Part shown: in pieces, positions 1 to 64,000 of the stretch
How the letters are laid out: the number at the start of each line of letters is the position of its first letter
How positions within the stretch are numbered: position 1 is the stretch's first letter
Assembly (NCBI GenBank): GCA_020055645.1
Contig: CM034549.1
Span: 21,039,930 to 21,103,929 of the forward strand
Direction: 5' to 3'
Source: Tomocerus qinae
Lineage: Eukaryota > Arthropoda > Collembola > Entomobryomorpha > Tomoceridae
Length of the DNA stretch: 64,000 bases
Notes under the pieces: generated by a model
Told to the model about the DNA's origin: nothing
The model's database searches: none
The model's input: only the letters and a program-made list of their open reading frames with translations
Position numbers and translations under genes: made by a program

Positions 1-3000
1 CAGGCAGTCATCAACATTAGAGCCCTAAGCCGTGTTAACCAGCTCCTTAATAAGCAATAATCTTCTGAACTTCTTAGGTCATCCACTTTATCCGACTTTT
101 ACTAGTTTAATCTGTCACAAGTAGTATATGGGAATGGCAATTTATTTTTATTACCACCCATCACTTTCCTTGTGAGTGTATCTTATATAAATGTTGTGTA
201 ATACACATAATGCAAATAATCATATTAAGTATTTACTTTTTATCCATTCATTTTAGGCCTAAGTCGAAGAATGTGAGTCATAATAACAATTCTAAGAAGT
301 ATGTGTATCGTCTGATCTTTCATAAAACATACTTACAGAATGAATGGATGTTTATAGTGACAATATGATTGAAGTGATCTCATTCTCTGTAAGTGACAGC
401 ATAAGACGCGATGGATCAACGGATTCCTAAAGCTATGCAAACAACATCGATGACAAAATCCTCTTAAGGAATTTAATTTATTTGTTTTGATGGACTTTTG
501 CTGATTCTTCGTCAGACAGATTGCCATATCTTGTGATAGATTTCCAACAATTTCTGTATATCAATAACATTACTGAGATTAGTTCAGCATACTTATTATA
601 GTAATACGAGATTTATTAGTGCTACATGCTTTGGTTACAAATTGGAAATGAATATGAAAACTGCCAACTTTTGAATTATGCACAAGGACTTATCCTCCGT
701 TTTGTTCCCACGCATATTTACAGAATTACTTTGAAGGCAGATATATTCGGATTTTATATATGTCTGTAAGTTAAACATGCAAAGTCTGACTGAAGTTGAA
801 ATAGAAATGTGCAAAAACATTTTTTATTGAAACTCTGAAAATGGTGCGGTTTGTCATTCTATGGTATTAACAATAGTTTAATACTTGTGTATGTTACGTC
901 AGCATTTGAGTATAAGTCTATATAAGGAAAACTTGCTAAATTGATTTTTAGTATTAGAAATTAGGCGAGGCTGTTTACTCGAAGTATGGGTCATCTCTTG
1001 TCCTTATACAAAGTAAGTGTATAACTGAAATAGGTTTAAAAACAATCAAAGAAATCGTAAAACTTGTCTTGATAATTGAAAAAGATACTACATTGACTGA
1101 AATGCAGAAATGATTGTTGAAAGTTGAATTGTATTAGTTATTGTAGAAAAAAGATATGTAAGTTTGTGTTGCTGCGTCATGTGTACGCAAAAGCGGACGT
1201 GAGAATGACCTTTATGGTAGAATGGACAAGACAGTGAAATAAACTCTCATTGTTCCTGTGTAACTAATATTATGCTAAGTATATTATGTCAGAGGAGGCA
1301 GACAGATATTAAGTACATTTCACTCCCTACTTCTATAAACCATAAATACGTAATAGATACAGAGAAAGGATACTGAGACCACAAAGATAAAAATAATACA
1401 TGAAACAGGATCTCCATGACTTATGAAATGCTATTAATAAACACTCTAGCTCCCAATCACGATAAGTAGTCGCAACAATTGTTTTTTTCACAAGATAATC
1501 AAAAAATGACAAATGAAACATCGGTGTCAATGTAGTTGCAATTGTTTACATATTAATTAGTAGAAAGTATTTATTTCCACTGCATTGGAATGCAATTTGC
1601 AGCAGAGACTAATAATTTATGTTTAGCAGGTCAACTAATACAGATAATAATAGACATAATTGTCTATTCAATTAGATATGCGCATAGCAATCAAAAGCAC
1701 AATGTTATGATCCATTAATCCAGAACAAGAGCACTTGGTACATGGCATTTATAGCTCTTCTGTTCACACAATAATGCATCGTGGGAAAGATAAGTGAGCC
1801 AGATTGTCTGCAAGAAAACTTATTAATGTTGTGATACATGGACAGGTGGTCAATCCCTTGTACCTGTTGCGTAACAATACTAATCACAACTTTATGAATG
1901 CTGAACGCGTACACTTATTACATACATTATACAACGTATACAATGTATTCGACACAATTAATACTTTTACTCCGATCTATTCATGCTATCTATACTACAA
2001 AAGGGTGTTGGTTCCAAATGACACTGGAGATGCAGAGTATGCAATACTATACAGCTGTAATCTATAACACTCAAGATATAAATAGATTCTACTTGTATAG
2101 TAAATAGTAATAACAACGTTTGTTTTGTCTTCTTGGGAGACGCTCTCACGCTCTTCCCTTTCGTTTGTAAATTCATTTCCATTCATTTTTGCTGTCTCAT
2201 TATTGTCCTCCCTCCCTTCTCTCTGTCCCTGTGCACATCTTCTCAAGAATTTATTTTTCAATACTTTTTATACACTTACAAATAATAATACATGGAAGAT
2301 AAATATACCTCTATGAAGAATTGACCCGCAATTGTGTGTTAACTTTGCACCCGTAAACCAACCAGTAAGCATTAGTTTCCAAAATATTTATGCAAAATAT
2401 TTTACATGGATGAAACAAAATATAACATTATTAGTCATGATAAGTTTACGTGCAAATAAATATTGCACTTCGTTAAATATTTTCAAATCATAATTTACAG
2501 ATCATACTTTGTTCAATTATGTGTATTATTTTGAGTTTAACAAAAAAGATTTTCACATTGGGTTGAACTAGTAATTAATTAATCACTCTTGATCCTCCAC
2601 TTTATGAGAATGCAGCTGTGGTAAAACCGATAAAATCTTGATAACATTGAAATGATGGTAATGCATAGTCTTTAAAAGGCGACACGAAGTAAATTCTTTG
2701 CCTCCGCCGGTTGCACTTTACTTAAGAGTGAAATCAAGTCACAGGCAATTTATTTTCACTTAACTTGTAAAATTAGTCTACAATTTTCGTATGGGAGCTT
2801 TTCTGACTGCAGGTGTTTTGTTCTTGTGAAGAATCATAATATTATCCATCGTATATCCAGACGTCTTTTTCGTGCTCATTCATTTGATTCCATTAGTTTC
2901 CAGGAGGTAAAACAATCACCTTTCTTTACAAAAGCTACAATTGGCTGTACACTTGGAACTCATTCGGTTAGTCAAAGGGGATTTCCACTATTATAATGCA

Positions 3001-3925
3001 TAATGTCTTGTAGTTGAAATTGAAACAATGCATACAGTATGGTATGACTGGACCTATGGGAAAAATTGTAATATTCCCAACTCTCTATACATGACACTCT
3101 TATGTGTTAATTAGAATTTCTCATCATACTCCTAGTTAGTGAGGCTTATATAGTAGCTGAAATTCAAGACAGGTGTACATGCATTAATTACATGCATAAA
3201 CGAAGAGACTGAATATTAATGTGCATTCTCTTTTCAATATATTACAAGCATAACACAATCATGGTCAATTAATCGATGGTGACCTATACTCAAATGAAAA
3301 ATCGAAATTCAAATCTAAGCAGTCACGTTTACATCTTGTTATAACATGAACAACAATCTGTAGTGTAAATGCAATCGAACTAGAATTGATTAACATTTTA
3401 ATACACTTGGGATGAATGGAGGATAAGCAGAGAGTTGTTCAAGAGCAACTTTGCAAAATTAAAATCAATCCAAATCTAATTCTCCCAATTCAATCCACCT
3501 CCACACTAAGAATATGCTGAGCATCATTCACGCTATGCGATCACTAGTGCCGAGCTTTATCTTTCTTGAGTATCAGCTTGGGAAAATAATCATAGCTAAT
3601 TTCACACGACTGACTAGCGCCAGACATTATCACTCTAACTCACAACATAATAACAGAGACAAACAAATGATTAGGTAGGCTCTCTTTAAGCTACAGCATT
3701 ATAATACACTTCGCAAAGCTAAATACCTGACTATACTTAATACCTGTTCACCTTACCTTAAGATACGTACTTATGTCTTGCTCTTCCTACACCGCTCCTC
3801 ATACTATACATATATACCGGCTTTTACACATTACTTCATTTATATTGGTGAACCTATGGATATTATAGTTGTATTATGCCTCTAAGACCAACCTGGATCA
3901 CATGGCCCAAGACATTTTTTAGATT
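1..3925. other. gene-free AT-rich stretch
   Basis: I find no coding exon, RNA gene or mobile element here. Open frames are all under 90 codons, occur on both strands, lack family motifs and overlap one another (for example around 1,700-2,300), as expected by chance in AT-rich DNA. Confidence 0.6.
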
Positions 3926-4706
3926 ACAATTTAATTTTCAACAATTCAAAATTTAATTTTCAGCAATTCAAAATTTAATTTTCAGCAATTCAAAATTTAA
4001 TTTTCAGCAATTCAAAATTTAATTTTCAGCAATTCAAAATTTAATTTTCAGCAATTCAAAATTTAATTTTCAGCAATTCAAAATTTAATTTTCAGCAATT
4101 CAAAATTTAATTTTCAGCAATTCAAAATTTAATTTTCAGCAATTCAAAATTTAATTTTCAGCAATTCAAAATTTAATTTTCAGCAATTCAAAATTTAATT
4201 TTCAGCAATTCAAAATTTAATTTTCAGCAATTCAAAATTTAATTTTCAGCAATTCAAAATTTAATTTTCAGCAATTCAAAATTTAATTTTCAGCAATTCA
4301 AAATTTAATTTTCAGCAATTCAAAATTTAATTTTCAGCAATTCAAAATTTAATTTTCAGCAATTCAAAATTTAATTTTCAGTAATTCAAAATTTAATTTT
4401 CAGCAATTCAAAATTTAATTTTCAGCAATTCAAAATCTAATTTTCAGCAATTCAAAATTTACTTTTCAGCAATTCAAAATTTAATTTTCAGTAATTCAAA
4501 ATTTAATTTTCAGCAATTCAAAATTTAATTTTCAGCAATTCAAAATCTAATTTTCAGCAATTCAAAATTTACTTTTCAGCAATTCAAAATTTAATTTTCA
4601 GCAATTCAAATTTTAATTTTCAGCAATTCAAAATTTAATTTTCAGCAATCCAAAATTTAATTTTCAGCAATTCAAAATTTAATTTTCAACAAATTAATTT
4701 TCAACA
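3926..4706. repeat. 22-bp tandem satellite array, about 35 copies
   Basis: A uniform head-to-tail array of a 22-bp unit whose core reads TTTAATTTTCAGCAATTC. Most units are identical. Variants fall mainly in the right third: cagTaattc at 4382 and 4492, aaaatCtaa near 4436 and 4546, and tttaCtttt near 4461 and 4571. Each variant recurs exactly 110 bp (five units) apart, so a five-unit block was duplicated within the array. Degenerate copies (cAAcaattc, caatCcaaa) mark both edges. Every plus-strand unit contains TAATTTTCAG, which resembles a 3' splice acceptor. The units run without unique spacers, so it is not CRISPR-like. Confidence 0.97.
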
Positions 4707-7700
4707 GTTTAGAGGAAAATTTCATACGAAAAATTGTGCTACTTGTCATAGACAAGAGATGGAATAGTTTGCTTCAAATAGGTGTGTAAAAGCATCTGTT
4801 TCTGTGGAAAGAACCAAAATTTTGGTAAAAAATAAAACTGATGAATTTGAATTAAAAAAAGATATAAAATGAATTTGTAGACACATTCACATAATGGTAT
4901 AGCATATTAATTTAACTACAACCTTTAGATATCGTGGATTTTAGCAAATTACAATGAGCATGATCAACAATGCTATTTTTAATCTAAATAGTTGGCGATT
5001 TATCTTAAGTAGAATAATATAGATAATGGTCCATCGAAATTAAACGAATGTATTAAACACAGACTGACAATAAATCGATGAGACCACTGAGTCTGTGTGC
5101 CTGCTAGTTTCATTATATAATCACAAAGAAAGCATTCCTTTTGAGACCATTTCTCCATTCCTTTCATGTGCTATATATGTAACTATTTGTGTACGAAGGT
5201 ATTTACTTTGTACTTAAGCACAATAAACATACCTGCATAAATATTACATAGTACAATCCTAGTATAGGTATGGTTTAAGAATGAATTGAAAATATACACC
5301 TTGACTCTTGACTGTGTGTGGTATAATACATAATAGGAATGGCAAAGTAGGCAGTCTAATAATCCCTTTCTATGTACGATTAGTAAGTATATTTAGATGT
5401 TATAAAATATTTGTACAAACTATTTACTGTAATAGGTTTAAGAAGCTAAAGCAATGAATTTAAAGCTACCACAAAGTAGTACAGATACATAAGTTACTAA
5501 ATGAATTTAACTACTGCTATCATGCAAATGCATATAAGTTCATCATTATGTAGTACAGATAGTAACAAAATAATACCATATTTTCAATCTTTTGAAGTGC
5601 AGCATTTATAGTTATGGAGTTATGGAGTTTATTATTGTAATAGTCTAATAGTAGTACTTAGCGAATGGACTTATATGGTGGAGGATAGCATTATCTTTGA
5701 CTGTACAATAAATGTGTAATCAACATGTTGGCACCTGAGCTGACATGATAAATAAGGTGAATGATGATAACTTGTTGGAGGCTATCCATTCCAATGGAAC
5801 TGTAGATACATTATAAATACACATGTAAATACATACTGATTTCATTACGTAGTATTAGGGGATACAAGTTACGTATATTACTTAGTCTATGTAGGTATTT
5901 ACTTTTCCATATGGATTATGTCCTATCCAGAAAGACTTAACTAGGCTTAGTGATATTATTATGGTATCAATATGCAATACTTATCGTGCTTGTGGAGCAA
6001 ACTTTGCATGTTAAAATTGAAATCCACCTCCACTGTTTCGAATAATTTTACCCATAACTTTTACTATAATTAACGACATGTTAACTTCAATGGAGAAATT
6101 GGACCAAAATATAATATGGCTATATAGAATCATTTATGATGAAATTAACAGGAACGGCAAGTAGCATGAAAAAGAAATTATAATTGCCGAATGAGATTTG
6201 AAAAAAACAAGCAGGGATCGCAAACGAAAGGACAAAGAGGAAGATAAAGGGATAAAATTGGGGTGGAGGCTGTTACAATAGATTTACCGATGTAATATAA
6301 TTCAATATCCGCCCTCGCTTTTTTATATGTATATATGCAAAAATTTGGCATCACTCGTGTGTATAGAAAAACATGTTTGTGTAAGGGTCTGTTCCTAATT
6401 ATCACGAAAGCGCAGGATGAATTCATTGGTAGCATCTACTTAGTCAATAATGAATAAAGATATTAGAAATATTGCGTGCTTGAACACTACTTTGAGCATT
6501 GTATATCTCTCATGGATGGGTTATAACAAACAACCTGTGTGTACTGGTATTTGTAAGCAAATATTCATAACAATCCTCCTGAATTCATTTGGGTACATTA
6601 AAATGGGATTCTATTAGCCATTGCATTGAAATCTCTTTTGATATAATGAACTTGTGTGCAGAATGTGATGTCCGTCTCTTTGAAATGGCGTCATGTACCA
6701 AAGGACTGGCAATAAACTTTTAATGAGAATATTGTAGGTCGGTGGTCGCTAGACCTTTTGGACGTTGCAATACTACTGCACTCATTTCTCTACTCTCCTC
6801 CACGCTCCTGAAATAAATCTATAGATTGTAAATGGGAAGTGGATGAGATTGGATCTCGCAACGTATCTCATCAAGATTCTAAAATAGGAATATTATACAT
6901 GGCACAGGAGCATAGAGTAGTGGATTAATTAAACCCCACCTAAATAGAGGTTTCTGCACCACTAAATCCGAACAATGAGTCCTCGTTCCATCTGAATAAA
7001 ATGGAATAATGCCGATGGAGGTTAGGTGAAGTGAACTGAAGCATCCGCCCGAGTCCAAGCAGTCCACGACACAAGACTGCCACGCCACAATACACACACC
7101 ACGTACATAAATATACACCATTACTGACGATCCTAATTCACATACCAATCCTATAATTCCACTCCTCTGTCCATCGGCATTTTATTATGCATTACAGGAT
7201 GCTTCTTTAATACTCCAATTTTAAACCTATTACGTAACAGCCCCTAACTATAATTAAATCAACAGAAATACAATCCTTAACTATATACAACAAATCCCCG
7301 TCATTTTTATATAGCCAAAAAATCCCCATATTAGTGGTTTGTTGAAATGCACTCTTAAAAACCAATTTTTATGTAACTAGATTAGAAACAATTATGCTGA
7401 TTATTGTATTTGTACAAATAGATTTAAAAGATTATTATGAGTAGTGAGTGTAGATATCTTATTCACATCGTTTTTCTACAATTTACGTAACAGTTCGTAT
7501 CAAATTCATTAAATCAACATAAATGAATGAGCACATCCTCATCATTCTTATATCGCTAAAAAATGGTAGTTTTCGCTCGATATTTGTGTTTGTAGTACAG
7601 ATACTCCAATTTTAATGCAGATTCGGAACAATTTTGCTGATCATTGTATTTTTACAAGTAGTTACAATACAGTGACAGATTTTACTTGTGGATTAGCAGA

Positions 7701-10700
7701 TTTTACTTGTTGATTATTTCTGTAAGAGTATGTTAGTTATTTGTAAAATGTGCTATAAGGTAGTTCTTTTTCTTCATCCACATTAGTAACACTGTTATCT
7801 ATTTATATTACAGACGGGATGTACGGGGAGGTTGATGATAACCATCAATGTAGTGTTTGTACAGGTATATATTATGCAATGTTTTAGGTGTATATGAATG
7901 TAAATACATTCTTTTCTATTTACAACAGGGAGATATTGTATTGAAATAAATAAATCATTTGCAGCTACATAAATGTGTGGTTATTAAATGTATTTATGGA
8001 TGTAGCCTTTAATCTCATTGGTTTGGCACCCTACAGGTTCCCACAAAAATGACCTAACGGAGTGACTGAGTCTGGACGAAAATAAATGTCCTCCCATAAA
8101 GAACGAAGGAATTGCTCATGCAGAGTTCACGACTCATGACATCATACGTACATAATACACTCCACTATGAAAACCAATGAGGGTCATAAGATCATTACTA
8201 TTTAAGTTGATATATGTATGCAATGCACCAAGAATAATCGAGTCCCAAACTTCCTCTCTTCTGTAACAGCTACAGCTACCTACTAACTAACCAATGTCAG
8301 TTTAGACGTACTTAAATACTTCCCTTCCCCGAAAGTTTCTCATAAATAACGCAATAGCAACAAGTGCATCACAACTCGTCACAAATCTACTTTCGTAAGT
8401 AAAAGTATCCACTATTCTAGAAATTTTGTATACAGGGATATTCAACTGCTTTTCATTTATTTATAACAATTTTTCACCAACGCTTTTAAAATATTGCTCA
8501 GTCGTGCATAGTAATTGTATTAATACCATCTACCTATATGTCTACTACATTTTTATTGAAATGAAATTATTTCCGAATTGCGTCTTAACTATTCAATTTA
8601 TTTATTTAGCTGTTGCTTCCTATAATTAACTATAGTTATAACTAATAATTAAAATTACATATTATATATGCAATTATTGAAAAGCCCAGTGTTGAACCTT
8701 ATGCATTTTTAACTACGTTTTTTTCTAGTTTGTTATATATAGCTAGTGGTTTTGGCTACATTGATAATTTAAGTGTAGCCAGCAAAAAGATAGCAGTAGC
8801 CATAAGTTAACCACACTCCCTATATTAGAACGGACTGACCGGCAAAGACTCTTCTAGGTAGTCATTTCTTGTCATCACGAGTCAATGAATTCCAAGTAAA
8901 CTGATTCAATGTGTCTGTGTGGTGAATGAAATTGAAACGATGTCCATATTAAATTCAGTTAGTTTAACTGGTTAACTAGCTTAATATATCTTTAAGAGCA
9001 ACTTGCAATATAAACACTTGTATAAACTTTATCTTATCAACTAAGTTGCTTATTATATAAGCATACAAATGTTTGATCATGAAAAACGTTCTCAACTTGC
9101 TTGTATTCAAATCTTCTTCGATTGAAATGAATGAACCAACAATGAGTTTCGTGTGTCCGACACACTTCCTCTCATCCCTCCAATATGCCAAATCTCTTAA
9201 AGGTCTATGCTGACATACCACTATGCTATATTTACATAGGAACAACAGAAGTCAAGCTGGCTAAAATAACTTTTGTCTTCTTATAATAGAATTCTGACTA
9301 ACATGAGTAGCGGAGAAGTCTATGTTATTCAATGTTTATTCATTTCCGTACAGTAGATAAAGGGATACACATATTATTTACTCGATACACCAACAACTAA
9401 CGTTTGACAAATGCGTATCTACTACCTAGAAGTGCACCCACATCCTTTGTGAACTTGGAAATAAACGATTATGGTAGTGATCTTAATTTGTACAACAGAC
9501 AATTTTTCTCATTTCTAAGTAATTGATTGAATGGTTTCGAAAACAAATTCAAGTAGTACATGGAAAAACATATGGACATCCACACTGAACAAAAATTACT
9601 AAAACGAAGTAGATAAATGTTAACAGAAGCTATCAGATCGTCGTTACCAGCCTTAAAAATTATTAGCATATTAATGAATTGGTGAAATTTTGCATATCAC
9701 CGATAGACCTGTTATTTGGAAGAGCATTACTGCTAACAACTACAAAATTCAGGTCTAGACTCAGAACGTCGGATTAATTAATCTTACTTTGTTAATTATT
9801 CTAATCTAGGGTAACAGCGAGTTTTATTTGGAAAGGATGTGACGTGTTCGATTTTTGTATTTATTGGGTTTAATTTATTGAACACGGGTTTTGCAAAGGG
9901 GATAAGAGGCTTAAGCAAATATCGAAGGGAGTCTGCAGTCGAGTCGAGATACTAGTCGATAGTCGCGCAGTTTATGTAACTTTCGTAATCGCTGTCGCCG
10001 GAGGATAGTTGTTTGTGTTACATTGTAGCTCTGCGAACGTGCCGAACTTGCTGCCTTCGTTGGGCTATCACATTGATTTCATGTTCTGTAATGCATACAG
10101 GTCTATTAGTTAATAACTCACTCCTCGCCAATGCAAATAGCGCCTGTAAATAATGAAATCAAAAATCAATCCCTGGGATGACCTGTTGGTCTGTTTTGCT
10201 CAGAATTAAATGAATACCTGCGACGGTTACACTAACAAACAAATAATATTATACAAGGTGAGTAAAGTACTACCTCCTCTTATCTCCACAATTATGTATT
10301 TGCAAGTACAAATACAACTGTGTAAATAAAACTCTCCACAATCATACTACTGTCGCCAATCCTATCTACCTCTGTCTACCAATAAAATGAAGGTCTATGA
10401 ATATGAATCCTCAAATCATTATGCTCTTCTACCTACTCCCACTTATCTTGATGACAATTGAGTTTGTTGCCATTTTGTTCATGTCGACTAAGTAATTTAA
10501 TATATTGTAACAAAACTTTCGTCTAACCAATAGTACCATTGTCACTTAAGAGAGCTTTTTGTATGTCTTTCACCATAGATAAGCACAAATACTACGCAAT
10601 GGCACAAAATACACAGTCTAGTACTTTGACCATAGCATTTGCCATCACAAATCATGTACAGTTATACGGCATACTATTTACACTTTTTAATTATCTAGAT

Positions 10701-13700
10701 AGACGGCCACAAGAATGGTAGAAATTAAAATTTCATCTTTCCTATATTGCAACTAGATTTAAAAGGCTAACTTTGGTAGATTCAAATGAATACTTCGTGG
10801 TGAAAATATCTATCATATTTTACTTTTGCAGTATTTGTAGCAGGTTGTATATTATAGTGTGCAACGTGTTCATAGTTATTTGTGTGTATTTTTTATCTAT
10901 TTATTTAAAAAGAAAACTTTAACAATGATTTGAGAGGGTGTAGAAGAAATTACTTCATAATCTTTCCAGGTAGGTCGTACTTAGGATGTAGAAGGGTGTA
11001 GTGCATGCGGTTGAGGAAAATAAGAGTGAAGTATTTGTGTGAGATGAGTCATAGAGTAGTAAAGTGGAGTATTATTCAAAAGATATTTTTGTAGTAAGAT
11101 TTAACAGAGAATAAGTTAGGCTAATTTCTCAAAGTCATTGATGGGGAGCAAGTAGTGCACACTGTGGCTGTATACTAATACGTGTATTAGTAGGTACAAA
11201 CGAGGAAAACAAATGAGATTAGTGAAGGAAAGGACGGGTGAGTTAGACAAGGGCACTAAAATGAAGTCTATAAGTACATAATAAGTATTTGTCTGAAGTG
11301 GGACAATATTTCAGGAATTACAAGTTGACAGAGGAGACAGGGAGAAAAGAGACTTAAATTTCAAGACAAGACAGTGGAGAGAGTGACAGACAATACAAAA
11401 TAGTCTGGAGCTCTTTCTGACATCCTCCACTTGAGAGACACTTGCTTTCATTTCCTCAACTCGAGACTTGGTCATTTCTTATGTTGACTTTCCAGGACTC
11501 TCGTTGACTCATAGACCTTAGAGATTCTTTCATTTCATAGCTTTATTCTACTTTATGCTTCATAATTTTTTATGTTTATATAGACAGTTGAATGGACACA
11601 GGTATCTCATTTAAGCACAGAGACATAAACTACGCATGGAAGAAATACTTTTCCAGTGTTTGGGAGATTTGTACTTGTACATGTTTTCTAGCCGCGTGGA
11701 TTCCATGCCCTGACCTGCTGCTGCTTCTCTTTCCCTTCCATCCAGGATCATGTCATGTCGTGTCATGAAGAAATGTCTTTTGAATATTTCTCTTTCTGTT
11801 GAAACGTGTACTATATAAATGACCATCTCTATCTCCACTGTACATACCTATCATCTTTATTTACTACGTGTCTCATCCTACAACTATTTCCCTATTCCTT
11901 GACTATATTCAAGACAGACATACCTAACGCATGATGTGGAGTGAAGAAAAACAAGTCCCTAAGGACCTATCTTGATTCTTCCTGATGTTTCCCTGCTTGC
12001 TTCGCGTTCGACGGCGTAGGTCATCATGTCACGCTCTGTAGAACACAGAACAAATGTGTTCTTCTCTAATCCCTGTTGCGTTAGTGGTGGCATCCCATAC
12101 TATTATTCCCTCCCTAGAGAGAGAGATCAAATCATTTATTGTACTCTCAGGAAAAAGTATATTCAGAAACAATCCTGATGTAACAATGCAAGTGATATGC
12201 AAATAAGTCCATTTTCTAATACACTACTACTTTCATCAATACAAGTGCAGATATTGCATTGTATGCTTATCTACAGTGCGCTGAATTATTTGATCCATTA
12301 AATTCAAATTAGGAGGAATCTAGAGAAATTAGAGTGAATTCGGGCGAATTTGATTGATTTTCATGAAACAGGATAAACTTCTGGCTATATATTATCTGTA
12401 TAACAGTAGTTGTAAATACTTTTAGATTTCTAAAATTAAAATTCATCGAAGTGTAAATTGACAAAAAATTATTATAGTTCTTAAATATACGTTTTCTTCA
12501 ATTATCATGAGGATGAATATCTTGACCATGAATAAGACAAAGTCCGAGATTGTGAGTGAGTTTAAATGAAATCGGTTTAGGTTGTTGGAGAGGTCGTTTG
12601 GTTGTATAATTGTATATTGAAGTGGATAAAGTAGGATAGGATTTGTTGATGTGGCTGACTGTAGGAAGACAGATAAGGGAGCGTGACGAATGAATATTTC
12701 CTCGGGATGGAATGTGAGATCATAACATCACAGCAGGTCTGGTCCCTTGTCATCCCTCCAGATCATCTCCATTCATCACTCATCATTAATGTACCACTTA
12801 CTTACATTACCAAGATCATAGTAAGTAATGCCAACGTATAAGCGTGGTGGAAGACTAAAGGGCAAGTCACAAGATCCCCGCATTATCTATGTATATTTAC
12901 TCGTTTGTCACATTTAAGTCTGTGAAAGAGCATCAAATGACTTGCCCTTGTACCTATCTAATTTATGCGAAAGCAACTACTTGTTATAAATACTTGTTTT
13001 CTAGGGAAAATGTATACTAAATATAATCCTTGTTTCATGATATGATAGTACATGGTGATATTGCGTGAATACACAAAGGAAAATGTTGTAGGTACATCAA
13101 CTTGATTGTAGACTGGAGGTTTATTCATTAGAAGTGCTTAGTTTTGGTATTTGAGCGTAGAAAAATTGTTGTAGTTGACAATGGAGATAATATAACATCA
13201 TTACGAGCATTGAGGAAAACGAAAGGACATTTGAAAAGAGCACAGAAAAGTGAATCTAGACACAAGATGAGAATAAAGAGCACCGAACCGCAAAACCAAA
13301 GCGAACCGACACCCAACTCATCATCAGTAAGTACATCCGTGACGAATCCACAGCCTTCTCCGCCGACGCTACTCTCCTCATCCAAGGCGAGATCGCTCCT
13401 CAAATAAAATAATCAGGAATGACAATGACAGTTGACATCAATATTTCCATTCACAAATGAAAACGAGACGCACACAGCTCTTTTGTTTTCTTACAGCCGT
13501 CCGCTCACATGGCCTGATTTCATTCACTGCAGACCAACACGAATGAATGCAGCTATTCTGTATTTATCAACTACCAATTTCACTGTATTCATCGTTTTTC
13601 TTTACAACTGGCTACTTTTCTTATGGTTTTTTATCTGCAGGACTCTTCTTTATACATCTCGCTGTGATGTGGGAACCTTTCTATCCCTCCTCAAAAGAGA

Positions 13701-15822
13701 ATCTTAACTAAAGTAATGAGAAAATGAGAGTGATCTGTCCTACCTCGTGGTTAAAGATACCATTATCTACATGCTATAAAACACACTTCTATATATTTTC
13801 ATCTACACCTGTTCAACTTGCAGCTTTGACCATATCACTCTAAATACTACACACAATTTCTTTTCACCAAAATAAATCTCCATCTCCAGTGTTAATCTTC
13901 TATACACTGGCTGTATTCATTTCATTTATTATAGTACATTGTACAGTTCAAGTTATAACAAATCTTGGATGTATAACTAGCTTGGTTTGTATTGAAACTC
14001 AAATTGTTGTAAAACATACCATTTTACACAAAAACTTAAGTTTCTATTCAATTAAACATCTAAATGTTAAACCAATTTCCAAATAATTTATGGATCAGAA
14101 TCTCACAGAAAATATATATACAAGCATACAATTTTTTAAATAAATATTCTATCAGATTTCCTGCCACTCAAAATCTGAAAATTGCTAATTATCAGCTTTT
14201 GTTCCTAAACGCCCAATTTTACGGCTTAAAATTACTGTAAAGTTATGTTCAATGATATAAATTTTATTCTACAATTTGAATTCTATTGGAAATTGATGTC
14301 ATTAGACAACATTTAATACACAAGCCATTGTATTTGAAAACTAGAGTTTAACCGTGTGTTTTAATACAAACTATCATGATTGGTATTGGGTATACTCTAG
14401 AAGATACATACTTGCATATGTCTATTGACGACTGTTTTGATTGTATATAGCAATGTCAATGCAATAGATGCAAGTTGTGATGGATTATTTTAGTAAAATT
14501 CAATATGCAATTTTGTCTTCCTCCAGGGTACTTATGCTAGTGAGTGAGCTATTTATGTACACGGAAACCAACAAAGAAACATGATTCTATGAATAGATAG
14601 AATATTAGGAAGCTGTGTTAGGTTTTCTATGGTTTGTGTATGAGATATGAACAAGAGCTGAAAAAGGATTCAATCCGATCCAATTAGAACCTCACTTGTT
14701 ATCCAATTGAGAACCAGGAGTCAAACGCCCATTCAAAAAAGAGTCAATTCAACTTCAACATTGTAGTTATGCATTCATCTTTATTATTTAATTTATGCAA
14801 AGCTTCATAAATCATAACTCTTGCTTGAATTACAAATCTCCTTTCTATACTCACATCAGTTGTGTACAGTCAAGACATATTTAACAGTATAAGCATACAA
14901 ACATATTTCACACTCGCAATAGGTACATTCTTAATACTAATTATCATAGAACTAAATAACACTTTTAATGGTATATTGGTAGTAATCATATTGTAGGAAT
15001 GCATTTCTTTACACAACAGAAATGACCAGTAGTAGGTCGAATCAAAGATCAAACAATGTTCATCAAAGGTAAATATGATTAATAGTTTAAGATAATCATC
15101 TTTCTAAATCTAACACAGGTTTTGCGTTTAACGGGTGTTTCTACAAGCAGGAAGTTAGCAATTAGCGATTAAATATAAATATTTCGACTCTGTTTTATCA
15201 TACTAATTATAATAGCTCAATACTAATTAATATTAATTGTTATTCTTAGATTTCCTAACGTAGTACTAACAGGTTGTGTTTGGTTCAATGAATATTATAA
15301 TGTTATGTAAGAAAATTGGTTCGCAAATTAATTCTTGGAATTCATTAGTTGGGAATGATGAGACGAATATGGAGTGAAAGATTTTAAAAATTACAATTAA
15401 ACAACCGTATTATGGGAATTGATTGACGATAAGCGGTACTAATGGGAATACGAGATAGTCCATTCACACAATTTGACGGTTGTGATTCTCAAAAAAGGTT
15501 TCGGTACTTGCTAAGCAACATTTAAGGCACTTATGTACATTTTCAACGGAAGACACAATGATTCTGTTGTTTTGGAGTGAAAACCTCGCAGATACATACA
15601 ACACAGAAACTGAAATAGTAATGTACCTTGATAAAATGCAGGTTTTCTTTGATTTCTCCACTTAAGATTAATACACTAAGTTAAACTTGGATATGTCGTG
15701 TAGAGTGAGCGTATGAAAGTGGAAGGAAATGTTTTAGTATACGAAAGATAACAATTATTGTACTTGTGTTGAGTGTATTTGTAGTAAAATCTGTACACGA
15801 ACGAACTTTTGAGTTTTAATAT
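4707..15822. other. gene-free stretch downstream of the hairy-like gene
   Basis: No coding exon can be supported. It contains a diverged tandem duplication near 7.2-7.7 kb and a GC-richer island at 13,144-13,407 that is open on both strands; both are described separately. The rest is AT-rich sequence without recognisable transposon or RNA features. Distal enhancers of the hairy-like gene could lie here, but nothing in the sequence shows it directly. Confidence 0.5.
7231..7670. repeat. diverged tandem duplication, period about 253 bp
   Basis: Copy A starts at 7231 and copy B at 7484, both with TACGTAACAG. Shared blocks follow in the same order: attaaatcaaca, then atccYcRtcatt with tatatMgcYaaaaaat, then ccaattttWatg, then a block ending in gaacaattWtgctgatYattgtattt with a trailing acaaRtag. 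Substitutions and small indels separate the copies, so the event is old. Immediately after copy B, cagattttacttgt occurs twice in tandem, 21 bp apart (about 7676-7716). No coding potential is seen. Confidence 0.7.
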
Positions 15823-15828
15823 ATCACA
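15823..15828 (-). promoter_or_regulatory. K-box (TGTGATA) in the 3' UTR of the hairy-like gene
   Basis: About 45 bases past the stop codon, on the transcribed (minus) strand, the sequence reads GTGTGATATA. TGTGAT is the K-box core described for 3' UTRs of Notch-target bHLH repressor genes in flies, and TGTGATA is the 7-base match to the seed of the miR-2/miR-13 family (UAUCACA). One such site can arise by chance in several hundred bases. Its position just past the stop codon of a HES gene is what makes it notable. Confidence 0.4.
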
Positions 15829-15872
15829 CTGTAGAAAGCCCATTTAGCTTCGGAATCATTTGCAAAATTGAA

Positions 15873-17499
15873 TCACCAGGGTCTCCAGCAACTCATATCT
15901 TCCTTCATATCACCAGCGACTTCTCTCTTAGGAGTGACAAGAGCCAGAGGTTGCTGAATGGAATGATGATGATGTTGGTGATGATGCGGTAAACTCGGGT
16001 GGTTATACCCATGATGACCAATTGGGTATGATGGACTAAGCGAACATCCTGAAGATGATGAGGAAGGCACTGTTAATTCCAGTGGGACTTCTGGAGATAG
16101 CATTGGTGGAGGATTGCATTGCATCTGCATAGCAGTAAGGGAAGGGGCTTGACGAGATCCAGAATTAAAGCCCGGAACCACAAATGCAATTTCACCGGAA
16201 GACAAACGAGAAGGCACCAAAGAAATTATCGGCGTGTTTGGTGGGACGTTAATTGTTGTCGTCACACTTCCATGGCTGTCGATCGACGTCAGTTGAGTTT
16301 GACTGTGCGTGTGGCCGTTCATGATGGGCGTTGTGATACAATCCGCCAGATGAGACAAAAGTCTCCCACTCGTTTGCTTGTCAATCCCATCGGATTTTGG
16401 AGAAGAAAGGAATCTGCCCACTTCTGCGGCACACTCCGCAAATCCCGCACGGAAACGAGTGGTACCCTCAACTCCGTTTGGAGCAGAATTACCGTGATGA
16501 CGATGGAGTGCTTTCAAATGGGAGACAGTCAACTCAAGGATGTCAGCTTTCTCCAGCTTTGAATGTCGGGCAGGATCTTTTCTCATCGCCTCCAGAAGAA
16601 TCCCTTTCAACTCATTGAGACAATTGTTGATTCGGGCTCGGCGGCGTTTCTCCATAATTGGCTTATTACTCTGTAACGAAAGAAAATAAAGTTCATGAGT
16701 CAATGTTACACTTCGTTTCCCTTGTCAGTTAACTTGGCGCCATAACAAAGTCTACCCTGCTTACTAAGAAGGATATTATCAAATCGTGGATGTTATACCC
16801 TAATCTAACCTAGCATAAGAAGCCTACTTATCGTATGAGATTCATGTATAAGTTACTACTGCACTAAATAAGGAGCAGTTAGGTACACACTTTCAACTTC
16901 CTTCACCCTTGGATTGCATAACTGACAAATGTTACAGGAAGCAGTAAACAAGACTTATGGCATGAAATGAGTTTAGTGCAACCAAAACAAAAAAACTTAT
17001 AGATATTTACGTGATAAGCAAGTGTAACAACTGTTATGCTCTTCTTCATTCATTCATAAAACTGAAAAATCTGGCCTGTGTAACTCCCTACACTAAACAC
17101 CTGACACTAAACGTATGATTTTTTCTCTTCCCATGAATGAATCTTAAAAATCACAAATGGACATTTTAGTTACACTTGGAAAAAATGGTGATTCTAGAAT
17201 ATTTGTAAGGAAAATTCATTGTAGATATTTGGGATCTTTTGAAAATGTGAATAAGGTTAATTTTTAAGATTTTCTATTCCATCATAAATCCGCGTAATAC
17301 TAGGCGGACTGTCAAAAACAATAAGCACGATCGTATAAAATCGTCTCTAATAGTAAATAGGTCATACCGTTGCTTTCCAAATTATTTGTTTCAAAAATTT
17401 TTAACTTACTCTTCGATTAGGATTCCGATTTGTAGTATCCGGTGTTTTAGTAATAGTTGACCCTCCATTAGGGTCAGGGGTTGATTCAGCGGAGCACAT
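15873..17499 (-). CDS. hairy-like bHLH-Orange transcriptional repressor (HES family)
   Basis: Two exons: 17499-17410 (30 codons) and 16670-15873, joined in phase 0 by a GTAAGT...TTACAG intron, giving 295 residues. Exon 1 encodes a short Thr/Pro/Asn-rich leader starting MCSAESTPD. Exon 2 opens with [20 protein letters not shown], the HES basic region with its diagnostic proline, followed by helix-loop-helix to about residue 90. An Orange domain follows (RFRAGFAECAAEVGRFL, with LLSHLADCI further on). A His-rich stretch (HHHQHHHH) lies near the C-terminus, and the protein ends exactly in WRPW, the Groucho-recruiting tetrapeptide. The family represses transcription from N- and E-box sites downstream of Notch or segmentation inputs. 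The intron position inside the basic region is shared with the plus-strand paralogue at 43.5 kb, but the second intron of that gene is absent here. I call it hairy-like because the Orange region lacks the deadpan signature; orthology is not proven. Confidence 0.93.
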
Positions 17500-18260
17500 T
17501 TTGTCAATAATTTTGAAGCCGTAGATAAAACTTGGGTAAACTGAGATTTGTATGCACTTCTCGTGGAAGCACTTGTTGAGTAGTTAGGCTCACTGGAGTG
17601 TAAACGAAACTTGACCGTTTATTTAGGAGTTGGTGGGTGTAGGTAGGTAGTTGTCTTGTATCTGATAAAGTAAGGAAAGTGACACAAGGACTACTTGCTC
17701 CTCGTCTGAGGTCTGGCTGACGACTGAAAGCAGCTCGCTCAATTCTCTCGTTTTTTCTTAGGTATGGACTTGCTGTTGATCCTGCTGTCTCTCTCACTCC
17801 GTACGACTCTCTCACTCACTCCACTCCCGTCCTCTCTCCACTAAAACTCGACGAGAGTAGTAGAACACCCCGACGTGTATTCCCAGCACAAAGCAAGTTT
17901 ATTGTCAGCATATCGCCTTTAGCCCTCTGATTTTTTTATTCCTATACCTACATGAACATTTGCCTGGAGTATTTCTATGTATCTTTCTCAATGTAGAGGT
18001 ACCTCATGGGAATTGCGTAAACATATTATACATTCAACGTGCTATGCCTAAGCATAGAGTAACAAGTGGTTTCCTTTCAGGGATATTATTTATAGTGCAT
18101 TGCATGTTGGACAATTCTTACTTATTTTAGATCTATAGAATTTGTAACTGCGGAATATAGATCGGCTAAATGGAGAATGTGTTTAGTTATTAGTAGGGAA
18201 GTTGTTGGGATCTGTGGAGATGAAGAAGATCGAGGAGAGGAAGAGCCGGAGCCCCCAACC

Positions 18261-18266
18261 CACGTG
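18261..18266. promoter_or_regulatory. CACGTG E-box, candidate HES/Hey site
   Basis: The sequence reads cggCACGTGggt on the bottom strand, about 765 bp upstream of the hairy-like start codon and 34 bp from a Su(H) match. GGCACGTG is the high-affinity class of site for Hairy/HES/Hey dimers, so autoregulation is possible. It lies in a GC-richer block (about 18,190-18,440) that stands out from AT-rich surroundings. Functional role is inference. Confidence 0.35.
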
Positions 18267-18299
18267 CCGACACTCGACTTGCACACCGACTACATCCAC

Positions 18300-18308
18300 C
18301 GTGGGAAC
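18300..18308 (+). promoter_or_regulatory. Su(H)/CSL binding site match
   Basis: CGTGGGAAC fits the full YGTGRGAAM consensus for Suppressor of Hairless. It lies 801 bp upstream of the hairy-like start codon (that gene reads leftward) and close to a CACGTG E-box. HES genes are classical direct Notch targets through such sites. A full match is expected by chance every several kilobases, so evidence rests on its position and on the similar arrangement at the paralogue. Confidence 0.45.
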
Positions 18309-18451
18309 CTCGCACATCCAATCTCTCCTTCAATTAGGAATCCCCTTGGGGGCTGGGCTACTGCATTACTCCTCTGCCTTTCTCGCCCTGTCTTGTCTTT
18401 CTCTTCGAAATATCCCACAGCAGAAGACAAGACAGCACAACAAAGTCGCAC

Positions 18452-18486
18452 CATCATCATCATCATCGCACTCATCATCAACATCA
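18452..18486. repeat. (CAT)n microsatellite, imperfect
   Basis: Runs of cat repeats interrupted by cgcact, followed by a further short cat-rich stretch. The open frames here on both strands owe much of their length to this low-complexity sequence. Confidence 0.85.
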
Positions 18487-18609
18487 ATTCCCTTTTTCAT
18501 CCACCTAAACCTACTCTCCAACTACATTATTATGCATTTCTGCTGACCACCTATCACATCCACAACTATTACCACTTCAATCTCTGCAGTAGCCTGTCCT
18601 AGTATTATA

Positions 18610-21600
18610 CACACACATAAAGTACCATAAACGTATAATATATAACTTCTAAGATGAATCTTGCTAATAACTAAACGAGTTAGCATCGACCTTAATTTAC
18701 AATTCTTTTAGGCTACCCAGGCCACAACAACATAAGTTATTCAGCCGTAGATGCGTATGACTTGCTTTCAGCCAGGAGACGTCACAGACGTCTACTGTCT
18801 CAAGAAGTCCAGTTTAACATTCAGTCCAAGCTACATGCCTACATTCAACTAAACCTTACAAGGGACGGTTTTTGTGCCAATCCATGATCATACTGAGTTG
18901 ACCTCGTAGAAATGAGTCTCCAACCCTCCCCTAAAACCTCAAATGACGATGCTTATTTTACGTTTGGAAGAATACTCCAATTTGTTTTATTTCAACGCTT
19001 TCTAGCAAATTTTTTAATTCATTTAAATTTTGTAGTATATTTAATCAACAGATTAAATAATCGTGAAGACTTTTGGGAAGATAAAGCTACTGTAAAAGGA
19101 ATTTGAAGTAGAGCCCTGGAAGCCCGAATTTCCATTTACGAATATTGAAAGGTTATCAGAAAAACACAAAATTTTATTCGCAAGTGTCTTGGCAACTACC
19201 TTTATTATCTTAGGCAACTACATAATGTCACTGTGGGATACTGTTTATTTTCATATTTATTTCGCATAAAACAAATTCAAACAATGAAATTCGCGTGCCA
19301 AATAACTTACAAAGAAATCTCAGGGCTCTAATTCAAATTCCTTCTACAATAATACTACTTAGTACCCTTTTGTACAGTAAATTTTGAAAAAAAAAATTTA
19401 CTACTAGGTATTGTTTATGCTACCTTAATCACTAATTTGGCCAGAGTTTACATTTTGAGTGAAATAAGTGGTTTGACTACTGAAGAGCAATTTAATGACG
19501 TGATGGTAGCAACTGTTTGAAGGAATTGCAAAATAAAAACATTGGAAGTAGTAAAATGAATGCAAAACACTAAATAAGAGATTTAGTGTAAACACAAGCA
19601 ATAAAGTTGGTGTATTTTGCATTATGTTGATTGTAAACAGTAAGATAATCTGAATGTTAAGTAGTTTAAGTAACTGAGTATGGAGAAGGTAATCCTTGAT
19701 TTAGTTAACAAGAGGTAAAGTAAGAAAACGCGTGATGATATAGATATGGTTATTAGAATAATATGGACATGTCCAAGCGTGGATGCAAATGAGATTGGAA
19801 AAGGCTTGAGAGTTCTGCCCTCGTAGTTAAATGCATGGTTACAATAATACGAAACTTGTGAGCTAACTGACGGGTTGACGACTGGGCTGACCAAATTTGG
19901 ACAGGATTAATGCGTACCACACGTACTTTATACTTGGCAATGCACACGCTTAGCTTTGAAGACACAATGGAGAGTCTTTGATTCTGTTTGGGTACAGTGC
20001 TTCTATTCTCTCGCTTTATTTACCGCATTACACTATACAAAGGATATTGATGAAAATAACAAAGTAAAAGTTCTCTGAAAAGGGATATTATTATTATTAT
20101 GATTTGAGGAGACGTTCGTCTGGAGGAAAAAAATGTTATCTTTATATAGTCATTGATTTGCACAGGCGGAGTAATAGACCAGAAGCTAGTTATAAATGTT
20201 GGAGTGTGTAGTGTAGATCATGATCATGTCGTCAAGTTATAACAAAACAAAAGCCAAATGCTGACGTTTACAGTTGGCCATTAAACTACTTGTAGTTAGA
20301 GAACATAATGTACATAAGTACACAATATATTTACCATAAATAATGGCGAATCCCACATCCACAGTTGACTTTAGATTTACAATAGAAAACTACTCAACAG
20401 ATTCTCGTCCTTTTTTGTAAGGTTAATGGATAGTATTATTAGTGAGGTTGTCGTTATTACTAACTAACTAAGGAGTACAAGAGATGCCATGCCATTGATA
20501 TCGATATGTAGTATGATAGCAACTAACAATCAACTACGCCCTTAACTTCTTTGAATTGCTTGCTCTCTTTATGGCTTTTCTTCACGCTATTTAGCAGATC
20601 TATTGTAATCATCGACACAGACTCCTTCCACTTAATTCACTCAAGTCCTTACATTTCGTAAACAGATACTTAAACAAAAGGAAAATTGTCTCACCTTCGA
20701 ACTAGCCATTTTCTATAGACTACCTCTTGCATACTAATTAATGCATCAACAGAAAAACTACAATCAAACTAGATCCAAGAGGTACTTTACTTTATTCACT
20801 CCACCAAAATAAATGCCAACTCTGCACTCGTTTGGAGAAATTTTAATTTACATATTCATAATGCTAAATTTGATTTTGACAATACCAAGTCGTTAGTTTA
20901 GGGAGAAGCAGGAAGAAAATGATTGATTTCCAACTGTACAGGTAGCTATGCAAATTAGAGGATTAGTGAAACGCTGAGATTTTCACGCATGCATTTAAAA
21001 TAACATTAATACCTGTCCGTATGGGCTTAGCAAATAAATAAAAGTGAATAATTACTACGGGACGTAAGTTAGTAGTCCTTCTTGGTATTTTCTGCATTCA
21101 TTTCGCTTAAGCTCTCCTTTCATTGAATCCTTCATCATCATGCTGGGATGGGATGCATTGGGATCGGGAGATGCATACTGATGTGATTAGCATAATCATT
21201 TGATTTGGTTTGACTGATAAGGTGAATAGAATCTACCTTTGCATACATTTAGCTAATACAGAGTATCAAGTATGGTTGATCTTTGAATATGTAAAACTCG
21301 ATTTATTAAATGAATGGATGAATCCCTGAGGAGAGAACAGAGACTCTTTGTGTCATGGACTTTTGAGACAACTACACTCTCATATTTATCATATCATCAT
21401 ATTTTATTCTCTACAAACCACAACCTACCATTCCACTCATGAAAGAGACACAAACAACTAAACACAACTGGGTGGCATGCACTCACTTTTATTATTTGCC
21501 AAGGAAAATCTTTAAATTAGCCATAGACCTAAACAACTTCAATCTATCTCGCCCAAGATAGTCAAAAGCCAAAGGATTATGAATTCTTATCTCTAAGGAT

Positions 21601-24049
21601 CAAAGATATATTTAATACTTATATACATTATTAACTACGTCCAAAAGAAACGCTCTGAATGGAAGATGAATTTCTTTCTCGGGGTGTGGCGGCATTACTT
21701 TATCAAGGCATTATAGATAGACGAAATGATTGCATGATGCATTGCTACAGAAATATTTAACCTTTGCTGCTTTATCTTTCTTATAGCTCTATACTAAATA
21801 CTATTATATATTTGTTATGGTATTACATCTGGTCTCCGTGGTCCTTGCGTTCTCACCATTATTAAGTAAGGTGTACATAATACATGCATAGCACTTGTAG
21901 GATGCATTAGAAAAGAATTCTTCTTATTGTTAGCTACCATTATGATAGATTTGGCTCTCATCTTACATTTGCATAAGTGAGACTCAATGAAAAGAGAAAT
22001 AAAATGAATGACTCAACCTGTTGGAGATCTTTGTTTGCATCTCTGTGTCACAGCCAACATTCACACATATTCATAAACGCATATTATGCAAACATAGTGC
22101 ATCGCTCGAAAAAAACTAAATATTTTTTAGTAATAGACTATGACTTATAGGTTCAATCTTTGCTTCTGCTATGCCTAAATATTACAGCTGGTTATTAATG
22201 TTATTCTAGTAGCAGTAGAGAGTAAAATAAAATCAAATTGCAAAGTACTTTTGTCTAAGTGTGAAATTGTGAAAAGGTATCATGCATATGATTATCTTTG
22301 AGAAAATGTGAGAATAGTTTTTTCCATTTGGTCCTTGTTGCTTTTTTCTATCCCAGATTAGTGCATAGTCAACTCGTTAGCTCATCAGTCATCTGTTTGG
22401 ACTCAGATGCCAAGATAAGTTAAGCCAAGTGGAGTGAAGACAGAATTACCTCTACTATGTTACGTACAATGGTATAGTAAATAGTTTGTCTTTACATAAA
22501 TAGGGATTGGGTGGGATAGGATACTCAGTAAAGAGGAAAGGGAAAACTAGACAAAGGATCATGTAGTCAAAAGAAACCCGAAGTCTTTAGGAATGTCTTC
22601 TGTTTCGTCCTGCAGTTTGCAGTTCGCACTATCCTATGAAACTATCACCTAATGGGCGTCATAAACTGTAGATATTTAGCTTAGTCAAGTAAACATGACA
22701 AGGACAGGCCAAAATGAGACAGAAGCTAAGAGTTAACATATTTTACCATCTTTAGCTAAGACTCATATTTCATTTCTAAAACACTTATTGCGTCTAATTC
22801 GTTTATTTATAACATCTTTACATCTAGCACCATAGGTAAGCATACTTTGCACTTACCTGTAATCGCACGTAGATACAAAAGCACTTACAACTATGAAGGT
22901 ATGCATAAATAGCAAAAAATGCAAATAGACGCAAAATAAAGTCTAGGATATATTTAATTGTTGTATACATTTATAGTATAATGAACAACAGTATAGACCC
23001 TTTCCATATCCCACAGATGTACTAAATAGTAATCTGGCTCTTTGTGATTCTCTCCAGCTGAATCGCGTAATAACATAATTTTATGTTCTCATAAAAATGT
23101 ACGCTTCTTCACACAAGCTTATTTAATTTGGTTGCTCACACTTTTAATCAGATTTTCGCACCTTGCTTCTCATATTTCTTTTAAGCACCGCTTTACACAT
23201 TGAAATTACTCTGTGGTTGAACGTTGGACGGCCCAGTAATCTAATATAGTACGATAGCATTTACAAAGTGAAGACTACCGACAGAAACCAGCTAATAACT
23301 CAAGTCAGCTCGATAGTGGAAAACAAAGCCGCCTTGAGAAGTCTTCTTTTGTCTCTTTAGACATTCCGTCTATGCCGAGCCGCAATGAATTCTGTCCGTC
23401 CCAACTCTAAAACTCATAAAGATAGACTGCGAACTCACTTGAGAACTTAACAGCTTTAGACACAGCAACTTTTAAACGCATCTTCTTTAAAGTTATTTTG
23501 AAATTAGGAAGCAATACTTTGTAACATACACGATACTGTATATCACTTGTTTCTCAGCCACAATACATTCGTCCTCATTCACAAATGATGTTACCATATA
23601 GGTTTGAAACAGACCAAAAGAGAAAAGGAGGCGAATATCCAGTTTGCCTACTATAAGTCGGTTTCGTTTCAGTTACTCTTACTTCGCTAACTTAACAGAC
23701 CAGAACAGAATGGGCTGAGCAAACTTCTTTCCAGGCATCACAGTGGCCAATTTACTTTTCACGCATGTTAGCTTTTAGCAGTGCACAATTCTACGAAACT
23801 ATCTATTACTATTATTTATAACACAAAATTCTTGAAGCAAATATTATATAATATGACATCATGGAATAGCTAAAAAAATTCTATAAACTAGAGCCTCCAA
23901 TTATTGTAAAAAAATTTATGCAATACAAAAATTGGAAATCAACACAGTCCACCCACCTTAAATATACAAGTGTGAATAAGAAAGTAAAAATAAAAAATTC
24001 TTACACAAATTAAATGGTTGAGGTATATGGACCAATTCAAACAGTTTAA
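18610..24049. other. non-coding stretch between the HES paralogues, left part
   Basis: No exon, RNA gene or transposon recognised. Open frames are short and lack motifs. As sequence flanking divergent developmental regulators it may hold enhancers, which cannot be read with confidence by eye. Confidence 0.5.
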
Positions 24050-24058
24050 AGGTGGAAA
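24050..24058 (+). repeat. target-site duplication, left copy
   Basis: AGGTGGAAA directly precedes the left end of the foldback element and recurs in the same orientation directly after its right end (24793-24801). A perfect 9-bp direct repeat flanking long inverted arms is what transposase insertion leaves behind; 9 bp is typical of Mutator-like elements. Confidence 0.8.
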
Positions 24059-24792
24059 GGATGCTATTTAATGGGTCAATGAAATAATTTAAATAGTCAA
24101 TGAATATTGATTTAATCGGTAAATGCTGAAGATTTAAATGGAGATAATTTGAAAAAGTCAATACAAACGCTGAATGGGTAAATGGCAGTTAGTTTTACAT
24201 AGAAACCTTAGAGCATACCCAAAAAACAGTAAGAGACGGCCGTCTGAGAGTTTGAGATAGCAAAATTATGTCAATTTGTTGAACGATAAGACCTAGGTTG
24301 AGGTTAGGTGTTAAAGTGAAGGGAAGTAAACGACACAATTCTCCACTATTTTCCACTCCCTGGACCAGTAACCACACTGTCTTCCAATGGCTTCACAATT
24401 AATTTATAGTTCCCATTCGGAAACCGAAAACAGTCCCCCGAAGAAAATTTCACTGTTAATGTTTGGCAATATTTGTCGATGTCACTTGTTTTAACAATAT
24501 TGTCGTTATTTGTTCGCTTATGATATTCCCTTCACTTTAACACCTAACCTCAACCTTGGTCTTATCGTTCAACAAATTGACATAATTTTGCTATCTCAAA
24601 CTCTCAGACGGCCGTCTCTTACTGTTTTTTGGGTATGCTCTAAGGTTTCTATGTAAAACTAACTGCCATTTACCCATTCAGCGTTTGTATTGACTTTTTC
24701 AAATTATCTCCATTTAAATCTTCAGCATTTACCGATTAAATCATTATTCATTGACTATTTAAATTATTTCATTGACCCGTTAAATATATTCC
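24059..24792. mobile_element. non-autonomous Mutator-like foldback element (long-TIR MITE)
   Basis: A 734-bp element built of two inverted arms of 267 bp each (24059-24325 and 24526-24792) around a 200-bp spacer. By eye the arms differ at about six positions without gaps (roughly 98% identity); three of those lie in the outermost six bases and a fourth at position 14. Both ends begin GGA and share TATTTAAYGGGTC. Each arm contains the palindrome GACGGCCGTC. The flanking 9-bp direct repeat AGGTGGAAA, long terminal inverted repeats and G-rich terminus fit Mutator-like elements. No transposase is encoded, so it would need help in trans. The arm similarity makes open frames of near-identical sequence on opposite strands, which are not genes. 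A transcript would fold into a 267-bp hairpin. Confidence 0.85.
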
Positions 24793-24801
24793 AGGTGGAA
24801 A
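24793..24801 (+). repeat. target-site duplication, right copy
   Basis: AGGTGGAAA, identical to 24050-24058, directly follows the right end of the foldback element. Confidence 0.8.
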
Positions 24802-27800
24802 TGTGTACTAGTCTTCATATCCCTTTAAGATTATTAACTGTAAACGATAAAGGAAAGTTAAAGCAATGCAAATCAATATTGGATAGTTAGACGAGTGCAA
24901 TAAGATGATCCTCTGAATTTAGTAAGGCATGTCCACGCAAGAGATCTTCACATGCAAAAACATCATAAAGTAGAGGCATTGTAGATGTCCGCTGTCTTGC
25001 TGCTCTCAGCAGTCAAACTCCACTTGCTACTAGCAAGTTCTGAGTACGAGGAGAATAGAATGTAAATGAAATGCAAGTAATAAGTTAAAGGAGGTGGACC
25101 AATTGTCTTGCGGTTGATTAAGCATTGAGCTCACTGACTTGACTCCATGCGTTAACAATTCAGCATAACAAGTAAGGACAGTCAGAAAAGGAGAGCATAA
25201 TATTTGAGCCTTCCTTTGAACACTTAATATTTATGAGACAGAGTGGCTGTATGTGGTGAGATGCAAAACAGAGAACACGCTAAGGTGTACAGGTGGAGGT
25301 AACCTCATAATAAATGTATGTAAGTAGAGAAACAATGAAATTATGAATTTTCACGTTATAACGTACCTACTTCTACCAAATACTACCAACTAGCCCTATC
25401 GTATACACTATTACGTGTAGTTAGCAGAACACATAAATAATGCATGAAGGGTTGTAGGTACCTACTACTACTTACGAAAATTCTGGTTGCTACCTGAGGT
25501 TTGAATTCGAGTTAACACTTTCCGGAATGGCATGGAGCCTGACTGGGATGCAACTTGCAAGGGTTACTCATCACATAAATACCCAGAGATTTTAAACTTA
25601 TGACCATGTACGTGCCCTGTTGGCCAAGTCTCCTACATTACAGAAGCATTTGCTTTAATTAACAAATTACTCATTCTCTGGTCACGGCTATTTGTTTCTC
25701 TGGAATATCCTCTCAACAGCTATGCATATGTTATCTTCTGGTCCACTTCTGCAGTAATTGTTATCTAAATATACAAAACAGCGTTTTTAATTATTTTGAA
25801 TATTGATATGTACATCAATCTCGGCTTTCGTTAATTTTTAATTGGGGCATTCTTTTTAATCATATTAAGAAGATCAGGTTTATGGAATGACTTGTGTGGA
25901 TTTCCAACTGAGACATGGTTTATGGCTCTAGTAAAGCTTTGCAGGTAAGCTACTAGATTCGTTAGAATCTTCTAGTTTATGGATGAGGACATCGTTCACA
26001 CCTTAATTCAAGGTTTATCGGAGTAGTTTGTGGTTAGCCTTTACCATAACAAAATTGCTGGATTCTTAATTTCTGGTACAGGGAGTATAATAATTCTTTT
26101 ATCTTGCAAAAACACTTTTGATAAATCCTACGCGATTTTGCTAACTCAACCCTGGCCCTGGTCTGAAATACAATGTTGGTATTAGATTCATACAGAAAGC
26201 ACATATTTAACATTGATTTTTTATAGAGTATTTAGTATCCTGTTTTACAGTTGCTGTATGGTTTGGTGTGTGTTGTAGAGCTGTTTGACAAAGGAAGGAT
26301 AAGGAGAAGAATGCAGAGAAGACAAGATAAAGTAATATAAAAGAGACCATATTGTGCGAAAATCTCTTGAAATCGTGAAGACTGGAAGGATGTCACGCGT
26401 CGCGTTCTCTAAGAGTTTGGGCTCTGGCAGCAAGAGGAAGAACAAAGAGAAGCTGTGAAAAAACGAGAGGCAGACATGAGATGACGATAGCACGACTATG
26501 AGGAGTGACGACGTAATAAGACAAAACCGCAGAGCGATGCCACAGTATAATGGGATGTAATACGTATAAAAGTGTCTAAATGTGATGTGATGAAGAAGAA
26601 AAACTCTTAAGTTCCTACAACAGAAGATTCGAAGGATAAAAGAGATAGAAACATAATGAAATGAATGAAAATTGAATAGAAATCAAGTTTAATGGCAAAA
26701 GACCCACTAATGCAGTATAGATGCTGAAGACGAGGAGGATGGAAACGGAGAACGAAGGAGTCCCATGAGAAATTCCCTTGTTGAGCTTCCATTTATTACT
26801 ACCGAGAGTGTCTCGTCTAGTAGTATGGTGAATAAGTTTTGTTCTGTTCTCACAATCACTGAAGCAGTAAGTGGTGAGCCGAAAATGAATTGGAATAAAA
26901 ATTAAATGAAAGGATGAGCGAGTTGACTCTTTTCTTGAGCTTGCTCCTCGTTTTTTTGTCTTTTGACTTGTTACGTTAACTTAACATCTTCTTTGAGTAT
27001 TACCAGATAGATAGATAGTCATAAGATCATAATAAAAATGTCCAAAGACTAACTCGTAGGTTTAATTTCTGAAGGAAAAAGGAATCAACTCCAGCCAGCT
27101 GAGATTTTCCTTACAACTAAAGTGTGAAATAGAATGCTTGAAGGTTGGTTTTTTTATTTTCTGGTACAATTGTCCCATTGTGGAGACGTTAGTCAGATTT
27201 CTTGTAATGTATTCACACAATGGAAGACTGCAAAAAGATTAAATATGCAGTGGACAACGGGGCTAGGGCAGTGATCCATTGGAGATATATGTTTGAATAG
27301 AAAGAGGTCATTTCTCAACTCTAACTAAGTCAACTAACACTCATTGCCTATGCAGACTCATGCTTTGCGGCTTCCCACATTATCTGGACGATTACCGTAA
27401 ATTTTTAATTCTGTCATCTCCTCCCTAATTAAGGAGGATTAGGTCTATTCAGCCCGAATGAAATACGGGCACTGGGCACTACTCAACTTCAAACAAGACT
27501 GTCATGTCCTTTGGCCATGTCCCTTTTATTGTGGGCTTTTGCGTTCATTTGGCTTGGCCACCGTTTATCTCCTACATACAGATCTCTTACTAATGCTCTT
27601 GCAATGGCCATTTTTTACCGAGCTACAACCACCACCTTCCTTCATTTATCCTCCTTTTCTTCGTCTACTATTTAAGTACGTCTGTAAATTCTATTCACTT
27701 TTACTTAACGAAAATTTTATTACCACCAAGCCCGATTTTAGAAGTTAATGGTCGATGGAGGGAAAATCCTTAAAATCCACCATTTGAACAAACTAAAGGG

Positions 27801-30800
27801 TTTTACATACATTACTAAATCGAACCTCTCAAGACATTAACAGTTTCATTTTACTCTTTCCACGCATGGATGATGCATACTTAATGTCAACGTAAATACA
27901 CATAGCTAATGCAATCTACGCACGTGTGAAATCAACATGAAATATTATGCTCGAGGAATGCAAACGAACGAGAAGGCGACGCACGGAACTAAACTAAATC
28001 CTTTGAGCCCTTGACAAGAATTTTTTCCAGGACGGACGTCCTCCTTCCAATAAGAACCGCATTTACAATTCCCTTCCTGCACATTCTTATACACGCCTTC
28101 CAATTAACAGTTTTCTCTCTGCTTTTAAATATTCTCTCACAGCCATTCCCAACGTAATCCAATCCACTCCTATTCCCTGCTACAATTTAGACCAAACATA
28201 ACAATACTTTAGCTAAATGTTTCTTAAGTGCTTATTACATTTATTTCTCCTATGTGTCTAATCCACTCACACATTCCCAACAGTCATCTCTAAAATATTT
28301 CTAATCTCTCCCAATTCTCACACAATAAACATTGTAAAATCTTTCAACGGGATGGGTGAACATCATTGATATAAGCCTTTACATTCACAGCTACACTCCA
28401 AAATCCAATACACGATCACAAGGAATGCATTTAACACTTTTATGGGATTGTGTTATGTTCTGTAAAGACCTCTACTCTAACTAGATACATTCTTTCTTCA
28501 AGGTGTCCATACAATGTTACTGAAAATATTTACCCATCTGTAATTAACCGCCTAAGAATTGTGAAGATGGGAGTTTTCAATACAGCAATACGCAATTTGT
28601 GTGTTTGTCAATTGATACAATATACTCACATTCAAATAGTTCACATTTAAAACTAACAATAAACTTTGCAAAAATTATTGTTCCCAGTTTCAGGCATGAA
28701 CACCGAGAAAATTCTATCCACAGAAATAGAATTAACTATGTATTAACTTTTACAGGTTACTCATTCATAAATCTTCCATTAAGTTTACTGATTAAAAGAC
28801 ATGAACTGAATAGAGATGCTATAATAAGGGATGAAGATAGCTTATTAAATATTTATAATGTCAATACGGCTAATTATGTTGAAGACTTCCCTGGAATCTA
28901 CAAGTTATCATCAATATCAGTGATCTAATGTGTACCCTACAAGAAAACGATAAAATTTTAATGTATATTAAAATAAACATTGACATAGAGCGACAAAGCA
29001 CGATATCGTCAAGTTGTCCACATTCATCAAGACGGGAGCCAAGGCTAACTTTTAAATATTCTGTAAATACTACGTAGGTATAAAGATGTTTTAAGTCACG
29101 GTGCGGATCTCTTACTTTCAGATTATTTTGTGGTATTTGTTTTGGGCTGAGAAGACAAACATTCCTCCTGTTTGTTCACGACTTGACAAGTTTCACAGAT
29201 ATTTGTAAAAATGAGAACAGGTAGCCATAAAGATATGTACCTGGTGGAAATGAGAAAATAAACGTGTCTAGTATCCAAGTAGAAGTGGCTGTTATATAAA
29301 AATACAAGCTTGACAAAAGAGTGAGAATAAGCCTAATGATAAGAAGGAAGGTAGAGATGAAAGAGATACATTCAAAACCCTTTATTTCGTGTTATCCTGT
29401 AAATCTGTTCTCGCTGCAACTAACCAAAGGATAGAGGAATGGTGAAAGAGTTGTATTTTTGTCTTTGACATCGTCACATAACATAACACTACTGTCACGT
29501 TACCTCACCATTAAATTCTGCTTTGTCTCCCGCTGATTCGGGGTCATTCTATCGCTATGTGGCTCCCTTTGGCTAAATAAGTAAGGCGCTGCTTATCCCC
29601 CACTCACTAGACTCACTACAGTCAAAAGTATAATAAAACTTGGAAATATGGATGCTGAGAGGATCTTTCTACTGTATTCCGCATCAGTATAGTTATGCTT
29701 GACTTAGTGTAGAGATCTTCGGATGCTAAAGAGAAACTCTTAAGAATCCAATACCCCTTTAGAGATGAATGAAAGAAATCCTTTGATAGGGACAAGAAAA
29801 CTTGACAAGTCCAATAACATATCCTATGGATTTTCGTCAGTAGTCATAATTATAAGTATTTTGTGAGGCAGGAGAGCAACCTTGCCTCGTTTCCTTAACT
29901 GGAAGGGTTACACTGTCGTTATTACTCAGTGCACGTAATAATTATAATTCTTTTGTAAACTATATATGTATTTACACGCGTAGTGTAAGTGTGGGCAGCA
30001 TCTTCTTCAAAGTGGACTAGTAACTCATCTTTTGAACTTCCTAATGGACTTCCCACTGCAAGTCTAACTCAGGCGGGTCACCAAAACAAGTTTGACCTAT
30101 TTCTTGTTGAACCTGTCTTGTCCCATCCTCATCTCCGGAAGGGTGTTCTCTCTTTCTCTCCTGGACTCTCTTATACACAAAGCTACAAAAAAGATGTCAA
30201 ACACTTCCATATATGTATATAGTAATATATTTAGTATATAGGAAACCAAAAATTACAAATGAACCTTCCAGGATTCAAATTACAATCCGTGTACCTGCCT
30301 GCCAGTCGAATTTTACCTTTTCAGACTCGTTACTCAATATAAAATCCAACTTGACTCAACTCAACCCTTCTTTTCAGTTGAATACAATAGGGACCTTAAC
30401 AGGTACACTTTATTTCCACTCTCACTCAAAGGATTGCGTTTTGGGTATTGTTACGCGTTATGTTATGTTACGTCGGTCGGGTTAGTCATAGATGCACATG
30501 GACAACAAACGATGACGGTTCCTTAACGAATACACCTAGTAGTAACAACAAGAAGCAAGGAAGAATAATGAAGGTAAAAGAGTTGAAATTGTAATCTTTG
30601 AAATCTGTACTATTATACTTATTACGTCTATACACACTATAATCATCGTGATATTTATATTTTGTAAGTACGCTCATCAGGTGTGGGTTCCTTTCTAAAA
30701 GGATGAATAACCCACAAACTAAAGTATTATTGCATATACCGCAGTTACTTGTTAACCTGCTTGTTCTTTACTTTTCTTACTACCTGTTCCTATCCACTTA

Positions 30801-33800
30801 GATATTAGCGTGTTGCACTGATTTACGTATTCTGTCCGGCACCAAGTGCCAAACTCAAGTCTCAAACCTGAACAATATACAAACCCTAATACAACTTGAA
30901 AAATGAGTAATGAATTTGAGTCATGAACCCACACTGTGCGCTTATTATCATTATTATACCCAAAGATTAGCCAGCGCAAGCAAAGGGATACTTCCTATAT
31001 TGTAGTCCACATACATACACTTGCTAACAAGGGAACTCTTTTACACCTTCCTCACAAAAGTAATTAAAAAAAATAATTTCAGTGTGCTCATTTCAAACTT
31101 AAGGAATTCTTTTGCAAGAGCCATGCATTTCTTCTGTAGTGCCTGTAATTTCATAGAAAGCCGAATTCGGTTAAACGACATTGCAGATTCTAAGTTCATC
31201 TACTATCTACCTTTCTTGTAATTCCAAATATTATTATTTTGGTTTATGAAGTAATGGTCGCTAATAAAGTTCGTGTTCTACTATGCATAAATTTTGTTTT
31301 AATTCCTTACATCGAAGTTATATTCAAATCGTGTATCCTCTGTTTCCTGAAAGTATTTATGCTAATCATCAAACCATAAAATAATACCTAGAATGGAAGG
31401 ATTATTTTGAACAGAAAAAATGTGCGAACCAGCCGGATAAATTAGAATCTGTCTCCAAAACGTAAGCTATTCAAAGTAAAATTTCCATTTCTGAAATCAG
31501 CACACCAAAATTAGTCATAGAAGTTTAATGTGGTGTCTGAGTGGGCAAGAAAGAGTTCCCTTGTAAGTACCCATGTGGATTTGGAAAAACAAGAGATACA
31601 CATGTACATAGAGTCGGCAAAGGCAGTAGAGTTTCTTTAAAATCATGCATATTATCCCAATGCAGGTGAATTTGATATTTCTTAGTAGTAGTAAATCTGA
31701 TGAAGTATACTTGAGTATGACTAAGCCTATACCTTTGAGATACTTTTACTAATTCAACCTGCTTTGTGTCAATGGTATCATATGAAACTACGTAGACGTA
31801 ATGCATAATGAATGAAATTCAATGGAACTTAACGATGTGATCCTTTTCTGTTTATATCCGGCTCTTTCTTTACGAATCTCACTTACAATCACTCAGATTC
31901 TCAGTTAGGCTTCTTTCGTTCTCCATACATTTCAAAGAGAAAGGGGAATATTCATCTCTTACGTGAAAATGTGAACAGGTAAAAAGGGTTAGTTTTCCTT
32001 ACACAATACTTTTGCATTCATTCATATTGAAATTGTGTAAAGTGGTGCATTCATAACTTAGAATTGAAGGACAGCACAGGTGTGTTCAGTTTCATTTCCT
32101 TTACCTTTGGCACTACCAATGGTTCCCCGATGCAATAGTTCTTATATTAATGTCCATTAGTTGGTATATTTCATTCTATTACAGCTTGACCAGTACGCTT
32201 CATAAAAAACTACATTTATTAGAGTTTCACAGAAAGCGTCTACCCCAAAACCTCATTTTGAAAATTTTGAAGATTATTAGTAAGATGTTAATGAATATTT
32301 CCCGAAAATCTGTATATTATGAAGGCTTGAAATCAAAAATTTATGCTAGATTTATTTCCAATATTTACATCACCTAATGATCTTAATGGCAAGTAAGTAT
32401 TTAATTCTCCTGATAAGATATTATACGAAGCACACAGCTTGTTCAATGGTCTTCCAAATTCTGGAAAAATAACAAAATTAATGCTTTGCTTTAATTCGAT
32501 TCGATTACCTATTTTGAAGTTGTAATAAATATATATTTTGTTGTGAAAATTGGATTAGTACATTTATAATTGAAACCGAAAGTAATTTGGAAGAGTTATT
32601 AGAAGAGGAGGGAGTTATTGAAAGGAAGAAATCAGTGTTTGCAGTAATGGGAAGGAGCCTCAGCGGGAAATCCGAAGGGAAGTGACGGGGAGCCAAGGTC
32701 AGCTGCAGAGTCCACTTGACAAAGTAAACCGAAGCCGGAGTGATTATAGGGTTGCGGAACAGGTTCCTGAGGATTGGGACGGAGATTCTTGGAAGAATTG
32801 AAATAGAAGTGTTGGATCCGCAGCAGAAGGAGGTCAGGCAGGGGATCCCTCTTCTCACACTTGGCGGTCGGATCAACACCGAAATCTTTTCTGAAACAAG
32901 AGACTTGACGCGCTCTATCCTGCTGTTTCCCTCATTTGGCCCTTTCCTTCGGCAGTCTTTCAACCAAACTCTCCACTTTTAGTTTTGACTCTGACTATCT
33001 CTAAATGACAACTGATACAATAGAAATATAACACTCGACTTCTTCGTCCGTAATATAATAAGTCAAAGAACAAGTTCAAAAGTACTATTTAATTTCAACT
33101 TCTGCACCAAAATACGTAAGTAATTGTAAATCATTCCTTTTCTTTCCCAACTATTGCTGTTTTGTTCTTTTACCATTCGATAGTGATTTTCTTGGCCTCT
33201 TACCTCATTTTATGAACCTTCTGCTCATTCCCAGTCTGTCAACAACCCAACCAAAGCACAAGGCACTAACTTTGTGACAAATGAGTTTCATTTCTGTATT
33301 TCATCTCATCAACTGTGTTTCCGTTTCCCCCTTCTTATCCTATACCCTCTGAAATCATACTTATGTAACAATCTGTGCTCTCTGCACCTTTTCCAATAAT
33401 ATAATGCAATTGTGTTTCCAAATGATGAAACCACATTTATTTCTTTTCATTCCCTTGTCGATGGACGAAATAATTGTATTCCTTGCATTACGTTACATTT
33501 TATGACTTACGAACGACCACCTTGTGTCTTTTTATTTTCTCGCATGCTTTCCCCTCGTATATGCTTATTCTCACTTTTCTGTCTCAAGAAATCTCATTTT
33601 TATAAGAAATACATTTTCTTGTTTGTGTAGTTACAAAGCGTGTGCATGCACTTTTCAAATTCCTTTATTATTGGTCTCGCTTTCTGGTTTGGCTTCTCTT
33701 CATCGTTCAGGGCCAACAATCTTCATTTGTGCTCCTGCACAGAATCATGCATCCATCAAATCTGTTTTTTCCTCCTAAAACTTGGAAATCTCCGTAGCAA

Positions 33801-36800
33801 ATTTTAATTGAAACTGTCAGCAATCTGTCAAAAAATTGACAATGCGTAAATGTCGATGTCGCTTTCCTCCTCTCGACGATGGAAATGCAATGTATGTAAA
33901 ATTTACTGTTCTTACAAAATGCATTAGGTAATTTTCATGTCTACTAAGTTGTAAAGGTATGTTTGATGTTTGTTCCAGTGATTTTGGTATATCTATAATG
34001 TGTTAATTGCGTATTACTACCTTGATGCTTACGTAGGCTACAACTGATTTTCAGTTTTTACACATAGATAACATAGAATAGAATAGTTTGATTGTTATGC
34101 TGTAAGTCGATTTCAATTTATGCAAACTTTATTTTTAAACGTACATATTACTTTATAGATTATATTGTATCCATTTTTAATATGCCAAGTTGTGATTTGA
34201 GATTTGCAATTTGATCTGATTTGTGACTCTGGTAGTCGATTTCAGTATATGTAATCATGTTATTTAAACCTTGTTGTACAAGTAGTGTACATGAAATTAC
34301 GGTATTTACAGTTGGTTGTAGCATTCTACATTATATCAATACCATTTATCTACATACCTAGGTGTGTTTTTGTGGTTCTTCATAACAATTGTGTTGGTTT
34401 TCCAGAATTTCGGAAACGACTAGTCAAAGAAAGAAATTTTCCACACCGAGTTTCAACGTGTGAGTTAATATGTAGCGCTAACATATGTATTAAAGATGAC
34501 ACAGCAAAGCGGACAGACTGAAGAACCGCAGGCTTCACTCCCACTCCCTTTGTGTCTTGAACCAACAGAGCTTTGCACAGGTATTGTGAACTTATGTCAC
34601 TGATAATAAGTTGAACTTGAATGACTGGAACTTGACAGATGCCATTTATTAATACATCGTCACATATATAGGTACTTGTACAGTTTTATAACAAACTACC
34701 ACTTACTACGAAAATCTGTAGAAAAAAGTGGAAAAAACGTTATTGCAATGTAAAAATTGTTTATTACTTATACGCTTACGTGAATTGAATCGTAACACAA
34801 AATACAAAAGAGATATACATGTAATCTAACTATTAATATATCCCACTATAAATTCCTACCCACCTGTATCATATTTTTATCCATTCGTGTATAGTAATCG
34901 TTATTACATCTATTTTATTATAAGGGAGAGCCTATAATTGTGGTAGTAGTACACAAAGTGAGTTGAGTTGTGAAGTCAAAGCGAGTCAAGTCATCATCAA
35001 ATGAACTTCACTTACTCACGCCCAAAGAAAAATTTCCTGACAAAAAATCCCAAATTCCTTATCAACATCTTTTCATGCCTCGTCGCCGTCACATTGACTG
35101 GGCCCAAAGACTTTAGGAGGAAAGGCAAACCTTGTGTGACATTTACATCAACTGCCTCCAATGAACATGTAAAAAGCAGGTAGTCAAGCTTAGAAAAAAG
35201 ACTCCAACGAACGAATTGCGGAAATTGAGCTGAGAGAGCTCTTTACTTAAATAGGTACTTTAGAATTTGGCCAGATCATATTATATGTCTTGCCAGGTTT
35301 TCTTGGCATGGCACAGAGTGTCCTGAACTGCCTTGCATGCAGTGGCCTTTAAAAGATACGATTACATTAGTGTGTAACATTAGTCTACCCACAAAACATC
35401 CTACGTTGATGACTCTACTTACCGTACAACTAATCACTAAAGGAAGAGGCAGAGTGACATCGCATTTATGCTTTACTATACACATTCATTATTCTTTTTG
35501 GAGACAAGATTTCTAACAGCTTTTGACTTTAATTGTAAAATCCATCCACCAACTTATATTAAACATCCAAGAATTATATAGCCTGTCCCAACATTACGTT
35601 AGATTCGTTACTAGTTCGATAATAATATGTTCTTATAAGCATCAGTAGATAAAGAATTAGGTATTCCCTATTAGAACAAGTATGAATACTGTTATATGCT
35701 ATAGTTGTGCCATTTACTAGGATTTCTACTGGAGAGAAAAACAAGAAAGAAGGCATGTCCGAAAACGAGCAATGAGACAACTTGATTTCAGCTAGATTAA
35801 TAGATCCGGATTACATTACATGGGACTTAGGATATTATTATCGTTATTGTTGGATCATCATTATCATTATTATAGCGAGGTGAGCGAGCCTTTGTCCTGT
35901 GATTCATGGATTCTCTCCCTTCCATGTCCATCCCGCGTATTAAATGTTGAATCGTCGCGACTGTAAGCCTAAGGCCAAGATCTCTCACTCCAGGACGATA
36001 GAAAACCAGGACAGGCCGAGCACGATCAAAAAACCAAACCACTTAGGCTAAACAGTTCAATAGAAACTTCAAAGGATGAATTATCTGGAATAAAGCTCGT
36101 CTGCATTTCATGATTCCCAATTTCCTCAAGGAGGACCTATCGGGGATAATAAATCAAGAGATTACCCATCTTTACACTTATTGTAAATAGAAAGTGAATT
36201 AGACTCTTCGGGACATGTCTCAATACAACAATTAAAAGCTCCTTTAAAACCCCAAGATAAAAGTAAGGTACAACCTGTTATCAAATCAAGACGGGAATTG
36301 CAAACGAGTCTGGTAAACCCGTGGTTTAGGTACACATCTCTGTCTGTTGAAAACCCAGACCTGTGAACATGACACTCGCATCACAATCAGTGGAGAGATG
36401 CCTATTAATTTACTTTAAAGGGCTTTACTTTTCATTTGGAGGAGATAACCTTTAATTTTATCTCTCAGATTACAAAAGATCTGAGATTTAATTCAGCTAT
36501 CTTATCCTATGTGGCAATTAAAGATTATCTTCTCCGTCATCGTCATATGTCTCCCGCTATCTCCCTATCTGGCAAATCATAAATCTGAATTTTTTCCCAA
36601 TTAAAACGAATATCTTTTCTCCCAATGTCAACCACAAGTTTAATTGCCAAATCAACTTTTTCTAATGTGAATTCACCTTTTGTCTCAAACAAAGAAAACC
36701 TACACAGTCAGCTGAAGATGAATAGCAATGGATTTCTTGAGCCCACAACTACACACATGTGCAGAAAATAAGTTTTATCTGCAAGATCTTGTACAGTTAG

Positions 36801-39800
36801 TGAGTATTAAAGTATGCTATTATGTTTTTAATGTAAATTGTGCAAACCCACTGTAGACTAGGTACATGCATGCTTACTAACGAATGATGGTGCCAAGAAA
36901 GTAAAAAAAAGTTGCTGAACTGTGAAAGAGAAGAGGTAAATAGGTAGTATAAGCTAGAGTGCAAACAAGACATCTGACAATTTCACCACACAAGGATGAT
37001 TATTGTCTTACTTTTTGTAAACAAAACAGATGAGTTGGTTGAGTGAGTGTGGAATAAATAAACAACAGAGAAAAGGAGGCAGAAGAAAGAAGGGCAAATA
37101 GGTAAATCGCGTCATTCACCTTTTTTGTCTAGATATATACAAACGGAGAATAATACGTATTGTAACTTCATGAATGAATGTGCCAAGTCCTGGGAGGGCC
37201 AACCTCTTAGATACATTGGAGAGAGATCTAGAAAAAAGTAACCTACCTAATAAACTGATGTTAGTTAACAGTGTATAGAAACGGATTGTCTCAAGGAGTC
37301 AAACAAGTCAGAGATTGTACAATGAGACAATATACACACATTGAAACTAAAACAATGATTCACAAAGACGTAGTACTACACTACTCATTCATTTTACAAA
37401 CAGCCAGACGAGACAACAGGTGTTTGCCTTAGTTATACTAAGATTTAGCATTTTATTCTTCCATGACAGGGAAATACAGGACGGCCTGGCTTAATCTATT
37501 CAAGTCTGTCTACTTAGCCACTCTAATACTGTTCAACCTATTATGTATGCAGTAGCATAATTATATAGCCTATAGCTAAATGAAAACATATCTTAGCTAC
37601 TACTACTGCTTCCTTCACGTATGCAACTTATTAGTTTACTTGTACTTGCCTTAAGACAAACACAAGCATGGCTATACATATCACTGCATATAAAAACAAG
37701 TTGGTTTGATTGTAAATTGTAACGGTTACCGTATGCTCTTTTGGCCACACTGATGGGACAGCTATCGTGATTTCCGACTTCTTTTTCTATTTTTTCACCC
37801 TTCTATGTACCTTCTCATGATTTCTATTTGGCCAACTGATTTTCACTGCCTTATATTGTGCTAGTTCTACCATGTCTTGATTTATTCGGGCGGAAACGAA
37901 AAAAAGACCATATACACTAATATTTTTAGCCTTTATTTTTGTTGCTGTAAAAGGTAGAGCAACAGGTGGAAAAGTATCTAATACATTCTTCGAAAAGTGG
38001 AAATCATCTACCCTAATTACATAGGTGATATCCCAACCATTTATTAAAGTTGTAGTAAAGTAGAGTAGTAATCGCCAGTTTTACGGGATTATTTCCTTTC
38101 ATTCATTTTCTTTCATTGAAGAAACTCCATGTGATTCTGTTTTTTTACTATGCTCAAAGTTTCGTAAGAGATCAATTAATAGTCGATGCTTGTAATATGC
38201 AAATCAGTTCGACTTGCACATATTAAACAAGAGGGTACAAAAGCAAATGCATTTAAGTAACTTGGGTTTGGCTTAATTGGCTTATCGTGAGTTTTGTTAA
38301 TATCTTAAAGTCCCTGCTCAGGCTTTTGTACAATCATAATCTTCACTATGTGATTCCCTAACGAGGATCTCTCTCTTGAACATGATGCTTTAATCATAGT
38401 TGATTCAGTAGTAGTGGGTTGGTTAGTACAGTAGTGAAAAAAATAAATACCTGTTTGCAATCTTTAACTAATGTACTGTTGCAGACATTATAATAATGTC
38501 CATTAAATGTGTAGATACATATCATGTTTTATTTGTGTATATAGCATTTGTATATAGCCCTTAAACATAAGTGATGTTCTGCTGACTTAGTCTTGCTTTA
38601 TTTTCTTTTTGGTTCTCAGGCTCTATTCGAGCGTGCATGTGCATTTCTAATCAGCTGGCAAAGAAATACAATTCTCTGTAGACATTTGAATTAATTCAAG
38701 TAGTAGTAATGCATATCGTGCATGGGAAGAGATTTTATAATTTTTAACAGCTACTTCTCTCAACTTCACTCATGATGGTGTCAGTTGTTTTCATTTCAAC
38801 TTTATGGTCAGGGAGATACCTTTATTTTTATTTCTATTCACATCTATCCCAACTACCTATGCATTACTAAATACTCAAGCTACTTACTAGGCTAGATCCT
38901 TAGATAAACACAATGCAGGACACCAGAAGTTTATTGTTGATTTATACTCCTTGGTCAATGTATTAACAACAGACTGAGATGTGGCGCGTAGATAATCCTA
39001 CACTTATACCGTACTATGCATACAAATGTATTAGTATGCTTCAAATACAACTCAACATTTAGATAAGCAAAAAGACTGCTTTTGTATTGTGGTGTGGCCA
39101 CTCACCCTGCAGATTATCACTAATTTGCAAACCTTGTTTATTGTGCTCTACCGCTGTCTCCAATCCAGTTATTCCCAGATATCACCTAAGATGAACCAAT
39201 TAGACTTTATGTTCTTACACACTAATAAATTATCTAGTGATCTGATTTTATATACTAATGAGAAATTTGTTTATATTACAGCATTGAGGGTGTAGTAAGC
39301 AATAAAAGGCAATTACTTCTACTTCATTTGTAATTAACAGAGCCTCGGGACATTTAATACCTACATTAAGCGTCTAAACTATATCAACGCACCAAATATC
39401 TTTGCAACTGCATACAGATTTGTCAGGAGTGTCAGGAAGGACTTAGCTTAATTTGGGCAATGAGCCGAATTATTTACTTTGAAAGTATTTGAAAACCGTT
39501 TTTTTGAAGGCAACATGCATAATATATTTTTTACTTTGAAATATTCCATAGTTCTGTTCAAATGGAAATGAAAAATTTTGTCGAGCAATCAAGAACTGAA
39601 TATTTATCGATAAAACCTAACGACAACTTTGAACATTAAAACTATTCCTATTTTTATATATTACATATTTATCAGATAAACCAGTTCTTCTCCAAAAAAA
39701 TTAACGGTCTGATTCGTTTTGGAAAAGTTAACAATTTCTGGAACATTTTCTACTAGCGCAGCGGTAATCAACAATATCACTTCGGATTTAAGTCGTTGGT

Positions 39801-42799
39801 GGCTACTACTAGTGTATGTAGGTGTCTTTTGAGTTAGGGTAGTGAATATTTTAGTCTCGCCCATGCTTATTGTACCTATGGGAGGAATGAGAGAGGTCAT
39901 GAGCTACTGACCTCTGCTTTAAAGATGCAATAAAAGATCTCACGCTAGGTACTTATGATTTACATAATAAGACGACGGGATCATATAACACGGCTAAAAG
40001 GGAAAGATTCGACGTTACGTGACATGAGTGTTATATGACAGCTCTCTCTCTCCTCTCCTCTGAAGATCCAAGTCAGTAGCACCGCTATTCCAAACCAACA
40101 GTAAGATCAATTCGTTTGCCAAGCATCTCTCTGTGCAGAAGCGAAATAGCGAATACTACCTGTTGCTTTCCTTCGTCCCGTAAGCCATTATAACTGGTAC
40201 AGACACTAGGTTTACATGTGGCTTCTATTAAAAATGTAAATGACACGTCAAAAACGGTATAGACACATGAGATCTCATTACAATAACATCCCACAAAAAC
40301 AATAACTGTTCACCACTCTAAGAATTTAAGTAGTAAATTCCATTCTAAGAGCAATTAAGTAAATGGGTCGTATTTTTATTAGTTCTTATACATACCAACA
40401 TGCTAAATATTATTTCAAACTGATGTAATGCAGTTTCTTGTCATAATACCATTTAGTACATCAATATGTGGTACTTTTGAACCATAGTAATTTTAAACTA
40501 AGCAAACCGGCAGCAACGATACGGCCTGAAATAATAATAATTACATCACCATAAAATAAATTTTCAATCTTAACAATTTTCGTTAACCTTCTATTTCATT
40601 AGGTATAGTTGACAAACGATTGCTGGTATTTAGTGTTGAAAATGAAATGAAATAACGTATAGCTGTGTCAAACAATCAAGTATGTATTTCTTCCATGATC
40701 TACTTCCTGAAGTGTGAAGTCTAAAGTTTGTAAAGTATTTATTTGAAGACAGAAAAACCTCACACCCTTGTTGAACATCCTATAGATATTGGCTAAATGA
40801 ATAGGTAAATGAGGTACTTATATACGTATTATTCATCATTGTTAACGAGAGTTAGTTTCTATCAATGAAAATAGTTTTCCAGCATGATCTCGGATCAAAA
40901 GGCTAATGTAGGATGATAAATGATCAATTGTTATTTAGTGTCTGTGAACGGGAATAGAAAGAGTAGATCAGATTGGCTTATCTGTGGCTAATGGTGTTAC
41001 TTATGTTACTTATGTTGAGTTGTGTAACTCGAAGACTCGATGCTGCGTGTCTTTTGAATTTCTTTCTCTTGTGAATTGAACTCTAATGGTATGAGAAAGG
41101 CAAAAGGCATAATGATATTTATTACATATTGTACATAGGTATAGAGCACGGGGTCAAATCGGTCAGATGGTGAACAAAATATTATTGTATATTCCTTTAC
41201 CCACATGATATAGCTAGCTGTTAAAGTAGAAAAACAAAGTAGGTGTGCTATAAAATGATAATTACATAGACGAGCTTATGCTGTAATAATCTTTGGTAAA
41301 GACAAGGTAAATAAAAAAGCGCCCTATACTTATGAGTAGTAGTTCATTTCCCAATTCACATCGTAGTTAGTTGCAAGCATGGATGTGAATGTGAAGTGAA
41401 CCTGAATTGGATTATTGTTGTCCGGCAGAGTCGAGGAGGAGGGCAAGGCACGAAGCCAGCAGGTCCAGTGAAGTCCAGTCGAACAGGAAGGTGGATATAG
41501 ATAATAATAAGCCCTAAAGGTCAAGTGAGGAAGAAGAGTGTGTTGGTGCCTGGAGGGAGTGAGGGAAAAAGAAACGTGTAAAAAAGTCGGTCTGGTCTAA
41601 GCGGATGCCTTCACATCACATCATCAGCATGTAAATGTATGAGATGGGATCCGTATATGTATCTCTATTTATATGAAACAATGTATAGGAATGCATTAGA
41701 TTAGATTATAGACAAGACTTCTTGGATAGGTATAAGCATGGCTTGGCATGGCATGGGAACGAGTCGGCCAGAGCGTTCTCACACATTGAGAATTCCGATG
41801 GAGTGGCTCCCCACGCGACACTCGCACTCCACCTGCTTCATCATTGCCTTATCCTCCCTTGTCTTAAGCAAACCTCCCTTTGCATAATACTTTCTGGAAC
41901 TATACTGATCTCCCATATTTATAATTTATACCTACCTACTACTACTATACCATAACACACATTATTAGTTCTGACCACTTTCTTATATACATATAGTACT
42001 AGATACTATCATATAGTACAATTATAATATTATAGAGTATATATGTAGGATATAATATACAGTAACCAAACCGGGTTAGGACATCTTATAAGAGATGAAT
42101 TGAAAGATGAGGATGCTGGACTGCTGACTGACTGGTTGGGGGATCTATGCAGCATGCAGCCACATCCACGCAATACATGTCTTTTCTTTTTCTCCGTCAT
42201 GGGAATGAGATTCGGGAGGGAATGGAATACCTGAAGTGCCATACCTTCACATAGAAAACGTGTGGGACAATATTAGAGTGGGATCTGGATGTTGTTGTGA
42301 GTGTAGAGTAACAAAACCCACAGCCGAGCCACAGCATAAACAAAACATAGGAAACGTAACGTGAAAGGTAGTCCGTTTGACTTGAATTTACTCACTTACT
42401 CACTGCTGCAGGTGCGGAACCCTTTTTCCTTTTAACTTGAGCTCACTACGACTCACCTCACCTCATCATCTGTCTGGATGCTCATGGGAAGCATAACAAT
42501 TTAAACCTATCCCACGTACTCTACTGTATCGCTATGTACTATATGTCAGACGATTATATGGTTTGTGATCTGGCGTGGCATTCGTGTGTAGAGCTATGCA
42601 ATGCATCTTGATTCTACCTGATGTGATAAGTATGATGAATGTATGCATGGCTATACTACCCTACCCCGTCTACATCTCTCGATGTGTGTTTATAGGTGGC
42701 TATCAAATATTATCGTAAGTACCTTAACTGAACTTACCTGGTCTTGTCTACTGGTTGCTACATGTTCTTCTCTGTCTGTGCACGACTGCCACTGCCGCA
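24802..42799. other. non-coding stretch between the HES paralogues, right part
   Basis: About 18 kb without a supportable gene. The longest open frames (28,599-28,928 plus; 32,505-32,963 minus; 27,458-27,748 plus) have no recognisable domain, no intron structure and no family motif. A GC-richer island at about 32,580-32,980 is noted separately. This stretch lies upstream of the deadpan-like gene and is a reasonable place for its enhancers. Confidence 0.5.
32580..32980. other. GC-richer island with a GCAGCTG E-box, function unknown
   Basis: Base composition is clearly less AT-rich than the surroundings, and both strands carry overlapping long open frames, a by-product of fewer stop codons. 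CAGCTG at 32700-32705 reads GCAGCTG on the bottom strand, matching the proneural (Achaete/Scute-type) E-box RCAGSTG. No domain is recognisable in either frame. It could be an enhancer, a non-coding RNA exon or an old insertion. Confidence 0.25.
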
Positions 42800-42827
42800 T
42801 TCCCACACTCTAGAAACATTTCCCACG
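42800..42827 (-). promoter_or_regulatory. paired Su(H)/CSL site matches upstream of the deadpan-like gene
   Basis: TTCCCACA (42800-42807) and TTCCCACG (42820-42827) are, on the bottom strand, TGTGGGAA and CGTGGGAA. Both fit YGTGRGAA, and the second fits the full nine-base consensus. They share orientation and are 20 bp apart, about two helical turns, 640-670 bp upstream of the start codon. Two matches this close by chance are unlikely. A CACGAG N-box (bottom strand, 43326-43331) and a GCAGGTG proneural E-box (about 42408-42414) lie nearby. This fits a Notch-responsive, self-repressing promoter, but function is inferred. Confidence 0.5.
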
Positions 42828-43465
42828 GGAGTTGATCCAATAGAAAACATCCAATGCAGCGTTATGCATGTTTTCTGTATCTCAGATGTTATGTTTTGTT
42901 AACTCTATCTATTCTACTCGTACAATACATGTGTCTTATCCATTATACTAATCCACATCCAATCCGCCCTTCACTTCTAAACCATAATGTAATATAGTCT
43001 CCTGCCTAGATGAGGTACTTACTTTATTTTCCCAACTTAATACTCTCTACTGTATACAATTCAGACTCTTCTTCCTTTCCTTCCCTAATTTCCAAATACA
43101 AGATCTCTTCATTTCACTCTATTCCTGTGCTGACTTTGGAACAGACAACTTCCTCCAACCATCTCTTCCGTTTTTCTCATTAGTTAACCTATTTCCGTTG
43201 CACACCGAGTTTACCCGCTGGAAAATATCAGTACTCCGTACAAATTGTTAAGAAGAAGGACCATTCTCCATTGTGCAGTTAAAGTTATCAAGGAACGTTC
43301 TTACACGGTGAAGTGATCATTGTCACTCGTGCAGGAAAACAAGTGGATTATTGTTACACATTTTGGAACTAGAGAAAGCCTGTTCTCGTTGTCCATAATT
43401 ATCTATTGTGTTGCTAGTTGTTAGCAAGCTGACAGTGAGTTAAGACGAATTTAAGAAAAGCCAAG

Positions 43466-44976
43466 ATGAAAGTGGACTCAATGATGCAGCCCATGATGAC
43501 ATTCCACGATACGGAGGCAGACGACGATCTTGACGTGCAGATTGACAGCCACGGCTCGGGAGGTCATCATAACAAAGCAGAAATCAGAAAGGTAACTAAA
43601 GCAAACCCATCATTGGTTAAATATTTCAAACAAGTTGGGATGTCTTTGAAAAACTCGCTCAACCCAATAAATACTTCCCGGATTGCATAGAGTAACTTTT
43701 ATCTTAAGAAGGTTGCCTTCCAATGTGAAACTGTGGGATATTTTTTGTGTAACTCATCAATAGCTGACAACTAATAGATAGGTACCTACTTTTATCTGTG
43801 TGTCCGTAATTACATTAGTTCCTTCTCTTTGTTTAGAGTAACAAACCGATAATGGAAAAACGCAGGAGAGCCCGAATCAACAATTGTCTCAATGATTTGA
43901 AAGGTATCCTGCTGGAGGCTATGAGAAAAGATCCTGCTCGGCACTCTAAATTAGAAAAGGCCGACATTCTTGAATTGACTGTAAGACACCTTCAAAATGT
44001 CCAAAGAAACCAATTGGCCATAGCAATGGCAACTGACCCGACTGTTCTTCATCGTTTCAAAAATGGATTTTCCGAATGTGCAACTGAGGTAAGTATAAAC
44101 TCCTGCACTTTTTTCACAAACAATTCTCACCAAGAATCAATTCACCCCAATTGTCTGTTTAAGATGTCTACTCCCAGCCAGGCATTTTACTCCATGAATC
44201 TTATTTCTTGGATGATGTCATTCTCTTTAACTAATATGAGATTTGGAATACAATAGGTGAGTCGTTACATGGGAAGGTTAGACGGAGTAGATCCCGGTAT
44301 CCGTCAGAGACTAACAGGGCACTTAGGAGCTTGTGTCAATGGACTCCAGCAAGTTGGCCCTATGACCTTCGGAGCTCCACGCTATTCTCCGTTGGGACTG
44401 TCTTTCGCTCAGCCTCCAGCAGCGACGCCGAACACACTAGGCCTCCACCCCGCCCCTCCGTCTGCAGCTGGATTAATATCTCCACAGGCGACAATGCCGC
44501 CCATGGGAGATGTAAACAACAACCGATACAACAGTGGGCACACTCCACCTTCGGCTACTGTCACCAGTTCCACTTTTCACAGCAATCTCAACAGAATTGG
44601 TTCTGCCTTCTCATCAGTAGCCAAGAGACCACCAACACCCCCACCGTCACCTAGCTTGTCACCTCAAACAACTTCCTCTTTCCATGAAACAGACACTCCA
44701 AATATATCCACAGGCAGTGATAGCAGTATCAACATGATGAGTATCTGTGAAAGTATTGAAAAGGCTGGGCATCATCTCATTAATCCTGCCAATTTGTCAG
44801 GAAATAATACTCCTGGAACACCTTTAGACTTTTCCTTGAACAGAATCAAGAGAGAAGGCAGTCAAATAGAAAGACCTGTGCGAGTGGTGAAAGTAGAACC
44901 CATTTCCTCCATCATGTCTCAGGATACGAATAGGAACAATAGTAAAGAGAAAGACAACATGTGGAGACCTTGGTGA
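43466..44976 (+). CDS. dpn: deadpan-like bHLH-Orange transcriptional repressor
   Basis: Three exons (43466-43591, 43837-44088, 44257-44976), all joined in phase 0, give 365 residues. Exon 1 encodes an acidic, His-containing leader ([11 protein letters not shown]...). Exon 2 encodes the basic region [20 protein letters not shown] with the HES proline, the helix-loop-helix, and the start of the Orange domain ([13 protein letters not shown]). Exon 3 completes Orange ([19 protein letters not shown]), then a Pro/Ser/Thr-rich tail with [14 protein letters not shown], ending in MWRPW. The [11 protein letters not shown] block and the [15 protein letters not shown] linker resemble insect Deadpan more than Hairy. 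The family recruits Groucho to repress genes in neural progenitors. The start was chosen as the first ATG, preceded by GCCAAG. Intron 1 interrupts the same codon boundary as in the hairy-like paralogue. The family call is secure; orthology to dpn is likely. Confidence 0.94.
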
Positions 44977-45203
44977 AGGAGTTTACGAGGGATTGTATAC
45001 TAATTAGAGTAATTAGCATAATTTATATCTTTAGACTGATTTTATACTTTGAGTGATTCCGAGCGAAAGTAAGAAAACTTGCTTTAGAGTTGCAAGTTAC
45101 CCTGTTGAGGAGGTAGACATTAGTTAGACATCCGATTGTTTTTTTAGTGTTTATATATGTGTATAACAAAGCCATGTCGTGTAAGACAACTAAATACCTT
45201 GAT

Positions 45204-45209
45204 AATAAA
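45204..45209 (+). terminator. polyadenylation signal AATAAA
   Basis: AATAAA lies 228 bases past the deadpan-like stop codon on the transcribed strand, a usual distance. A second AATAAA follows near 45,345. Which one is used cannot be told from the sequence. Confidence 0.45.
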
Positions 45210-46390
45210 TTTAATTTATGCAATATTGTTTGTGTTATGTTGGTAATATACTGGTATCAGTTCGTATTTTAGGGAAATCATAGTTGAACATGTTTATTTT
45301 ATAGGGGCTATTTAAACGTATTTGCAATGTATTTATACTATGCCTAATAAATTGTGTAAACAAACACTGTACATCCACTGAATATGAACACCCTCTTGAA
45401 AATTATTATTAGCATAGTTTCACCGAACTAGCCTTTTAAAACAAGATTATTCTGGTTCTAAGAGCCAAGAGCTGGAGTAGCATCAAAAACAGTCGTTTCC
45501 AAAAATGTATGTTTACTATACATGACATCTTTGTATGAACTAGTTATTATGTTCATAATGATTAAACTATTGAAATTGATTACAACAAATCCTTTGACTC
45601 GATTTAATTATGTTGTGGTTTGGCAGTTTTGGTGTACCATTTACTCACGATATACACATCATTAGCTAGCTTTAAGTATGTTGGTACAGTATATCAGCAC
45701 AGCACTACAGGTACAACTGTACAACACAATAATTACAAAAAATGGATAATAGATATTTATATTCACTTATCTTACCATGCCCCTATTATTATTTGCACCA
45801 TTTATCTAGTATATATTATGGTATTATGGTAAATAATTCGCAGTATACTGGTATGTTATACTACATGAATTCATTCATCATTCCAATCGAGCGATCATAG
45901 TGGCACATGTAACTAAAAAACTTGGCTTTGGCAAATAAATGTCTTGTAAATGGTTGCAGTTATGTTTTGTCACACAAAACAGAACCTTAAAATACAAACT
46001 CACGAAATTCCATACCATTCCAATCACTTCACACTGACTGTAGCGCCATCATCCGCTGAGATTTTACACCAGTGTGTTTATTATGTACATTTTCAAACAA
46101 ATGATGTACCGAGATGTGAAAGCAAATGGAAAGCATAGTCAAATTTAAGCAACAGCTTTCTAGCAGTAAAAGTGTAAGTCAAAAAAATAGTTTTCCGTTT
46201 CCACTATTAACTTTTGAATACTTCAATCGATTGAATTTGAAATTCATTATTATGATTTCTTTTGATTTTAGGTAGCCCTCTTAAGCCGATGCAAGCGTGT
46301 CGGTCAAGTAAATCCCAGTAATTTCAAAATATAATCCATTGTTAGTTCTGTTTCAAAATTATTTTGACGAGAGTGTGTACAGCAAAAAGA
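45210..46390. other. intergenic: 3' region of deadpan-like gene and promoter region of MINPP1
   Basis: No exon recognised. Short open frames at 45,620-45,832 and 45,950-46,138 have no recognisable features. The MINPP1 start region must lie in the right part, but no clear TATA box or initiator stands out. Confidence 0.5.
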
Positions 46391-48617
46391 ATGTTTAGAA
46401 TATTAATAGTAAGTGTGGCAGCAGGAATAATTGGAATAGCACTAAACTATTTCGTGGATATAAACAAAGAATCTGATGGCACATGTAAAGTTCGGTACAA
46501 ATTCCCCGTTAAACACATGGCCACAAAATCACCATATATTCATTCACAACATGAATTATGTAACCTTGCCGGAAACTGTGGTAGTCAAGACCTAATTGTA
46601 CCAGAAGGTAATTGGTAACCCCTTTTTTCCTAATTTTATATTATTTAGTTTCTGTAAATTGCAAAAACGAGTCATTATACATCTTCAGTTGAGAAAGTTT
46701 ATTTGTATATTGTACAAAGTCTAAACGGTATATTTAACTGATGAATTGTGTAATTCCTACTAGGATGTACTGCTGAGCAAATATGGATGGTAGTTCGACA
46801 TGGAGCAAGACATCCAAGTGCAGAAGTAATCACACGAATGCGAAATATCTTGGTTCCATTACGAGAAGAAATTCTAGGAAACCACAAAGCAGGAAAAGGT
46901 TATTAAATAAAATGAAATATTAACCATGTGTAATATTTTCTGTAACTTTTGCTTTTACTTTATTTTCAATTCAGTAACAATGTAATTTGTATAATGACGA
47001 ATATGTAAAAACGCTGTCAACTGTAACTAATTTTTATTTTGCATTTTAGGCCAGTTTTGCGAAGAAGAGATTTCAGCATTTAGGGATTGGGGATTATGCC
47101 CAGACTTAGTAGAATCAGCAGAAAAGGATTTAGTGACTCAAGGAGAAGCAGAACTATTTGGTATAGGCAAACGATTCCAGCAGAAATTTCCAGGGTTATT
47201 TCTAAAACAATTCCGAAATGAAACTTATAAGTTTAAATTCACACGAACTCAGCGTACAGAGGCAAGTGCTAGATCATTTGCAGAAGGAATTTTCGGAAAG
47301 GATGGTGCTCTTAATGTCTGGTACCCACCATCTTTGAAAGTTGACCCCGTTTTGCGGGTAAGTGTCAATTAAGGTTTTCACATATGTACCCCAAAGCATA
47401 CCTTCGTAAGGAAGTACAAGGAGGTATGGATGAGACAATTTCAATATTGAATTTTGCTTTTAGTTTTATAAAGGTTGTGCGAAATGGAAACGCGATGTGG
47501 ACAAAAATCCTGAGGCTTACAAGGAACGCGTTTTGTTCGAGGAATCCGAAATTTTCCAATCCACAATTAACAATACGCTAATAAGAAATGGCTTCGATAG
47601 GGGCCTTTCTGTATTGGAAATCGAAACAATTTATTTAGCATGCGCGTTTGAAACGTCCTGGAAGCCAACTCTTATTTCTCCGTGGTGTGCATTTTTTGAT
47701 GAGGATGCTTTCAAAGTATTAGAATATAGACAAGATCTGGAATATTACTGGATTGACGGATATGGGTTTGAGCTGACTTACAAACAAGCATGCCCTGCCA
47801 TTAGAGACATGATGGATCATTTTTCGTAAGGCAAAATAGTTGATTTATGGCACTTCACTTTTATATCTTAGCAAACAAGATGTATGTATGAGTTATGTTT
47901 AATGGAATGCTTCTATTTTATTTAGGAAAAAAATAATGGATCCGTCGAGTTCTCCATCAGTGATAACTTATTTCACGCATAGTGGAACAACTTTAAAGCT
48001 CCTAGCTCGTTTGGGCCTGTTCAATGATACTGAAGAATTGAGACACGATAATTACCATACGCATTTGGAAAGTCGCAAATGGAGAACAAGCGTGATAGAT
48101 AAATTCGGGACCAACATAGCTTTTGTACTATATAAGTAAGTTAAATTATAAAATGACTACTTTTTAATAACACTGAACTAAAAATAGTAGATTAATTTAT
48201 TCGTGCAAATTAAATGTACACCAAAATCAGCCAATTATACAAACAATGGAGAAAAAATTTTGAAAGCTTTTAATGGCATTTAAGGGTTAGTAATAGTTTT
48301 GCTCTACCACAAGTATAGCTACTAGGTTTATGGTTTATTATAGACTATAATTTTATGGCGATAACGCATAGAAAAATAACACGCGCTATTTATATATAAA
48401 TTAGAGTAAATATACTTAGCGCAGCTTAATGCGTTTCTACAATGAATATTATTATTTCAGATGTCAAAATTCCTACAAGATTGGAACAATTTTTCAAGAA
48501 CAGCCCACTGATCTACCTGTGTGTGGAGGAAATTGGCTATGTTCTTTCGAAGAGCTACGAAATGGCTTTGATCATATACTCAATGACTGTGATATGGATA
48601 AAATGTGTAAAATTTGA
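46391..48617 (+). CDS. MINPP1: multiple inositol polyphosphate phosphatase 1
   Basis: Six exons (46391-46607, 46764-46898, 47050-47357, 47464-47825, 47926-48135, 48461-48617) keep frame throughout and give 462 residues, close to the family's usual size. Residues 1-28 (MFRILIVSVAAGIIGIALNY...) form an N-terminal hydrophobic signal or anchor. Exon 2 carries the histidine acid phosphatase nucleophile motif RHGARHP. The exon 3/4 junction makes LRFYKGCAKW, typical of MINPP. Exon 5 carries YFTHSGTTLKLLARLGLF, where the vertebrate enzyme has the proton-donor motif HAE. Exon 6 holds the C-terminal Cys-containing segment (DLPVCGGNWLCSFEELRNGF). The enzyme removes phosphates from InsP6 and other inositol polyphosphates, and 2,3-bisphosphoglycerate, in the secretory pathway. 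No KDEL-like retention tail is present; the protein ends DKMCKI. An AATAAA at 49,066 may end the transcript. Confidence 0.93.
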
Positions 48618-49239
48618 GTGATGACTTACATCCACAATATGAATGATCTACATATTATACAACTAATATATATTAATACTAACACTGCATAGAGAAATTG
48701 GTCACATACTTTATACACACTAGTCCACGTTAGATTGTACTCTATATATTTAATAATAATAGTCATACTATATTGAATAATATCAGATGTAAGTTTTTGA
48801 AGCAGGGATCACTACAAAATATGTTAGTAAGTAAACTACGACTAACCGACTAGGAGAGAATTAGATTGAGAGAATCATATCTTATTATTGTTAGAAACCA
48901 TCATTTGGATGAAAGTTAATAATGTGATAAGTGCGTCAGCACTGTGAGAATGTGACCCAGTGACGAAAGATCTTATACTAACCTCATTTTTCTTCGACAG
49001 AATGGCTAAAGTATTTTAATATTCAAAAAGTTACTTAACAGTTACAATTGCAAATAATCTGGCTTAATAAAGATCAAGACAAACCACACCGCTCTGTCTT
49101 TATACCCGTCAGTTACTGCCCACATACAGTACATACTCTTTTGTCGTATCGTAATTTTAGGTACACTTCAAAATTATTAACTTAAAATAACTGTTCTTGA
49201 TTTCTCACGTCGGATTTTCTTATATAGACAGCATGTAGC
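48618..49239. other. convergent intergenic region, MINPP1 and NFS1 3' ends
   Basis: MINPP1 and NFS1 converge here. AATAAA at 49066-49071 on the plus strand may serve MINPP1. Nothing else is recognised. Confidence 0.55.
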
Positions 49240-51605
49240 TTAATGTTGGGACCATTTAATCGACTTCAAATCCACTCCTTCTTGGACCATTTCCCATAAC
49301 GGGCTGTTAAAACAAAAGTTTTATGAGGAAATGTTTCATTGAAAATAGATTGAAGCAAACGAAAATTTTACTTTTCAAACGCGTAAAATGAGTAATTAAT
49401 TTGCTAACCTCATATCACGAAGTCGAACGCAATGTTTTATGCATTTTTGCGCTGTGTAGTCTACCTCCTCCTCTGTAGTAAATCGCCCTATCCCAAATCT
49501 TATTGATGAGTGAGCTAAATCTTCATCAGCCCCAATCGCTCTCAAAACATAAGACGGCTCCAAAGAAGCTGATGTACACGCACTTCCGCTAGATAAAGCA
49601 ATGTCTTTAAGAGCCATCAGAAGACTTTCTCCTTCAATATAAGCGAATGACAAATTAACACATCCAGGATAGGTTTCCTTTTCGTCCCCATTTCTTATAA
49701 CATGAGTCATACTCTTCATTATTGTCCCAATAAATCTTTCGGACAATTTCTCAACCCTTTTCAAGTCATACTAAAAATACAATATTACATATTTTTGTCA
49801 TGATGTAATATACTTCAACAAATTAGCATTAAATAAAAGTATAATATTAATTATAAGACATCGGTTAGTTACTGTATACCTACCTCCATGTCTTGCAATG
49901 CTATATCACAGGCGGAACCAAACCCCACAATTATAGGAGTTGGCAAAGTTCCACTTCTAAGACCCCGCTCTTGTCCACCGCCACTAAAAATTGGTTCTAC
50001 CCGAACCCTAGGTCGCCGTCGAACATATAAAGCACCTACACCTTTAGGACCATAGATTTTATGTCCACTAATGGACATAAGATCAATATTCATAGCATTG
50101 ACATCCATTGGTACTTTACCAACAGCCTGGGCAGCATCGGTATGAAAGAATACTTTCTTCTCCCTGCAAATCCGCCCTAAGTTTCAAAAGAAATATGTAA
50201 TCGAGTTGTGTACATAATGAATATAAAATAAAAATAAATACATAATAAAATACATAATAATTTTCTAATAACATAATAATAGTTTCTTTCAAAAAGCTTA
50301 TTCTTTTCCGGATATCATAATGACACACATACTTACCTATTTCTGTAATTGGTTGTTTTACACCTATTTCATTATTTACTGCCATAATAGAAACGAGACT
50401 TGTTTGCGGTGTAATGCTTTCTTTAAAGTGTTCAATATCGATAATGCCATTTGTATGTACAGGAAGATACGTAACCTTAAACCCCTCAGCTTCCAGCGCG
50501 CGACATGAATCCAGTACACATTTATGTTCCTGTAATACAAGAATCAAGAAGATTAAAGATAAAAACCATTAAAAAGGTACCTAAAAATTCTGGAAACTCA
50601 TACTACTATCGACAAATTTAAGTTAATAGTACACTTACTGTTTGAGTAGTAATAACATGGTTCTTCTTGGATTTGTAAAACCGTGCAACACCTTTAACAG
50701 CGATATTATTAGACTCAGTTGCACCGGAGGTAAAAATTATTTCTTTCGGATCTGCGTTGATTAATTTTGCAACTCTCTACAAAAATCAAATTTTCATTTA
50801 GGCTCACTTTCATTTTCTTTAACTTACTATGTTAACAACATTTGAAGACAAAAAATTTTCTATTACCTCCCTAGCAGTTTCTACTGCTTTCTCACTTTCC
50901 CATCCATAAGCGTGGGTTCTTGAATGTGGATTTCCGTAAAACGATGTTAAATATGGAAGCATAGCATCCAAAACCCTGGGGTCCAATGGGGTTGTGGCCT
51001 GAGCATCTAAATATAAAGGTCTTCCTTCCACTCCATCAACGGTAATAGTGATTCCTTCTGTAAAGGTGTATGAATATGTATAGATTAATCAAAATATTAT
51101 CAGTATAAATCTATCAATCAAAATGAAACAATGAAACAATGAAAGGAATAGGGAATATCAGTTGACAACAAATCAGATGAGCATTACAACTTTCACAGCA
51201 AATCACCATTATAACTTTCACCAAGTGAAAGCTTCTAAAACTAGATTAAAAAGAAATGCCATTTGCAGAGATAGTTATATGGTAATTGATAGATCCGGTC
51301 ACTGTATTTCAAATGACTTTCTCCGTTGTCCGTAAAGTCGTTTTTATGCTTAAATGGAGAGCAGAACCAACTTTTCCTTACTTTATGTAAAACAGTGAAA
51401 GCATAAAATATTTATGATTTACATAATTTTTTAATAATAATGAAAATCTCGACTGCTTACCATAACTAGTTTGCTTTGGGACGCTTATTATAGGTTCAAG
51501 GGGAACTCTGGTACCGATTGTTGAATTTGACCGGATAGATACACTACACATTTTACTGCATAATGCAGTTAGTGAAAGCGTTTTTTCCAAAGGTTTTTTA
51601 AACAT
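49240..51605 (-). CDS. NFS1: mitochondrial cysteine desulfurase NFS1
   Basis: Seven exons on the minus strand: 51605-51461, 51057-50867, 50776-50639, 50529-50337, 50176-49884, 49770-49409 and 49303-49240. They join in frame to 461 residues, the size of the human enzyme. NFS1 is a PLP enzyme that takes sulfur from cysteine for Fe-S cluster assembly on ISCU, with ISD11, ACP and frataxin, in the mitochondrial matrix. Visible motifs, in order: [76 protein letters not shown] (PLP-binding lysine), [13 protein letters not shown], the mobile loop [13 protein letters not shown] with the persulfide cysteine, [13 protein letters not shown], and the C-terminus KSIKWSQH. Residues 1-33 form a basic presequence nearly identical to that of the divergent neighbour mS38. 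Exon 2 has a second in-frame donor 39 bases further on (50828) that would add 13 residues; the shorter form aligns with the family without a gap. Confidence 0.97.
51507..51605 (-). repeat. duplicated presequence segment, NFS1 copy
   Basis: Codons 1-33 of NFS1. It matches codons 1-33 of mS38 (52279-52377), in inverted orientation, at 82 of 99 bases and 30 of 33 residues. The shared peptide includes [17 protein letters not shown]. The differences are F2I, K3R and S21N; the other 14 base differences are synonymous. The tail of each exon (SVPKQTSYG and GFPNKSFNG) and the phase-1 donor also look related. Confidence 0.9.
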
Positions 51606-52278
51606 CGCTGATGAGGAAAAGTACGTCAGTGACAGGCGGGTGACACTTTCAACTTTAAGTTTCAGAAATGAAGCCAGTAAGTATGAACTAAAGTCGTAGG
51701 TGCAAAGAATTTTAAGTTCAAAATGATTACTAGTATTTTAATACTTTGATGAAATAATTAACCTGGACCGTCAGCTAAATAAAAATTAATTTTGGTTAGA
51801 TTGAAATTGATAAGCCCAGCATAGTATAGTATAACACGCACTAAGCACAGTGTCTCGCACAATAATCATTTTTTATTGCTTTTGCGATGTTATTCATTGT
51901 GAGATCCATATAGTATTCAAATAAGCCGCAGTAAAATAGCCGGGAAATTTGTTCTTTCACTAGAACTTCGGCAATTTGAATTGGCTAAAGATAAGCAAAA
52001 GCATCGATTTCGAATAGATTTCGAAGCAGATTTCATTTAAAGTCAAACGTTATAATATTTAATAATATTGGTGTGATTTTTGCATTGCAGTTTACTGCTC
52101 CACGAGAAGAGGGTTATTATTAACTGCAGCACATCCTCGTCCGGTTTATTTACTTTTTGTATTTAAAAACAAAATGTAGGTTAACTGCTTTGACAAAATA
52201 CCCATCAGATCAGTCAGATCGACTGCTAAAGTTTTCCCAGCATCGTATTTTTACTTTCTTTTATTTGGCACAACAAAA
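51606..52278. promoter_or_regulatory. presumed bidirectional promoter of NFS1 and mS38
   Basis: Only 673 bp separate the two start codons, so both promoters and 5' UTRs must lie here unless there are distant 5' exons. Both genes encode housekeeping mitochondrial proteins, which often share bidirectional promoters. TGACGTAC near 51,619-51,626 (bottom strand) resembles a CRE half-site. No TATA box is clearly placed. Outside the coding exons the two flanks do not resemble each other, so the duplication does not visibly extend into the promoter. Confidence 0.5.
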
Positions 52279-52377
52279 ATGATTAGAAAGCCGTTGGAGA
52301 AAACACTTTCACTAACTGCTTTATGCAGTAAGATGTGCAATGTGTCCATAAGGTCTAATTCTACAATCGGGACCAGA
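52279..52377 (+). repeat. duplicated presequence segment, mS38 copy
   Basis: Codons 1-33 of mS38, the inverted partner of 51507-51605. Codons 10-13 (CTTTCACTAACT) are identical at nucleotide level, whereas most other codons differ only at the third base. See the NFS1 copy for the comparison. Confidence 0.9.
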
Positions 52378-53251
52378 TCTGGATGTACTAGGACTGGAAT
52401 TAATTCTGCCTTTGGATTCCCAAATAAATCTTTTAATGGTAATGGTACAATTCTCATCAAAACTGCTGAATTACAGATGATTTTATTTATTTATTATGTT
52501 GGTCCCTGTTGCGGTATAATTTATAGCCCCTGTTGAAAGGAAGTAAAACATTCTCTGATTTCTTTGATTCTAAATAGGTTTCCCACAATTGGGGTCTAAG
52601 ATCTCGAACCAGGAACGACCTCAGGATATTTGGTCGTTGACCAGTGGAGCATCGCTTATTGGTTCAAGATCTCTGGATGTACACATACCGTCGTATGATC
52701 GCCCTGCTATAGGAATCGGGAACGGCAGAATATCTTCGATTTACAAGGATCCTTCTAAAACGAATGAAGTGGACATTGAAGATCCTCTGTTACCATTTAT
52801 GAACATTATTGATTGTCCTATACCCGAAAACAGCGGCATCGAAAAACAAGCTGCGAGACTTATTGTTATCCGGAGAATTAAAATGAACAAGCACAAATTA
52901 AGAAAACTTAGAAAGAAGATGAGGTTTAGATGGGAAAAGATAAAGACCAGGCGGAAGATCAGACGAGAAAAGGCTTTTCTGGATGAAAGATTGGCTAAAC
53001 TTAGAGAATTTGAAAAGTTTGATGCTAAACAATTTGTCCAAGATTGTATTCGGAGAGCTAAAGAAGTTCCGACACCACGAAGATGGCAAGATCCTTTAAT
53101 GCCGGCGTGGTATAAAGAAGAACAGATGCTAAAAGAGGAAAAGCTTAATCGCTATAGAAAGGCTGTTAACTTGTATTTAAATAAGCGAATTGATTTTAAA
53201 CCGCCTCCTTTTGGAAGATATGTGGGAGAGAAAAGGAAAGAAAGAAAATGA
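52279..53251 (+). CDS. AURKAIP1: mitochondrial small-subunit ribosomal protein mS38 (AURKAIP1 family)
   Basis: Two exons (52279-52438 and 52578-53251) joined in phase 1 give 277 residues. The family assignment rests on the basic block from about residue 144: RLIVIRRIKMNKHKLRKLRK, followed by KMRFRWEKIKTRRKIRREK, which matches the conserved C-terminal mS38/COX24 domain. In the mitoribosome this peptide threads into small-subunit rRNA. A long charged helix follows (AFLDERLAKLREFEKFDAKQ). The N-terminal 33 residues form a basic, Ser/Thr-rich mitochondrial presequence almost identical to that of NFS1 next door. The remainder between presequence and basic block is poorly conserved in the family. 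The exon 1 donor has a tandem alternative 6 bases downstream (52444), also in phase 1, which would add two residues. The protein is longer than the human one (about 200 residues). Confidence 0.88.
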
Positions 53252-54613
53252 AATTTTGTATAAAATAATATCAATAATAAGTCTACATAGATGAGTCATG
53301 TAACAATAATTGCATTTATATTGCTATTTAAGTTTGACAAATATTTGTTCAAATCTATGCAGTGGCTTAAGATGGGGTTCTTAGTCTAATCCCATTCGAT
53401 GCTGTAAGTTAAAGTTAATTGAACATCAACAGCATCCTTTCAATATGTATACAACAAGAAGTGATTATGCCAGCCTGTCTGAATTACTTTAAATGAATGA
53501 GTAAATATGTAGACATGTCAATTTGAGATCAATTATAAGTAAGCCTGTCTCATTTTTGTTGTGTTAGTTTGGGCTTTTCTCATTGGCCATCTGCCTGCAT
53601 CCATCCTAACCCCACAATACATGAACTTGTCAGTCCTGATTATTGCAATTGTAGAAAGAAAATTGCAATCGGGTATGCATAATATCCTAACGCATAATAT
53701 TTTATTTTAATATATTTAGTAGTCAATCAAATTGAGAACTGCGTATTTTTGCCTTCAAGGTAACTATAATAGTTAGGCAATTGGGTTATACTTTAGTGTA
53801 ACAATATGCCATTGACAAAAGGCAATTGGTTTACTGCATTCGCATGACTTGCTCTTTTGCCCAGCTATCGATTGGTTGGAAATTTCCTATTTATTTTTAA
53901 GATATCAGACTACAGTTGTTCAGATTCACACGCTTTCAGGGAGAAATTGTTCTGTTGTCTGGTATTTCCCTCTTCTACTCGCAATTCATTTCTCTTCTCT
54001 CCAAACAACCACAACTTTGCTTTGATGCATCCGAAACTTTCATATGCCAAACCTACTATTATCAATAAACTACGTGCTACATAATTTTGCTTTTGCTTGT
54101 TCGCGTTTGTGGCACGTAGAGATGTTCTTTAATATCCTTCTTTGATGACTATTCTGTTCCATATTTTCACAATGGTCTCGGAGAATTCTGTGAATCGATT
54201 TTCATGCTTGCTCCTACTAAGTTATAAAATCTATGTTACCTGATGTCGGCGGAGCCGTAAGCGAGCCGTAGTGTATCTCTTTTTCAATTTCACATTGCAC
54301 CCAAACGATCCATCTACCTTCTAATATTTATAGAAATGTCTACGTGTAAGAGTAAATAAAATAACGCCGTGTACCCTTGCACGTCTTTACACCACAAGTC
54401 CTATTTATTTTTATATTAGTCAAAACCATTTCCAGTTTATTTTCATTATTTTCATGCATAATATATCAACTTTAATATAGTATCTGTAAGTACATGTTAG
54501 TAATGCATATTAAGTACGATCTGTAATTATGTCCTAAACTAAGATTATTATATCTGCTCATTTCGTTTCGTTACCTATGCCTGAATATATAGTAATACAA
54601 TATTATAAAATAT
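53252..54613. other. convergent intergenic region, mS38 and TRPA 3' ends
   Basis: No exon or repeat recognised. The open frame at 53,857-54,084 has no features. Several TTTATT (bottom-strand AATAAA) occurrences near 54,410-54,440 could end the TRPA transcript. Confidence 0.5.
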
Positions 54614-57600
54614 TTATCCGAAGGCTTTCTTTACAGGTTTCTTTCCTTCAGCAGCCACCGTAATAGCTTCCTGGATGGCAATATCTTTCACTAGTTGCTT
54701 CAATTCCTCAGAATATCCGTCAGTTTTCATGTTTTCAATGGTTCTCGTAACTCTATTTGAATGCAATAACATAATACTTTACAATTCTACATAATACTCC
54801 TTGCATGAATACATATTATTATACATATAATCAGCCTATAGGAATTTGAATATGCCTAAGAAATCATAGTGTTATATATCATACCCTCCTTTAAAATTCA
54901 AGTGATTCCATTGAGTCATGCGTAGGCTTAAAAAGGCAAGGGCTGGTTTGCCACTTAGCCACACAACTAGAGAATCAACAAAACTTATTGATTGTAGCTG
55001 CATCACTGCCGTCTTGTATTCCGCATCTCTGAACAAATCCTGTATGTCATGTAACAAAACAAATAACATTCTATACGCATTACTACTATGCGTACTGTCC
55101 ATAAGACGTATATCTATACTTCCGTTAAGTTGCGTATGTATTAAATTAGCCCAAAAACTGAACAGTTTCTCTTGCCTGGAAATCTTTGACAGCAACTGAA
55201 GTTAATACGTTGGCCAAAACCAAGCCAAATCCGAATACTGCAATAACAATGATAAATTGGCCGACAATAGCGTTTTTGGTGAGGTCTGGGCCATCATCAC
55301 CGTAGAAAGTTTCCTTGTATTCTACTTCTCCTGTCATCAGCATGAAATTTTTAATGATGCCAAAGGGTAGGTACAAGAATTGGCTGTCCTGTTCAAAGGA
55401 TGAATAAATTGGTCATTAAATTAGTCACGTAGAAATAAAAGAAATAAAATGAGTAGTTTGATTTGATATTGCTACTGCATACTAGTTAAATACTATGCAA
55501 ATGGAAGAATGATTATAAACCAACCTTGGCTACATATCGATTTAAAGCGGGGACGAATGCCACCAAAATGGGGAAACCGATACAGAGAAGAAATATTGCA
55601 TAATTTTTTACGGTTTCAACAAGTATTGATAAGAGTAGAGCTAGTCTTGGAATATTCGCCAAGTCATTTAGTAGCATCAACCACACGAAAGTAAACATTA
55701 CCTACAACATCAAAAACATTTTAAGAGATTTAATTCTACTACCATAGTCCTTTTAATATGGCACACTCGAACATTTCCGTTTACTGTTTACTAATGGTAG
55801 GTATGCGATATTAATCTTTTTCAATTACCACTCCGATATGGTACTGCCAAGCTGGAATGTTGATTGGGTCCATATATGCTGGTAAAATATTTACCAGCAC
55901 TACAAAGTGCCTAATCCATTGTAGGATCGACAAAGGGTGATTCAATAAGTACGTTTTCAAGCCGCAATTGGCTACGATGAATTTTACTACTTCTTGGGCC
56001 ACAAACAATGGAGTATAAAGAAGCAACAAAGTAGCCAATGTTCTGGCCCAAGCTGTATGGAAGGTACAACTTTCTTCTTCTGAACAAAGATAAAAATGAA
56101 AGAATTAGTTTACCAATTGTGTTCCTGAAAGTGATTGATGTCAAGGAGGTTGGTGATGTAAAAATGCATTAACTTACCACTTAACCTCTTCTTGAAGCCT
56201 AATGAACGAAAAATTCTCAAGTCTGTAAATCCAGTCTGGTCGGTTGTGGTATCGGTGGAATTGCTTGGGCAATTCGGAGGATACAATTCATAGCAAAGAA
56301 TTGAATATAGCAATAGCCATACAACCTGAAATTTAGGGAGCAAAATTAGTGCAACTACTGAAGATGCGCAGATAAATATAAATAATGAAAATCATTCAAG
56401 AATATTATTGAAATTTTACGTATGACATGATGTATAAGAAAGTAAGGGGTTGCAATATTTTCCATTTTTCGATGAGGAAAATGCTGACAACCGGATGAGA
56501 GAGTATTATTCTCTGCTGCCTGACTGGGGCATCGAAAATTCCTCGAATCAGTTTGGATTCATTCCGGATTTCATTTAGGTCAAATCCAGTGACAGGTCTA
56601 CATAGAAATTATGTGAGTTATTGCAATGGTTCGACATAGAAAGACGACAGCGATTGTTAAAAGCTAAATGGTGTAACATACCCAAAATCGATCTTGACTT
56701 TTTCTAGATCATCTTCAGAAGTCGACGGAAGATAAGAAATGCACTTGTCCAACATAGGCACGGCTGCCTCTGGAGTTTTTTTGTAGATTTCTGCCAACAA
56801 CTCCGTTTTTTTAGCTCTGGAAATAAGTATTAGTGTATCATAATATTTGTACACGGTTTCTGTGTTTTTTATGGGTCTAATGTGATTGTCATCATAAATT
56901 ACTCTGTATATGGCAATAATGAAATGAAACTGTTCTCATTTAGTGTAGGGATCAAAAGAATAACTAACAATTGGTGTATCTTCCAGTAAAAGTGAGACTA
57001 TAGGTAATAGCTTGTGTTGGTGGGTAGGGTAAAAGTTCTTTTTGTAAAGTTTTGTACTTACATCGCCTCCTTATGCCCATACTCTTTTATTAGGAGCCGA
57101 GCAACCTTTGTCGTTCGATTTTTTACGGCCACCTTAAGTGGAGACTCCATTTTAAAATTTGGATTTTCATTTAAAATGAGTTTTCTTCTCTCAACTTCAT
57201 CATTGCGAAGCTGGTAAGATTCTCTGAACAGAGTCTCGACACAAAGAAGAGGATTTGCATATTTCCCTAAAATGACATTAAGGAATATACATTTACATAC
57301 AGATTGGGCAACACATTCATGTAAATACAAGCAGCAGGGAGAGATAAGCATGAGATATACGTATCTATCTCGGGGTGTTGGTGGACGATGCACAAGCACA
57401 GTAAAAAGTGTATTACCAGAAACTTGAGCCAGAAGATGAAGGCAAGTCTCTCCCTTATTGTTCAGCTGAGAAACTTTAGTTTTTGGGCTTGAGACCAAAG
57501 CTTTGAATATATCTACGTAACAATACTTTGCTGCCACATGAAGCGCTGTGTTCCCGTCTTTTCCTTCTATATTCACAGCCTCTGCAGGGAGAATGTCCAA

Positions 57601-59380
57601 CAAGAACTCGACACATTTAACTGCGTCTGGACCATCTCCTAAATTAGTACATAGATGAAAGTTCTAAGTATGCACTTGTATTTATGAATACAAAGGACAG
57701 AAATGAGAATACATATTGTATGCAAATCAAAATTCAAATGAATTGTATACAGCCTTTTTACCTTTCTGGACAGCCAACCATAACGAAGGGACGTCCGCCA
57801 GTAAAGATTTGATTGCCGAGTTATTTTCATCATTAAACTTATCCCACAGAAATTGAAACATATTCAAAGCAGAATGCTTCAACATTGTCTCAACAATGTT
57901 CTCGCCTGCATCAGATCTGCTTTTGATAAGATTACTGTTTTTTGCGAGGAGAATTTCTGCTATCTTGATAGCTTCTGGAGTATTGCCTATTAAATAGATT
58001 AAAAATCTCCATAGAATGTGCTCTACAGACTGTTACTTACATATATTATGTACAATATATACCATCTTTCCTATTATACTATACTAGGCTGTCACAATTT
58101 CAAAGCATTAATTCCATAAAAAGAACAATTGCATTTAATTCCTTAATTTCCATACCAAAAAAGACTTTTCCATCATTCTTAATTTTGTTTAGTACTCGAA
58201 AAGATAGGTTTTCTGTTTTCAAGTAGATTGTGTAGTTTTTCATGCTGTTTATATAATGATAGTTAACATTTCATAATAGTGAACACAAAATGTGATTTGA
58301 TATCTGTAACAGAATATTCTTGAATCCGATAAAAACAGCAATTTTTGCATTTTAATTTCATAATTTGCGTACCCAAAAAGATGTAGGATTCTGAATTTTA
58401 TTCTACTAGATATGCACTCAGATACCCGAAGTTCCTCAACTCATAAGCATTAGGTTTAACAGGAAGTTGGAAGTTTATAAATGGAGTTCTTACACTTGAG
58501 GATGAGTTGAAATGGATTTTCTCCATTTTCATTCCTTGCATTTGTATCTGCTCCACGTTCAACGAGGAGCCTAACGAGTTCAGACTGCTGACTGAGATAA
58601 CAAGCGTTGTGTAATGCCGTCCATCCCTTCTTGTTCTGTGAGTTTATGCCAAAAGCTTTCCAGTTATCGAGGATAAACTTGGCTGCTTCCAAGCAGTTAG
58701 AATACCCTGTTGATATAAGCATGTTTAATGTTAATATTAGATGATTCACAAGAATAACACTATTTATGATCTACTCACACAGATCCAGACACAAAGTATC
58801 ATTCTGTACATATTCAATTACTTTCTATTCACTTTAGGTACATATGTAACATTGAATTAAATACTAGGGGCAGTAAACACGGATGTGATAGAAAGAGAGT
58901 GTAAAATTTACTTGAACAAACAAATCATTTGCACTGCCAGATCCCAGAACACAGTGCTCTAGTGTTTATAGTGTTAAATATATAACCAATCGGAAGTGAT
59001 AGAAGCACTGCTCTTCCTTAAATGTCTCTACTCCAGGAATTTAATCAATACTGCCTTCATTTGAATTTTAAATGAGCAAAGTATTCCCCTATAGGGATCT
59101 ACCAACATATAAAACTGAAGTATAAAATTGTCATCTTACCCCCTTCTGCAATCCTATGGAGCAAAGTGTCCTTAGACGGTTCATAAACCTTCCAGGCACT
59201 TCCCGGTTCTGCACTGATGAAAGCTGTTAGTTCGGGGATGTTGCCTCTACGTGCAGAGTCGAGAATTTGCACGTCTTCGGGTAAATCCTTGTCCTTATCA
59301 AACCCACTGCTATCGCCCATTCCGTTTAGTGGAACAATTTCGTCAGGCATGATTTCTATAATATTCGGATACAAACTCAT
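54614..59380 (-). CDS. TRPA-family cation channel, painless/pyrexia-like
   Basis: Thirteen minus-strand exons: 59380-59140, 58706-58494, 57986-57762, 57638-57417, 57266-57062, 56816-56682, 56597-56420, 56325-56178, 56079-55829, 55701-55525, 55388-55176, 55039-54885 and 54752-54614. All phases agree; the product is 833 residues. N-terminal ankyrin repeats are visible (GWTALHNACYLSQQSELVRL; GNTALHVAAKYCYVDIFKAL; SPLKVAVKNRTTKVARLLI). A pre-S1 segment and S1 follow (HPVVSIFLIEKWKILQPLTF), then further membrane helices, for example LANIPRLALLLSILVETVK and NYAIFLLCIGFPILVAFV. The pore region is FGIIKNFMLMTGEVEY, and the last helix contains GQFIIVIAVFGFGLVLANVL. Layout and pore motif fit insect painless/pyrexia TRPA channels, used in noxious heat or chemical sensing. 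The intron after 55176 starts with GC rather than GT. The start is the first ATG of the open exon; extra 5' exons are possible. Confidence 0.9.
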
Positions 59381-60222
59381 TACTCTACATTTAAAGGAGC
59401 TATTCTCTTTACAAAACGAAGAGTTCAAAGAGAATGAATCGTTTTAATCAGTGCAACAGAAAACACGAAGAACAAAAGTACAAATACTGTGAATAGATAT
59501 AATATAACAGCTAAATATACTACAATGCTGTGTCAGTGATAATTGTAACATGAGTCACAGTTTTATTACTTTGCAATGAACTTTGACTCTTGTATTGTTT
59601 ATAATATAAACTTGATATACAGGAAATATATAAAAAAGTGCATATACCTATAATTTTAGGACCTGTAAACATTCCAGTTAAGTTCAACATTCGAATATGT
59701 AGCTACTAGTGTATACTACATAAATCAATGTAAATTCGTTTAGGTGCTGGAAACAGTGCTCTAAGGGAGTGAAAAGAAAACCAGTAATGTGCTTACGTTT
59801 ACAAAAGTAAAAGATTTTGATTTTGTTTAGGTTTGACTTACATTTGCATTTAAAAGAGTCGATGACGTAGTGAGGATATTACTACAGGGTAGGGAGGTTT
59901 CCGATTTCATCCAGTGAGAGTGCAATAAAAGATAATTACACGGAACTACATAATTGGAGACACACTGAGATTTATGCGTGGAGTAAATTGATATACATAA
60001 AATAAGGAGCAAGCCTCACTTAAGTTTAAACAAGTGTTTCGCCAAAATGGTATTAGGTCGTTGTTACTTAAGTAGTTTTATATGTATCTACCCACTTGTG
60101 TATCTACTGTATCTGTATAGTAGCAATATTGAATTCATTTAATACGTCTTCTGGCTATTATAACACGCCTAGAACTCTCTCACCACAACCGCAGTGCAGT
60201 ACAGTCTCGTTCTCGTCTCGAC
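59381..60222. promoter_or_regulatory. intergenic region between divergent TRPA and the candidate gene at 60.2 kb
   Basis: It should hold the TRPA promoter and, from about 60,160, that of the plus-strand candidate, where composition becomes less AT-rich. No specific motif can be assigned with confidence. The 59,827-60,012 open frame is not convincing. Confidence 0.35.
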
Positions 60223-60373
60223 ATGGCGACGGGGTCAAAGCAGCGTAATAAATCCCTGATGTGCATTACTGGTGTTGCCTTTGCTGACAACAACACAACA
60301 GAAATCGAAACGATTAAAACTGCTTTAGTTTTTATTTTATCTGAGCAATTCTATTCTCAATTTGGCACGGACG

Positions 60374-61451
60374 ATGGATTCGAAACTCGAGATGGGTGAG
60401 TAATCTGCAAAATTCACAATTTTCTAACTTTCGTAACACAATATCGTAGGAAATGGCTACTACGTGTATTTTTATCCTTATATTATTCGATTATTTCGTT
60501 GTTTGTTGATGATTACACAAAGATAGCACTTACTTTGCAGCACTGAACGATAAGATTCCCTTGAGTAAAGTCATTAGGGTTATCAAGTCTATTTTCTATG
60601 TAGTGAAAACAGTATAGTGTGTTTAAATATCATTAAAAGGGAGTATTAAGTCTATATTTTTAATTTTCAAGTGTGAAAAATCGTAATGTCATGAAATTTT
60701 GTTTACTTCTTTGTGAGTCACTCTTTGAGTAAAGTTTTTCTTATCTCTGCCCTGCGTTTTACGTGCTCGGAAGACATCCTACAGAATACAGAAGACATTT
60801 CAGTTCAGGCAGCCACAGTGGCTTTCACGTACGCACAATAAATAAGTACTTGGTAGAGTTGGTATGTAATTATGTTTTATATGTACCTACGCTACGGGTA
60901 ATTATTGCATTTTATGTTCAAAGAAGACGAGAAAAACATGAGATTCTACAAATTCAACTTCTTTTACACTTTTGTCTATATACTATATATAAGACTATCT
61001 ATACATGTTGTGGGGGCTACTGTATGAGTTCAAATGCACTTTAGATGCATTTGTGGCTTTGAAATGAGCAAAGTCCACTCTCCTTGTGTTGAGTCTATGG
61101 ATTAGATTTTCTTGGTGAATATAATGCGTACCTACAGCTATGTAATAAGTAGTTAGTTGCTTGCCCATGTCTACCATTGCGAATAAGTGCTGTATGAGTA
61201 TATTTTTTACAAACGCACCCTTCTATTTGAATGTGTTAAAGGGTTTAATGAGATTATTGCATGTTGTTATATGTTATAGGCACCAGAGTGCTGGCAGTCA
61301 GCACTCCACGGAGAATACTAAACAGCAAATCGGCAAAACAGAACCTTATGGGCAAGTTGGAAATTCTTTCGGTGGGCTGTTTTGGGTTACCATTATTACA
61401 TGCCAGTTCTTCTACTCTCTTCAATGTCTTTATCCTGACTTGTATTCAGTA
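60374..61451 (+). CDS. candidate 5' exons of an unidentified gene, partial
   Basis: Exon 1 (60374-60395) starts ATGGATTCG in a good context and ends at a perfect GTGAGT donor in phase 1. A TTATAG acceptor opens exon 2 at 61280 in matching phase, giving MDSKLEMGTRVLAVSTPRRI then LNSKSAKQNLMGKLEILS. Exon 2 may end at 61371 (weak GTGGGC donor) or 61451 (strong GTAAGT donor). A further possible exon lies at about 62,796-62,923, ending DELDYTYW before GTATGT. The RRIL motif resembles an APC/C destruction box, and a short basic N-terminus followed by a later segment ending in YW recalls geminin. That is only a speculation. An upstream ATG at 60223 opens an overlapping frame (MATGSKQRNKSLMCITGVAF...) of 58 codons that also stays open across the same splice. 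No homology is certain, and the rest of the gene would lie beyond the window. Confidence 0.35.
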
Positions 61452-64000
61452 GTAAGTTTTTGAATGATTTTGTCCTTTATTATTGTTCATGTTTGAGGCA
61501 AGGAAAAAACTAGTCCCTAATAGTTATACCATATAGACTTGCATACTTTAAGGCATTTCGCTATTTTACAGTATTGCTGTAACCGATTGTTACATGGAAT
61601 GTTCTAGGAGTCTTTGATTTGACTTAACTTACTGTTATTGCCATCTGAGAATGTCTATCTACCTATCTACGCAATGAAGAGAAAGGAAAAAATCGTTGTA
61701 CTTGAATAACTATCAAAGTCCAATTTGTTATTTACTGTATACCAGTGAAATATTAGCTACTCTAAATCATAGTATAGAGATATAACAATACGACAAGTTC
61801 CAGAGTGTATGCTCTCTCTCTGCGTGCAATTTCTGTATTATTTTCCGCTCCACAAACGCAGCAATTTGGTAAGCAATTTCTACGGCTGTAATTTGAAAAT
61901 GGGGAAGGTAGACTGGTTATTTGCACAAAGTCGAAACGAATTGATTGAATAGTATGACTTTTGTGTGTACACGCATTGCAAGGTTTAAAATTCTCTTTTC
62001 CTCTTCGTTTCTTGTCTTCTACCTACATTAATAATAGAGATTTGACATTTCCTAGAGCTACTATTAAACGTTATTATCCGAACAAACATTCCTTGTGCAT
62101 TTCTTTCTCATTAGGAATTCTGCTGATGAAGCGATGACATTAAATATTCACTTGCCAGACTCCTCACTCCTCCGTTTCAGAAACAAAAGATAAATTTGTT
62201 TACTTTACATATATCAGATTTTCGTTTACTCAAGAACACTATACTCTACATGCGTGAGTAGTTTGGACATCATCACTATATACATTATGTGAGTCATGCA
62301 TGAAACAACAAAAAGCCAATAGTACACAGCAGTCAGTCTTCGCAGAGCTAACGAATGTGATTTATTAGTCCAAACTCAATTCTACCGTATAAATTGGATC
62401 TAATACAAAGGCATATAACAATATCCTACGTTTTCACAGACTAGTTTCAAGAATAATGGGCCTATAAGTGTCTTTTGTGGTATAACAGTTGGTTACACAA
62501 TAAAACAATACCTAGTTAAAACTTATTAGCTGTCTTCAACAATGTAAATTGACATAGCGAGAAAGAAGAGGCTTATCAAAAGGGAAACAAAAGCTTTGAC
62601 AAATTCCTTTCCTATGTAGTATGCTAACAGCAAGGAATGCAGTTCTTATGAATCTCTCATTTTAATCCCCATATACCTCATACACGAATGCCTGATAAAA
62701 TCCTTTTTAGATAGTTCTGATGATACCAACTCCGCTAAGTCATTCGTCACAATGCATAATCCCATAAAAGTTCATTGTGGTTTAATTTTAGTCAGTGGCT
62801 ATCTCGACTTCTCCAATACAACGAGGATACTCAATCTTCTCATACCTCAAGCACCCTTCTTAAATCAAGAATTCTCCTTTACATTCTGCAACTTGGGACT
62901 GACGAGCTGGACTACACTTATTGGGTATGTATACAAAGTAGCACAGCAACTATACGCACTGTACTACCATTCTCACTCTTAATGCAATATTTTACATGCT
63001 GTATTACACTATAGAGTTCCAGATTCTAGACTTTACATGCATACTCTGCCATTTTACAACACAATGAAATCCGTAGGGGCTTAATCAGATTATTGCATGT
63101 TATCTTTAAATAGTGGGCTTTATACTATGTTATTATTCTACGCATTATGACATTGCATATTGTGCGTAGTTCTATATACAAGTGTCAAGCCATATATATA
63201 GAGCTACTAAAGTGTTTTGAAGAGTTGTGGACTTACTTTCAATTTTCAAGCCTGTCTGTACCTGAAATATCTTCTTGACTAACAATTACTCATAACATTT
63301 ACTTCCATGTAATATATCAACTAACTATGCTATGCATTTAGGCTGTATGTAGTCCAAATACTATGCAAAAGGGGCAGTGGCACAAAAATACTCCTGAAAT
63401 GTATTGAGGAATTAAACACGCATTTTAATATTCTCTTCCACTATAACTAACATCATTATGTCTTTTATGATAATGTCAAGTCGGTTACTGTCATCCCATT
63501 GAAAGAGAAAGGAAAATATATCTTTTATGTAGATAATATCAAAACGCTTACTGTCAGCTCATTAAAAGAGAAGGGAAAGGAGCTCAACATCCTAACCTTC
63601 TGTGTATCGCACTTTATTACATCCTAATGCAAAATATTGACGTTTTAATATTCTCAGCAGGTATGAAGTGACTACGAGGGAATAGATTTTCATTATTTAC
63701 ACAGCTTTCCTACAATAATCTCATACTCAGACCTCGCACGTTTTTGGAAAAATTATACAACTCATCAGCGTACATCTTCTTTTTGAACACCGTAATTTGA
63801 TTTACGATGCGTAAAAGCCAAATTGTTGTTCTCAATGAGATTAATTTTGAAATTTTTCTTGATAGACTTGAAGAATTAAAAATGTTATAGTTATGAAGTT
63901 ACCTTATCATTTACTATACGATTGTATATATACATGAAAGATGAAAAAGCTAAACAAAACTACAAAGGGACTACTGTAAAGTATAGTCTAAGCAAAGTTA
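61452..64000. other. presumed intronic or intergenic sequence at the right edge
   Basis: If the candidate gene at 60.4 kb is real, this is mostly its intron. A 25-base segment at 61241-61265 recurs with two mismatches at 63077-63101. Overlapping open frames at 62,752-63,014 include the possible exon ending DELDYTYW. No RNA gene or transposon is recognised. Confidence 0.4.
63458..63580. repeat. tandem duplication, two units of about 60 bp
   Basis: Unit 1 starts atgtcttttatg and unit 2 (from 63518) atatcttttatg. Both continue with gataatRtcaaRWcg, ttactgtca, cattRaaagagaaRggaaa. They differ by several substitutions and a small indel, so the duplication is not recent. Confidence 0.75.

Follow-up and report, generated by a model that had tools for sequence, protein, structure and literature searches.

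Mitochondrial presequences can be transferred between genes by duplication, as is known notably from plants (PMC2631504, PMC2031878). According to the first of these sources, the presequences of rice rps11-1, Arabidopsis sdh3, and carrot rps10 were seemingly copied from atp2, hsp70, and hsp22. The same source describes a second route in maize and rice, where one presequence is used by different proteins via alternative splicing, the rice proteins being RPS14 and SDHB (a reference cited in PMC2631504). Identical mitochondrial targeting sequences are also reported for the Arabidopsis pollen killer KPOK3A and its antidote APOK3 (PMC11761171), and, in an animal, the unrelated Clytia proteins GFP2 and clytin2 are described as co-targeted to mitochondria (PMC4043110).

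Here we analyze a window of 64,000 nucleotides from the springtail Tomocerus qinae, in which the genes for NFS1 and for the mitoribosomal protein mS38 begin with nearly the same peptide. As a desulfurase, NFS1 initiates Fe-S cluster assembly, and we take both NFS1 and mS38 to be old, long-nuclear housekeeping genes. The locus resembles the plant duplications in that a nuclear gene would have taken its presequence from an unrelated gene; the plant genes, as described, had moved from the mitochondrial genome and needed a signal, whereas NFS1 and mS38 are divergent neighbours whose copies are near-identical in protein at a synonymous divergence (dS) of ~1. It resembles the splicing case in that two unrelated mitochondrial proteins have one presequence, but there a single presequence is reported to be shared by splicing, whereas here two physical copies lie on opposite strands. 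As with KPOK3A and APOK3, genes of one locus carry the same mitochondrial targeting sequence; that pair, however, is described as a killer and its antidote, the latter gene having arisen within a single species, in contrast to housekeeping genes with an old divergence. Like GFP2 and clytin2, NFS1 and mS38 are an animal pair of unrelated proteins sent to one compartment, although the Clytia signals are reported as gained in parallel rather than copied, the one of clytin2 without a separate exon. What is unusual in NFS1/mS38 is the inverted layout of divergent neighbours together with tight protein conservation in both genes at high silent divergence.

Divergent NFS1 and mS38 genes

The features of the locus are as follows.

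51507..51605, minus strand: putative presequence copy A, NFS1 codons 1-33; 30/33 residues shared with the mS38 copy
52279..52377, plus strand: putative presequence copy B, mS38 codons 1-33; 30/33 residues shared with the NFS1 copy
51461..51605, minus strand: coding part of NFS1 exon 1, 145 nt, with a phase-1 GTAAGC donor; sharing beyond codon 33 is not clear
52279..52438, plus strand: coding part of mS38 exon 1, 160 nt, with a phase-1 GTAATG donor; sharing beyond codon 33 is not clear
49240..51605, minus strand: NFS1 (mitochondrial cysteine desulfurase), 461 aa, 7 coding exons, from splice reading, Pfam, and a solved structure
51605-51461, 51057-50867, 50776-50639, 50529-50337, 50176-49884, 49770-49409, 49303-49240, minus strand: NFS1 coding exons
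52279-52438, 52578-53251, plus strand: mS38 (AURKAIP1/Cox24), 277 aa, 2 coding exons, from splice reading, Pfam, and phmmer
51606..52278, no strand: inter-ATG region, 673 nt, presumed to hold the 5' UTRs and (a putative role) the promoters of both genes

NFS1 (ATG at 51605, minus strand) and mS38 (ATG at 52279, plus strand) are intact divergent neighbours, and the 673 nt between their start codons agree with the inverted layout, about 0.7 kb apart, given in the initial annotation. With exon borders placed by hand, both genes have GT/AG introns and yield intact reading frames after splicing. NFS1 matches Pfam Aminotran_5 (E 6.3e-94) and the solved mitochondrial cysteine desulfurase 5wkp_A (E 1.1e-223); this last alignment begins at residue 60, and those with the best solved relatives start at residue 60 or 61. 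In mS38, Pfam COX24_C scores 31.8 bits (cutoff 23), with the Cox24 domain at residues 146-176, and phmmer aligns residues 144-189 with the solved mS38 chain 3j9m_A3, a weak match (E 0.03) in the correct place. Because this match is weak and exon 2 alone has no match at E up to 0.01, the assignment to mS38 depends chiefly on the Pfam domain. Exon 1 of either gene precedes the conserved part of the protein, and the conserved parts themselves (Aminotran_5 and COX24_C) bear out the premise that the two proteins are unrelated.

Elsewhere in the window, two Hes-type genes terminate in WRPW: one at 15873-16724 (minus strand) is a single reading frame with HLH and Hairy_orange domains, and one at 43837-44976 (plus strand) is split over frames 43837-44256 and 44257-44976, with the Orange domain divided between them. 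Two exon-like frames at 47031-47372 and 47464-47829 (plus strand) belong to a gene of the histidine phosphatase superfamily, branch 2, which we take to be perhaps a multiple inositol polyphosphate phosphatase. Ankyrin repeats occur in two frames on the minus strand (57058-57663 and 58456-58770), and a tandem repeat at 3928-4692 has a 22-base unit in 34.8 copies with 97% matches.

Divergence of the first 33 codons

Direct pairwise comparison of codons 1-33 reproduced the counts first reported for this pair: 30 of 33 residues are the same, and the 99 bases differ at 17 positions, 14 of them synonymous. The three differing residues (NFS1/mS38) are F/I at residue 2, K/R at residue 3, and S/N at residue 21; no codon carries more than one base difference, and 13 of the 17 fall at third positions. 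A dN/dS estimate on the 33 codons, as the initial annotation had proposed, gave dN 0.040-0.059 and dS 0.83-1.30 (NG86, LWL85, and YN00), the dS having a wide error since it is based on 33 codons. Third-position G+C over these few codons is 0.45 in the mS38 copy (52279-52377) and 0.27 in the NFS1 copy (51507-51605); it is 0.34 and 0.31 in the remainder of mS38 and NFS1, respectively, and the G+C content of the window is 35%.

When each 33-residue peptide was compared with the window by tblastn, the other copy was retrieved at E 1.3e-16 and 3.7e-17, the next-best match had E 0.12, and the window showed no third copy. Two low-scoring matches of the NFS1 peptide, at 28040-28126 (E 0.12) and 53328-53363 (E 0.15), look like chance. 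The longest of the four inverted repeats reported in 51300-52700 is the exon-1 pair; its arms (51507-51620 and 52264-52377, 79% over 114 nt) extend over the 33 codons and over 15 bases of weak similarity before the ATG. Judged by this comparison, codons 1-33 of NFS1 and mS38 are homologous. That the pair is an artefact of assembly or chance has a negligible probability: an E of ~1e-16 compares with 0.12 for the runner-up, misassembly of one copy would not produce 17 differences in a coding pattern, and nothing was found in support of an artefact.

The differences are far from randomly placed with respect to the protein. When 17 changes were placed at random on the NFS1 copy, 30 residues were kept in 0 of 100000 trials (mean 21.9, best 29), and the 3 replacement differences observed compare with ~19 expected for a dN/dS of 0.3 at dS 1.05. 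The initial reading of an old event under strong protein-level constraint is supported by these 3 replacements at a dS of ~1.

Recurrent gene conversion between the inverted repeats would be another way of keeping the copies alike by concerted evolution, without constraint on each of them. Close inverted repeats are plausible partners for conversion, and codons 10-17, with one change in eight, could be a small tract; yet unchanged codons do not cluster significantly (P 0.27), and the copies share no identical run longer than 14 nt. Moreover, conversion would erase silent differences too, and dS is ~1. Conversion thus fails to explain the pattern, because it would reset the silent sites, and we consider it improbable; the suggestion of a conversion limited by selection found no support in the same dS and run length.

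Constraint on nucleic acid rather than protein, through an RNA or DNA element or a conserved antisense reading frame, is less probable by some way. Neither copy has a stop in antisense frame 2, and 26 of 32 residues in that frame are alike, but sense frame 1 is better kept (30/33) and 13/17 changes are at third positions. The antisense frame is open and alike because it shares third positions with the sense frame and a sense peptide without Tyr, His, or Gln permits no stops, so we rejected it as a by-product of the shared wobble positions. Scans of the window with Rfam (gathering threshold) and for tRNAs returned nothing.

Limits of the similarity

The recognisable similarity is bounded by the ATG and codon 33. 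Identity falls to 53% across the 15 bases before the ATG, to 40% across 30, and to 32% across 100; local alignments were no better than shuffles for the 300-base upstream flanks (P 0.57) or for the first 140 intron bases of the two genes (P 0.28), in agreement with the flanking DNA having been called dissimilar. An 18-base inverted pair (52260-52277/52411-52428, 78%), whose arms lie immediately before the mS38 ATG and within mS38 exon 1, could be chance.

The exon-1 tails past codon 33 (46 and 61 bases) align only marginally. Their ends, SVPKQTSYG and GFPNKSFNG, had been called related, as had the donors; the former relation is only borderline (shuffle P 0.045 for DNA and 0.07 for protein), and the G that closes the NFS1 version does not occur in the protein, where splicing turns the split codon G|AA into E. 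A phase-1 donor is confirmed in both genes, although agreement in phase alone has a chance of about 1 in 3. These shared donors and borderline tails are what the locus offers on copying of the whole exon. Unselected copied DNA would be expected to keep only about 38-50% identity at the observed dS, before indels; shuffle-level similarity in the flanks is therefore as expected for neutral DNA at this divergence, and the bare flanks are silent on the extent of the original copy. They do point to codons 1-33 as the part that is constrained in each of the two genes.

The shared peptide as a proposed import signal

A mitochondrial import function of the shared stretch is read mostly from the two proteins that carry it. 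Both copies have a net charge of +5. Some observations speak against a textbook signal: the helical moment is unremarkable, not above that of shuffled versions (P 0.53 and 0.50), and an AlphaFold2 model has low confidence (mean pLDDT 64, helix 12-26). The acidic residue E7 is kept, in a class of peptides that is described as depleted of acidic residues in yeast (PMC6634968). The peptide also has arginines at R25 and R33 and a conserved C16-x3-C20 pair. Under the rule that the mitochondrial processing peptidase (MPP) cleaves with an arginine at -2 or -3 of the site (PMC8835746), R25 or R33 could be the -2 residue of a putative MPP site; if R33 is at -2, the conserved block would be approximately the whole presequence. 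A search of solved structures with an exon-1 profile yielded no match (E up to 10), and Pfam gave none for the NFS1 33-residue peptide (E up to 0.1).

How much of the sequence such a signal has to keep bears on the meaning of the constraint. The initial annotation took presequences to diverge fast because only charge and amphipathicity matter. This fits the report that, among disordered regions that have diverged strongly, yeast N-terminal targeting signals form a cluster, and that one such signal can replace another (PMC6634968), but it is not universal, as replacement was reported not to be rapid in the presequences of primate COX subunits (Schmidt et al. 2002). We simulated divergence with a toy model that retained net charge, acidic content, hydrophobicity, helical moment, and one arginine site; the model is crude and its thresholds are our own choice. 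At a divergence (d) of 1.05, it kept a mean of 9.5 identical residues (best 17) and reached 30 in 0 of 1500 runs; in 600 runs each, 30 was never reached at d 0.3 (best 27), 0.5 (best 24), or 0.83 (best 20). Because a model with generic features never reached 30/33, generic import needs alone seem insufficient, and we infer a constraint beyond charge and amphipathicity.

It is quite possible, if somewhat short of an even chance, that the same old duplication was followed by ordinary constraint, the presequence being slow for the usual import reasons and without a special interface. The slow change reported for some presequences (Schmidt et al. 2002) agrees with this, and the crude toy model may understate import needs; against it, the generic features in the model never held 30/33 at the observed divergence. 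This alternative differs from our preferred reading, set out below, only in the last step, and the odds of the two overlap. Because simulation, conversion, and antisense readings fail to explain the pattern, it is apparently the residues as such that matter in both genes. Our guess is that the additional constraint is a specific peptide interface, perhaps with a receptor for import or with a processing step.

Origin of the shared presequence

Our preferred reading, to which we give a probability of about 0.72, is that the presequence exon of one gene is an old inverted local copy of that of its neighbour, and that both have since been held by purifying selection beyond generic import needs. 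Either NFS1 or mS38 would have gained its present presequence exon via inverted local copying of the first coding exon of the other. Both copies would now serve as N-terminal mitochondrial import signals on unrelated proteins, the cargoes being an Fe-S desulfurase and a small-subunit mitoribosome protein, and purifying selection on residues, not DNA, would then have held codons 1-33 in both. The homology, the layout, the intact frames, and the frame-specific constraint are direct observations on the locus. The copying is probably old, because silent sites differ by ~1 substitution per site, and the sequence statistics favour the inverted duplication of a presequence-coding stretch that had been proposed.

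A joint control of Fe-S cluster synthesis and mitochondrial translation, also proposed initially, is speculation. In its specific form, the peptide would be a jointly conserved key for import or processing, giving one import control point for Fe-S synthesis and mitoribosome assembly, with C16-x3-C20 maybe sensitive to redox state or metal; we regard this as a long shot. In yeast, mS38 is reported to be preferentially required for the synthesis of cytochrome oxidase subunits (PMC6582356), a role that does not alone tie mS38 to NFS1.

By title and start of the abstract, none of the open-licence PMC matches listed describes a presequence shared by NFS1 and mS38, an absence that is weak evidence; the one listed paper in which AURKAIP1 and NFS1 occur together concerns breast cancer (PMC11744720). 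Among prokaryotic contigs, 18 pattern matches to mS38 included no relatives, and viral contigs had no match; for the exon-1 alignment, neither the 8 pattern matches in viral contigs nor the 62 in prokaryotic contigs included a relative. Being viral and prokaryotic, these sets have no bearing on how widespread the arrangement is in animals.

If the preferred reading is true, the locus would apparently be an animal example of presequence exchange between neighbours, the examples in the literature coming mainly from plants. If the arrangement is clade-wide, the pair would test naturally which parts of a presequence are indispensable, the same peptide having long evolved in parallel on two unrelated cargoes: residues fixed in both genes, as opposed to those free in each, would separate cargo-independent from cargo-specific import needs.
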